Below the pieces are notes generated by a model. That model did no database searches. It was given only the letters and a program-made list of their open reading frames with translations, and was not told the DNA's origin. Position numbers and translations under genes: made by a program. From positions 2,872,565 through 2,936,564 of the forward strand of contig JAKZAN010000001.1 in assembly GCA_023053545.1 (NCBI GenBank): a stretch of 64,000 nt of DNA, read 5' to 3'. Each line of letters begins with the position of its first letter. Position 1 is the stretch's first letter. The DNA is from Lepidurus packardi (taxonomy: Eukaryota; Arthropoda; Branchiopoda; Notostraca; Triopsidae). Below are positions 1-64,000 of this stretch, one piece after another.

Positions 1-2610
1 GTTGACATGAGGAAACACAGCGCCTTTGGTCCTTGCGGGTTGGGCAAACGATCCAACAACGCACCAACCAAACGGTGTTAACAAGGCTTGTAGTCCTCGT
101 GATCCATCCAGTGGCTTCCGCATATCCAAATGCTCGTGGGCTTCCGGTACGTCCATGCCGATCAAAACGGTAACTTGCGTGGAGTCAATCAAAGGTATAT
201 CGAGGTTTGCTAAATGACTCCATTTCGATTTTTCGGTTGGCCAATTGATCTTTCTTCGGGACAGATTGAGTTTCGGAACGGTGCTAGCTTTAGGTATTTT
301 GAAGCAACAACGTCCATCGTTAGATGCGGCTTCGAAACTAACAGTTTGGCTCAAAAATTCTGGGTCGCTTCCATGGAAGGTACCCAGGCGAAGCAATCGA
401 GATGGACCTTCGAGGTTAAGCTGTTTAGCTGCTCTTTCGTGAATTAGAGAAACTTCGCTTCCTGAATCCAATAGCGCGAAAGTGTGGAATTGGCGTCCAT
501 TTGCTTGTAAACGAATCGGAACAATTGATAAAAGGATGGCCTCGGCAGTTGAGGTAGCAGTGGTGCCCACGTGCCCATGTGAAGTTGAAGCGTCACTGGG
601 CTTCCGGAAGGCCTGCTCTCCGGTCGTAGCTCGTCTAGGGAAGACTCTTTCAGCGCCGTGCAGCAAGGGATGATGGAAAGATTTGCAACCATCGGTTCCA
701 CATTCACGATTTCGTTTGCAATCTTTCGAGATGTGTTGTTGTACGAGACAGCGAAAACAACATCCCTTTTCCTTGGCTAATTGAGCTCGTTCGTTTGGGG
801 TCTTCGATGACAACATGGGACAGCTAGCAGGGTCGTGCCTTTCATCGCAAAAACAGCATGTTCGTTGCGATGCGGAAAGGTCATCAGCGGTTGCCAATAC
901 CGTTGGAAAGGTGGGGTGTGCGGGGTATTTCGTCTGGCTCGGCTTCGGGTCATTCGTCCGTTTACCATTGCCAGTGTTCTTCGGGACTGCGAAAAGGGGC
1001 CGGACCATCATCTCTGCAGTGACATACTCGTTTAACCAGTTGTCAAGGTCCCTGAGTGTGGGCGACCTAGTGGGGAGGATTTTGACGAGCTGTCTACCCC
1101 ATTCACTTCGTAGTTTGTCAGGAAGTTTGTTCATAACTTGCTCCAGTATGCCACCAGAATTCAGCTAGTGCCCATAACCAGTATGATCGAGTGTGGAAGC
1201 GATTCCATGAAGCCTCATGGCGAAAGATTTGAGGGGTTCGAAGTTATCGGTATGAAGGGTTGGGAGATCGATTAGATCGCGAAGGTAAGCACGAGAAACG
1301 AGATGTGGGTTACCGTATCGATGGTAAAGCTCTTCGAGTGCTTGCCAATAAAGTTGAGGGCTATGGAGCGAGTCTGCAATGCTCTGGGAGACGTTCGGGT
1401 GGAGATATGTACGAAGAAGAGTCAAACGATATGAATCGGAAGGGGCAACGTCATGAACGAGGGTCTTGAACGACGATATGAACATGGGCCACTCTTTCGG
1501 GTCGCCGGAAAACTTCTTAATATCTATTTTCGGTAAGTGAGCGCCAAGCCGGGATGGATTTGCGGATAATAGCGGTGTAACCTCGCGCCGTTGGATCCAA
1601 TCATCGGCTCTGGTAGCAACCGTGAAGTTTTGCGATGCCAACTCAGCGTGATTTAAACTTGCAGAGCTCGAAATCATGTTGGATGGTGTTGGGAATGAGA
1701 CGGCTCGATTTGCGGGTGGTGTTCGGCGGTAAGTCGGACCCGAAGGACGGGGTATGAGCGATTCAAATCCCATGTCCGATTGTTGTGGCAGTCGTTGGAA
1801 CAATGGTGGAGGTATCTGTCGAATTCTTTCTGCGTTGGGGCTGTTGGTAGGAATTTGGGGTATCGGTTCTTCGTGGACCGGTACAGCTAGATTCGTTTCA
1901 TCAGAACCAATCAGTCGGGAATTAGCTAGTGAGGAAACAGGAATCTCCCCATCTTCCTCGGCGCCTCTGCGAATAATATCTTCTTCCATTCGTCTTGCCT
2001 CTACCGTGTTGACCAGCCTCTGCTGCTGCCGCCTAGATTGTATTTCGGATTGTCGTCTCCGCATCTCTTGCAGCTCCTGATCCTCAGTTTGTTCTTGCAC
2101 TTTATCGCGAACCACTTGTTGCAATTCCAACTCTGCTACAGCTCGCTGCAATTCGGCCTCTCAAAGACGGGAAGACCTTGCAGAAGTGCGAGAGATAGAT
2201 TGGGAAACAGTTGAAGATGCAATTGAAGATGCAGGTTCGCCGGCCCGTGCCTGAAGATATTGCTCCACGTCTGCAAAACACTTGTTGGTCCTTTCTTCTA
2301 CTCCTTGAAAGTATCGCTGCGCAGTTTTTAACCGTGAGCCTTCCAATCTCCGGGCGTGGATATATGTGGCGTGGTGGTTTACACATTCGTTCAACTGTTC
2401 CGCAACTTCACGTCGTAAAATACGTAAAGCGCCACGGCTGCCGCGATTTGCAATTAAATCATTAATTTCTTCGATAAACTTTAAGAGCTTCATCTTAGAT
2501 TGGGTTCGGAGTTTCATAGCGGTTTTTGGGTCGGGAACGTCTTCGGTTTCGTCTTCTTCATCCATGGATGAGACGTCGACATCTATATCTTCCACGGGTC
2601 TACTGGCCAT
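1..2610 (-). pseudogene. BEL/Pao Gag-protease (5' part of Gag-Pol), two in-frame stops
   Basis: One frame is followed from an ATG at 2610 to the window edge, interrupted by TGA at 2161-2163 and TAG at 1165-1167. The coding signal continues in the same frame after each stop. The order is an acidic N-terminus, a Gln/Arg-rich coiled-coil-like stretch, the BEL Gag domain (DUF1759 type, around FSGDPKEWPMFISSFK), two zinc knuckles (CFCDERHDPASC near 840, CFRCLVQQHISKDC near 740) and an aspartic protease with LLDSGSE near 460-480. The frame then continues into the region just before the RT. Gag packages the RNA and the protease processes the polyprotein. No stop was seen in this frame from 1164 to 1. 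The stops look like decay; sequencing error is possible. Confidence 0.85.
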
Positions 2611-2716
2611 TTTCGATGAAATTTGTCACAATTCGAGTTTTCGAGATTCGGAGAAATTACAAATTTCGGAACGGATTTGTAAATTTCAAAACGAATGTGC
2701 GAATTTCAGAACAGGT

Positions 2717-2734
2717 TTCCCGGTCGATGCACCA
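2717..2734 (-). promoter_or_regulatory. Primer binding site, tRNA-Gly type
   Basis: On the minus strand the LTR end (CATTTCA) is followed directly by TGGTGCATCGACCGGGAA. This is complementary to a tRNA 3' end reading ...CCCGGTCGATGCACCA, which resembles animal tRNA-Gly with about one mismatch. The tRNA assignment is from memory. Confidence 0.7.
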
Positions 2735-3396
2735 TGAAATGCGTGGAACGACGCATTGGACGAACGAAGTTTTAACGAAGGAAACGAGATCGGTGTGGTT
2801 TGTGACTAATTCTATATTTGCCCGATTGCCAGGCGAACAAACACAAAAACTAACAAAACACTAAATTTCTATGCCACAATGCTTCGACGAATTTCGAGGC
2901 GATGTACGAGTTCGAGTTCGAGTTCGAGAGCACCTTTCACGAAAAACTAAAAATGACTGCCTGGGCGAAAAAGACACTCTGTTAAATAGTCACAAGTCCT
3001 TTGTCTGTTAGATCCATGCGGAAAATGTCTTTCGCACATGTGTCTGCAGTTAGGTTTTTTGGGTAACAAATCTTCTCAAGGGGTTCCATGCAAAGGGTAC
3101 CCCTTGCCTAACTGTCAGTCGAAAGAGTCAATTTTCGGCCCAGTTTTACAACATAATGGACCATCGCTGGACCTCTGGTTCCAGCCTCCACGATAACGGG
3201 CAGCAGCCGGCCCCGCTTAGGCATACCAGTTCGATGGTCAAGCGACGGACTGTCATAAAACAAAGGGTAAGTCGTGCAGTCAGGAAAGTGGTCTAACTGT
3301 CGCGGGTCGCACATTAAAATGATTATTAAAAGGCAATTCGTGCGTTTCGGAGTTATCCCTCCGACATTGACTTGCTTCCGGATTCCATCCGGAACA
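2735..3396 (-). repeat. 5' LTR of the BEL/Pao element (662 bp)
   Basis: On the minus strand the repeat runs TGTTCCGG...CATTTCA, with canonical TG/CA ends. It matches 26661-27329 along its length. The main length differences are a 6-bp GTTCGA-type repeat near 2910 and one base near 2950. Its 5' end carries a short inverted motif (TTCCGGAT...ATCCGGAA). The right flank after the LTR is GCTGA. The matching duplication on the other side of the element is outside the window. Confidence 0.85.
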
Positions 3397-6300
3397 GCTG
3401 ACTTAATTCATGAATTACTGATTTAATTCATGAATTACTGACTTAATTCATGAATTACTGACTTAATTCATGAATTACTGACTTAATTCATGAATTACGG
3501 ACTTCATTCACGAATTACTGATTTAATTAATGAATTGCTGACTTAATTCATGAATTACTGATTTAATTCATGAATTACTGACTTAATTCATGAATTACTG
3601 ACTTAATTCATGAATTACTGACTTAATTAATGAATTACTGAATTAATTCATGAATAAAGGACTTAATTCATGAAAAACGGACTTAATTCATGAATTACTG
3701 ACATAATTAAATAATTCATAACACAAATAATTAATTTCTGATTTAATTATTGAATTACTGACTTAATTCATGAATTCTTGACTTAATTATTGAATTCCTG
3801 ACTTATTTCATGAACTACGGACTTAAATAATGAATTACTGACTTAATTCATGAATAACTGATGTAATTAATGAATTGCTGACTTAATTATTGAATTCCTG
3901 ACTTATTTCATGAACTACGGACTTAAATAATGAATTACTGACTTAATTCATGAATAACTGATGTAATTAATGAATTGCTGACTTAATTCATGAATTACTG
4001 ATTTAATTCATGAATTACTGACCTTATTCATGAATTACTGACTTAATTAATGAATTACTGACTTAATTCATGAATAACTGATTTAATTAATGAATTGCTG
4101 ACTTAATTCATGAATTACTGATTTAATTCATGAATTACTGACTTAATTCATGAATTGCTGACTTAATTCATGAATTACTGACTTACTTCATGAATTACTG
4201 ACTTAATTCATGAATTACTGACTTAATTCATGAATTACTGACTTAATTCATGAACTACTGACTTAATTCATGAATTACTGACTTAATTCATGAATTACTG
4301 ACTTAATTAATTAATTCGTAACATAAATAATTAATTTCTGATTTAATTATTGAATTACTGACTTAATTCATGAAATCCTGACTTAATTATTAAATTACTG
4401 ACTTATTTCATGAACTACGGACTTAATTCATTAAATACTGACTAAATTCATGAATTACTGACTTAATTCATGAATTACGGACTTAATTAATTAATTCTTA
4501 AAATAAATAATTAATTTCTGATTTAATTATTGAATTACTGACTTAATTCATGAATTACTGACAAAATTCATGAATTACGGACTTAATTCATGAATTACGG
4601 ACTTAATTCATGAATTACTGACTTAATTAAATAATTCATAACACATAATTAATTTCTGATTTAATTATTGAATTACTGACTTAATTCATGAATTCCTGAC
4701 TTAATTATTGAATTCCTGACTTATTTCATGAACTACGGACTTAATTAATGAATTACTGACTTAATTCATGAATAACTGATGTAATTAATGAATTGCTGAC
4801 TTAATTCATGAATTACTGATTTAATTCATGAATTACTGACTTAATTCATGAATTACTGACTTAATTAATGAATTAATGACTTAATTCATGAATAACTGAT
4901 TTAATTAATGAATTGCTGACTTAATTCATGAATTACTGATTTAATTCATGAATTACTGACTTAATTCATGAATTACTGACTTAATTCATGAATTACTGAC
5001 TTAGTTCATGAATTGCTGACTTAATTCATGAATTACTGACTTACTTCATGAATTACAGACTTAATTCATGAATTACTGACTTAATTCATGAATTATTGAC
5101 TTAATTCATGAATTACTGATTTAATTAATGAATTGCTGACTTAATTCATGAATTACTGATTTAATTCATGAATTACTGACTTAATTCATGAATTACTGAC
5201 TTCATTCACGAACTACTGACTTCATTCATGAACTACTGACTTAATTCATGAATTACTGACTTAATTCATGAATTACTGACTTAATTAATTAATTCGTAAC
5301 AAAAATAATTTATTTCTGATTTAATTATTGAATTACTGACTTAATTCATGAATTCCTGACTTAATTATTGAATTACTGACTTATTTCATGAACTACGGAC
5401 TTAATTCATTAAATACTGACTAAATTCATGAATTACTGACTTAGTTTATGAATTACTGACTTAATTCATGAATTACTGACTTAATTCATGAATTACGGAC
5501 ATAATTAATTAATTCATAAAATAAATAATTAATTTCTGATTTAATTATTGAATTACTGACTTAATTCATGAATTACTGACAAAATTCATGAATTACGGAC
5601 TTAATTCATGAATTACGGACTTAATTCATGAATTACTGACTTAATTCATGAATTACTGACTTAATTAATGAATTACTGACTTAATTCATGAATTACTGAT
5701 TTAATTCATGAATTGCTGACTTAATTCATGAATTACTGATTTAATTCATGAATTACTGACTGAATTCATGAATTACTGATTTAATTCATGAATTACTGAC
5801 TTAATTCATGAATTACTGACTTAATTCATGAATTACTGATTTAATTAATGAATTGCTGACTTAATTCATGAATTACTGACTTAATTCATGAATTACTGAC
5901 TTAATTCATGAATTACTGACTTAATTCATGAATTATTGACAATTCATGAATTACTGAATTAATTCATGAATAAAGGACTTAATTCATGAAATACGGACTT
6001 AATTCATGAATTACTGACTTAATTAAATAATTCATAACACAAATAATTAATTTCTGATTTAATTATTGAATTACTGACTTAATTCATGAATTCCTGACTT
6101 AATTATTGAATTCCTGACTTATCTCATGAACTACGGACTTAATTAATGAATTACTGACTTAATTCATGAATAACTGATTTAATTAATGAATTGCTGACTT
6201 AATTCATGAATTACTGATTTAATTCATGAATTACTGACTTAATTCATGAATTACTGACTTAATTAATGAATTACTGACTTAATTCATGAATAACTGATTT

Positions 6301-8867
6301 ATTTAATGAATTGTTGACTTAATTCATGAATTACTGATTTAATTCATGAATTACTGACTTAATTAATAAATTACTGATTTAATTAATGAATTGCTGACTT
6401 AATTCATGAATTACTGATTTAATTCATGAATTACTGACTTAATTCATGAATTACTGACTTAATTCATGAATTACTGACTTAATTCATGAATTACTGAATT
6501 AATTCATGAATAAAGGACTTAATTCATGAAAAACGGACTCAATTCATGAATTACTGACTAATTAATTAATTCATAACACAAATAATTAATTTCTGATTTA
6601 ATTATTGAATTACTGACTTAATTCATGAATTCCTGACTTAATTATTGAATTCCTGACTTATTTCATGAACTACGGACTTAATTAATGAATTACTGACTTA
6701 ATTCATGAATAACTGATTTAATTAATGAATTGCTGACTTAATTCATGAATTACTGATTTAATTCATAAATTACTGATTTAATTCATGAATTACTGACTTA
6801 ATTAATGAATTACTGACTTAATTCATGAATAACTGATTTAATTAATGAATTGCTGACTTAATTCATGAATTACTGATTTAATTCATGAATTACTGACTTA
6901 ATTCATGAATTACTGACTTAATTCATGAATTACTGACTTAATTCATGATTTACTGACTTAGTTCATGAATTGCTGACTTAATTCATGAATTATTGACTTA
7001 CTTCATGAATTACTGACTTAATTCATGAATTACTGACTTAATTCATGAATTACTGACTTAATTCATGAATTACTGATTTAATTAATGAATTGCTGACTTA
7101 ATTCATGAATTACTGATTTAATTCATGAATTACTGACTTAATTCATGAATTACTGACTTCATTCATGAACTACTGACTTAATTCATGAATTACTGACTTA
7201 ATTAATTAATTCGTAACATAAATAATTAATTTCTGATTTAATTATTGAATTACTGACTTAATTCATGAATAACTGATTTAATTAATGAATTGCTGACTTA
7301 ATTCATGAATTACTGATTTAATTCATGAATTACTGACTTAATTCATGAATTACTGACTTAATTAATGAATTACTGACTTAATTCATGAATAACTGATTTA
7401 ATTAATGAATTGCTGACTTAATTCATGAATTACTGATTTAATTCATGAATTACTGACTTAATTAATCAATTCGTAACATAAATAATTAATTTCTGATTTA
7501 ATTATTGAATTACTGACTTAATTCATTAAATCCTGACTTAATTATTAAATTACTGACTTATTTCATGAACTACGGACTTAATTCATTAAATACTGACTAA
7601 ATTCATGAATTACTGACTTAATTCATGAATTACGGACTTAATTAATTAATTCTTAAAATAAATAATTAATTTCTGATTTAATTATTGAATTACTGACTTA
7701 ATTCATGAATTACTGACAAAATTCATGAATTACGGACTTAATTCATGAATTACGGACTTAATTCATGAATTACTGACTTAATTAAATAATTCATAACACA
7801 TAATTAATTTCTGATTTAATTATTGAATTACTGACTTAATTCATGAATTCCTGACTTATTTCATGAACTACGGACTTAATTAATGAATTACTGACTTAAT
7901 TCATGAATAACTGATGTAATTAATGAATTGCTGACTTAATTCATGAATTACTGATTTAATTCATGAATTACTGACTTAATTCTTGAATTACTGACTTAAT
8001 TAATGAATTACTGACTTAATTCATGAATAACTGATTTAATTAATGAATTGCTGACTTAATTCATGAATTACTGATTTAATTCATGAATTACTGACTTAAT
8101 TCATGAATTACTGACTTAATTCATGAATTACTGACTTAATTCATGAATTACTGACTTAGTTCATGAATTGCTGACTTAATTCATGAATTACTGACTTACT
8201 TCATGAATTACTGACTTAATTCATGAATTACTGACTTAATTCATGAATTATTGACTTAATTCATGAATTACTGATTTAATTAATGAATTGCTGACTTAAT
8301 TCATGAATTACTGATTTAATTCATGAATTACTGACTTAATTCATGAATTACTGACTTCATTCATGAACTACTGACTTCATTCATGAACTACTGACTTAAT
8401 TCATGAATTACTGACTTAATTCATGAATTACTGACTTAATTAATTAATTCGTAACAAAAATAATTTATTTCTGATTTAATTATTGAATTACTGACTTAAT
8501 TCATGAATTCCTGACTTAATTATTGAATTACTGACTTATTTCATGAACTACGGACTTAATTCATTAAATACTGACTAAATTCATGAATTACTGACTTAGT
8601 TTATGAATTACTGACTTAATTCATGAATTACTGACTTAATTCATGAATTACGGACATAATTAATTAATTCATAAAATAAATAATTAATTTCTGATTTAAT
8701 TATTGAATTACTGACTTAATTCATGAATTACTGACAAAATTCATGAATTACGGACTTAATTCATGAATTACGGACTTAATTCATGAATTACTGACTTAAT
8801 TCATGAATTACTGACTGAATTCATGAATTACTGACTTAATTCATGAATTACTGATTTAATTCATGAA
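3397..8867. repeat. Satellite block 1, 20-bp palindromic monomer
   Basis: About 5.5 kb of tandem 20-bp units, consensus GACTTAATTCATGAATTACT. Each unit contains the 14-bp perfect palindrome TAATTCATGAATTA. Variants are common (AATTAATGAATT, TGAATTGCTG, CATGAACTACGG). A longer interruption of the form ...AATTCGTAACATAAATAATTAATTTCTG recurs many times and marks a higher-order structure. Anchor points recur at a constant 3155-bp offset (4314/7469, 4637/7792, 5501/8656), so a block of at least 1.3 kb is duplicated. No gene was found. Confidence 0.97.
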
Positions 8868-8922
8868 TTATTATTATTATTATTTATTGCAACATATAAG
8901 GCTTTATAAAGCCTCTTTGTAA

Positions 8923-11751
8923 CTATTTATCTCTACGAAATTGTAACGGGTCAAACATTTTTGAGCCAAAATGCTCATCTAGTGATTTTTTAAATGTCTG
9001 TGAGGAGGAGGATTCGATCACTTTTTCTGGTAGGCTATTCCATTCATCTACGATTCGGTTTTGGAAGGTCCAGCGGCCTACATCTTTGAGGAATCGTTCT
9101 GTCTTAAGTTTTAGGATATGGCCACGACAATTGCTTTGGTTGAAGCACAATATTTGTTCGGCGGACACATTTTCATAATAGGCGTGACACAATTTAAACG
9201 CTTCTATCAGGTCACCCCGTAGAAACCTATATGCCAGAGTTGGCAGGTTCAAGGCTTTGAGTCTATCTGTATAGGAGAGGTGACGAAGATTTCCAGGAAA
9301 TTTGGTTATTCTCCTTTGAACTTTTTCTAGGGCTTCTAGGTCCCTGTTGAAGAACGGGCGCGTTACACAGTGGCCGTATTCAAGAATAGGTCTAACGAGC
9401 GTTTTATACAGCGTGGACAACATTGTTTTATCCACACAGGTGAAGTTTCGTCTAATTAGTCCAGCTACTCTCGTTGCTTTAGCCGCAATGCTCGCGTAAT
9501 GTTGGTGAAAATTAAGTTTTGTGTCAATCAGGACTCCAAGATCCCGTTCACAGTCGGTCTTGGCAATTACTTCGCCACCCAGGACATAACTACTTGTGAC
9601 AGATTCATTTCCAATCCTCAGTTGGTGACACTTTGGGATGTTCAATTCCATCAGCCATTTCTCCATCCAAAGCTCAATACTTTTAATGTCATCTTGGAGC
9701 TTAATCATATCCTCCGGGCAGTTAATTACGTTACTAATTTTGGTATCATCCGCGTAAAGAAAGACTGTCGACTCAATTTTGTCTGTTAGGTCATTTATAT
9801 ATATGTTAAATAGTAACGGACCCAGAACCGAGCCCTGAGGAACTCCGCTTAGGACATCTATCACTAAGTCACTGACTTCACCTTCAACACAAACTGACTG
9901 CGTCCGATTCGTTAAGAAACTTTTAATCCATTTAGTCAGGGTGGGTGAGGTACTAGGACCGAGACCGTAGTCAACTAATTTTTGAATAAGTCTACCATGG
10001 GGTACTTTGTCGAACGCCTTTTTAAGGTCCAGATATATAACATCAGTTTGGAGCCCCTTATCCGCATTCTTTTTCCAGTTCTCGACAGCTAGTAAAAGTT
10101 GACTTTCAGCGGAGCGTCCAGGTAAAAATCCGAACTGTTTATCTGATAATATTTTTCTGTGTCTAAATTCGGTCAAAATGTGGTCAGCAATAATTGATTC
10201 GAGGATTTTGCACGTTACACAAGTTAAACTAATAGGCCTATAATTTGAGGGTAAGTCACGTTTCCCGGATTTAAAGATTGGGGTAACAACAGCACTATTC
10301 CATATTGTCGGGAGTTGGCCAGAGGAAATGGATTTTCGATAAATGAAAGTAAGCGGTTTGACTAGGACAGCAGCAGCTTCCTTGAGGACTTTAGGGTGTA
10401 ACATGTCCGGGCCAGGGGACTTGGATGTATCCAACCTGTTAAGTTTCTCTAAAACCATTGACGCGCAAATATTGAGTGGGGGAAAAGGATCTTCCGAGAC
10501 ACAAGAATCAACCTCTGTTATATCTATTTCGCGCGTAAATACAACAGAGAAGTGTCGGTTTAGTACATTCGCCTTTTCAATCGGTTCAGAAACAGTAAGT
10601 CTCGTGGTTTCATCTAGTAATGGAGGTATAATGGTTCCGTTCTTTCTTTTCGCATTGACATGTTTCCAGAAGATTTTGGGATTGTCTTTTAAATTTTTTG
10701 CCAGTAGACTTTCTCTTCTGTTTACTTCCTGTCTGGTGGCTTTGCGCACTTTATTGCGGAAGCGTCGGTAATTTAACTCCAATGAAGAGTCATCTTTGTT
10801 TGATTTGAAGGCATTCCAGGCATCCCTTTTTTCGGCTATTAATTTCAATGTTTCCCTAGAAACTGCTGCTCTACTACTATGTCGTCTAGGCGGTATGAAG
10901 CAATATTCCACAGATTTTACTGTGCGCAGGAACTTGCTGTACAGATCATCCATGGATTCTAAGTCTTGAAATGCTTGATCCCAGTTGACTTTGGAAAGGA
11001 CTCTTCTTATCTCCTGGTAGTTGCCTTTATAGTAGTTCGGCCGTTGTATATTCTTCTTTTCCAGTCGGTTAGTTTGCAGGATAAAAGTTATTACAGCATG
11101 ATCCGATTTTCCGATTGGCGACTGGACTTCAACATATGTCACAACCTCGGGGTTACTTACAAGTAGAAGATCGAGCAAGCTCGGTTTGTTTGTTCCACGG
11201 ACTCGAGTGGGTTCCTCAATTAATTGGTCAAGGAAGTTATTGTTGAAACAATTAAGAAATACGTTTTCAGGATTAATTTGTTGCGAGTGTGTATAACGGT
11301 GTTGCCAATTAGCTTTAGGGAGATTGAAGTCACCCACTATGACTATATTTTGATTTGGGGAAGCTGTCATTTCCGAAATTTCAGCGCAGATCTCCTTATC
11401 ATTTTCTGCGGTGCTGTAAGGACTTCTATAACACACACCGAAGATCGTATTCATTCCATTTAAATGACTGATTCGTAACCATAACATTTCTTGGGGCACA
11501 GATTCACGTTGGGGTACGGGGTACACTCTCAAATTGTTTTTACTATAACAAATAACTCCACGCCCAAGGTCACTATCCAAATTGATGTCAAGCGTGTTAT
11601 ATCCACTGATTGATAATTCAGCAGCTGTAGGTTTGAACCTGCAGTTTTTAGGTTTAACCTCCACAATTGCTATAATGTCTGGCTCTTCAGATTGTGCAAG
11701 TAGTCTCGTTTCTTCAATTTTGTTTAAAAGAGAATCAGAGTTAAAGAACAT
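8923..11751 (-). CDS. CR1-like ORF2: endonuclease and reverse transcriptase (942 aa from first ATG)
   Basis: This protein nicks the target and primes reverse transcription. An APE-type endonuclease is N-terminal, with GDFNLP at about residue 139 and a later SDH motif (KSDHAVITF). The RT has RPISLTCVTCK, GFLPGRSAESQ, YLDLKKAFDKVPH, SGVPQGSVLGPLLF and YADD at residues 666-669 (9745-9756). No RNase H is seen. The C-terminus ends at the TAA before the tail. The first ATG lies inside the conserved start of the endonuclease (CMFFNSDSLLNKIEE). Homology extends upstream in the same frame towards the ORF1 stop without an ATG, so the true start may be upstream. The ORF is intact. Confidence 0.9.
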   Translation of the reverse strand: MFFNSDSLLNKIEETRLLAQSEEPDIIAIVEVKPKNCRFKPTAAELSISGYNTLDINLDSDLGRGVICYSKNNLRVYPVPQRESVPQEMLWLRISHLNGMNTIFGVCYRSPYSTAENDKEICAEISEMTASPNQNIVIVGDFNLPKANWQHRYTHSQQINPENVFLNCFNNNFLDQLIEEPTRVRGTNKPSLLDLLLVSNPEVVTYVEVQSPIGKSDHAVITFILQTNRLEKKNIQRPNYYKGNYQEIRRVLSKVNWDQAFQDLESMDDLYSKFLRTVKSVEYCFIPPRRHSSRAAVSRETLKLIAEKRDAWNAFKSNKDDSSLELNYRRFRNKVRKATRQEVNRRESLLAKNLKDNPKIFWKHVNAKRKNGTIIPPLLDETTRLTVSEPIEKANVLNRHFSVVFTREIDITEVDSCVSEDPFPPLNICASMVLEKLNRLDTSKSPGPDMLHPKVLKEAAAVLVKPLTFIYRKSISSGQLPTIWNSAVVTPIFKSGKRDLPSNYRPISLTCVTCKILESIIADHILTEFRHRKILSDKQFGFLPGRSAESQLLLAVENWKKNADKGLQTDVIYLDLKKAFDKVPHGRLIQKLVDYGLGPSTSPTLTKWIKSFLTNRTQSVCVEGEVSDLVIDVLSGVPQGSVLGPLLFNIYINDLTDKIESTVFLYADDTKISNVINCPEDMIKLQDDIKSIELWMEKWLMELNIPKCHQLRIGNESVTSSYVLGGEVIAKTDCERDLGVLIDTKLNFHQHYASIAAKATRVAGLIRRNFTCVDKTMLSTLYKTLVRPILEYGHCVTRPFFNRDLEALEKVQRRITKFPGNLRHLSYTDRLKALNLPTLAYRFLRGDLIEAFKLCHAYYENVSAEQILCFNQSNCRGHILKLKTERFLKDVGRWTFQNRIVDEWNSLPEKVIESSSSQTFKKSLDEHFGSKMFDPLQFRRDK

Positions 11752-11808
11752 ACATTTTAAATCCCGGTTCTTGGTCTTTAATCTGGAAGGCTTTGCCCTG
11801 GAGTTATG

Positions 11809-13146
11809 TCAATCCTGCTGAGAGATAGGTGCAACTGCGTTCGACGATTTTTCTACACGCTGGTTCGTGGATAAACTAGGATAGTTACCAGCGCCTGAGC
11901 GCGCATTGTGCGATTTTTGTTCTCTCTCCTTCTTCTCTTTCTGTCTAATAGGGCAACTTGCGTCAAAAGCAAAGTGTTCACCTTTGCAATTCACACATTT
12001 TTTGGTATCCTCCAAGCATTTCCTTGTGTCATGTTTTTGGGCACATTTTCCACAAGTTGGTTCTTTATCTCGGCATACCGCGGCTACGTGGCCGTATGCT
12101 TGACAGCGAAAGCATTGATGATACTGAGGGGGGTTGTTGTCTTCTACTTTAATTCGCCTATTAAAGGCAAAGAGCATTCCAGCCCGCAGCAGATTTGCCT
12201 TCTTCTCAATGCAGTCACACGAGACCAATAGAGACCCATAGGCCTTCTTACTGCTGGGATTTAGCCATTTAACTTTTTCTGCATTGAATACGACGTTCAG
12301 ACTTGAATTTTTTTCGGACAGATGTTGACAAATTTCTTGGTAATTCTGGTCCCTAGGTAGTTGGTGTACTACTACGCTTAAGTTCAATTTTCTTGAGATC
12401 ATTCTTACCGGGCCAAGTGTGGGTAAGACTACTTTCTTGAGTAACGGTTCCGCTTCAAGCTTTTCATCGTGACTCTTAAAGACGAGTTTGATATTCCCGC
12501 TTTGTGTTTGGTGTGCCAGTACAGGATTTGGGATCTTAGCAGCCCTGAAGTCGTCGTCAATCATTTTAAGTAAACCCATACGGGGAACCTTGCTGGCTCT
12601 CTTTTTAACATCTTCTTGCTGTATAAAGAGCGTTTCCAACTCTCCATCATCATCTTGATTATCCTTGCCTAATTGAGGGGTGGCTGGTGCTTGATTAGGC
12701 CAGTGCCTGGTCACTAGCTCATGAGGAGCTTGAGGACGTTTGGCCAGCTCCTCTCTCAGAAGTCGAATTTCGTCTATCAGAATTGGGACTAATTCCGCTA
12801 GGGGAAGTAAGGTATCGACCTTAGCTTCCAGACAGCTGACTCTTTCTTTTAGACCCTTTTGAAATTCCTGCAATTGAAGAGGTAATGATGGATCTGACTC
12901 CGAACGTTTTCGCAAAGGTTCACCGCTCGATACGGCCGTTTTTTGCTGGCGACAACTCTTGCAGTTCTTCGCAGCAGGATGATCTTTTACAAACGTGTTT
13001 TGACAGGTGATACATCGAACCATGTTGGCCTGGTCTTGCGTTTGGGAACGAACAATTTCTGTAGTTTTGGTAGCCTGTTCATGCGCTTGAGAGCAAACGT
13101 TTTCCATTGTTTTCTTTCGAGTTTGTTCGGGGACCGCCCCCTCCAT
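11809..13146 (-). CDS. CR1-like element ORF1, zinc-knuckle RNA-binding protein (445 aa)
   Basis: This Gag-like nucleic-acid chaperone of the retrotransposon is intact from ATG at 13146 to TGA at 11809. Near the N-terminus is a Cys-rich motif (CITCQNTF followed by KNCKSCRQQK). Next come a probable coiled-coil (LREELAKRPQ region) and an RRM-like stretch (LSVVVHQLPRD, EICQHLSEKNSSLNVVF). Three C-terminal knuckles follow (CFRCQAYGHVAAVC, CGKCAQKHDTRKC, CVNCKGEHFAFDASC). The protein is clearly homologous to ORF1 of the I-group elements at 16295, 31394 and 57395, although the ORF2s are of different types. ORF2 follows in the same frame after this single stop. Confidence 0.9.
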   Translation of the reverse strand: MEGAVPEQTRKKTMENVCSQAHEQATKTTEIVRSQTQDQANMVRCITCQNTFVKDHPAAKNCKSCRQQKTAVSSGEPLRKRSESDPSLPLQLQEFQKGLKERVSCLEAKVDTLLPLAELVPILIDEIRLLREELAKRPQAPHELVTRHWPNQAPATPQLGKDNQDDDGELETLFIQQEDVKKRASKVPRMGLLKMIDDDFRAAKIPNPVLAHQTQSGNIKLVFKSHDEKLEAEPLLKKVVLPTLGPVRMISRKLNLSVVVHQLPRDQNYQEICQHLSEKNSSLNVVFNAEKVKWLNPSSKKAYGSLLVSCDCIEKKANLLRAGMLFAFNRRIKVEDNNPPQYHQCFRCQAYGHVAAVCRDKEPTCGKCAQKHDTRKCLEDTKKCVNCKGEHFAFDASCPIRQKEKKEREQKSHNARSGAGNYPSLSTNQRVEKSSNAVAPISQQD

Positions 13147-13299
13147 AGGCAGGCCCCGTCAGCAAAACAGCCACAGGCAGACCAGCACTTATGAGAATTG
13201 TAACAAATTAACCACAGGCAATCCAACACTGTCAGGGATCCAACACTTATGAAAATTTTAACAAGAACACTTAAGGCCACTGTATACTGCTTTCCAAGA

Positions 13300-14403
13300 T
13301 TGAATTACTGACAATCAGTAATTCATTAATTAATTAATACATGAATTACTGACTTAATTAATGAATTACTGACTTAATTAATTAATTACTGACTAAATTA
13401 ATTAATTACTGACTTCATTAATGAATTACTGACTTAATTAATGAATTTCTGACTTGATTAATTAATTACTGATTTAATTCATGATTTACTGACTGAATTC
13501 ATGAATTACCGACTTAATTCATGAAATACTGATTTAATTCACGAATTACTGAATAAATTCATGCATTACTGACTTAATTCATGAATTACTTACTTAATTA
13601 ATTAATTACTGAATTAATTAATTAATTACTGAATTAATTACTGAATTACTGAAATAATTAATGAATTACTGAATAAATTCATGCATTACTGATTTAATTC
13701 ACGAATTACTGAATAAATTTATGCATTACTGATTTAATTCATGAATTACTGAATAATTTAATGAATTACTGAATTAATTAAATAATTAATTAATTACTGA
13801 CTTAATTAATTAATTACTGACTTAATTCATGATTTACTGACTTAATTCATGAATTACCGAATTAATTCATGAATTACTTTTTTAATTCACGAATTACTGA
13901 ATAAATTCATGCATTACTGACTTAATTCATGAATTACTTACTTAATTAATTAATTACTGACTTAGTTAATGAATATCTGACTTAATTCATGAATTACTGA
14001 CTTATTTAATGAATTACTGAATCAATTACTGACTTAATTAATGAATTACTGACTTAATTAATGAATTACTGATTTAATTCACGAATTACTGAATAAATTC
14101 ATGCATTACTGACTTAATTCATGAATTACTTACTTAATTAATTAATTACTTAATTAATTAATTAATTACTGAATTAATTAATTAATTACTGAATTAATTA
14201 ATGAATTACTAACTTAATTAATGAATTACTGAATAAATTCATGTATTACTGATTTAATTCACGAATTACTGAATAAATTTATGCATTACTGATTTAATTC
14301 ATGAATTACTGACTTATTTAATGAATTACTGAATTAATTAAATAATTAATTAATTACTGACTTAATTAATAATTTACTGACTTAATTAATTAATTACTGA
14401 CTT
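13300..14403. repeat. Satellite block 2, 20-bp monomer variants
   Basis: About 1.1 kb of the same 20-bp satellite. Here the variants GACTTAATTAATGAATTACT and GAATAAATTCATGCATTACT dominate. The block separates the CR1-like element from the truncated I-group fragment. No gene was found. Confidence 0.95.
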
Positions 14404-14404
14404 C

Positions 14405-14436
<32 letters not shown>

Positions 14437-15545
14437 ATACCAGTGTAGGCCGTAGCCTGTTACTGGGTCATTTATTGAAAACAGATGTGTTATTACAGCG
14501 TTAGGGGGTAGGTCGTACAGTACATGGGAAATGCTAGTGCATTTCCCGGGGTGGGGGGGGGGGGGAGAATGAGGGAAGTTAGTTGGGTACCTTGCTGATG
14601 TTTAGTTTATTAATCATGCATTCAATCATACTATTTGCATATTTTTATGGCTACTTCCATAAAGCTGACTAATGCAGGAAAGGCTTTAGGGTTGGTAATT
14701 ATAACTTGGGCGTTGAAATGGATTTGTGCGAGGCGTAAGTGACGGAGTAGTTGAGCCCGTTCTTTATTGAGGCGGCGACAGTGGAAGAGCAAATGAGGAA
14801 TAATTTGTTTCGATTGCTCTTGGCAGGGGCATCTATCTGAATCCGATTTTCGGATTCGCCTAAGGTAGCTTTTCGTAGGGAAGTGTGTGGTTCGAAGTTG
14901 TACTATCTTGGAGATGATGCACCTTGGTAGGGGTATTTGGACGATTCCTCGGTGGTTGGGTTCTGGTACTAGGTCTCGGAGGGGACCATTGTTGGTGTTC
15001 CAGCGTAGTTTCCATTTTCTCATTACTTCATTGTCAATCCATTCACGTGCTACCTTAAGGGAATCCGGGGGCGAAATCCAGAATGGTTCTACAAGAGCTC
15101 TTGCCCTTTCAGTGCTTAACGTATATCTTTTGTGGTTGGGAGTTATCGGTGGGACGGGCCACTTGTTCCAGGATCTTGAGGCGAAGTGTTTTAAATTTAC
15201 GTTCTCGAGGTATAGATCGAGAGGCAGTAATCCAGTTTCCACCTCCAGTGCTGCGGAAGGAGTCGAAGGTAAGGCGCCTGTAATGGTGAGTAGGCCTTTT
15301 CTGTATATTTGGGTGAGGGGCTTAAGCATGGAAGTGGAAACATTACTCCATGCAGGGTATGCGTACCGTATCTTCGAGAGGGCTGTGGCTTGAAATAGGG
15401 AGCGAAGTTGTTTGCAGGACACTGCCTTAGAAATCCTTCCAAGTTTGGCGATCCTTCGTATAATGGTTTCACATTGCGCAGCCAGATAGTTGATATGATG
15501 ATTCCATTTTAAACGATTGTCGTAGAGGATACCCAAGTATCTCAC
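14404..15545 (-). mobile_element. 5'-truncated I-group non-LTR fragment with poly-A tail
   Basis: On the minus strand the fragment begins abruptly inside ORF2 at 15545 and ends in a 3' UTR and a poly-A tail (poly-T on the plus strand, about 14404-14430). A G-rich run at about 14551-14566 corresponds to the C-rich run in the 3' UTR of the related plus-strand elements. It is a diverged relative of the family at 31394-36340, dead on arrival by 5' truncation. Confidence 0.9.
14631..15545 (-). pseudogene. ORF2 C-terminal fragment (304 aa)
   Basis: This is the region downstream of the RT catalytic core. It begins at MRYLGILYDNRLKWNHH, continues through YAYPAWSNVSTSMLKPL, and ends with the zinc-finger-like tail (CPCQEQ...HLLFHCRRLNKER). 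It aligns along its length with the C-terminal 300 residues of the 1041-residue ORF2 at 33005-36130, with many substitutions but no internal stop. Endonuclease and RT active-site motifs are absent because of the 5' truncation. Confidence 0.9.
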
Positions 15546-16294
15546 GGATAATTACTGACTTCATTAATTAATTACTGACTTAATTAATGATTTTCTGACT
15601 TGATTAATTAATTACTGACTTAATTCATGATTTACTGACTTAATTCATGAATTACCGAATTAATACATGAATTACTGATTTAATTCACGAATTACTGAAT
15701 AAATTCATGCATTACTGACTTAATTCAGGAATTACTTACTTAATTAATTAATTACTGACTTAGTTAATGAATTACTGACTTAGTTAATGAATTACTGACT
15801 TAATTCATGAATTACTGACTTATTTAATGAATTACTGAATCAATTACTGACCTAATTAATGAATTACTGACTTAATTAATGAATTACTGACTTAATTAAT
15901 GAATTACTGACTAAATTAATGAATTACTGACTTAATTATTTAATTACTGACTTAATTAATTAATTACTGACTAAATTATTAATTACTGACTTAATTAATG
16001 ATTTACTGACTTTGTTAATGAATCACTGACTTAATTAATGAATTAATGAATTACTGTCTTAATTAATGAATTACTGACTTAATGAATTACTGACGTAATA
16101 CTTGAATTACTGACTTAATTCATGAATTACCGACTTAATTCATGAATTACTGATTTAATTCACGAATTTCTGAATAAATTCATGCATTACTGATTTAATT
16201 CACGAATTACTGAATAAATTCATGCATTAATGATTTAATTCATGAATTACTGACTTATTTAATGAATTACTGAATTAATTAAATAATTAATTAA
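15546..16294. repeat. Satellite block 3, 20-bp monomer variants
   Basis: About 0.75 kb of the same satellite, mostly AATTAATGAATTACTGACTT and AATTCATGCATTACTGA variants. It is bounded by two independently inserted non-LTR elements. No gene was found. Confidence 0.95.
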
Positions 16295-16308
16295 GAGTTG
16301 AGTGCAAG

Positions 16309-16925
16309 CCCGCACCAACAGGCTTGCACTCACCTTCCGAAGCCGGGAGGAAAAGATCATTTCGGAAGCCATATTTCAGTCAGCAACCTTACCAAACCTG
16401 GGACCGGTCAAAACAGTAAAAAGACAACCCAATCTGATGGTGGTAATCCACCAGCTCCCAAAGGAGTTGAGCATGCCGGAAATCTGCCAGCATATCTCTG
16501 ACAAGAACTCCAACCTTGAGGTAACGTTTGAAGCTGACCGAACCAAATGGCTAAACCCGGATTCCACAAAAGCGCATGGGTCAGTCAAGTATACATGCAA
16601 ATCGGTAGGAGAGAAGCAGAAACTAATTCAAGTGGGTGGAATCTTCGCGTTCAACCGGCTAGTCCAAATTGAAAACGCCAGAACCACCAACATTATTCAA
16701 TGCTTCAAATGCCAGGCTTATGGCCATATTTCAGCGTCGTGCCAAGAAAAGACCCCAGTCTGCGGCAAATGTTCGAAAAACCACGACACGAGACAGTGCA
16801 CAGACGCAGCAAAGAAATGTGCAAATTGCAAAGGTGCCCACCCCGCCTTCGACCCTAACTGCCCTGTTCGGATAAACGCGCAAAAAAGAAGTGAGAAACA
16901 ATCCACAGCAACAAAAAGCACTTAG
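16309..16925 (+). pseudogene. ORF1 3' part (about 205 aa), truncated
   Basis: This is the C-terminal half of the Gag-like ORF1. It contains an RRM-like region (LMVVIHQLPKEL, EICQHISDKNSNLEVTF) and three zinc knuckles (CFKCQAYGHISASC, CGKCSKNHDTRQC, CANCKGAHPAFDPNC). It ends in TAG at 16923-16925, immediately followed in frame by the ATG of ORF2. The N-terminal Cys-rich domain and linker are missing through 5' truncation, so no start codon belongs to it. Confidence 0.88.
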
Positions 16926-19900
16926 ATGACAACGAACCGGTTGTTGATACAGAATATAAGGAAGAGCTACCAACAACTTACCGAACTGATCCGCGAGGCC
17001 ACGAGCAAGGGAACAAGCACAGTCGTAGCGATAGAACCACCACAGAACCTAACATGTTCAAGTTTCGGAAGCTTCGAATTGATCAGACCCCCCCTCAGCT
17101 ACAAAGGAGTGCTACTCCTCCAAAAGAGGGATAGCCCTTTTTACATAATGGAAATATCAGAACTGTATGTGGCACTGAAATTACCCAGAACTAGCACCCA
17201 TTGCATAACCATCATTGCACTTTACCGGAGACATACGGCTGATACTACAAATCTACTTTCCGAAGTTTGGAAGAAATATGGTCAAGACGACTGTATGGTT
17301 GTCACCGGGGACTTTAATGCCCATCACTGGTTGTGGGAGGACAAAGCCGCGGACCTTGCGGGTACGCAGCTTTATAACTTTGTTACGGAACATGGTCTCA
17401 CATTGTTAAACACGTGGAACACACCAACTTTCCTCAACGAACGTGGGCATATGTCTACCATAGACCTCACGTGGGTATCTGCGAACCTAAGTACACAAGT
17501 CGAGTGGAGCATGTTAAACGACGACGTGTACTACAATGAGTCCGATCACAAGGCAATTGCTCTCCTATTCACAACGTACGTTCCCCGCAAGGACAAGACC
17601 ACGTGGTGCTACAGCAGGGCAAACTGGGGCAACCTAAGATCCTACATGTTGTCAAGGCTACTGAGTGCACGCTCGATGTTCTCGAACCTCTCAGACCCAC
17701 AGGCGGTTGACACAGCGGTCGGAGCTCTCACCACGACCATTCAAGAGGCAATGCACATGCACATACCAACAAAATCAGATTCAACCCGGATTAAGCCGTG
17801 GTGGAATGGAGAACTTCGCAGACTGAGAAAGGAAGCTTCAGCAGCGCTTCGGCTGTATCGCGCCGACAGGAATCCACAAAGCGAAAAGGTTTGGAAAACA
17901 AAACGTAACCTCTACCGCAAGCAAACCAGAGATCGGAAAGAACAATTTTGGATGGCGCAGATGAAGTCCTCTAGTTGTAAGACGTTATGGAACCTGGATC
18001 GATACCTGCGATCTAATAGCAACAACCGATTCGAACAATTAAAGCAAGCAGATGGCAACCCTTTTCCTGACGTCAAATCCAAACTTAACTGCATGGCACC
18101 AAGCTTACTGAATGGGGTACCAGCTGACGGTACAGACAGGCCTGAAAAGTCGTCGCGTCATAAGATCATATCTAAGCAATTGAGAGCCTCCACTTCTGAC
18201 GCGGAGTTTTCCTTTGGGGAAATTACGGAGATTCTAAACGATCTACGACCCAACAAGGCGGCAGGAATGGACAACATACAGGCTATAGTCCTAAAAAGCA
18301 CCTGGAAAATCATCGGTCCATATGTCCTGAACATCTTCAACGCTTCTCTTAGGCTAGGTCACTACCCTAATGCGTGGAAGACAGCAAAAATCATTCCACT
18401 CCCCAAGCCTGGAAAACCAAGTTACGAGAACGCCAAGAGCTTTCGTCCCATATCTCTCCTCCCAGTACTGGGGAAGTTATTAGAGAAAGCAATCGCAAAT
18501 CGCCTCAAAGCGTTTCTAACGGAAAACAACGCGCTGTCTGACATGCAATGGGGATGCAGACCTGGCAGATCCACGACAGACGCGCTGGTCAATTTCACGG
18601 ATTCGGTGCTCCAGAGCTTCGAAAATAGAAAGGTTCACACCGCGCTTCTACTCGACATAACGGGAGCCTTCGACAACGTCAACCATGCTAAACTCATTCA
18701 AGAACTTCGGAAACTTAAGTCCCCAGGCAACATAGTTTTGTGGATCGAAAGCTTCCTGAAACGCCGAAAATATTTCGTGGTCTTCAGAGATGACCAAAGC
18801 GATTTATTTTCATTAGCAAAAGGCGTACCTCAGGGATCACCGCTTTCTCCTCTACTGTTCTTGGTGTACATCGACAGCGCGTTGAGTATCATTAAAAGGA
18901 AGCGCCTAAATGTGCAGGCTTTTGTAGACGATCTCCTCCTTCACACGTCTGGTACCTCAAGTGAAACGAATGTTAAGCTGTTAGCCAACAACCTCAGTAC
19001 ACTCGTGAAGTGGGGGAAAAGGCTACATTTAGAGTTCGCAGAAAACAAAACTGAGCTAATCCACTTCTCCCGTAGACACAAGAAAGAAACGGCGCCGCTA
19101 AAATGGAACAATACTATCGTACACCCAAAAGTCTCTGTGAGATACCTTGGCCTGATTTATGATAGTCGGCTAACCTGGAAACATCACGCTAACCATCAGG
19201 CAGCGCAGTGCTCCATGGCTCTTCAAAGGATGTCATCGCTGACTAAATTCTCAAAATCTGTTGAATGTAGACAGCTTCGCTCCATCTTCCAAGCATCAGT
19301 CCTGGCAAAAGCGCGGTATGCTTACCCCGCATGGTGTAACATTTCAACAGCCATGCTCAAACCCCTTGCCCACATCTATAGAAGGGGCCTGCTATCTATA
19401 ACAGGTGCCCTTTCAACGACTCCCACTTCAGCCTTAGAGGTGGAGACGGAGCTGTTACCATTCGATCTGCTTCTTCAGAAAACTGCAGCCAAGTATTACG
19501 CCTCAAGGAAATGGACTGAGTGGCCTATCCCTGAAGTCATTCCAAAGCGTAAACGGTACACCAAGTGCCTAGAGAGAGCAAGGCAGTTTGCGGCTAAAGC
19601 CTGGTCGTCTCCGCCTGAATCACTAAAAGTGGCTGTGATAGGCATCGAACGCTCAGTTATGGATCAGTGGTCAACCCGATGGGGTACGTGTAAGAGTCCA
19701 CTTCATGATTTGCTAACAAATCCTGGAAATCGAGGTATCACGTACACGAACCTCCCTCGAAGCACAATTTCAAAAATCATCCAACTACGAACTACGCATT
19801 TCCCCACCAAGACCTACCTTAAACGTATTAAGAGAACTGATTCTGACCTGTGTACATGCCACGACCAAGATAGACAAGACCTCTCTCACCTCCTCTTCCA

Positions 19901-20051
19901 CTGCCGTAAACTAAACAAGGAAAGAGCTATCCTCCTTCGCGAACTTAGCAGATCAAAAATCCATTTCAACGCCAGAGAAATGCTATCGAGAGAGAAGGCC
20001 TTTCCCGCCATCGTCACCTTCTTCAGGCAGGCAGTGAAAGTATGCGATTGA
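16926..20051 (+). CDS. I-group ORF2: APE endonuclease and reverse transcriptase (1041 aa), intact
   Basis: This is the retrotransposition enzyme. The APE-like endonuclease has TGDFNAHHW at about residue 126 and ESDHKA near 205. The RT has RPISLLPVLGK, GCRPGRSTTDAL, LLLDITGAFDNVNH, KGVPQGSPLSPLLF (about 632) and FVDD (about 665), in place of the commoner YADD. The C-terminus has a Cys/His zinc-finger-like motif (CTCHDQ...HLLFHCRKLNKER, about 977-1000). No RNase H is present. The start is the ATG directly abutting the ORF1 TAG (TAGATG). The intact frame and near-identity with 33005-36130 suggest recent mobility. The exact clade (I, R1 or LOA) cannot be decided by eye. Confidence 0.92.
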   Translation: MTTNRLLIQNIRKSYQQLTELIREATSKGTSTVVAIEPPQNLTCSSFGSFELIRPPLSYKGVLLLQKRDSPFYIMEISELYVALKLPRTSTHCITIIALYRRHTADTTNLLSEVWKKYGQDDCMVVTGDFNAHHWLWEDKAADLAGTQLYNFVTEHGLTLLNTWNTPTFLNERGHMSTIDLTWVSANLSTQVEWSMLNDDVYYNESDHKAIALLFTTYVPRKDKTTWCYSRANWGNLRSYMLSRLLSARSMFSNLSDPQAVDTAVGALTTTIQEAMHMHIPTKSDSTRIKPWWNGELRRLRKEASAALRLYRADRNPQSEKVWKTKRNLYRKQTRDRKEQFWMAQMKSSSCKTLWNLDRYLRSNSNNRFEQLKQADGNPFPDVKSKLNCMAPSLLNGVPADGTDRPEKSSRHKIISKQLRASTSDAEFSFGEITEILNDLRPNKAAGMDNIQAIVLKSTWKIIGPYVLNIFNASLRLGHYPNAWKTAKIIPLPKPGKPSYENAKSFRPISLLPVLGKLLEKAIANRLKAFLTENNALSDMQWGCRPGRSTTDALVNFTDSVLQSFENRKVHTALLLDITGAFDNVNHAKLIQELRKLKSPGNIVLWIESFLKRRKYFVVFRDDQSDLFSLAKGVPQGSPLSPLLFLVYIDSALSIIKRKRLNVQAFVDDLLLHTSGTSSETNVKLLANNLSTLVKWGKRLHLEFAENKTELIHFSRRHKKETAPLKWNNTIVHPKVSVRYLGLIYDSRLTWKHHANHQAAQCSMALQRMSSLTKFSKSVECRQLRSIFQASVLAKARYAYPAWCNISTAMLKPLAHIYRRGLLSITGALSTTPTSALEVETELLPFDLLLQKTAAKYYASRKWTEWPIPEVIPKRKRYTKCLERARQFAAKAWSSPPESLKVAVIGIERSVMDQWSTRWGTCKSPLHDLLTNPGNRGITYTNLPRSTISKIIQLRTTHFPTKTYLKRIKRTDSDLCTCHDQDRQDLSHLLFHCRKLNKERAILLRELSRSKIHFNAREMLSREKAFPAIVTFFRQAVKVCD

Positions 20052-20280
20052 CACAATCAAAGAGCGATGTTTTGTTTCCCTTCCCTCCTTACCCCCTGTT
20101 CCCTTTTCCTGTACCCCCCCCCCCCCCCCTGACAGGGTAGTATCTTGATGACTACCCAATATGGGACCCTTGTGCTGGAATTATTGACAATGCATGTAAA
20201 AATCGTATGCTTGAAATATAGCGAACGGCAATAGGCGCGAGCCTACGCCGGTAAAAGGAAAAAAAAAAAAAAAAAAAAAA
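20052..20280 (+). other. 3' UTR with C-run, stem-loop and poly-A tail
   Basis: A pyrimidine-rich stretch and a C-run (about 20116-20129) are followed by a stem-loop. GGGTAGT (20135-20141) pairs with ACTACCC (20151-20157) across a 9-nt loop. The region ends CCTACGCCGGTAAAAGG plus poly-A. The same arrangement occurs at 29840-30019 and 36131-36340, so it is a family feature and a candidate recognition structure for the RT. Confidence 0.65.
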
Positions 20281-23200
20281 ATTAATTAATTACTGACTTA
20301 ATTAATTAATTACTGACTTAATTAATTAATGACTGACTTAATTAATTAATTACTGACTTAATTAATTAATTACTGACTTAATTAATGAATTTCTGACTTG
20401 ATTAATTAATTACTGACTTAATTCATGATTTACTGACTTAATTCATGAATTACTGAATAAATTCATGCATTACTGACTTAATTCATGAATTACTTACTTA
20501 ATTAATTAATTACTGACTTAATTCGTGATTTACTGACTTAATTCATGAATTACCGACTTAATTAATAAATTACTGACTGAATTAACAAATTACTGACTTA
20601 ATTAATGAATTACTGTCTTAATTAATGAATTACTGGCTTAATGAATTACTGACGTAATACATGAATTACTGACTTAATTCATGAATAACCGACTTAATTC
20701 ATGAATTACCGACTTAATTCATGAATTACTGATTTAATTCACGAATTACTGAGTAAATTCATGCATTACTGACTTAATTAATGAATTACTGACTTAAATA
20801 ATGAATTACTGACTTAATTAATTAATTACTGACTAAATTAATGAATTACTGACTTAATTAATGAATTTCTGACTTGATTAATTAATTACTGACTTAATTC
20901 ATGATTTACTGACTTAATTCATGAATTACCGACTTAATTCATGAAATACTGATTTAATTCACGAACCACTGAATAAATTCATGCATTACTGACTTAATTC
21001 ATGAATTACTTACTTAACTAATTAATTACTTAATTACTTAATGAATTAATGAATTACTGACTTAATTAATGAATTACTGACTTAATTAATTAATTACTGA
21101 CTTAATTAATGATTTACTGACTTTGTTAATGAATCACTGACTAAATTAATGCATTAATGAATTAGTGACTTAATTCATGAATTACTGACTTAATTCATGA
21201 ATTACTGACTTAATTCATGATTTGCTGACTTAATTCATGAATTACTGACTTAATTAACTAATTACTGACCTAATTAATTAATTACTGACTTAATTCATGA
21301 ATTAACGACTTAATTCATGAATTACTGATTTAATAAATGAATTACTTACTTAATTAATTAATTACTGACTTAATTAATTAATTACTGACTTAATTAATGA
21401 ATTACTGACTTAATTAATTAATTACTGACTTAATTAATAAATTAATGACTTAATTAATGAATTACTGTCTTAATTAATGAATTACTGACTTAATGAATTA
21501 CTGACGTAATACATGAATTACTGACTTAATTCATGAATTACTGATTTAATTAAATAATTACTGAATTAATTAATTAATTAGTGACTTAATTAATTAATTA
21601 CTGACTTAATTAATTAATTACTGACTTTATTAATGAATTACTAACTTAGTTAATGAATTACTGACTTAATTCATGAATTACTGACTTAATTCATGAATTA
21701 CTGATTTAATTAATTAATTAATGAATTACTGACTTAATTAATGAATTACTGACTTTATTCATGAATTACTGACCTAATTCATGAATTACTTACTTATTTA
21801 ATGAATTACTGAATTAATTAATTAATTACTGACTTAATTAATTAATTAGTGACTTAATTAATGAATTACTTACTTAATTAATGAATCACTGATTTAATTC
21901 ACGAATTACTGAATAAATTCATGCATTACTGACTTAATTCATGATTTACTGACTTAATTAATTAATTACTGACTTAATTCGTGATTTACTGACTTAATTC
22001 ATGAATTACCGACTTAATTAATAAATTACTGACTGAATTAACAAATTACTGACTTAATTAATGAATTACTGTCTTAATTAATGAATTACTGGCTTAATGA
22101 ATTACTGACGTAATACATGAATTACTGACTTAATTCATGAATAACCGACTTAATTCATGAATTACCGACTTAATTCATGAATTACTGATTTAATTCACGA
22201 ATTACTGAATAAATTCATGCATTACTGACTTAATTAATGAATTACTGACTTAAATAATGAATTACTGACTTAATTAATTAATTACTGACTAAATTAATGA
22301 ATTACTGACTTAATTAATGAATTTCTGACTTGATTAATTAATTACTGCCTTAATTCATGATTTACTGACTTAATTCATGAATTACCGACTTAATTCATGA
22401 AATACTGATTTAATTCACGAACTACTGAATAAATTCATGCATTACTGACTTAATTCATGAATTACTTACTTAACTAATTAATTACTTAATTACTTAATGA
22501 ATTAATGAATTACTGACTTAATTAATGAATTACTGACTTAATTAATGAATTACTGACTTAATTAATTAATTACTGACTTAATTAATGATTTACTGACTTT
22601 GTTAATGAATCACTGACTAAATTAATGCATTAATGAATTAGTGACTTAATTCATGAATTACTGACTTAATTCATGATTTGCTGACTTAATTCATGAATTA
22701 CTGACTTAATTAACTAATTACTGACCTAATTAATTAATTACTGACTTAATTCATGAATTACCGACTTAATTCATGAATTACTGATTTAATAAATGAATTA
22801 CTTAATTAATTAATTAATTACTGACTTAATTAATTAATTACTGACTTAATTAATGAATTACTGACTTAATTAATTAATTACTGACTTAATTAATAAATTA
22901 ATGACTTAATTAATGAATTACTGTCTTAATTAATGAATTACTGACTTAATGAATTACTGACGTAATACATAAATTACTGACTTAATTCATGAATTACCGA
23001 CTTAATTCATGAATTACTGATTTAATTCACGAATTTCTGAATAAATTCATGCATTACTGACTTTATTCATGAATTACTGACTTAATTCAGGATTTACTGA
23101 ATTAATTCATGAATTACCAACTTAATTCATGAATTACTAATTTAATTCACGAATTACTGAATAAATTCATGCATTGCTGATTTAATTCACGAATTACTGA

Positions 23201-26200
23201 ATAAACCCATGCATTACTGATTTAATTCATGAATTACTGACTTATTTAATGAATTACTGAATTAATTAAATAATTAATTAATTACTGACTTAATTAATGA
23301 ATTACCGACTTAATTCATGAATTACTGAATAAATTCATGCATTACTGACTTTATTAATGAATTACTGACTTAATTAAATAATTACTGAATTAATTAATTA
23401 ATTAGTGACTTAATTAATTAATTACTGACTTAATTAATTAATTACTGACTTTATTAATGAATTACTAACTTAGTTAATGAATTACTGACTTAATTCATGA
23501 ATTACTGACTTAATTCATGAATTACTGATTTAATTAATTAATTACTGAATTAATTACTGAATTACTGACTTAATTAATGAATTACTGACTTTATTCATGA
23601 ATTACTGACTTAATTCATGAATTACTTACTTATTTAATGAATTACTGAATTAATTAATTAATTACTGACTTAATTAATTAATTAGTGACTTAATTAATGA
23701 ATTACTTACTTAATTAATGAATCACTGATTTAATTCACGAATTACTGAATAAATTCATGCATTACTGACTTAATTCATGATTTACTGACTTAATTAATTA
23801 ATTACTGACTTAATTCGGGATTTACTGACTTAATTCATGAATTACCGACTTAATTAATGAATTACTGACTTAATTAACAAATTACTGACTTAATTAATGA
23901 ATTACTGTCTTAATTAATGAATTACTGACTTAATTCATGAATAACCGACTTAATTCATGAATTACCGACTTAATTCATGAATTACTGACTTAAATAATGA
24001 ATTACTGACTTAATTAATTAATTACTGACTAAATTAATGAATTACTGACTTAATTAATGAATTTCTGACTTGATTAATTAATTACTGACTTAATTCATGA
24101 TTTACTGACTTAATTCATGAATTACTTACTTAACTAATTAATTAATTAATTACTTAATGAATTAATGAATTACTGACTTAATTAATTCATTACTGACTTA
24201 ATTAATGAATTACTGACTTAATTAATTCATTACTGACTTAATTAATGATTTACTGACTTAATTCATGAATTTCTGACTTAATTCATGATTTACTGACTTA
24301 ATTAATGAATTAGTGACTTAATTCGTGAATTACTGACTTAATTCATGAATTACTGAATTAACTCATGAATACTGACTTAATTCATGAATTACAGACTTAA
24401 TTCATGAATTACTGACTTAATTCATAAATTACTGACTTAATTCATGAATTATGGACTTAATTAATGAATTACTGACTTAATTCATGAATTGTTGACTTAA
24501 TTCATGAATTACAGACTTAATTCATGAATTACTGACTTAATTCATAAATTACTGACTTAATTCATGAATTATGGACTTAATTCATGAATTACTGAGTTAA
24601 TTCATGATTTACTGACTTAATTCATGAATTACTGACTTAAATAACTAATTACTGAACTAATTAATTAATTACTGACTTAATTCATGAATTACCGACTTAA
24701 TTCATGAATTACTGATTTAATAAATGAATTACTTACTTAATTAATTAATTACTGACTTAATTAATGAATTACTGACTTAATTAATGAATTACTGACTTAA
24801 TTAATTAATTACTGACTTAATTAATAAATTACTGACTTAATTAATGAATTACTGTCTTAATTAATGAATTACTGACTTAATGAATTACTGACGTAATACA
24901 TGAATTACTGACTTAATTCATGAATTACCGACTTAATTCATGAATTACTGATTTAATTCACGAATTTCTGAATAAATTCATGCATTACTGACTTTATTCA
25001 TGAATTACTTACTTATTTAATGAATTACTGAATTAATTGATTAATTACTGACTTAATTAATGAATTACTTAATTAATTAATGAATCGCTGATTTAATTCA
25101 CGAATTACTGAATAAATTCATGTATTACTGATTTAATTCATGAATTACTGACTTAATTCAGGATTTACTGAATTAATTCATGAATTACCAACTTAATTCA
25201 TGAATTACTGAATAAATTCATGCATTACTGATTTAATTCACGAATTACTGAATAAATTCATGCATTACTGAATTAATTCATGAATTACTTACTTAATTAA
25301 TTAATTACTGAATTAATAAATTAATTACTGAATTAATTACTGAATTACTAACTTAATTAATGAATTACTGAAAAAATTCATGCTTTACTGATTTAATTCA
25401 CGAATTACTGATTTAATTCACGAATTACTGAATAAATTTATGCATTACTGATTTAATTCATGAATTACTGACTTATTTAATGAATTAATTAAATAATTAA
25501 TTAATTACTGACTTAATTAATTATTAACTGACTTAATTAATTAATTACTGACTTCATTAATTAATTACTGACTTAATTACTGATTTTCTGACTTGATTAA
25601 TTATTTACCGACTTAATTCATGAATTACTGATTTAATTCACGAATTACTGAATAAATTCATGCATTACTGACTTAACTCATGAATTACTGACTTAATTCA
25701 GGATTTACTGAATTAATTCATGAATTACCAACTTAATTCATGAATTACTGATTTAATTCACGAATTACTGAATAAATTCATGCATTACTGATTTAATTCA
25801 CGAATTACTGAAAAAATTCATGCATTACTGACTTAATTCATGAATTACTTACTTAATTAATTAATTACTGAATTAATTAATTAATTACTGAATTAATTAA
25901 TTAATTACTGAATTAATTAATGAATTACTAACTTAATTAATGAATTACTGAATAAATTCATGCATTACTGATTTAATTCACGAATTACTGAATAAATTTA
26001 TGCATTACTGATTTAATTCATGAATTACTGACTTATTTAATGAATTACTGAATTAATTAATTAATTACTGAATTAATTAATTAATTACTGAATTAATTAA
26101 TGAATTACTAACTTAATTAATGAATTACTGAATAAATTCATGCATTACTGATTTAATTCACGAATTACTGAATAAATTTATGCATTACTGATTTAATTCA

Positions 26201-26270
26201 TGAATTACTGACTTATTTAATGAATTACTGAATTAATTAATTAATTACTGACTTAATTAATTATTTACTG
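20281..26270. repeat. Satellite block 4, 20-bp monomer with higher-order repeat
   Basis: About 6 kb of 20-bp units, mostly GACTTAATTAATGAATTACT and AATTCATG variants. Distinctive variant monomers recur at an exact 1456-bp offset (20521/21977 and 20635/22091), showing a duplicated higher-order block. A third, less similar copy lies near 23811. No gene was found. Confidence 0.96.
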
Positions 26271-26292
26271 CCACAGCAACAGAAAGCACTTG

Positions 26293-29200
26293 ATGACAAC
26301 GAACCAGTTGTTGATACAGAATATAAGGAAGAGCTACCAACAACTTACCGAACTGATCCGCGAGGCCACGAGCAAGGGAACAAGCACAGTCGTAGCGTTA
26401 GAACCACCACAGAACCTAACATGTTCAAGTTTCGGAAGCTTCGAATTGATCAGACCCCCCCTCAGCTACAAAGGAGTGCTACTCCTCCAAAAGAGGGATA
26501 GCCCTTTTTACATAATGGAAATATCAGAACTGTATGTGGCACTAAAATTACCCAGAACTGGCACCCATTGCATAACCATCATTGCACTTTACCGGAGACA
26601 TACGGCTGATACTACAAATCTACTTTCCGAAGTTTGGAAGAAATATGGTCAAGACGACTGTGAAATGCGTGGAACGACGCATTGGACGAACGAAGTTTTA
26701 ACGAAGGAAACGAGATCGGTGTGGTTTGTGACTAATTCTATATTTGCCCGATTGCCAGGCGAACAAACACAAAAACTAACAAAACACTAAATTTCTATGC
26801 CACAATGCTTCGACGAATTTCGAGGCGATGTACGAGTTCGAGTTCGACTTCGAGTTCGAGAGCACCTTTCACGAAAAACTAAAAAGTGACTGCCTGGGCG
26901 AAAAAGACAGTCTGTTAAATAGTCACAAGTCCTTTGTCTGTTAGATCCATGCGGAAAATGTCTTTCGCACATGTGTTTGCAGTTAGGTTTTTTGGGTAAC
27001 AAATCTTCTCAAGGGGTTCCATGCAAAGGGTACCCCTTGCCTAACTGTCAGTCGTCGGAGTCAATTTTCTGCCCAGTTTTACAACATAATGGACCGTCGC
27101 TGGACCTCTGGTTCCAGCCTCCACGAGAACGGGCAGCAGCCGGCCCCGCTTAGGCATACCAGTTCGATGGTCAAGCGACGGACTGTCATAAAACAAAGGG
27201 TAAGTCGTGCAGTCAGGAAAGTGGTCTAACTGTCGCGGGTCGCACATTAAAATGATTATTCAAAGGCAATTCGTGCGTTTCGGAGTTATCCCTCCGACAT
27301 TGACTTGCTTCCGGATTCCATCCGGAACAGACTGTATGGTTGTCACCGGGGACTTTAATGCCCATCACTGGTTGTGGGAGGACAAAGCCGCGGACCTTGC
27401 GGGTACGCGGCTTTATAACTTTGTTACGGAACATGGTCTCACATTGTTAAACATGTGGAACACACCAACTTTCCTCAACGAACGTGGGCATATGTCTACC
27501 ATAGACCTCACGTGGATATCTGCGAATCTAAGTACACAAGTCGAGTGGAGCATGTTAAACGACGACGTGTACTACAATGAGTCCGATCACAAGGCAATTG
27601 CTCTCCTATTCACAACGTATGTTCCCCGCAAAGACAAGACCACGTGGTGCTACAGCAGGGCAAACTGGGCAACCTAAGATCCCACATGTCGTCAAGATCA
27701 GATTCAACCCGGATTAAGCCGTGGTGGAATGGAGAACTTCGCAGACTGAGAAAGGAAGCTTCAGCAGCGCTTCGGCTGTATCGCGCCGACAGGAATCCAC
27801 AAAGCGAAAAGGTTTGGAAAACAAAACGTAACCTCTACCGCAAGCAAACCAGAGATCGGAAAGAACAATTTTGGATGGCGCAGATGAAGTCCTCTAGTTG
27901 TAAGACGTTATGGAACCTAGATCGATACCTGCGATCTAATAGCAACAACCGATTCGAACAATTAAAGCAAGCAGATGGCAATCCTTTTCCTGACGTCAAA
28001 TCCAAACTAAACTGCATGGCAACAAGCTTACTGAATGGGGTACCAGCAGACAGTACAGACAGGCCTGAAAAGTCGTCACGTCATAAGATCATATCTAAGC
28101 AATTGAGAGCCTCCACTTCTGACGCGGAGTTTTCCTTTGGGGAAATTACGGAGATTCTAAACGATCTACGACCCAACAAGGCGGCAGGAATGGACAACAT
28201 ACAGGCTATAGTCCTAAAAAGCACCTGGAAAATCATCGGTCCATATGTCCTGAACATCTTCAACGCTTCTCTTAGGCTAGGTCACTACCCTAATGCGTGG
28301 AAGACAGCAAAAATCATTCCACTCCCCAAGCCTGGAAAACCAAGTTACGAGAACGCCAAGAGCTTTCGTCCCATATCTCTCCTCCCAGTACTGGGGAAGT
28401 TATTAGAGAAAGCAATCGCAAATCGCCTCAAAGCGTTTCTAACGGAAAACAACGCGCTGTCTGACATGCAATGGGGATGCAGACCTGGCAGATCCACGAC
28501 AGACGCGCTGGTCAATTTCACGGATTCGGTGCTCCAGAGCTTCGAAAATAGAAAGGTTCACACCGCGCTTCTACTTGACATAACGGGAGCCTTCGACAAC
28601 GTCAACCATGCTAAACTCATTCAAGAACTTCGGAAACTTAAGACCCCAGTCAACATAGTTTTGTGGATCGAAAGCTTCCTGAAACGCCGAAAATATTTCG
28701 TGGTCTTCAGAGATGACCAAAGCGATTTATTTTCATTAGCAAAAGGCGTACCTCAGGGATCACCGCTTTCTCCTCTACTGTTCTTGTTGTACATCGACAG
28801 CGCGTTGAGTATCATTAAAAGGAAGCGCCTAAATGTGCAGGCTTTTGTAGACGATCTCCTCCTTCACACGTCTGGTACCTCAAGTGAAACGAATGTTAAG
28901 CTGTTAGCCAACAACCTCAGTACACTCGTGAAGTGGGGGAAAAGGCTACATTTAGAGTTCGCAGAAAACAAAACTGAGCTAATCCACTTCTCCCGTAGAC
29001 ACAAGAAAGAAACGGCGCCGCTAAAATGGAACAATACTATCGTACACCCAAAAGTCTCTGTGAGATACCTTGGCCTGATTTATGATAGTCGGCTAACCTG
29101 GAAACATTACGCTAACCATCAGGCAGCGCAGTGCTCCATGGCTCTTCAAAGGATGTCATCGCTGACTAAATTCTCAAGATCTGTTGAATGCAGACAGCTT

Positions 29201-29872
29201 CGCTCCATCTTCCAAGCATCAGTCCTGGCAAAAGCGCGGTATGCTTACCCCGCATGGTGTAACATTTCCACAGCCATGCTCAAACCCCTTGCCCACATCT
29301 ATAGAAGGGGCCTGCTATGTATAACAGGTGCCCTTTCAACGACTACCACTTCAGCCTTAGAGGTGGAGACGGAGCTGTTACCATTCGATCTGCTTCTTCA
29401 GAAAACTGCAGCCAAGTATTACGCCTCAAGGAAATGGACTGAGTGGCCTATCCCTGAAGACATTCCAAACCGCAAACGGTACACCAAGTGCCTAGAGAGA
29501 GCAAGGCAGTTTGCGGCTAAAGCCTGGTCGTCTCCGCCTGAATCACTAAAAGTGGCTGTGATAGGCATCGAACGCTCAGTTATGGATCAGTGGTCAACCC
29601 GATGGGGTACGTGTAAGAGTCCACTTCATGATTTGCTAACAAATCCTGGAAATCGAGGTATCACGTACACGAACCTCCCTCGAAGCACAATTTCAAAAAT
29701 CATCCAACTACGAACTACGCATTTCCCCACCAAGACCTACCTTAAACGTATTAAGAGAACTGATTCTGACCTGTGTACATGCCACGACCAAGATAGACAA
29801 GACCTCTCTCACCTCCTCTTCCACCTCCTCCTTACCCCCTGTTCCCTTTTCCTGTACACCCCCCCCCCCTGA
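26293..29872 (+). pseudogene. I-group ORF2, disrupted by LTR insertion, deletions and a frameshift
   Basis: The endonuclease reads from ATG at 26293 to the solo LTR at 26661 and resumes after the duplicated GACTG at 27335 in the sense of the intact protein. A single G lost in a G-run near 27667 shifts the frame. About 117 bp (roughly 40 residues) are then missing before KSDSTRIKPWWNGE. From 27692 the RT core is open (GVPQGSPLSPLLF, FVDDLLL). The C-terminal zinc-finger region is replaced by a short unrelated tail ending at 29872, because a deletion joins the coding region to the C-rich 3' UTR. ORF1 is absent except its last codons, where TGA overlaps the ORF2 ATG (TGATG). Confidence 0.9.
26661..27329 (-). 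repeat. Solo BEL/Pao LTR with 5-bp target duplication
   Basis: The 669-bp LTR is of the same family as 2735-3396, with TG/CA ends on the minus strand. It is flanked by GACTG at 26656-26660 and 27330-27334. Removing the LTR and one GACTG gives the uninterrupted endonuclease sequence seen at 17275-17310 and 33354-33389. A 5-bp duplication is usual for BEL/Pao integrase. The solo form implies loss of an internal region by LTR-LTR recombination after insertion. Confidence 0.95.
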
Positions 29873-30019
29873 CAGGGTAGTATCTTGATGACTACCCGAT
29901 AGGTGACCCTTGTGCTGGGATTATTGACAATGCATGTAAAAATCGTACGCTTGAAATATAGTGAACGGCAATAGGCGAGAGCCTACGCCGGTAAAAAGGA
30001 AAAAAAAAAAAAAAAAAAA

Positions 30020-31393
30020 TTATTTACTGACTTAATTAATTAATTACTGACTTCATTAATTAATTACTGACTTAATTAATGATTTTCTGACTTGATTAAT
30101 TAATTACCGACTTAATTCATGAATTACTGATTTAATTCACGAATTACTGAATAAATTCATGCATTACTGACTTAATTCATGTATTACTTACTTAATTAAT
30201 GAATTACTGACTTAATTAATTAATTACTGACTAAATTAATTAATTACTGACTTCATTAATGAATTACTGACTTAATTAATGAATTTCTGACTTGATTAAT
30301 TAATTACTGACTTAATTCATGATTTACTGACTTAATTCATGAATTACCGACTTAATTCATGAATTACTGATTTAATTCACGAATTACTGAATAAATTCAT
30401 GCATTACTGACTTAATTCATGAATTACTTACTTAATTAATTAATTACTTAATTAATTAATGAATTACTGACTTAATTAATGAATTACTGACTTAATTAAT
30501 GAATTACTGACTTAATTAATGAATTACTGACTTAATTAATTAATTACTTACTTAATTATTGAATTACTGACTTCATTAATGAATTACTGACTTAATTAAT
30601 GAATTACTGACTTCATTAATTAATTACTGACTTAATTAATGATTTTCTGACTTGATTAATTAATTACCGACTTAATTCATGAATTACTGATTTAATTCAC
30701 GAATTACTGAATAAATTCATGCATTACTGACTTAATTCATGTATTACTTACTTAATTAATGAATTACTGACTTAATTAATTAATTACTGACTAAATTAAT
30801 TAATTACTGACTTCATTAATGAATTACTGACTTAATTAATGAATTTCTGACTTGATTAATTAATTACTGACTTAATTCATGATTTACTGACTTAATTCAT
30901 GAATTACCGACTTAATTCATGAATTACTGATTTAATTCACGAATTACTGAATAAATTCATGCATTACTGACTTAATTCATGAATTACTTACTTAATTAAT
31001 TAATTACTTAATTACTTAATTAATTAATGAATTACTGACTTAATTAATGAATTACTGACTTAATTAATGAATTACTGACTTAATTAATTAATTACTTACT
31101 TAATTATTGAATTACTGACTTCATTAATGAATTACTGACTTAATTAATGAATTTCTGACTTAATTAATTAATTACTGACTTAATTCATGATTTACTGACT
31201 TAATTCATGAATTACCGACTTAATTCATGAATTACTGATTTAATTCACGAATTACTGAATAAATTCATGCATTACTGACTTAATTCATGAATTACTGACT
31301 TAATGAGTTACTGACTTAATTAATTAATTACTGACTTCATTAATTAATTACTGAATTAATTAATGAATTACTGACTTAATTAATGAATTACTG
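30020..31393. repeat. Satellite block 5, 20-bp monomer with 560-bp higher-order repeat
   Basis: About 1.4 kb of satellite. Distinctive units recur at an exact 560-bp offset (30081/30641 and 30181/30741), which is 28 monomers. It lies between two I-group elements. No gene was found. Confidence 0.96.
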
Positions 31394-31627
31394 TTCGCCA
31401 TTACTAGTTCGCCATTTTGTGGCGGGAAGTTTGGACGTGTTTCAAGTGCGCTCTTGCTTTTGACGTGTTTCATTGGTGTATCCAAGTTTTGTTTTGATTG
31501 ATTTTGTTACTAGGTGTTGTTCGGTGCTTTCTGCACCTTTGTCGATTATTTTTATAACGTCTAGTTCCTGTTTTGTGTATGAACGAGGTCCTTTAAGTGA
31601 CTATTTAGGGCTTAGCCCAGTGACGAA
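31394..31627 (+). promoter_or_regulatory. 5' UTR and likely internal promoter of the I-group element
   Basis: This 234-bp leader precedes ORF1. Its sequence and length are conserved with the leader at 57395-57620 (for example TTCGCCATTTTGTGGCGG, GGTGCTTTCTGCACC versus GGTGCTCCCTGCACC, and GGGCTTAGCCCAGT just before ORF1). Elements of this type generally use an internal promoter here; that role is inferred. Confidence 0.5.
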
Positions 31628-33004
31628 ATGTTAAGGACACCGGAAAACTCGCCCGTGAAAGGGGGAATCCGTTTTTCTCAACCCGGCCCGTTCCGCGCTC
31701 TGGAGGAAATTGAAATAGACTCACCCAATCCAACCGTCACACTACAACCTCAAGTGAAATGTCAAACCTGCGGGTACAACTTTCAAAAAGACAAGCCTGC
31801 GGCAAAAAACTGCAAATCGTGTCGGGAAAAGAAAATGAACCCAGCCCAAGCTCAGAAACACCCCATGCTTTCCCCTTCGGACGACCTAGCGTTCCGTAAA
31901 AGGTCCTTTTCAATCGATGACCCTACTCAAATGTCTACTATGGATTTCATCGTATCCACGCTTAGGTCGCTGAAAGACAGCAACGACCATCTAAATTAGG
32001 AAATTTTGGCACTCAAAGCAGAAGTTGTGGGACTTCGTAAAGACCTTGTAGAAGAACGCGGGAAACCTTCCTGGAAACTTACTGTTAGTGACAATCAACT
32101 AAATCAAGGCCAAGCCGCCTCGCCTTCTGCTCAATCCGGAACCTGGGCTCAGGTAGTCCGCAAGAAAAGGAAAACACTGCAAACCAGGGAACCTAATGAA
32201 GCTATTGCCACCCCCGCTGGTCAAGAAGTAGACAATAACGATGATGACGGTGTCACGATTTTCATCCAACAGGAAGACGAGGCGAAACGGAACATGGTCA
32301 TTCCTAGGAAGGACCTCCTCAAAACAATGGATGAAGACTTAGCCAAGGCGTACCCGAATGCACCGAAGCCGGTATTAGTAGGTAAAACCCGCACCAACAG
32401 GCTTGCCCTCACCTTCCGAAGCCGGGAGGAAAAGATCATTTCGGAAGTCATATTTCAGTCAGCAAACTTACCAAACCTGGGACCGGTCAAAACAGTAAAA
32501 AGACAACCCAATCTGATGGTGGTAATCCACCAGCTCCCAAAGGAGTTGAGCATGCCGGAAATCTGCCAGCATATCTCTGACAAGAACTCCAACCTTGAGG
32601 TAACGTTTGAAGCTGACCGAACCAAATGGCTAAACCCGGATTCCACAAAAGCGCATGGGTCAGTCAAGTATACATGCAAATCGGTAGGAGAGAAGCAGAA
32701 ACTAATTCAAGTGGGTGGAATCTTCGCGTTCAACCGGCTAGTCCAAATTGAAAACGCCAGAACCACCAACATTATTCAATGCTTCAAATGCCAGGCTTAT
32801 GGCCATATTTCAGCGTCGTGCCAAGAAAAGACCCCAGTCTGCGGCAAATGTTCGAAAAACCACGACACGAGACAGTGCACAGACGCAGCAAAGAAATGTG
32901 CAAATTGCAAAGGTGCCCACCCCGCCTTCGACCCTAACTGCCCTGTTCGGATAAACGCGCAAAAAAGAAGTGAGAAACAATCCACAGCAACAAAAAGCAC
33001 TTAG
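31628..33004 (+). pseudogene. I-group ORF1 with one in-frame stop
   Basis: This Gag-like RNA-binding protein would be about 458 codons. One frame is open from ATG 31628 to TAG 33002-33004 except for a TAG at 31997-31999. The N-terminal part has a Cys-rich motif (CQTCGYNF, KNCKSCREKK). After the stop come a helical stretch (EILALKAEVVGLRKDLVEE), an RRM-like region (LMVVIHQLPKEL, EICQHISDKNSNLEVTF) and three zinc knuckles. The related copy at 57621 has a different stop four codons away in the same linker. The stop may be decay, or the linker may tolerate two-part expression. ORF2 begins immediately after the terminal TAG. Confidence 0.85.
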
Positions 33005-36000
33005 ATGACAACGAACCGGTTGTTGATACAGAATATAAGGAAGAGCTACCAACAACTTACCGAACTGATCCGCGAGGCCACGAGCAAGGGAACAAGCACA
33101 GTCGTAGCGATAGAACCACCACAGAACCTAACATGTTCAAGTTTCGGAAGCTTCGAATTGATCAGACCCCCCCTCAGCTACAAAGGAGTGCTACTCCTCC
33201 AAAAGAGGGATAGCCCTTTTTACATAATGGAAATATCAGAACTGTATGTGGCACTGAAATTACCCAGAACTAGCACCCATTGCATAACCATCATTGCACT
33301 TTACCGGAGACATACGGCTGATACTACAAATCTACTTTCCGAAGTTTGGAAGAAATATGGTCAAGACGACTGTATGGTTGTCACCGGGGACTTTAATGCC
33401 CATCACTGGTTGTGGGAGGACAAAGCCGCGGACCTTGCGGGTACGCAGCTTTATAACTTTGTTACGGAACATGGTCTCACATTGTTAAACACGTGGAACA
33501 CACCAACTTTCCTCAACGAACGTGGGCATATGTCTACCATAGACCTCACGTGGGTATCTGCGAACCTAAGTACACAAGTCGAGTGGAGCATGTTAAACGA
33601 CGACGTGTACTACAATGAGTCCGATCACAAGGCAATTGCTCTCCTATTCACAACGTACGTTCCCCGCAAGGACAAGACCACGTGGTGCTACAGCAGGGCA
33701 AACTGGGGCAACCTAAGATCCTACATGTTGTCAAGGCTACTGAGTGCACGCTCGATGTTCTCGAACCTCTCAGACCCACAGGCGGTTGACACAGCGGTCG
33801 GAGCTCTCACCACGACCATTCAAGAGGCAATGCACATGCACATACCAACAAAATCAGATTCAACCCGGATTAAGCCGTGGTGGAATGGAGAACTTCGCAG
33901 ACTGAGAAAGGAAGCTTCAGCAGCGCTTCGGCTGTATCGCGCCGACAGGAATCCACAAAGCGAAAAGGTTTGGAAAACAAAACGTAACCTCTACCGCAAG
34001 CAAACCAGAGATCGGAAAGAACAATTTTGGATGGCGCAGATGAAGTCCTCTAGTTGTAAGACGTTATGGAACCTGGATCGATACCTGCGATCTAATAGCA
34101 ACAACCGATTCGAACAATTAAAGCAAGCAGATGGCAACCCTTTTCCTGACGTCAAATCCAAACTTAACTGCATGGCAACAAGCTTACTGAATGGGGTACC
34201 AGCTGACGGTACAGACAGGCCTGAAAAGTCGTCGCGTCATAAGATCATATCTAAGCAATTGAGAGCCTCCACTTCTGACGCGGAGTTTTCCTTTGGGGAA
34301 ATTACGGAGATTCTAAACGATCTACGACCCAACAAGGCGGCAGGAATGGACAACATACAGGCTATAGTCCTAAAAAGCACCTGGAAAATCATCGGTCCAT
34401 ATGTCCTGAACATCTTCAACGCTTCTCTTAGGCTAGGTCACTACCCTAATGCGTGGAAGACAGCAAAAATCATTCCACTCCCCAAGCCTGGAAAACCAAG
34501 TTACGAGAACGCCAAGAGCTTTCGTCCCATATCTCTCCTCCCAGTACTGGGGAAGTTATTAGAGAAAGCAATCGCAAATCGCCTCAAAGCGTTTCTAACG
34601 GAAAACAACGCGCTGTCTGACATGCAATGGGGATGCAGACCTGGCAGATCCACGACAGACGCGCTGGTCAATTTCACGGATTCGGTGCTCCAGAGCTTCG
34701 AAAATAGAAAGGTTCACACCGCGCTTCTACTCGACATAACGGGAGCCTTCGACAACGTCAACCATGCTAAACTCATTCAAGAACTTCGGAAACTTAAGTC
34801 CCCAGGCAACATAGTTTTGTGGATCGAAAGCTTCCTGAAACGCCGAAAATATTTCGTGGTCTTCAGAGATGACCAAAGCGATTTATTTTCATTAGCAAAA
34901 GGCGTACCTCAGGGATCACCGCTTTCTCCTCTACTGTTCTTGGTGTACATCGACAGCGCGTTGAGTATCATTAAAAGGAAGCGCCTAAATGTGCAGGCTT
35001 TTGTAGACGATCTCCTCCTTCACACGTCTGGTACCTCAAGTGAAACGAATGTTAAGCTGTTAGCCAACAACCTCAGTACACTCGTGAAGTGGGGGAAAAG
35101 GCTACATTTAGAGTTCGCAGAAAACAAAACTGAGCTAATCCACTTCTCCCGTAGACACAAGAAAGAAACGGCGCCGCTAAAATGGAACAATACTATCGTA
35201 CACCCAAAAGTCTCTGTGAGATACCTTGGCCTGATTTATGATAGTCGGCTAACCTGGAAACATCACGCTAACCATCAGGCAGCGCAGTGCTCCATGGCTC
35301 TTCAAAGGATGTCATCGCTGACTAAATTCTCAAAATCTGTTGAATGTAGACAGCTTCGCTCCATCTTCCAAGCATCAGTCCTGGCAAAAGCGCGGTATGC
35401 TTACCCCGCATGGTGTAACATTTCAACAGCCATGCTCAAACCCCTTGCCCACATCTATAGAAGGGGCCTGCTATGTATAACAGGTGCCCTTTCAACGACT
35501 ACCACTTCAGCCTTAGAGGTGGAGACGGAGCTGTTACCATTCGATCTGCTTCTTCAGAAAACTGCAGCCAAGTATTACGCCTCAAGGAAATGGACTGAGT
35601 GGCCTATCCCTGAAGACATTCCAAACCGCAAACGGTACACCAAGTGCCTAGAGAGAGCAAGGCAGTTTGCGGCTAAAGCCTGGTCGTCTCCGCCTGAATC
35701 ACTAAAAGTGGCTGTGATAGGCATCGAACGCTCAGTTATGGATCAGTGGTCAACCCGATGGGGTACGTGTAAGAGTCCACTTCATGATTTGCTAACAAAT
35801 CCTGGAAATCGAGGTATCACGTACACAAACCTCCCTCGAAGCACAATTTCAAAAATCATCCAACTGCGAACTACGCATTTCCCCACCAAGACCTACCTTA
35901 AACGTATTAAGAGAACTGATTCTGACCTGTGTACATGCCACGACCAAGATCGACAAGACCTCTCTCACCTCCTCTTCCACTGTCGTAAACTAAACAAGGA

Positions 36001-36130
36001 AAGAGCTATCCTCCTTCGCGAACTTAGCAGATCAAAAATCCACTTCAACGCCAGAGAAATGCTATCGAGAGAGAAGTCCTTTCCCGCCATCGTCACCTTC
36101 TTCAGGCATGCAGTGAAAGTATACGATTGA
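33005..36130 (+). CDS. I-group ORF2: APE endonuclease and reverse transcriptase (1041 aa), intact
   Basis: It has the same domain order and length as 16926-20051, with only a few residue differences (for example CITGALSTTTTS against SITGALSTTPTS). Endonuclease motifs are TGDFNAHHW and ESDHKA. RT motifs are RPISLLPVLGK, LLLDITGAFDNVNH, KGVPQGSPLSPLLF and FVDDLLL. The C-terminal Cys/His motif is present. Within the family it shares changes with the copy at 27692 (PEDIPNRKR), so those two are closer relatives. This is the best candidate in the window for a functional enzyme source. Confidence 0.93.
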   Translation: MTTNRLLIQNIRKSYQQLTELIREATSKGTSTVVAIEPPQNLTCSSFGSFELIRPPLSYKGVLLLQKRDSPFYIMEISELYVALKLPRTSTHCITIIALYRRHTADTTNLLSEVWKKYGQDDCMVVTGDFNAHHWLWEDKAADLAGTQLYNFVTEHGLTLLNTWNTPTFLNERGHMSTIDLTWVSANLSTQVEWSMLNDDVYYNESDHKAIALLFTTYVPRKDKTTWCYSRANWGNLRSYMLSRLLSARSMFSNLSDPQAVDTAVGALTTTIQEAMHMHIPTKSDSTRIKPWWNGELRRLRKEASAALRLYRADRNPQSEKVWKTKRNLYRKQTRDRKEQFWMAQMKSSSCKTLWNLDRYLRSNSNNRFEQLKQADGNPFPDVKSKLNCMATSLLNGVPADGTDRPEKSSRHKIISKQLRASTSDAEFSFGEITEILNDLRPNKAAGMDNIQAIVLKSTWKIIGPYVLNIFNASLRLGHYPNAWKTAKIIPLPKPGKPSYENAKSFRPISLLPVLGKLLEKAIANRLKAFLTENNALSDMQWGCRPGRSTTDALVNFTDSVLQSFENRKVHTALLLDITGAFDNVNHAKLIQELRKLKSPGNIVLWIESFLKRRKYFVVFRDDQSDLFSLAKGVPQGSPLSPLLFLVYIDSALSIIKRKRLNVQAFVDDLLLHTSGTSSETNVKLLANNLSTLVKWGKRLHLEFAENKTELIHFSRRHKKETAPLKWNNTIVHPKVSVRYLGLIYDSRLTWKHHANHQAAQCSMALQRMSSLTKFSKSVECRQLRSIFQASVLAKARYAYPAWCNISTAMLKPLAHIYRRGLLCITGALSTTTTSALEVETELLPFDLLLQKTAAKYYASRKWTEWPIPEDIPNRKRYTKCLERARQFAAKAWSSPPESLKVAVIGIERSVMDQWSTRWGTCKSPLHDLLTNPGNRGITYTNLPRSTISKIIQLRTTHFPTKTYLKRIKRTDSDLCTCHDQDRQDLSHLLFHCRKLNKERAILLRELSRSKIHFNAREMLSREKSFPAIVTFFRHAVKVYD

Positions 36131-36340
36131 CACAATCAAAGAGCGATGTTTTGTTTCCCTTCCCTCCTTACCCCCTGTTCCCTTTTCCTGTACACCCCCC
36201 CTGACAGGGTAGTATCTTGATGACTACCCGATATGTGACCCTTGTGCTGGGATTATTGACAATGCTTGTAAAAATCGTATGCTTGAAATATAGTGAACGG
36301 CAATAGGCGCGAGCCTACGCCGGTAAAAAGGAAAAAAAAA
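36131..36340 (+). other. 3' UTR with stem-loop and poly-A tail
   Basis: The stem GGGTAGT (36207-36213) pairs with ACTACCC (36223-36229). It is preceded by a short C-run, and the region ends in CCTACGCCGGTAAAAAGG plus a short poly-A. The arrangement matches the two sister copies; the C-run length differs between them. Confidence 0.65.
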
Positions 36341-37275
36341 ATGAATTACTGAATAAATTCATGCATTACTGATTTAATTCATGAATTACTGACTTATTTA
36401 ATGAATTACTGAATTAATTAAATAATTAATTAATTACTGACTTAATTAATTAGTTACTGACTTAATTAATTAATTACTGACTTCATTAATTAATTACTGA
36501 CTTAATTAATGATTTTCTGACTTGATTAATTATCTACTGACTTAATTCATGATTTACTGACTTAATTCATGATTTACTGACTTAATTCATGAATTACCGA
36601 CTTAATTCATGAATTACTGATTTAATTCACGAATTACTGAATAAATTCATGCATTACTGACTTAATTCATGAATTACTTACTTAATTAATTAATTACTGA
36701 ATTAATTAATTAATTACTGACTTAATTAATGAATTACTGACTTAATGAATTACTGACTTAATTAATTAATTACTGACTTTATTAATGAATTACTGACTTA
36801 GTTAATGAATTACTGACTTAGTTAATTAATTACTGACTTTATTAATGAATTACTGACTTAGTTAATGAATTACTGACTTAGTTAATAAACTACTGACTTA
36901 ATTTATGAATTACTGATTTAATTAATTAATTACTGAATTAATTAATTAATTACTGACTTAATTCATGAATTACTGACTTAATTCATGATTTACTGACTTA
37001 ATTATTGAATTAGTGACTTAATTCGTGAATTACTGACTTAATTCATGAATTACTGAATAAATTCATGAATTACTGAATAAATTCATGCACTACTGACTTA
37101 ATTCATGAATTACTGGCTTAATTCATGAATTACAGACTTAATTCCTGAATTACTGACTTAATTCATGAATTACTGACTTAATCCATGAATTACTGACTTA
37201 ATTCATGAATTACTGACTAAATTAATTAATTACTGACTTAATTAACGAATTACGGACTTAATTCATGAATTACTG
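36341..37275. repeat. Satellite block 6, 20-bp monomer variants
   Basis: The last 0.9 kb of the satellite field. It stops abruptly at 37275, where the BEL/Pao pol fragment begins. No gene was found. Confidence 0.95.
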
Positions 37276-37681
37276 AGGAACCTGATCGGGTCGAAAAGGC
37301 TGGCAATAATTCTGAGTAATTCTCTCTTTTTCGGTCTCACTGGTTTCTGCTTCACGCGAAAAGTGAATTCATCAGTTTCAGCGTCCCACCAGACCCCTAA
37401 GTTTCGTTCGACGGGAAGGTGATCCAAATCCAAATTCATTTGGGGATCCACTCGATCTTTGCAGGGAGAGAAGCCAGTACGGTGCGTGACGAAGATTTTC
37501 ACTTAGTTAACGGGAATCCGCCGCGAATAAGTACTTCCTTCAATTGACGGCAGATACGAACAGCTTCTTGCTCAGAAGGCATGGAGTCCAGGTAATCGTC
37601 GACATAGAAGTTTCTTTCAACTCGCGGTGGAATGTCGGGGTAAGTATTCGCTTGGTCCTGGGCAGTCTTCCGCAACACGTA
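37276..37681 (-). pseudogene. BEL/Pao pol fragment, downstream part
   Basis: On the minus strand this continues the RT after the Gypsy insertion: NFYVDDYLDSMPSEQEA (the Pao RT active site), then LDHLPVERNLGVWWDAETDEF, ending at LRIIASLFDPIRFL where the satellite begins. It is homologous to 47190-47540 of the plus-strand BEL element. There is a frame change between the YVDD part and the later part. It is the same copy as 43119-43758; the CGTA at 37678-37681 is one side of the Gypsy target duplication. Confidence 0.88.
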
Positions 37682-37929
37682 TGTAACGACCTCAGTGCGT
37701 AGGCTAAGACTCCTCTATTTGGCATTCACATACAGTATATATACACACCAGGACAAAGGGTCAATCAGGGAATATAGGTTAAGGAAGAGGTCAACGTCGT
37801 GTACCAAGAAGCGGGTCAGTAGTCAGTTCCTAGTACAATTAGAGAGGTCACTTTTGGTCAAGTCTCAGGAGTCACCCAGGGCAAAGGAACACAATTGCAT
37901 ATGGTTCATTTCATTTCTACCACACTACA
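37682..37929 (-). repeat. Gypsy 3' LTR (248 bp)
   Basis: On the minus strand the repeat runs TGTAGTGTGG...GGTCGTTACA. It differs from 42867-43114 at a single G/A site near 37904. A TATATATA motif lies inside. A purine-rich tract (AAGGGGGCGAG, 37930-37940) just upstream on the minus strand is the expected polypurine primer for plus-strand synthesis. Confidence 0.95.
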
Positions 37930-37938
37930 CTCGCCCCC

Positions 37939-40900
37939 TTAACAACTTTTAGCGTCTTTTTCTCGCGTTTCGTGGCATAAATCCAAGGGCTGTCCTGGTT
38001 CCACATATACCAGCCTTAATGGTGGCCGTCGAACTCGACAGCTCCTACGTGCAGGAATATTTTCGGTATCGGGACAAGTTGTTCCTAGCCCATTCTCATT
38101 CGGTAAAACATCCTCAGGGTCGTTTTCTGGAATGTTGGCTTCAGGTTCGTCATCCTTGCGTACACCTGCATCTTCACCATCGGTTTCGGGAATATTTGCT
38201 TCAGGTTCGTCTTCATTGCGTACAGTTTCATCTTCGCCATCGCTGTCCAAGACACACCAGTCATCATACAATTCCAGGAACTGTGGAGATGCAGGACGTT
38301 CTTGATTCACAGGGGTCACGCGTTCTGGCAAAATGGGCGTTTCTTCGGGCTCCTCGGCGTCGCGTGGCACTAGCACTTCTTCGTGCTCGTCTTCCGTCGT
38401 ACAAGGCTTGACATTATTAAAATGCACCACCTTGCGAGCACCAGTTACTTTGTTCTTTACCCTAAAGACTTCTTCGGATATTCTCTTGATGACGATAAAC
38501 GGCCCAACCCACGTCCTATGAAACTTCGGGGATTTTCCTCTTTTGGGGACAGGAGCATGCACCCACACATGGTCACCGACCCGTAAAGTTTTACCGGCAA
38601 CATCACGGTCATAATACTGTTTTTGCCTGACTCTAGCTGCAAGCAAACGTTGGTTGGCTTTCTCGTACACGTTTTTAAGATCCTGTTCTAAATTACTGGC
38701 ATACTCGGAAGCCGAAGTCCCGGTTTTAACCACATTTCCCGCGTGAAACACTACATCGGCCGGTAAAAGGAGTTCGCGTCACAAGTGAAGCTTTGAAGGG
38801 GTAAAATCTGTCGACGCTTGAATACCAGACCGATACGCTAGCAAGACTTTGGGCAGCATGCTATCCCACGTATCCTCTCCTTGGTCTAGAAGCTTACTCA
38901 ATCCGGCCAATATCGTCCGGTTCGCGCGCTCCACAAAACCATCACTTTGAGGATGGTACGGAGTCGTTCTGGTTTTCTGGATCTTCAAAATGTCGCATAC
39001 TTCCTTAAAAACGTTTCCAACAAAATTCCTACCTTGGTCCGTGTGCAACTGTTCCGGTGCGCCCCATCGACATACATACTCATTGAAGAATTTGTCGGCT
39101 ATTACTGAGGCCTCTTGTGTGGGAATAGGGTAAGCTTCGAGCCATTTCGTAAACAAATCCCCCACCACCAAAACGTATCGATTACCGCACACGGTTTCGG
39201 GCAGGGGACCCAAAATGTCCATAGCAACGATTTCGCCAGGACGCTTGGCATTCAAAGATCGCAACGGGGCGCGTCTCTTCTGTTGAGGCGGATTACTCTG
39301 TCCACAAGTAAAACATTTTTTGCACCAAGCCATAACGTCCTCTTGCATCTTAGGCCAGTAGAATCTTTGCCGCAATTTTGCTAAAGTCCGCGCGACACCC
39401 ATGTGTGCGGCCGTTTCCTCGTTGTGATAGGTTCTAAGAAGTGTCTCCACAACCTTCTTAGGCACCAAAGGGAGGAGGCGTTCCCCCTCTTCACTTGTCC
39501 ATTTTCTGTACAGCGTTTCGTCTTGCACGCACAACTTACTTCTCTGGACCCAATAACTCCTTAATGTTGAATTTAAACCTTGCGGCGATTTCGGAATGAC
39601 GTTTGGTGTCTTCAACCAACTGGACACTACGTTGAGGTCTTCATCGGTCTTCTGATGAAAGGTTATCGACGTCTCCGTGGTCTCCACGGTACTCACAACT
39701 GGGTCAGCCAATAGGTTGGAGCAGGGCATATCAGGGACATCTCCATCTTCTTCTTCTTCCAGATCCTCGGACTCGTCGTCTTGAATTCCACATTGAGTAC
39801 ATGGACGTCTTGACAACGCGTCCGCATTACCATGTTTTCTTCCTGGACGATGATCTATTTCAAATTGGTACGCAGCCATCAGTTGGAGCCACCGCAACAC
39901 TTGGCCGGAAGGATTTTTACACTTCTTCATCCATGCCACGGCACTGTTGTCGGTCCTAATCTTGAATGGCTTTCCCAAAAGGTAATGACTGAATTGTGTT
40001 AGCGCAAATTTAACGGCCAAAAGTTCTTTTCGTGTCACGCAGTACCTGGATTCCGCCCGAGACAACCCACGGCTTGCGAATGCCACAGGTCTTTCAACTC
40101 CATCAATATTTTGTGACAGAACAGCTCCCAAACCCACATTGCTTGCGTCGAAGTCCACCAGAAACGGTTTTGATAAATCAGGGAAAGCCAGGATGGGTGT
40201 CGACGTAAGCGCAGCTTTTAAAGCCTGGAATGCTTCTTCACAAACAGTGGACCATTCAAACTTAACCGTCGGCTCTGACAATTTGTAAAGTGGCTTTGCG
40301 ATGTTAGCAAAGTTTCGAACGAATCTTCTGTAGTACGACGCCAGTCCTAGGAATCGGGATACCTGATCCGCATTGATCGGTCTTGGCCATTCTGCAATGG
40401 CCCCGGTCTTCTCGGGATCCGTTTGTATACCATCCTGACTAACTACATGTCCAAGGAAGGTAACATTGTCTCGAAACAATTTGCATTTGCTCGGTTTTAT
40501 TTTCAAATTAGCATCTTGCAAGCGTTGACAAACTTCTTCCAGTCTCGCTAAGTGCTCTTCAAATGTTCGGCTGAAGATTACAATATCATCTAAGTAGATC
40601 AGGCAGACGCTCCATTGCAAACCCCTTAGGACGAGTTCCATGAGCCTTTGGAAACTACTTGGCCCATTGCATAAGCCAAAAGGCATGACGTTGAACTCGA
40701 ACAAACCCTGGGGCGTTTGGAATGCCGTTTTTGGTCGATCTTCGGTTTCAACTTCTAATTGGTAATAACCGCTTATCAGGTCCAGCGTAGAAAAATACTT
40801 TGCTCCCGCTAAAGCATCCAAAGTGTCGTCGATTCTGGGGAGAGGATACGCATCCTTGACTGTTACGTTATTCAGGCCCCGGTAGTCCACGCATAAGCGA

Positions 40901-42006
40901 AGAGTCCCGTCTTTCTTTTTCACCATGACTATGGGTGAACTCCAAGGGCTCGATGAAGGGGAAATGGCTCCTTGACCCAAGAGATCATGCACCATCGTAT
41001 CTAACTGCGGTTTCCAGTGCGCTGGGACTCTTCTGGGCTGTACCCGAACAGGGGGTTGTGTCCCCGTGTTAATGCGATGCTTGAAGTAGGTAGTTCTTCC
41101 CAAATCGCTCGAATGTAGCGACAAAATACTCTTGTGTCTTCTGAGGAAATTTTCCAACTGATGTTTCTGACTTACCGTTAGGGATTTAGATGGTTCTCCA
41201 AAAAGGGGAAGGTATGGGGCGTCAATTTCCTCGGTAGAATTAGGCTGTTTGTTGGTTGTAGTGCGCGATTCTGAAGTATGATCGATGCTTGTAGTTAATA
41301 GATCACTCACTTCCTCCCCCAATGGCGTAAATACTCTTACTCTGGTACCAGATTTAAGACGAACAGGCTTGTCCGTAACGTTCATAAGTCTTACAGGAAC
41401 ACGTCCGTTCCCAACAGTAACTAATGCCCGCGCAACAAATAACCCATCCGGGTCTATGTTGTTGGGCAATTTTTCTATCAGGCCTTGACCTGTGACTGAA
41501 CCTGGTATGCAAGTCATCACTAAAAGTTCATGTCGTGCTGGAATCACTGTTGTTTCCGCTACTTCGATGGCCACCTCTGGTGAAGCTTTTTCTTCCAAAA
41601 CCACTTGTTCGCTTCCAAACCGCAGTAGGTCGTCTTTAAAATCAATCGCCATTCCGAAGTATTTCAAAAAATCTCTGCCCAAAATGACTTCTTGGTTCAT
41701 GTCATCGGTAACGTAGGCATTAAACGTAAATGTTCTCTCGTTTATCACAAACGTAACGACAGTGCAACCCAAGATGTTCATAACTTGGCATCCCGCCTTC
41801 GCCGTTCTGACCCGAATGACCACCGGCAGAATACACAAATCTTGGACCAGATATGATTTAACTAATGTAATGTCTGATCCAGAATCCACAAGCATAGGGA
41901 CAACTGTTTTACCACAAAAACCTTTGACATAAGCGGCAATATTCACATGCGCAACGTCAAATTCCAAATCGGCCCCTTCATATCCGTGAACTGGAGTCGG
42001 AGCCAC
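37939..42006 (-). pseudogene. Gypsy Pol (protease, RT, RNase H, integrase), one in-frame stop
   Basis: The replication polyprotein is one frame from about 42006 to 37939, broken only by TGA at 38779-38781; the integrase frame resumes directly. In order: protease with VDSGSD (residue about 40), RT with LCVDYRGLN, MPFGLCNGPSSFQ and YLDD (471-474; 40585-40596), RNase H (FLVDFDASNVGLG, RTDNSA), integrase zinc-binding domain (YHNEETAAHMG...CFTCGQ), and integrase core (AMDILGPLP, TDQGRNFVGN, ERANRTI). After the stop is a C-terminal GPF-type module (WVGPFIVIK) and an acidic tail. Pol lies in the -1 frame relative to Gag, with a slippery site at 42024-42030. The stop falls at a position normally coding in relatives, so this copy probably lacks a full integrase. 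Confidence 0.93.
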
Positions 42007-42014
42007 GCTTCCAG

Positions 42015-42866
42015 TTAGTTGGAGTTTCCCTGGTTCTGCATACTGCCACTGGCCTTCTTTGGTTTGGTGTAGGTTGCTCGAAAATGGCCAGGTTCTCCAC
42101 AGTTAAAGCAGGTCCTCGGAGTGTTCCCCTTGTTGGCTGATCTACGCTGATTAAAAGAATTAGTTTTCAGTTCTTCCATAATTTTCTCGAAAGTGCCAAA
42201 TCGCTGCTCCATCATTTTCGCCATGTTGGCAAGCTTCTGGTCAACCGTACTTGACGCCATGGTTGCTACTTCAGCCTGTTCAGAAGACTCGAGGTCTGCT
42301 ACCATCTTCACTTTACGAAGTGCTTCTTGTTGGGCTCCTCTTTCGTATCCTCGGATCTTCTCTACAGCTGCATCCAAGGAAATATCTTTCATCCCATTCA
42401 GCTGCATTCGCAGTTCTCCCGGCTCCGTTGCATCGATAAGACGGCTTACTAACATTCGTTCTTGACTCACTGCATCCAACGATGGAAAAGCCTTCTTCAG
42501 GGTGTAGCGAAGCTGACGCGCGAATTCGGTCACGGAGTCCTTCGTGCCTCTACTCATAGTTTCAAATTTTCGCTGATACGTTATCACGTCCGTGTCTCGG
42601 AACATATCACTTATGGCTGCCACAGCACTGTCGTACTTAACTTGTAAATCACTGTCTAAAAGAGAGTACATTCTTTCCGCGCGTCCTCTTAATGACATTG
42701 CGAAATGTTCCACTTTCTGTGTTTCGTCCAAAACACTGAATTTAGCGTACCGCTCAAAGCGTCGGCACCACGCTTCCCACTCTTCTTCCGTGCCATCGGA
42801 AAAAAACTCCGGTGCGAATTTGGGAGAGCGTTTGTCAACGAGTTGAGGGTCTACCGACTGCGCCAT
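42015..42866 (-). CDS. Gypsy Gag (283 aa)
   Basis: The capsid/nucleocapsid protein runs from ATG at 42866 to TAA at 42015. The central region (EEWEAWCRRFERYAKF, VSQERMLVSRLIDA) resembles Gypsy/mag-type Gag. The C-terminal zinc knuckle reads CFNCGEPGHFRATY. The last cysteine of the CCHC motif is replaced by tyrosine, a one-base TGC-to-TAC type change that may weaken RNA binding. The ATG is one base inside the end of the 5' LTR leader: ATGG overlaps the primer binding site, so there is essentially no 5' leader after the LTR. Confidence 0.9.
   Translation of the reverse strand: MAQSVDPQLVDKRSPKFAPEFFSDGTEEEWEAWCRRFERYAKFSVLDETQKVEHFAMSLRGRAERMYSLLDSDLQVKYDSAVAAISDMFRDTDVITYQRKFETMSRGTKDSVTEFARQLRYTLKKAFPSLDAVSQERMLVSRLIDATEPGELRMQLNGMKDISLDAAVEKIRGYERGAQQEALRKVKMVADLESSEQAEVATMASSTVDQKLANMAKMMEQRFGTFEKIMEELKTNSFNQRRSANKGNTPRTCFNCGEPGHFRATYTKPKKASGSMQNQGNSN
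42024..42030 (-). promoter_or_regulatory. -1 ribosomal frameshift heptamer GGGAAAC
   Basis: On the minus strand the Gag frame reads CAG GGA AAC TCC AAC TAA, so the heptamer is G_GGA_AAC, a canonical X_XXY_YYZ slippery site. A slip of -1 here enters the open Pol frame three codons before the Gag stop. Location and phase fit; a downstream structure was not evaluated. Confidence 0.75.
42855..42866 (-). promoter_or_regulatory. Gypsy primer binding site, tRNA-Ser type
   Basis: On the minus strand the LTR end ACA is followed by A and TGGCGCAGTCGG. This is complementary to a tRNA 3' end CCGACTGCGCCA as in some insect tRNA-Ser, recalled from family knowledge. The mag lineage is known to use a serine tRNA. 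The site overlaps the gag start codon. Confidence 0.6.
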
Positions 42867-43114
42867 TGTAACGACCTCAGTGCGTAGGCTAAGACTCCTC
42901 TATTTGGCATTCACATACAGTATATATACACACCAGGACAAAGGGTCAATCAGGGAATATAGGTTAAGGAAGAGGTCAACGTCGTGTACCAAGAAGCGGG
43001 TCAGTAGTCAGTTCCTAGTACAATTAGAGAGGTCACTTTTGGTCAAGTCTCAGGAGTCACCCAGGGCAAAGGAACACAATTGCATATAGTTCATTTCATT
43101 TCTACCACACTACA
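42867..43114 (-). repeat. Gypsy 5' LTR (248 bp)
   Basis: Partner of 37682-37929 with one mismatch (A in place of G near 43089). On the minus strand it starts TGTAGTGTGG and ends GTTACA. Outside it lies CGTA (43115-43118), the second half of the target duplication. Confidence 0.95.
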
Positions 43115-43118
43115 CGTA

Positions 43119-43758
43119 GTTGCATACAGTCGGCCAGGACTTGGCACCGAAGATTTGAACCGTCATCTCGTAGGTCTGCGGAGGAATGTTGCTGCCAGGA
43201 GGTCTCCAGAAAAAACGGAGAGCGTGTCGGTCGCGTGAGATAACTCTTACTTGGTGGAACATGGACTTGATGTCCGCGGAGAAAGCCACTGGGTACTCTC
43301 TAAAACGTAAGAGAACAACCAATAGGTTGTTTAACAAGTCGGGTCCAGCTAACAGAACATTGTTAAGGGACCCTGACCTTCCCCGGTTTCATGGGGTTGG
43401 TCACGGCATGGTGTGGGAGATACCAAGTGCGTGGGGATCCACGCACAGAAGTCGAGTCTGTCGTCCAGAAGTTTTTTGCGCTTTCGTCCAGGTCAGTAAG
43501 CGACACCTTCATAACTTGTTTCAAGTTGGTTTCCGTAGGGTCGCTGCGGTCGACTGGTCCCCTTACGCACCAACCGACGGGGGTAAATACGGCATGAGGC
43601 CCTCTTACTCCAGGAGGCGGTTTCTTAATGTCGTCGTAGTCATGGGCTTCGGGTATGTCTTCGCCAATTAGGACGGTCACTTCTCCAGGTTCTGCTTCAT
43701 CTAAAGGAACGTTTCTCAGATGTGGCCACGTTTCGCGTAAATATGGTAAGTTCGAGGA
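43119..43758 (-). pseudogene. BEL/Pao pol fragment, upstream part
   Basis: On the minus strand this begins at SSNLPYLRETWPHLRNVP. It passes the conserved linker (VTVLIGEDIPEAHDYDDIKK, PPPGVRGPHAVFTP) and then the RT N-terminus (WYLPHHAVTNPMKPGKVRV). It continues through FSADIKSMFHQV to CNYV, where the Gypsy element interrupts it. Compared with 46190-47150 of the plus-strand copy, about 110 residues are missing between the FWTTDS and WYLPHH regions. A smaller deletion or frameshift follows GKVRV. It is a dead fragment older than the Gypsy insertion. Confidence 0.88.
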
Positions 43759-43934
43759 CCTTTTGGGGACACTTTATCTCGATAAGTCCTTCGTCACCTA
43801 CAAGGCCGTCGGGAGATGCTCCCAGGTAACCTAGCTCAGGATGCACCCAAAACCCTGATGGGACTACAGTCACACAGTTCTTTATTTCGTAGTCTTTCCT
43901 GGCATTTGGCTCATTGGCCTGTCCGTAACGAGTA
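43759..43934 (-). pseudogene. Detached YqaJ-nuclease fragment, identical to 54852-55027
   Basis: These 176 bp, read on the minus strand, match 54852-55027 of the TTAA transposon with no difference that I could see. They encode the catalytic heart of the YqaJ domain (YGQANEPNARKDYE to GASPDGLVGDEGLIEIKC). The fragment is joined to BEL pol on one side and to the fold-back element on the other. It shows that another copy of the transposon existed, or that sequence was copied across 11 kb during repair. Confidence 0.9.
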
Positions 43935-44190
43935 CAGTACTGAAATTAAGTATCGTTCCTATGGTTTTCGAAATTGACCAATCACAGCGCTTTTCCACTG
44001 TTTGGATGGGTTTTTACATTGCTTGCCTACTTCTACGCTCAGGTAGGGTTCTCAACAAGTCCCTCCTTGTTGAGAACCCTACCTGAGCGTAGAAGTAGGC
44101 AAGCAATGTAAAAACCCATCCAAACAGTGGAAAAGCGCTGTGATTGGTCAATTTCGAAAACCATAGGAACGATACTTAATTTCAGTACTG
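43935..44190. mobile_element. Fold-back MITE, near-perfect hairpin with TA flanks
   Basis: Two arms (43932-44059 and 44066-44193, 128 nt each including flank) are reverse complements around a 6-nt loop TCCCTC. The likely element is CAGTACTGAAATT...AATTTCAGTACTG, flanked by TA (43933-43934 and 44191-44192), as for Tc1/mariner-type MITEs. There is no coding capacity; the hairpin could give rise to a long double-stranded RNA. The left TA coincides with a TA in the YqaJ gene, suggesting insertion there. Confidence 0.85.
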
Positions 44191-47100
44191 TACAGAGCTC
44201 AACGAAAGACTTGTCCAAGCGGAAGAGGAGCACATGATTTTCGGCCAAGACCGCTTAAGTTGGATCGCTGACGTTGAAGCCTCAGTCAACAGTTGCTATG
44301 TGGCTATTGATAAATATATTTGCTCACGGGCCGGCAGCTCAGCAGCGTCCACAGTGGCATCGATAGCCCCGTCTCAACGCTCGCAAATGTCAAGAGGAAG
44401 CACCAACACCTCTCATTCTTCCAGGCTGCAGCTTGTGCGACAAGAACGGCGATTTGCAGAGCTTGAGTTGAACCAACTCCAAAGGAATGCCAGGGAGGAA
44501 GCAGCTGAGACTTAGGGAGCTTGAAATCGAGCGGCAGGAGTTGCTGAAGAGGAAGAAACAACGAGAGCTTCAAGATTTGATCGAGAAGCAACGTGCAGAG
44601 GAGCAGATTCTCATAACATCCTTGAACCCTGTACCCGATACGCAAGTTAGTCCCAACACCTCTATTCTCCATCCAGTTGGCAATCCTCCGCCTGTCCTTA
44701 ACCTTGGTGCAAGCTCGGCCTTGACTGCTACGAATCAACAGCCCATGGTAACCTCGTCGCTGCCCTTAAGCGTGCCGTCTTCTACGAATTACCTGATTGC
44801 CTTGCCACCCATAACCTCAAACGAGGCTTGGATTTATTCCTCGGAAACACCTCCTTCGAAGCCGTCGCATAGCTGCAGGGCCGCGCAAATGCAGAAGATA
44901 GACATCATGCATTTTTCCGGGAACCCTAAAGACTGGCCATTGTTCATCTCTACGTTTAAGTCCATGGTCCACGACGTACTGGAAACTGATGACCAACGCA
45001 TGGCGGTTCTCCGACAATTACTCGACCCGAAGGTGCGGAAATCCGTCCGGGGAGCTCTAAACAACCCGGTGCTATACCGAAGAGCTTTGGAGAAGCTCCA
45101 CCGGAAATACGGTCACCCGCAAAAGGTCACGAATGCCTGTTTGCGAAGCGTGCTGAAGTACCCCAAGTTCAAAGAAAACGATTTTGAGGCATTGGAAGGG
45201 TTCTCCGAAGAGCTTCATAATGCCGTAGACACCCTTATCGCTTCTGGTCACGACAACGAGTTGAAGTCCACAGTTTTGGTGCAACAGCTGAAGGACAAGC
45301 TGCCACTGACACTGATGAGCCAATGGGGAGAGGAGATCGAAAGGCTCAAGCCACGGTCTGCGCATCTTCTGGATTTCGACTGCTGGCTGGAGACCAAAGT
45401 GGAGTCTGCAAGCAACGTCCGCACATTGCCCGATACCGACGATTCCGATGACGAGAAGGATAGCCACAAGGCGAAATCTAAGCGCGGATCACGGAAGTCG
45501 AAGGGAAAGGGAAAATACCCCAGGGTGGTCAACGTACTTGCTACTGGCCGCGAAGATAATTCTCAATGCGCTTATTGTAAAAAGCCTAAGCACGAAATTG
45601 CTGTTTGTAGGTCCTTCGCGGCGCTGTCGGCAGAAGAACGAGCCTGTCAAGCGAAGGACAAAGGACTTTGTTTCCGCTGCTCGGGAGATGGACACCTGGC
45701 CAAGGATTGCTCTGCGAAGGCTGTTTGTGGAGAAGCCGGGTGCAAAGCCAAGCACCACACTTTACTTCACCGACCACCTAGGTACTCCAGAAAAGGCGAA
45801 GCCAAGATCCCAGCGACATCTAGCCAAGACTCCATTGCTGTGAACAACGTGAGCTGCCACAAGAACGAAGACTCTCCTCCATGGCTGAAGCGCCGCAACG
45901 TGTCTCTACTTTGTATCGTACAAGGCCAACTACGAGCTAATGGTAGAAGAATCGACACGTTCGCCCTTCTAGACCCCGGATGCGATGGAACGCTTATCCA
46001 CCAAGACATGGCCCGCAAACTGAACCTGAAGGGCCCGATGGAAGAAGCAGACCTCAAGACGTTCAAGGGGAGCGATTCCATGATGGTCCAAACGGTGGAC
46101 TTTCTTATCGCCTCGCTAGATGGGAAAAACGTCTTTTTAGCTGACGAAGCTACGGCAGTTCCGACGCTGGTATCGACCTTCCGCAAGAGGAATATTCCCC
46201 ATCTTAAGAAAGTCTGGCCGCACTTGCAAGATCTGCCATTGAACGAAGCTGAGCCTGGCGAAGTAACCGTTTTCATTGGCACCGACGTACCGGAAGCTCT
46301 TGATTTTGATGATATCCGAAAACCGCCTCCTGGAGTCAGAGGGCCACGCGCGCTGTTTACTCCTTTTGGATGGAGCCTGAGGGGACCAGTCCAAGTCGAG
46401 TCTGTGTTCCCCACCAAGCGGCATATCATGAACATAACTCTCGATGACCTTCATGAGAGCGTGAAGTCCTTTTGGACGACCGAATCACTAGGAGTTACAC
46501 CCACAACATGCAAGATGATATCGGAAACCGACGCAATGTCGCTGAAGACACTAGAGTCGACTGTCCGTTTTGTTGGCGAAAGATACGAAGCAGGACTGAT
46601 ATGGTCTTCGTCGACCGTAACCCTGCCCGACAGCAAGAAGACAGCTCTGCGACGGTTCTTCGCCCTTGAACGGAAGTTGAAGTTGAATCCCGAACTCGCA
46701 AAGTCCTACGTAAAGACCATCGAAGCTTACGTATCGGATGGCCACGCCCGCAAGCTCAGCCGATCAGAGTTGGACAAAACACCCCCCCGCATTTGGTACC
46801 TCCCCCATCACGCAGTGACCAACCCTAACAAACCAGGGAAGGTCAGGGTGGTATTTGATGCTGCTGCGGAAACGGGTGGTGTTTCTTTGAACGGCGCTTT
46901 ACTTACTGGACCCGACTTACTGAATAATCTGCTCGGCGTACTTCTACGTTTCAGGGAGTTTTCCGTAGCGGTCTCCGCGGACATCAAGTCGATGTTCCAT
47001 CAAGTGCAAGTCATTCCCAGTGATCGACCAGCACTTCGTTTCTTTTGGAGATTGCCGTTCGCAGCAACCCCACCAGAGACGTTCGAAATGGCCGTTCAGA

Positions 47101-47558
47101 TATTTGGCGCGAGATCATCCCCGACCGTGTGCAACTACGTGCTGCGAAGAGCTGCTCGAGATAAAGCTGACGAATTCCCACATGTGGCGCCACTGGTTGA
47201 GAAGAACTTTTACATGGACGACTACTTAGACTCCATGCCAGCGGAGGAAGACGCCATTCGCCTATGCCGAGATCTGAAAGAGGTCCTCATTTGCGGCGGA
47301 TTTCCACTGACGAAATGGAAATCCTCATCGCGCCTGGTGTTAGCTTCCTTCCCGGCTGAAGACCGCGTTGACCCGAATATGGACCTTGATTTAGACCGAC
47401 TGCCCGTAGAAAGGACTCTTGGCGTCTGGTGGAATGCTGAGACAGACAGCTTTGCATTCCGCGTAAAGCATATGCCGCGAAGTCGACAAAGCGGGAAATA
47501 CTGCGCATTGTGGCGAGCGTGTTTGATCCTATCGGATTCCTGGTTCCAATCACCTTGA
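44191..47558 (+). pseudogene. BEL/Pao Gag, protease and RT, with frameshifts
   Basis: The Gag N-terminus enters without a start at about 44194 (LNERLVQAEEEHMIFG) and is open to 44515. The frame then changes to the long frame 44487-47558. That frame has a coiled-coil-like region, the DUF1759 Gag domain (HFSGNPKDWPLFISTFK), zinc knuckles (CAYCKKPKHEIAVC, CFRCSGDGHLAKDC), and a protease whose active site reads LLDPGCD (residue 496) instead of D-S/T-G. The Pao RT follows (GKVRVVFDAAAETGG, SADIKSMFHQV, CNYVLRRAA, FYMDDYLDS at about 908). A second frameshift near 47490 moves the coding signal to the next frame. The 5' end and 5' LTR are missing. Confidence 0.9.
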
Positions 47559-49768
47559 CGGCCAAAACCCTGTTGCAAGAGCTTTGGAGGTTTGACCTGC
47601 AGTGGGACGACGAAATTCCCGAAAACCTAGCTGCACGTTGGAGTTGTTGGCTGTCCGACATCCGAAAACTGGAAGCTGTTACTATCACGCGATGCCTGCA
47701 ACCCGTGCTCAACCATCATTCCGTTCAACTTCACGTATTTGCTGACGCGTCGGAGCTTGCCTTTGGGGCCGTAGCTTACTTACGCGTCTCAGGCTCACCC
47801 GAGATCACAACTAGCTTTGTTACAGCTAAATCCCGTGTGGCACCCTTGCGGCAGCTTACTATTCCTCGCCTCGAACTCCAAGGAGCCCTGCTAGCCGCCC
47901 GAATGGCCCACACAGTTTCCACAGAACTAAGACTAAAGCTTGACGAGATTCATTTTTGGACTGACTCGTCTACGGTTTTAAGTTGGATTTACTCGAAGAC
48001 CTGCAAATTTAAAACTTTTGTGGTTAATAGGGTTACCGAGATCCTGGAATTAACTAAGGCCAGCCAGTGGAAACATGTTCCGGGAAGGATGAACCCAGCT
48101 GACGATTGTTCCCGATGGTTAGAGGCAGGTTTCCTAATTCCACCGAACCGATGGTTCAACGGGCCGGCCTTCCTCCAGCGCCCGCCCCCAGAGTGGCCCG
48201 CCGCGCAAGTTCAAGACGAACCTGACAACACCGATCCCGAAGTTTTACCATTGATGATAGCCAATATTACAATAGATCGGAGTGAGCCGCTTGAAGTTCT
48301 GAAAAGCACGTCGGACTTACATAGACTGAAGCGGACCCTGGCATGGGTTCTTCGTTTTAGCAAGAATTCGCGCCCTTCTAAGTTTCCGGTGTTGAGGGGG
48401 CCCCTGACAGTTGCCGAATGCAGAGACGCTTTCGTAGAGTTCATCAAACTGGAACAAAGACGTCTTTTTTCATCTGATTATGCCGCCCTGAAGGCTGAAC
48501 GTCTGCTTCCGCGTAACTCGAAACTTCTGAAGCTCACCCCCTTCCTTGACGAAGGAGGCTTAATGAGAGTTGGTGGAAGAATCCAACACGCTGATCTCCC
48601 ATCTGACGTCAAGCACCCAATTCTATTGAGCCCTACCAGCCCGCTAACCACCCTCTTAATCCGTCAAGCCCACGAAAGGCTCGCTCATGGATCAACCGAG
48701 CGGACCTTCGCTGATCTACGTCTCCAGTATTGGGTAACGGGTGGACGAGCGGCTGTCAACAAGATTGTAAATAATTTTTTCACCTGTAAACGTTATCGAG
48801 TGAAGCCGAACGTTCCGTTGATGTCGGCTTTGCCTCGACAACGCCTGGAGGCATTTAGTCCACCCTTTTCGAACGTAGGCGTGGACTACTTTGGTCCATT
48901 CGCGGTTGTCATACACCGCAGGATTCACAAGCGTTACGTATGTCTCATTACTTGTTTAGTTACTCGTGCGGTCCACTTGGAAGTGGCGCACTCTCTGGAT
49001 ACAGATTCCTTTCTCATGGCTTTCAGGCGTTTCATCAGCCGCCGCGGCACCCCGACGCATGTCTTTAGCGACAATGGGACGAACTTAACCGCTGGTGAAA
49101 AGGAACTTCGGCAGTGCTTGAAAGCCTGGAACGAAACCCAAATCCGGGGCGAGTTAGCCCGGCGGGACGTCAATTGGCATTTCTCCCCTCCTGCATCCCC
49201 GCATTTCGGGGGAGTTTGGGAGCGCCTCGTTCGCTCGGCTAAAATTGCTCTTAGGTACACGTTGCGTAATCAGACCGTCACCGATGAAGTACTGGTAACC
49301 GTCATGGCTGAAGTGGAATCGCTACTGAATGGTAGACCTCTGACACATATCAGCGTGAATCCTGATGACCCAGAGCCACTGACTCCCAATCACCTTTTGC
49401 TGGGCCGGGCTAACCCAAACCTACCGATCGCAGCGGTAACCAACGAAGACCTCAACGCGCGCAAACGTTGGAGAGTTTCACAAGCCATCACGGAGCGGTT
49501 CTGGCGCCGATGGTTGCGGGAGTATGTACCATCCATCATCGAACGCAGGAAATGGGTCAGGCCGAACCGAAACCTACAGCCTGATGATGTCGTGCTGCTG
49601 ATCGAAGAAAATACTCCAAGAGGTCTCTGGCCTCTCGCCCGAGTGGTCCAAGTTTACCCCGGACCTGATGGCTTCGTACGAACAGCGCTGATCAAAACGA
49701 AGCATGGAGAATATGTTCGACCGTCGGCGAAGCTTTGTTTGCTGGAGATAGCCGAGCCTGAAGACTGA
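47510..49768 (+). pseudogene. BEL/Pao RNase H and integrase (3' part of Pol)
   Basis: Continuing Pol after the frameshift: SVFDPIGFLVP, RNase H (LHVFADASELAFGA, ELQGALLAARM, WTDSSTVLSW), integrase zinc domain (HERLAHGS) and integrase core. The core acids are seen in GVDYFGPF, FSDNGTNL and GVWERLV. A C-terminal module follows (ERFWRRWLREY, LQPDDVVLLIEEN). The zinc domain ends FFTCKRYR where relatives have two cysteines, so the first appears lost. The frame is open to TGA at 49768. Integrase inserts the cDNA; with the protease and frame defects this copy is not autonomous. Confidence 0.9.
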
Positions 49769-49797
49769 ATTGTTTACGTCCGCAACAGGGCCGGCTA

Positions 49798-50119
49798 TGT
49801 TCCGGATAAATGCAAATCCGGAAGGGATGACTAAGGACTTGACCTGCTTTGACTTGACTCATGGGACATCGACATCGACTGGGTGACGTTTTATGGGTTC
49901 AAGGGAAAACGACCTACGTTTCTGATATGTCAAGAATTAGGAAACAGACCCTTGGTAGTCGCTAGACAAGAAAGGCTCAGAGTGGAGAGCGAGACGAGAC
50001 GGACGAAAGTATAGTCGAGTTGAAGTGTGTTTTGATTGTTTGGAAGTTTTAAGAGTGAAAATAAAGACGTTAGCCCTATATATGTGTCGTGTTAGCTTAA
50101 AACCTGCGCATATATAACA
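49798..50119 (+). repeat. Probable 3' LTR of the plus-strand BEL/Pao element
   Basis: The putative LTR runs TGTTCCGGATAAATG...CATATATAACA, about 322 bp, starting 29 bp after the Pol stop. Its start resembles the other BEL LTR (TGTTCCGGAT, then an ATCCGGAAG inverted partner). It contains AATAAAG (about 50059) as a poly-A signal. The partner LTR is missing, so the ends are inferred from TG/CA and from the start of mitochondrial sequence at 50120. Confidence 0.65.
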
Positions 50120-50139
50120 AGTACTATATTAGTCTTCCT

Positions 50140-50204
50140 TAAGTAAGAAGCGAAAATACTGCATTTAGTTTCGACCTAAATTTATGGTTACTAACCCTAA
50201 CTTA
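50140..50204 (+). tRNA. Mitochondrial-type tRNA-Arg (TCG), nuclear copy
   Basis: The anticodon arm TTTAG-TTTCGAC-CTAAA gives TCG. The acceptor arms TAAGTAA and TAACTTA pair with one mismatch. The D arm (GAAGCGAAAATACTGC) is short, as in mitochondria. Not expected to function in the nucleus. Confidence 0.65.
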
Positions 50205-50274
50205 TTGATTGAAGCTAATGAAAAGCAAATCACTGTTAATGATTATGTAAGAAGTTTAATTCTTCTCAATCAAG
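50205..50274 (+). tRNA. Mitochondrial-type tRNA-Asn (GTT), nuclear copy
   Basis: The acceptor TTGATTG pairs perfectly with CAATCAA. The anticodon arm ATCACTGTTAATGAT gives GTT and resembles insect mitochondrial tRNA-Asn. It directly follows tRNA-Arg. Confidence 0.75.
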
Positions 50275-50338
50275 AGAATGAAGGAAAAAACAGAGCTGCT
50301 AACTTTGTTTTGAGCGGTTAAACTCCGTTTGTATTCTT
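50275..50338 (+). tRNA. Mitochondrial-type tRNA-Ser1 (GCT), nuclear copy
   Basis: The acceptor AGAAT pairs with ATTCT (50333-50337). The anticodon region AGCTGCTAACT gives GCT. There is no normal D arm, as expected for the AGN serine tRNA. Confidence 0.65.
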
Positions 50339-50407
50339 GCCACCACAGTTTATTTAAAAACGTTACGTTTTCATTGTAAAAATAAAAATATTAATTTTTT
50401 AGTAGTA
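50339..50407 (+). tRNA. Mitochondrial-type tRNA-Glu (TTC), nuclear copy
   Basis: The anticodon arm TTACG-TTTTCAT-TGTAA gives TTC. Its position between Ser1 and Phe fits the conserved order. The acceptor arms pair poorly, so the ends are uncertain and the copy looks decayed. Confidence 0.55.
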
Positions 50408-50408
50408 T

Positions 50409-50471
50409 GTTTTTAAACTCTAAAATTTCATTAGCATCTTCAGTGCTACGCTCTACATGAGCTATAAAAAC
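50409..50471 (-). tRNA. Mitochondrial-type tRNA-Phe (GAA), nuclear copy
   Basis: On the minus strand the acceptor GTTTTTA pairs perfectly with TAAAAAC. The anticodon arm GCACTGAAGATGC gives GAA. It lies just downstream of the ND5 stop on the same strand, as in arthropod mtDNA. Confidence 0.75.
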
Positions 50472-50476
50472 TTACA

Positions 50477-51356
50477 TTATGAATATCAAAATAACAAAAA
50501 ATAGCAGATATATAAAAAATAAGACTTTATTGGGGATTTTTGTATTATACCAATACAATTTAATTGTAAAAATATTTTATGAGAAATCTCTCGGGCTCCT
50601 AATTTTTCAAGCCATCCTTGATCTTAGGAAACTCTCACTAAATCTCCAATAGGCAAATTAATTTTTCTAGTTATTTGTCTAGATAATAAAGGAATAAACC
50701 ATATTATTGAAACAAAACGCTTATAATTATAGCTAAAGATATAATCACCCCTAACTCTAGATCCAATAAATAATATACTTAAAAAAATCCAAAGATTCCA
50801 CAAATCAAAGCCACTGTTTTTATGAAAACAGACAAAATTGTTAGAGAGGGGTATGGAAATAACAACCAACTAAATAAAGACCCCCGACAATTCCCCCAAA
50901 TCCTAGAAAAAATATTTCATTAACTATATTAAGATCATCATCCAAAAAATTTGATAAAACAGTAAACCTAGGAAATATTAATATAGAAAAATAAGCTAAT
51001 CGAAGTGAATAAATAGCAGTTAAAACTGTGGAAATAATTAATAAGACTAAAAGAAAATTATTTAAATTATTTATTAAAGTTTATTCAATAATAGCATCCT
51101 TAAAATAAAGTCCTGCCAAAAAAGGTATTCCACATAATGCTAAATTAGCTATATTAAAATAACATATAGTAAGTGGAAATCTAAAACTAATACCGCCTAC
51201 TTTACGAATATCTTGCCAGCCGCCTACTTGGTGAATAAACACCCCTGCACATAAAAATAACAAAGCCTTAAATAAAGCATGTATTAATAAACGAAAAAAA
51301 GCTAATAAAGGAAACCCAGTTGCCAAATAAAATATTATTACCCCAAGTTGGCTTAA
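50477..51356 (-). pseudogene. nad5: ND5 (NADH dehydrogenase subunit 5), C-terminal part, nuclear copy
   Basis: This is a copy of a complex I membrane subunit. Read with the invertebrate mitochondrial code it gives the conserved segments LSQLGVIIFY, LLIHALFKALLFLCAG and QDIRKVGG, and later DQGWLEKLGAREISH. It ends with TAA at 50477-50479, next to tRNA-Phe. A TAA at 50624-50626 interrupts the frame even in the mitochondrial code. The upstream half of the gene is at 56610-57394; the TTAA transposon lies between STL and SQLG. The copy is non-functional. Confidence 0.9.
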
Positions 51357-51374
51357 GGCCACGGTGTGGTGTAA
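51357..51374 (+). repeat. Left terminal inverted repeat of the TTAA transposon
   Basis: GGCCACGGTGTGGTGTAA, the inverted partner of 56592-56609 with one G/A difference at position 12. Beyond 18 bp the ends diverge. Confidence 0.9.
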
Positions 51375-52633
51375 GTAGTTGACTATTTTCCGTCAAAAGA
51401 TGTCGCTGGCATAGACCCCTATATCCTGAGAATGCTACAAATAAATATACACCTATGACTAATTTCTCGCACTAGAGGTCTGCACACAATAATTAGGGTA
51501 AAGTATGGGGTAAAGGGAAAAGGTCAGCTTATGCTAAGGAACTTCCTCCCTATGTTCGCTTGAGAATGGGAGGGAATACCAATTTAACTGATAATCCAAT
51601 TTGCATGCGCTAGACGTGTAAGTATTTAGAAATGGCGAAATAAACAATTATATTTTCTTAGAAAATTGTCATTACCATTCTTTATGGTCAAGGTTGACAC
51701 CGTCGTTTTAGGTATAAAATACCAATGGAAGGGATAATCCAATTTCCAAGCTTTAGAAGTGTACTTAGAAATTCCGAACTAAATAATACTATTTTCCTAG
51801 AAAATTGCCATTACCGTGCTTTACACTCAAGGTTACCACCCATCTTATCGCTCGTCTTAGCGATCACTGTTTATATTCTAGCTCTAGTCAACTAATAGCC
51901 TTCGAAGATCTTGCTCTTTTGGGCTTTCGTTCGAAATGTTGATGACCGGGTTAAAATTGCCATGTTAAACTGCTATGGCCCTGCTGAAAAGTGTAATGCA
52001 CGCTGATGATCATCTTGATGCCGATAGGTCATTGATCGCTAAATTACATCTTGCAATAGTTTTTCCTGCTTGGCCCCAGCGTGAAACTCTGGAATGTAAA
52101 ATAAGTTACTGAATATTTTAGCTTTTAGACATGAATCAGTCAAAGGAAGTAACCAATAAAATAGATTCCAAATTATTGAGGATCAGTATTTTGCAACAAC
52201 CTTCACTTTTGATCTCAAATTCACTACAACAACAAGCTTTGATTATATCCCAACGGAATAACTGGAAACGCATAATTTTTCTACTGAGGGGAATTCAATA
52301 TTTCTCAAAACTGAAGGACTTTTTAATTTGTAGTGTTTGTGTAATTTGCCAAAATGCGATTTCAAAGGACATTCACTTTTACTATTTCACTAACTTTTCG
52401 GAATATTGTTATGAAACTTTGACTAGAACGCATTCCGTAATCAGAGATCAGCATCAGTGGTTCTTGATTTCGGTGTTACCAATTTCTTGAATAGTTTCAA
52501 ACATTATAGCATTGTAGTTGATCATTTAAAACGACAACGAAGAAGTTCATTACTGCGTTCGTGAGTCGTACAAACATTGAGTGGCGCAAGTTATTACGTT
52601 ATTTGTTTTTTGCATCGGTACTACTGACTGAAA
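51375..52633 (+). other. Left subterminal region with a duplicated block
   Basis: Non-coding DNA before the transposase. It contains an imperfect direct duplication of about 120 bp (51577-51701 and 51720-51840), each copy ending AGAAAATTG-C/T-CATTACC...CAAGGTT. A 119-codon open frame at 52131-52490 has no recognisable features and is probably chance. The region may hold the promoter and transposase-binding sites, but this cannot be shown from sequence. Confidence 0.6.
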
Positions 52634-55437
52634 ATGGCAAGAAAAAAAATACTGTCATCCTGTAGCAAACAGAAACTGAGAGGCGTTGCTTTGAAGAACC
52701 GAAGAGAAAAGCTTTGCCAAGAACACCCAGCAGATCCAGATGAAGTATCGCCAGGTGAAAGTTTAAAATTACAAACTTCTTGTACTGTAAGTTCCAGACC
52801 TGCTATAGAATCAGTTTCCATTGAGCCTATAGCTAGCACTACCTCCGTTGTTTCCAATAGCTTTGCTAGTTTAGATCTCCTTGACAAAGAAATGAACTGT
52901 CTCGAAGATGACGAAATTTCACGCATTCTTAAAGAACAGGCAGAAATTGATGCTGTAGAACTTAACATTGAACCTGTTTGGTATTCGCAACCAAAAATGA
53001 AGAAAGAAGTTGACGGACTTCGATTAGTAAATGTTTGCCATTTCTTGTCAGGGCACAATAAGATTTTTGAACACTACGATATTTGTCGCTCACCCATTCC
53101 TTTCCAAAAGGAAGTTAAGAAAGGTTTTTGGAGCAGTTTTGCTTTCAAATGTGAGAAATGCCAGGAGAATATTTGTATAACAACTGACCAGGTTTCTCCA
53201 TATGCACATGTAAGGCCTACCCAAAAGAACATTTCGCCGCATGCTGCACGCTTGAGGTCAGATAAAGTTCAGGCTCTGTCCGTCAACACAAAAATTGCAA
53301 TGGGAATTATGCAAATTGGTGCAGCCCATAACCACTTAGAAGAATTCATGGCAACCGTTGGCGTTCCTTCAATGAACCGCAACTCATTTATTGAACAGGA
53401 ACGTAAAGTTGGGAAAATATGGGAGAAAGAGGCAAAGCTAGAAATAGAAAATGCAGGGAAGGAAGAACGCGAATCGGCTGAACGGGCTGAACAAATCGAC
53501 GAAGACAACACGCCGTACATAACCGTAATTGGCGATGGTGGGTGGTCTCAAAGGAGCCACGGCACCAGGTACTGTACACAGCCAAGTCAGGTGTGGGCGT
53601 AATCATTGGTGCGCGGACCAAGAAAATATTGCATGTAGGAGTTCGTAACAAATATTGTTCCATTTGTCAACAAGCTAAGAACAAACAAGTGGATCCTCGC
53701 CCCCACGAATGTTTCAAAAACTGGGACGGTCCGTCTACAGCAATGGAAAGCTCCATTATTGTAGATGGTTTTAGAGATGCTGAAGACAAGCACGGCTTGC
53801 GCTATCGAACGTTTATTGGTGACGGGGACCCTTCGACCCATAATGCTATCCTCGCTAATACTCCTCGCACTCAGAAAACCGTCCGCAAGCTTGAGTGTGC
53901 AAATCATGTAATGAAAAATTTCACGAAAGCTCTGTATAAACTTCAGGGCAAAACCCCTGCCAATAAGAAAATTTTGACCCCTCTTTTGATACGTAAACTT
54001 GGCGGTGCAGCACGAGGTGCAATCAATCGTAACGTTAGATTGAAGGGAAATGTTGATCAACTTCGTTCATTTCTGAGCAATGGTCCCAGACATTATCTTT
54101 TGAATGACCACACTTTTTGCACTGCGGCCAGCGATGGTGGAAAGGGTTGTAAGTCAGTGGGTCAGAAATTGAAACAGAATGTACACACTGCTTTGTACAC
54201 TGAAGTAATGGAGATCTTGTTGGGCTGTAGGAGCAAAGCTGCAGGTTTGCTTACCGAAGTTACGACTAACCTCGCAGAGCGGTTTATGTCCATGGTGGCT
54301 AAATTCTCTGGTGGCAAGCAATTTCTCCGCTCGCAAAGGGGATCTTATAATTACCGATGTTATGGTGCTGTTCTAGAATATCACCATGGACGAGGTTTTC
54401 AGGCTGCCATTTTGAAAAAATATGGTTCCTGTAGCATTGCTACAGAAAATTTTGCCAAGAATTGTCACGACGATATTCTTTCGTTCAGAAATCGGTTAGA
54501 GAAGTCACGGGAAAATAATGCTATTGCTTCTCCACGACAAGCTTTGACTCGGAGGCGTGAAGCTTTCGCAGGACCTGATTGCCATTATGGAAAGCCAGAT
54601 TTGCCAGAGGAGATCTTACGTGACAGGTGCAAACTGATTGTTGCTCAACAGCAGCTTAGCAGGGAGCAGATTGTGGCCCTTGAAGAGAAAACTAGAGAGC
54701 AGGCTGATTCTTCTGATTGGTTTGATGCAAGGGCGAGTAGACTGACCGCTTCTCACTTTGGCAAAGTGTGTAAGCTCAGAGATACAACTTTGCGTCAAAA
54801 TACATTGCAAGCAATACTAAGTCCTAATAACATTAGCACAGAAGGTAGGCCTACTCGTTACGGACAGGCCAATGAGCCAAATGCCAGGAAAGACTACGAA
54901 ATAAAGAACTGTGTGACTGTAGTCCCATCAGGGTTTTGGGTGCATCCTGAGCTAGGTTACCTGGGAGCATCTCCCGACGGCCTTGTAGGTGACGAAGGAC
55001 TTATCGAGATAAAGTGTCCCCAAAAGGCAGAGACAGCGTCTTCCTTCATTGAATTTGTAAAATGAAAACCGAAGGACTGCTTTCTGGAGTTAGTTGATGG
55101 TGACAAACTGAGATTGAAGAGAACGCACAATCACTACTACCAAGTTACAGGACAGCTTGCCGTGACCGGAAGAGCGTGGTGTGATTTTGTTGCATGGACA
55201 AAGAACAGTTTGCAAGTTGAGCAGATTGTGTTTGACAGGGTTTTTTGGGAAGACACAATGCTTCCAAAACTCAGAGCCTTTTTCATGGACTGTATGTTGC
55301 TTGAACTTGCAGACCCGCGGATGGGACAAAAGTTGGCTCCGCGGGAGCCGCCTTACGTTTTGGCCGCTATAGAGGCTAAAAAGGTCGCAGACCAAACAAA
55401 CGGTAAAAAGGCCGCAAAGAGACCACTTGATCAGTGA
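52634..55437 (+). pseudogene. DDE transposase fused to YqaJ-type nuclease, one frameshift and one stop
   Basis: About 930 residues from ATG 52634. The first frame runs to the GDGGWSQRSHG motif (53531-53563), where a small indel near 53570 moves coding to the frame 53542-55065. A TGA at 55063-55065 interrupts it, and the same frame continues to 55437. Transposase motifs are GDGGW (first acid), CSICQQ...HEC (metal-binding insert), GDGD (53819-53830), ECANHVMKN (C2H) and NLAERFMSMVAKFSGGKQ (glutamate). After a helical linker comes the YqaJ/lambda-exonuclease fold: WFDARASRLTASHFG, YGQANEPNARKDYE, GASPDGLVG with EIKCP (metal-binding D and ExK), and HYYQVTGQLAVTG. The N-terminus has a CEKC motif. 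Transposase cuts at TTAA; the role of the nuclease is unknown. Confidence 0.82.
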
Positions 55438-56591
55438 TCTGATGCACATATTATGTTGGTCAAACATGCACATGGATTAAAATTATAAATGTACCGTGAG
55501 GTCAACTTATTGAAAGCTTATATGAAATGCACGTCAAAGCCTCTCCTGAGATGATTTCCTTCATGAAATCATTGAGTTCACCAATGAAAAACATCCGAGA
55601 GGTTGCTATCAAATATAAAATGCCACCGTGAAATGGTATCTTTTAAATATACCATTGAGCCAAGAGTTTTTTGCATCCGGTGATGACAATACTAACTAAT
55701 GCCTGAGAGTAAAGGATAGTTTGAGCCTCTCGTGAGATGTCAAATATAAAATGCCACCGTGAAATGGTATCTTTTAAATATACCATTGAGCTAAGAGTTA
55801 CTTGCATCCGGTGATGACAAAATTAGAACTGATGCCTAAGTAAAGCTAGTTTTCATTATTACAAACCAACACGTAAGGTAAGTTTCTTTAATAAATGTAT
55901 GTATTTGTACTGTAAATTTTCCAAATTTACACGCCAAGCAGCTAACTGCAGCTATACTTATAGTCTTAGCTTTCGTAACCAAGCCGGAAATCTTTTCACC
56001 TTTTCTAGACCCAACTTGGTTCGCTTTCTTGACCTCTTTCCCCTCTTTGCTAACAGGGGGAAAATGTTCGAGAAAAGCCATTCGGAGACAAAAAGAAAAG
56101 GGTAAAATGCCACAAGGTATTTGTGCCCTTGGGTTACTTTAGGCTCGAGCAAACCCAATTAGTGACTTGTCATATCCTTCCCCCTACTTTTACGGTATCT
56201 CCTTTTCATCCTCATTCTTGAGTTCTGCACAAGCTATGCAGTTTCCTGCCTGGTCGTTATTTTCTGAGTGGCAGCACAATTTCTCATCCGAATTTCATAA
56301 ACTTTAGTACACCTTTCCAAGTAAACAGTAAGAGATAATTGAAAAATTCTTTCTTTAAAAATATCATAATAATAAACTCGAAAAATCTGGGTTCGGTTTT
56401 TTTTTCTATATCAATATTTTAACATGTTCTTCTACGTAAAAAATTTATGGAAGCCAAATATTAAAAACTAGCAACCCAGTTAAATTGAAAAAGAAATACA
56501 ATACATTACTGTCACAATACAATTTGATTATATTGCAAAGGGACTGAGAAAGGTGTAACTTAAGTTTGCCATGCTATAGCGCCATAAGGAG
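55438..56591 (+). other. Right subterminal region with a duplicated block
   Basis: Non-coding. It contains a direct duplication (55609-55720 and 55740-55850) sharing AAATGCCACCGTGAAATGG and GCATCCGGTGATGACAA. AATAAA at about 55890 is a possible poly-A signal. No supported gene was found in the rest. Confidence 0.6.
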
Positions 56592-56609
56592 TTACACTAC
56601 ACCGTGGCC
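56592..56609 (-). repeat. Right terminal inverted repeat of the TTAA transposon
   Basis: Read on the minus strand: GGCCACGGTGTAGTGTAA, the partner of 51357-51374. TTAA (56610-56613) follows outside. Confidence 0.9.
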
Positions 56610-57394
56610 TTAAAGTTGATAAAGCAATAATTTTTTTAAAATCATATTCATACAGAGCTGCTATACCAGCCATAAATATAGTTCTAGCTGATAAACACAA
56701 CAAAATATCTAATATCAAAGTTCCTACTAATATATCATAAAATCGAATTAATAAATAGACACCTGCTGTTACTAAGGTAGACGAGTGTACTAATGCTGAC
56801 ACAGGGGTTGGAGCAGCTATAGCTGCTGGCAACCATGCTGAAAACGGAATCTGAGCTCTTTAAGTTATAGCTGCTACAATAATAAGATAAGATAAAAACG
56901 TTAAAGAATGTGAATCAAATAAGCTGTTTTGCTGAAAATACGGTAGAAATCTATAGTCCCCTAGTATTATTCACCACGAAACTATTAATAAAAAACAAAC
57001 ATCCCCAATACGATTAGATAAAGTTGTTAATATCCCGGCTGATGGAGACTTTCTATTTTGATAATAGATGAGTAAAGCATAAGAAACTAACCCCAACCCT
57101 TCTAATCCTAATAAAATTCTAATTAAATTAGGAATACTAATCAATAAGACTATAGTAAACACAAACCCAGCAACAATTAAAATAAATCGATTTGCACTTA
57201 AATCATGGATTATATAACTTCATCGATATAAAACTACTGTAGCGGAAATAAAAAGAACTAAACTAATAAAAGAAAGAAACTCAATCTACTAAAAAAGTTG
57301 CCGAGACTCTAACCCCATTAATAAAAAAAAATTAAATTCAATAAAATTTCTGCTCTGAAATATTAATACAATCACCCCTAATATTAAAATTAGT
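56610..57394 (-). pseudogene. nad5: ND5, upstream part, nuclear mitochondrial copy
   Basis: In the mitochondrial code this gives [67 protein letters not shown] (conserved segment, shown in parts) and [13 protein letters not shown], where the transposon begins. A TAA just before the AQIPFSAW segment replaces an expected sense codon. The sequence near 57290 also carries a stop. It runs to about 57394, where the I-group element starts; the first codons of ND5 are not identified. Confidence 0.88.
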
Positions 57395-57620
57395 AGAGTT
57401 CGCCATTTTGTGGCGGCAAGTGAAGACGCATTCAAACCGCGCTCTCGCTTTCGTACGGTGTTTCATTTGTTTATCCTAGTTTCTTTTGATTAACTTTGAT
57501 ACCAAGTGTAGTTCGGTGCTCCCTGCACCTATAGTGATTATTTCTGCTGTGTTTAGTTTTTTATTTGTGCATGAACGAAGCCCTTAAAACTTGGTTTACA
57601 GGGCTTAGCCCAGTAACGTA

Positions 57621-58940
57621 ATGTTATGGACACCGGAAAACTCCCCCAAAAAAGGGGAAAACCGCTCTTCACAAGCTGGCCCGTCCTGTGTTCCAGAGAG
57701 TATAGAAATAGACTCGCCCATCCCGGCCGTTACACCTCAGCCTCAAGTGAAGTGCCAATCCTGTGGAGAACTATTTCAAAAGGATAAGCCTGAAGCCAAG
57801 AACTGTAAAACGTGCCGAGAAAAAAAATCCAACTCAATCCAGACTCAGAAACGACCTCTCTTACTCTCCCCTTCAAGCGACCTAGCATTCCGTAAGAGGT
57901 CCTTCTCTATCGCAGACTCTAGGCAAATGTCCACCATGGACTACATCCTCTCTACGCTTAGGTCGCTCAAAGACAAAAATTAAATCCTTACCCAAGAGAT
58001 AATGGCTTTAAAAGCGGAAGTCATAGGACTTCGACAAGACCTCCAGGAAGAACGATCGAAACCTTCCTCCACAGCTAAGAGCAATAACGCTTCTAATGAG
58101 TGGACTCAAGTAGTAAAGCGACGCTCCACTACAACTACAAAAGCATCTCCAACCTCCAACCCACCAACCCAGACACTACCAACACCAACCCTCGCTGACC
58201 CTTGCCGGGAAATATCTTTGATTATTAACCAGCAAGACATCGAAAAGCGTAACAAAATAATACCACAACGGGACCTATTACAAGTTGTCGAAAAGTATCT
58301 CCATCAAATTAATCCTTCCATTCCGAACCCAGTCTTGGCCCGCAAGACAAGACAAGGCAACCTGGCCTTAACCTTCAAGAGCCAGGAAGACAAGTCCAAA
58401 GCGGAAGCAGGCCTAAAAACGGCTACTCTGCCTGAATTAGGACCCGTAAAGACTGTATCGCAAGCTACACGTCTCATAATACATCAACTACCTCGGGACC
58501 AAACCCTAGACCAAATATGCTCCCATTTAACAGAAAAGAACGCGGACACTTCCGTAACCTTCCTTTCAGCAAATGCTCGATGATTGAACCCAAGCAGCAC
58601 CAAAGCCTACGGCTCAATCCAATACGTATGCTCTTCATCAGCTGAAAAACTTAAACTTCTTAACGAAGGTGCTCTCTTCGCCTTCAACCGGGTTATTCAA
58701 GTTGAAGATTCGCGTTCATCAGACATACTTCAATGTTATAACTGTCAGGCGTTTGGCCACACGGCAGCCAACTGTAAAAAGTCACCCAACTGTGCCAAAT
58801 GTGAAGAGCATCATGACACAAGGACCTGCAAAAGCTCAACCAAAAAATGTGCAAACTGTAAGGAAGCCCATTTCGCATTCAATTCAATCTGCCCATCCAG
58901 GCCTAGGGGAATACTCCCTGCGACCTCAACTCACAAATAA
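57621..58940 (+). pseudogene. ORF1 of the degenerate I-group element, two in-frame stops
   Basis: One frame from ATG 57621 to TAA 58938-58940 is broken by TAA at 57981-57983 and TGA at 58581-58583. The N-terminal part has CQSCGELF and KNCKTCREKK. The middle has a helical stretch (MALKAEVIGLRQDLQEE) and an RRM-like segment (RLIIHQLPRDQTLDQIC). The C-terminal part has three zinc knuckles (CYNCQAFGHTAANC, CAKCEEHHDTRTC, CANCKEAHFAFNSIC). It is homologous throughout to ORF1 at 31628-33004 and to the CR1-like ORF1 at 11809-13146. Confidence 0.88.
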
Positions 58941-58970
58941 ATCCAATACACACTTCCATTCTTGTCCACA

Positions 58971-59220
58971 ATGTCAGAAAAAAGGGACCAAATGTTCGAA
59001 ACAGTCAAAGAAGCAAACGACAGAGGCTGCGAGGCGGTTATTATACTCGAACCACCCCAAAAGATTGATTCTGTGACTTACCAAGGTTTCTACGTATCGG
59101 TGCCCAACTCCGAATACAAAGGGCTCATAATCCTGTCCAAATTGAACATCAATGTCACAGTCAACTGGGTAGACGAGCTCTACGCCATCCTCCAAATCAC
59201 TTCCCCACATGCCCTCCCTA
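58971..59220 (+). pseudogene. ORF2 endonuclease N-terminus, cut by the Harbinger insertion
   Basis: From ATG 58971 (same frame as ORF1, 30 bp after its stop): MFETVKEANDRGCEAVIILEPPQ, then ELYAILQITSPHALPI at the insertion point. It aligns with the start of the intact ORF2 at 33005. The reading frame continues without change at 62317 once the Harbinger element and one TTA are removed. Confidence 0.85.
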
Positions 59221-59400
59221 TTAGAGTGGACTCACACTGGAGTGCCTAAGCCCTTGAGGATAGACACCTCACAGACACCAACACGTCTACCTGTCGTGAG
59301 CAGGAGGTAGAGGCGGAGACTAGGTATTAGTAGGATGTGGCGAAAAGAAAGAAGGAAGGGATATATTTTGTAAACAATTGCTATTTGCAAACAGTAAAAC

Positions 59401-60694
59401 ATGTATGACGATCTTGAAGCACTCATTGCAATTCTTGGTATCGCCTATATCTTAATTCGTCACAAAAAGAAGAGACGTGTGTGGCAAAGGTCGCATTGTG
59501 GTTACGAAAACCGTCTACGGTTTGGGCAATATCACACTTTATTATCGAACTTTCGACAGAAAGATCCCGCCATGTTTGCTTCCCACTTGAGGCTGAGCAC
59601 CAATCAGTTTGATAAGTTGCTAAACAAGATTGGACCAAAAATAACGAAGCAGGATACAAACTTTAGGAAAGCGATTTCAGCCGGTATGCAATCTCTTTCT
59701 CTTTTTGTGATTTCCTTTTTAAAAATTATAACTGTAATTTACCATGTAATAGGAGAAAGGCTCGCGATAACATTACGATACCTTGCCACAGGAGAATCTC
59801 AAACATCTATCGCAACTTCATACGGAAACGGCGATTCTACGGTCTGTGAAATTGTTAGTGAAGTTTGCGATGCAATTTATGAAAGCTTAGCAGAAGATTA
59901 CTTGCCTAGCCCGCGCACATTAAACTGGAGGAAGATCGCGAAGGGTTTTGAAGAAAAATTTAATTTTCCGAACTGTATTGGTGCTTTAGATGGCAAACAC
60001 GTCGAAATCCAAGCACCACCAAATTCTGGGTCTGAGTATTTCAACTACAAAAAGGATTTTAGCGTCGTACTGCTTGCAATGTGTGACGCGGATTACTGCT
60101 TCCACAATGCTAGACATTGGATCAGTTGGAAGAGAGAGCGACGGGGGCATATTTGCAAGGTCGCGATTCTTCAAAGCTCTACAAGAAGACAAGCTCGGAA
60201 TACCACCATCTAGAAAACTCAGAAATGCTCAAATGGTTTTGCCTTATGTTTTCGTGGCCGACGAAGCCTTTCCATTGGATTACCAAATTTTACGACCATA
60301 CCCAGGAAGGGGCACTGGTCGATTATCTCACAAAGAACTCATTTTCAACTATAGGCTTTCAAGAGCACGAAGAACAATAGAAAATGCTTTTGGAATTTTG
60401 TCAGGACGGTTTAGAATACTCAGAACCAAATTGAATGCTCTACCGCATAATGTTGTAACACTTGTAAAAGCTTGTGTTGTACTCCATAATTTCATAACTA
60501 AATCTGAGAAAGAAGAAAACTGTATAACAAATCTTGAAGAGAGTTCTTGCAAAGTTTCCCAGGAGAGAGATACCATAACGTTAAATGACAGAAGTTTATT
60601 AGCTGCTGCTTCTGTTAGGGACCATTATGCCGATTATTTTCTGAAAGAGGGGTCAGTTCCTTGGCAGTATGACTATGTTACTAGAACGTCATGA
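59401..60694 (+). pseudogene. Harbinger transposase (DDE_Tnp_4 type), single-base frameshift
   Basis: This is a nuclease-like transposase. A probable 69-bp intron (59684-59752, GTATGC...TAATAG) splits ISAG/ERLAITLRYLATGES. Its length is a multiple of three, so it is read through in frame. The first catalytic Asp is in GALDGKHVEIQ. One extra C near 60102 shifts the frame before the second Asp (MLDIGSVGRESDGGIF). The Glu is in RRTIENAFGILSGRFR. With the intron removed and the extra base discounted, the length is 407 codons plus stop, normal for the family. It ends at TGA 60692-60694. The partner gene on the other strand would supply DNA binding. Confidence 0.88.
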
Positions 60695-60868
60695 AGCATG
60701 AAAATAGTTGTATATGACGTATTTCGTACAGTATATTATATTTCTGGTTTAAACCTTGTCCTACATGAAAATATATTGAGAAAATATACCCATCAACTAG
60801 TTAACTCGTTCCAAGTTATGGAAGATTTTGTTTATGAATTCAATACCGGAAAAGCAAAAGGAAGTTAT

Positions 60869-61876
60869 TCAGGTATCTTCAGAAATCGATGTGGGCACAC
60901 CAGCCATCCTTGTAGCTTCTGCCTCTAACATCATCTTCTCCATGTACCAACAAATGTAATCTGACTCTGAACGTGGTAACGCTTTCAATCTCCTCGTGTA
61001 TCTTCTCATGAAATGAGCAAGCTCATCTTCTATCGAGTCACTGTTGGTCATCTTCGACTTAACAGCTAACAAGGTGTCGGACAATAGAGATTCAAGTTGC
61101 GGTTCTGCCTTCTTTCTCTTCATGAGAGTTGTTGCGTTTTTGAAATTAGGCACTGCAAGGTTATTACGTACAACACAATTAGATAAATTTCGTTTGATTT
61201 TTTACGAAAATGCTTTACCTTCACTAGTAAGTGTACATATTATGTCTTCTGACCGCACTTCTTCTGGTTCATTCTCTTTATCGCTGTGTTGAGATGAAAA
61301 ACTTGAAGCTTCTAACGATGAGTAAACAGTCTGTTGGCTTAAAGTTAACTCTTCATTAGCTTTAAATTTTGGTGATTCTTCAACTGTGCCTTCCTCATCC
61401 TCGCTGCTAAATCCGACACTAATATTTGTACTACGAGTACGAGCACTGCCCAGAAAGGAATAAAAATAATCATATAATTTTTTTATACACTTCAAATCTA
61501 CCTTCTTGTGGATATATACGCTCCAAAAGATGATTCAAACAAACTGTACAACGGCCAATAATTTTTCGGATCAAAGTTATTGGCCACGGATCCGCTAGGG
61601 GAATTTTTTACTTTCGCACGCAAACGTCTAAATTTTACTTTCAGCGAGTCATATCTTTTGTCTAGCTCCTTTAAATTAGCCAATTCTATACAGGAATTTA
61701 TTAAATTAAATAAACGTACATAATTTCAAACACTTACTCAGTCCAAGTTCTTTTGCAACTTGCTTTAGCGCGTTCTCTCGCACATTTACATCTTTAAATT
61801 TTTTTTCTCTAAAGTTGTACAACAATGGATATTTCCGATACGCCAAAATGAATAATTCATCCGAGACCTTAGACAT
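60869..61876 (-). CDS. Harbinger MADF-BESS protein, four exons, apparently intact (277 aa)
   Basis: The exons on the minus strand are 61876-61738, 61685-61502, 61445-61219 and 61152-60869. The introns are 52, 56 and 66 bp, each with GT/AG ends. The summed coding length is 834 nt and keeps one frame. The N-terminus is a MADF (Myb-like) DNA-binding domain (LFILAYRKYPLLYNF, ENALKQVAKELGL, KLANLKELDKRYDSLKVKF). The middle is acidic and Ser-rich. The C-terminus has a BESS-like motif (DELAHFMRRYTRRLKALP). Such proteins bind the transposon ends and bring in the transposase. The splice model is inferred from sequence only. Confidence 0.8.
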
Positions 61877-62313
61877 TTTCACTTTTTTTCACTGCATTAA
61901 TCTTGCTACACTTTCTACCAGAAAACTACCGACTCCTGAAATTATCACCTACGAATAACTTGTAAGTACAATGCGTGGCTAGATTTACACAAGAATACTC
62001 TGGTCTGAGACAAGGTCATATGACGAAGGTCAACAAGGATCAAAAGAAACATTCCACAGGGTAATCAATGACAATAACATTGTACTACAAATCTTCAACC
62101 TTTCCACTACCACGTCTATTCCTAAGTCATGTGACTATACTCTCGTCATTCGTTGGTCAAACACCCTTTTTTGTGACCCTGCCTCATTCAATTAACGGGC
62201 TATCCATAGCTAGCGACCGAAAAAGCCCACTGCCCGCTAATTGAAGGTAAAGGACGTCATGGGCACTCTCTTGGGGACTTTAGGCCTCATAGGCACCCAG
62301 TGTGAGGCCACCC
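61877..62313. other. Right end of the Harbinger element, non-coding
   Basis: This is the presumed 5' flank of the MADF gene plus the right terminal repeat. A short inverted motif around TTAACGGGCTATCC and GCCCGCTAATTGAAGG (62193-62247) is visible. No gene was found. Confidence 0.5.
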
Positions 62314-64000
62314 TTACAGTGATTGGAATATACAGGCGACACACGGCAGACACCGATACTTTACTCCGGACTATATGGGAGAGACGTAAACATCTGAGCC
62401 CACACATAGTACTCACAGGCGATTTCAATGCCCACCACTGGTGGTGGGAGAACAAATCGCCAGACGAGGCAGGCAACCTCTTGACTGACTTCGCACACAG
62501 ACATAACTTTGACTTATTAAACAAATGGGACACTCCAACCTTTAAAAACGAAAGAGGACACTGCTCCACATTGGACTTGACTTTTGCGACGCCCCAAATT
62601 CTCACACAAGTTAAACACCACCTGCTAAACGACGACAATTTTGTGAACGAATCGGACCACGCCGCAACAACCATAGACTTCCTTTCACATAGTAAAGCAC
62701 CTTCTGTACACGCTTGGAACTACCACAAAGCTAACTGGCTGCAACTGAACACCAGACTTGGCTTCAGACATCTTCAAAAATGTCTCAGTTCTCTCTGACT
62801 TACATACTCCACAAGACATTGACGCAGCCACATGCTGCCTAACCAGACTAATCACGCGTGCCATGCAGCATAACATCCCAAAACGGAAAATCGGGAACAA
62901 GACGAACCCTTGGTGGAACTCTAATCTGAAATCCTTGCGAAAGCAAACTGCCAGCTTACATAGACTTCACCAGGTCTCGCAAACTCCAAGCAGCGAGCAA
63001 AACTGGAAAAGAGCAAGAAACCAGTACAGAGCGGAAGTTCGAAAGACTCGAGAACAATATTGGAACAACAAACTACTAACACCGGACAATCGTGTGCTAT
63101 GGAATTGGGAAAGGAACCTCCGCCAAACAAAATCGAAAGCATGCCTAGATCAACTCCAGAACAAAGACGGAATCCCTTTTACCGAACCAGTGGATAAATT
63201 AAATTTCTTAGCTACTGACTTAATCAACGGACAGCCACACATACCTGTTACCTTCACTCCTGCACGACCTTACAAAGTCATCAGAAATCCAGCCCCGCCG
63301 TTTACCCTGAGCGAAATTCAAGGTATCCAGGAGCATATCCCACCTTTAAAAGCGGCCGGCCATGATGACATTCAAGCCATCGTCATCAAACATATATGGA
63401 ACACAATCGACAAAACCATCCTGCGAATCCAATGCATCCCTCACTATTGGTTACTTTCCAACTATCTGGAAACGTGCAAAAGTCATCCCTATTCCAAAAC
63501 CAAACAAAAAGGACTACACATCTATTAAGAGTTTTCGTCCCATTGCATTACTTCCTATCCTAGGGAAAATGCTTGAAAAAGCTATTTCCCAAAGACTCTC
63601 CGACTCTTTAGAAAAGGGCAAACTTCTAAACAACTGCCAATGGGGCTTTAAACCCTCCCGATCGACCACCGACGCACTAGTATCACTTAGTGACTCCATC
63701 CTCAATGGCTTCGATAAACGGAAAGTTACAACGAGCCTTTGACAATGTGAATCATGATAAGCTTATACAAATCGTACGAAAAAAACACGTCAAATCTCAA
63801 TATACTAAGCTCATTAGCAGTTTCTTGACCAATAGAGATGCGTATACTTTCACAATGGATCTGCGAGTGATTTAGTCACTCTTCCAAAAGGAGTACCACA
63901 AGGATCCCCCCTGTCCCCTCTCCTATTCTTATTATACATCGATGGCGCGCTACAAATTATCAAAGGAAAACGAGTTAAAATCATTGCCTTTGCAGACGAC
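62314..64000 (+). pseudogene. ORF2 of the degenerate I-group element, multiple frameshifts, cut by window end
   Basis: Coding resumes as TVIGIYRRHTADTDTLL, then GDFNAHHWWWENK and ESDHAAT (endonuclease). A frameshift near 62760 leads to SDIFKNVSVLSDLHTPQDI and NPWWNSNLKSLRKQ. A second near 63440 precedes RPIALLPILGKMLEKA and GFKPSRSTTDALV. A deletion near 63735 removes the start of the LDITGAFDN motif (AFDNVNHDKLIQ remains). A further shift precedes GVPQGSPLSPLLF. The window ends in AFADD. It is homologous along its length to 33294-35010, with many substitutions. Confidence 0.88.

Follow-up and report, generated by a model that had tools for sequence, protein, structure and literature searches.

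The transposase of a TTAA-specific DNA transposon in the Lepidurus packardi genome is fused to a YqaJ (lambda-exonuclease-like) nuclease, as the original prediction from a 64,000-nucleotide stretch of that genome (the window) had proposed. The prediction was right both in the TTAA specificity of the element and in the fusion of a DDE transposase to a YqaJ nuclease. By the traits published for KolobokE, the element is almost certainly a KolobokE-type DNA transposon, because it has TTAA and the expected ends, empty sites, an intact protein with PF20700 and PF09588 together, and a CCHC finger.

The element and its target site

The element occupies positions 51357-56609 of the window, 5253 bp with TTAA on each side, and the segments 51353-51374 and 56592-56613 form inverted arms that are 95% complementary over 22 nt, with TTAA counted in. 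Its boundaries, repeats and flanks are as follows.

51293..51352, minus strand: ND5-like flank (target), 60 bases tested
51353..51356, no strand: TTAA target-site duplication, left
51357..51374, plus strand: left terminal inverted repeat, 18 bp, starts GG
51575..51840, plus strand: pair of subterminal direct repeats (51575-51701; 51718-51840) with about 80% similarity
55609..55825, plus strand: pair of 86-nt direct repeats, 55609-55694 and 55740-55825, 94%
56592..56609, minus strand: right terminal inverted repeat, 18 bp, terminates CC
56610..56613, no strand: TTAA target-site duplication, right
56614..57285, minus strand: ND5-like flank, other side; first 60 bases and 56863-57285 tested

Joined without the element, the flanks encode an uninterrupted peptide under translation table 5, and in a PDB sequence search this peptide matches solved ND5 chains, the best match spanning all 41 residues (1.4e-8). 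The flank at 56863-57285 matches ND5 in the same kind of search (8.4e-31) and gave no match at 0.001 in a Pfam scan. Compared with the same genome, the joined 125 bases have 11 matches, nine of them uninterrupted at 87-97% identity, while the remaining two are the halves that flank the element in the window. The predicted TTAA duplication, terminal repeats, empty site and length of 5253 bp are thus borne out by the inverted arms and the nine uninterrupted ND5 stretches: the element is real and inserted in an ND5 fragment, and nine other genomic places hold the same ND5 stretch without it.

TTAA lies on both sides in 23 of the 24 copies with both ends, window copy included, one copy having TTAG on the right. 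It also precedes every one of the 34 left ends retained by the end filter, which excluded L037 and the older ends of L042-L047. These 34 correspond to 32 distinct flanks: the left end of L010 enters a second time through L032, and a single flank serves both L022 and L023. Termini are GG...CC in the window copy and in the other copies examined. One copy, L040, is adjoined by TTAGG-like repeats, which together with the table-5 reading of the ND5 peptide point to an arthropod host. Because the median difference among 12 near full-length copies, the window copy included, is 0.6%, their comparison indicates that the element is young and recently active.

The broken gene of the window copy

In the window copy the gene is distributed over the following parts.

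52634..53602, plus strand: first frame of the broken gene, with the N-terminal part and PF20700 positions 1-168; GDGGW (first catalytic D) at its end
53542..55065, plus strand: second frame, with PF20700 positions 168-351 (IGDGD, ECANH), then NLAERF, then the YqaJ domain until an in-frame TGA
54715..55173, plus strand: YqaJ / lambda-exonuclease-like domain, PF09588 1-149 with the TGA read as X
55066..55437, plus strand: remainder of the YqaJ domain and C-terminus, past the stop

A frameshift that falls between about 53540 and 53600 divides the transposase, and the TGA at 55063-55065 cuts the YqaJ domain, with an in-frame continuation to 55437. The HMM check suggested along with the prediction matched both families: a Pfam search of the window copy found PF20700 at 2.1e-29 (frame 52634-53602) and 1e-44 (frame 53542-55065) and PF09588 at 2.7e-14. 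The prediction put both motif sets in one frame, 53542-55065; this is only partly true of the window copy, where GDGGW sits in the preceding frame, but a shared frame does hold for other copies.

Conservation of the fusion

Among 39 stretches taken from this genome, 14 carry the nine motifs checked in a single open frame, with about 930 codons in only five of these and a shortened start in six. Genome-wide, where the counts are lower bounds and the scored candidates are the best ones only, 42 of 80 YqaJ matches lie in an open frame shared with PF20700 (defined as same strand, within 2.5 kb and equal printed frame length), spread over at least seven families. Another 11 lie just downstream of PF20700 and share its strand, but with the frames broken, and 16 are convergent with a DDE_Tnp_4 gene; at most 11 are left unpaired, an upper bound since 22 of the 150 DDE_Tnp_4 matches were entered, one of them under a wrong contig number. 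With the 42 shared frames and the 11 neighbouring pairs, the outcome named as refuting the prediction did not occur, and an artefact of the first reading, or a chance overlap of two genes, is rejected on the 14 fetched stretches and the 42 shared frames.

Among the best candidates scored, six distant families show 44-53% identity in the transposase and 52-56% in YqaJ, and each has at least one copy with an uninterrupted frame across both domains. One intact fusion protein matches PF20700 at 2.8e-81 and PF09588 at 5.7e-16 in a Pfam search. The transposase-YqaJ fusion is real and kept, because of the 42 open frames and the conserved identity, and the comparison indicates that it is kept by selection across the six distant families. 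Between families 1 and 2, synonymous versus non-synonymous changes in YqaJ number 0.5 versus 8.5 (L031-L037), 0.5 versus 10.5 (L031-L027) and 1 versus 1 (L036-L013), three pairs with very few changes and mosaic copies that are too shallow to judge YqaJ.

Transposase motifs and nuclease type

In protein P0001, numbered without its first Met, the transposase motif positions are D298, D392/394, CxxH at 417-420 and E544, and the order GDGGW, IGDGD, ECANH, NLAERF corresponds at the sequence level to a DDD/E arrangement with C/DxxH between the second D and the E. A CCHC finger (C337-C340-H353-C355) follows the first D and is the same in the five aligned fusion proteins that cover the region. Between CxxH and the last E we saw H488, C491 and C501, the full four-ligand set being ambiguous.

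The YqaJ active-site residues E741, D775, E785 and K787 are intact. They fall on positions 85, 119, 129 and 131 of 6m9k in an ungapped match, and they are invariant in an alignment of 12 rows, six of them fusion proteins or fragments and six phage-type exonucleases. The best PDB match of the nuclease is the 3syy exonuclease (1.1e-14), followed by lambda exonuclease entries at 0.064-0.44, and its PHROG match is a RecE-like exonuclease (5.7e-14). A single-protein search of viral contigs returned no relatives. An alignment-based search of viral contigs gave 48 stretches that matched a pattern; six were confirmed, in every case through the YqaJ part only. In prokaryote genome contigs none of 28 pattern matches was confirmed.

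Mosaic and deleted copies

Copy L036 is a mosaic: all 164 informative sites in 11-2936 are of family 2, all 21 in 3163-4060 of family 1, and all 84 in 4741-5232 once more of family 2. Six of nine family-2 copies are without internal stretches present in L036, the reference for these deletions yet itself mosaic, and retain both ends. At the deletion junctions, two methods disagree on how many bases are extra or shared, and these values were not relied on. Even copies that have lost over half of the gene, with the whole of YqaJ, appear to have moved, since L029 and L033 have one deletion in common at two sites; cis encoding of the nuclease is therefore not required.

The role of the nuclease

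The best combined explanation, which we consider probable, is KolobokE-type cut-and-paste at TTAA together with a nuclease that resects break ends toward templated repair. The transposase would excise the element and insert it at TTAA, and the fusion would carry the YqaJ domain to the break, where it would trim a single strand at each broken end in the manner of phage lambda exonuclease. Trimming would steer the donor break to homology-templated repair, by which the element would be copied back from the sister, the homologue or a related copy; failed attempts at repair may leave internal deletions and ectopic ones mosaics. Taken separately, the proposal by analogy that the nuclease resects break ends and favours homology-templated repair is tentative, and it is the most likely of the options. 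That the element carries its own end-resection enzyme, controls the repair of the donor break and so turns cut-and-paste into copy gain is possible, and we hold it with somewhat greater reserve. The mosaic copies and internal deletions fit the resection model but do not point to YqaJ, because cut-and-paste transposons that have no nuclease of this kind show both as well.

The nuclease could instead act within the transposition reaction, removing flanking bases, non-transferred strands or by-products such as hairpins or donor circles, or preparing ends, with no say in the repair route. Its fusion to the transposase would suit such a role, as would the other nucleases of other Kolobok lineages, of which that of KolobokD has been suggested to degrade DNA intermediates (PMC9587614). 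However, Kolobok lineages without this nuclease also make TTAA duplications like the precise ones seen in 23 of 24 copies here, so the nuclease is not needed for precision, and we regard this role as unlikely. A domain serving mainly as a DNA-end or DNA-binding module, or as a means of oligomerisation, with catalysis dispensable, would accord with the description of ISL2EU YqaJ proteins as DNA-binding (PMC4482050), but it is made rather improbable by the invariance of all four active-site residues and by a conservation of YqaJ in the six distant families that equals or exceeds that of the transposase. The match to phage exonucleases might suggest that the nuclease targets other DNA, viral or from intermediates of rival elements, to the indirect benefit of the element; yet it is fused to the transposase and not expressed separately, and all the families seen, at least seven in number, carry it, so we give this little credence. 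Least credible is a functionless domain carried along as a passenger since an ancient read-through fusion, for which the excess of non-synonymous change in two of the three comparisons of families 1 and 2 might be cited, against an open frame retained in six distant families at 52-56% identity.

If the nuclease does resect break ends and steer their repair, it would reveal a means by which a cut-and-paste element gains copies, which could matter for gene-transfer tools; the transposon would bring its own recombination nuclease rather than depend on host resection. Young copies and intact fusions occur in this genome alongside deletion copies, mosaics and several distant families, which makes this role testable in cells. 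In the literature searched, including part of PMC9587614, no role of the KolobokE lambda-exonuclease-like domain turned up, whether tested or proposed.

Comparison with known systems

The architecture is already in print, and the element is a further member of that kind: a precedent of which the prediction was unaware is KolobokE, a Kolobok lineage (Kojima and Bao 2022, PMC9587614). According to that paper, Kolobok has termini 5'-RR and YY-3', TTAA duplications are generated by Kolobok as a whole, including lineages without this nuclease, and a CCHC finger after the first D is reported for KolobokE and a few other lineages. The element resembles KolobokE in TTAA, GG...CC termini, motif order and CCHC finger, with no tested difference, and adds to the KolobokE picture a single open frame about 930 codons long, the presence of several families in the same genome, and mosaics. 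KolobokD (DEDDh nuclease), KolobokP (His-Me homing nuclease and long terminal direct repeats) and KolobokH (RecQ helicase) likewise join a Kolobok transposase to an added DNA-processing enzyme, but these enzymes differ from YqaJ (PMC9587614).

ISL2EU, of the PHIS superfamily, typically has a separate YqaJ ORF and an AT duplication, and its authors call the function of the YqaJ-domain protein unknown (PMC4482050). The YqaJ domain is common to both, but in ISL2EU it is a separate gene beside a PIF/Harbinger-like transposase; ISL2EU was rejected on the fusion of YqaJ to PF20700 and the TTAA duplication, and ISL2EU-like pairs do occur in the same genome. YqaJ of the 16 DDE_Tnp_4-paired matches is 38-42% identical to that of the element in 15 cases; the remaining one reaches 48%, but along a short piece.

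The element has its TTAA duplication in common with piggyBac, whose transposase family is different and whose ends start with CC where those here start with GG; piggyBac was rejected, no such model being among the Pfam matches (E up to 1 for the window copy, up to 0.05 for the intact protein). MuDR/Mutator, suggested by the Pfam name of PF20700 (Mutator-like), has target-site duplications of 8-11 bp and was rejected on the 4-bp TTAA. By sequence, the nuclease belongs with the 3syy-type and lambda exonucleases, whose active-site residues align with its own; the phage exonucleases are stand-alone enzymes, paired in phage with an annealing protein, whereas here the enzyme is fused to a transposase.

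Insertion site and copies in the genome

The element is 5253 bp long, with inverted ends of 18 bp that begin with GG and end with CC, and it is flanked by TTAA duplications.

51353-51356: left TTAA duplication
51357-56609: element
56610-56613: right TTAA duplication

When the flanks are joined without the element they form an uninterrupted reading frame (invertebrate mitochondrial code), whose 41-residue peptide resembles solved ND5 chains in a PDB sequence search (top match 1.4e-8 across all 41 residues). The same type of search matched the flank at 56863-57285 to ND5 at 8.4e-31; scanning this flank against Pfam yielded no match at 0.001. Searching the genome of origin (G000; C numbers are its contigs) with the joined 125 bases returned 11 matches, two being the window halves and nine being uninterrupted at 87-97% identity (for example G000:C1:3038246-3038370 and C21:94570-94694). 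Because of the ND5 matches and the uninterrupted genomic copies, we conclude that the element inserted exactly and that its target was one among several copies, most likely nuclear, of a mitochondrial gene. We regard the nine other copies as nuclear mitochondrial pieces of differing ages; one of them could be the mitochondrial genome itself.

A search of G000 (108.6 Mb) with the left 344 bases of the element gave 73 matches, many of them between inner repeats, and 39 stretches were taken for comparison of copies. With the window included, TTAA precedes all 34 left ends found, which have 32 distinct left flanks, and stands on both sides of 23 of the 24 copies with both ends present. Pairwise differences among twelve near full-length copies, the window's included, have a median of 0.6% (0.1-0.9% over 66 pairs). 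This is a young element that has transposed many times.

A transposase-nuclease fusion, broken in the window

The window copy's gene is broken.

52634-53602: first frame, N-terminal part and positions 1-168 of the transposase domain PF20700, GDGGW included
53542-55065: second frame, PF20700 positions 168-351 followed by the larger part of the YqaJ domain (PF09588, 2.7e-14)
55063-55065: in-frame stop TGA closing the second frame; the remainder runs on to 55437

The original prediction placed both motif sets in the single frame 53542-55065. The other named motifs are present there, but because the gene is split over frames and by the TGA, this frame lacks GDGGW, which is in the other frame, and the end of the YqaJ domain with its Q motif. 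Elsewhere, 14 of the 39 stretches hold all nine checked motifs (four transposase and five nuclease) in a single open frame, of 930-932 codons in five, 855-915 in three and 800 in six; in the last six the frame begins after an in-frame stop codon that interrupts the N-terminal part.

The closest solved structure to the nuclease by sequence is the exonuclease 3syy (1.1e-14), followed by lambda exonuclease entries at 0.064-0.44. In the intact fusion protein P0001, residues 727-792 align ungapped with 71-136 of 6m9k, placing E741, D775, E785 and K787 on 85, 119, 129 and 131; we take the lambda exonuclease active site to be D119, E129 and K131. When six fusion proteins or fragments, of which five are nearly identical, are aligned with six phage-type exonucleases, all four residues are unchanged in every row. 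The nuclease also matches PHROG exonuclease (3.1e-17) and RecE-like (5.7e-14) groups, and the NCBIfam lambda-exonuclease family model at 6.6e-10, under its curated cut-off (39.3 vs 68.05 bits).

Pairing and constraint of the two domains

Among the matches listed, so that counts are lower bounds, G000 has at least 80 YqaJ matches, 42 of which share one open frame with PF20700 (a few as partial copies). A further 11 of the 80, the window copy included, lie on the same strand just downstream of PF20700 in another or broken frame, and at most 11 are unpaired. Conversely, no PF09588 match lies in the 6 kb downstream of 7 of the 68 listed PF20700 matches, and some of these still have YqaJ fragments detected by protein search. 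The other 16 of the 80 are stand-alone YqaJ matches convergent with a DDE_Tnp_4 gene, the arrangement of ISL2EU (for example C4:3082603-3083915 and C6:4397906-4399218); ISL2EU-like elements thus coexist with KolobokE in this genome.

A second family (L028-L036) matches the window element's family (family 1) over the aligned gene at 93-95% DNA identity in five longer copies and 90-92% in four shorter ones. A protein search with P0001 (927 residues, from L031) found, among the best-scored candidates, more families sharing 45-51% identity with it across some 820-920 residues, several of them uninterrupted by stops (open frames of 981, 944, 1003 and 873 codons). An 864-codon family has both domains in an open frame, yet its match extends upstream through stops.

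Table. Identity to P0001 by domain, best-scored candidates in G000, fragments left out
Family (codons): transposase; YqaJ
981: 51%; 55% (54% in one copy)
944: 53%; 55%
864: 48-49%; 56%
873: 48%; 52%
1003: 48%; 52%
980: 44-45%; 52%

Judged from these identities, YqaJ is conserved no less than the transposase in all six distant families. Comparing families 1 and 2 gives a ratio of 0.29-0.33 for the transposase, and the few YqaJ changes (synonymous/non-synonymous 0.5/8.5, 0.5/10.5 and 1/1 in three pairs) are mostly non-synonymous in two pairs, so these pairs do not support recent constraint on YqaJ, and it is the distant families alone in which constraint is seen.

Mosaics, deletions and neighbouring insertions

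By informative sites, L036 is a mosaic of family 2 (164/164, 11-2936), family 1 (21/21, 3163-4060) and family 2 again (84/84, 4741-5232). The family-1 copy L037 has a short family-2 tract (5 sites, 3703-4060); its sites past about 5010 are mixed and poorly aligned. Relative to L036, six of nine family-2 copies lack an internal stretch with both ends kept, in five kinds, one of which is present at two sites with differing flanks; in the other two, L028 and L030, the region of the deletions is taken up by 679 bp of other sequence or is rearranged. A family-1 deletion copy occupies three sites with different flanks (L038-L040), and the data suggest that deletion copies are mobile. The copy at L040 sits inside TTAGG-like repeats, and L030 (G000:C6:2093700-2100700) has, within the element, an additional copy of its right end in inverted orientation, about 1 kb long.

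Kolobok elements also stand head to tail with one common TTAA: family 1 directly adjoins family 2 at the L032/L010 junction, and at the right end of L015 family 1 meets an element starting GGCCACGGTGGA, adjoining a YqaJ fragment of another family. In the window, 43759-43935 is a 177-bp piece of the sequence that encodes KolobokE YqaJ, with 100% identity to most copies compared, next to a 262-bp near-perfect palindrome (43932-44193). It lies within the remnant of a retroelement that resembles, at 74%, part of the ORF at 44487-47558; this ORF has matches to DUF1759 and, more weakly, to RVT_1, and we take it to be Pao/Bel-like. The complete chimera was found only at this site among the 40 of 81 candidates that were scored, and the piece looks like filler DNA copied in at break repair.

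Role of the nuclease and known systems

The mosaics and deletions are compatible with homology-templated gap repair and its failures; such traces are not specific to elements bearing a nuclease. The YqaJ nuclease would resect break ends and so favour templated repair, which we tentatively put forward as its most likely role and which is testable. The literature searched, seen in part, yielded no published role of the nuclease in KolobokE. YqaJ is the second ORF of ISL2EU in the portions consulted (PMC4482050, PMC9179366), the former giving its function as unknown. Between CxxH and E of the transposase, H488, C491 and C501 could belong to a further zinc finger, but a full complement of four ligands is not clear. 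The present element is a genuine transposon of KolobokE type, young and accompanied by several related families in the same genome, and its other tested features agree with KolobokE as far as the consulted part of its description goes (PMC9587614).
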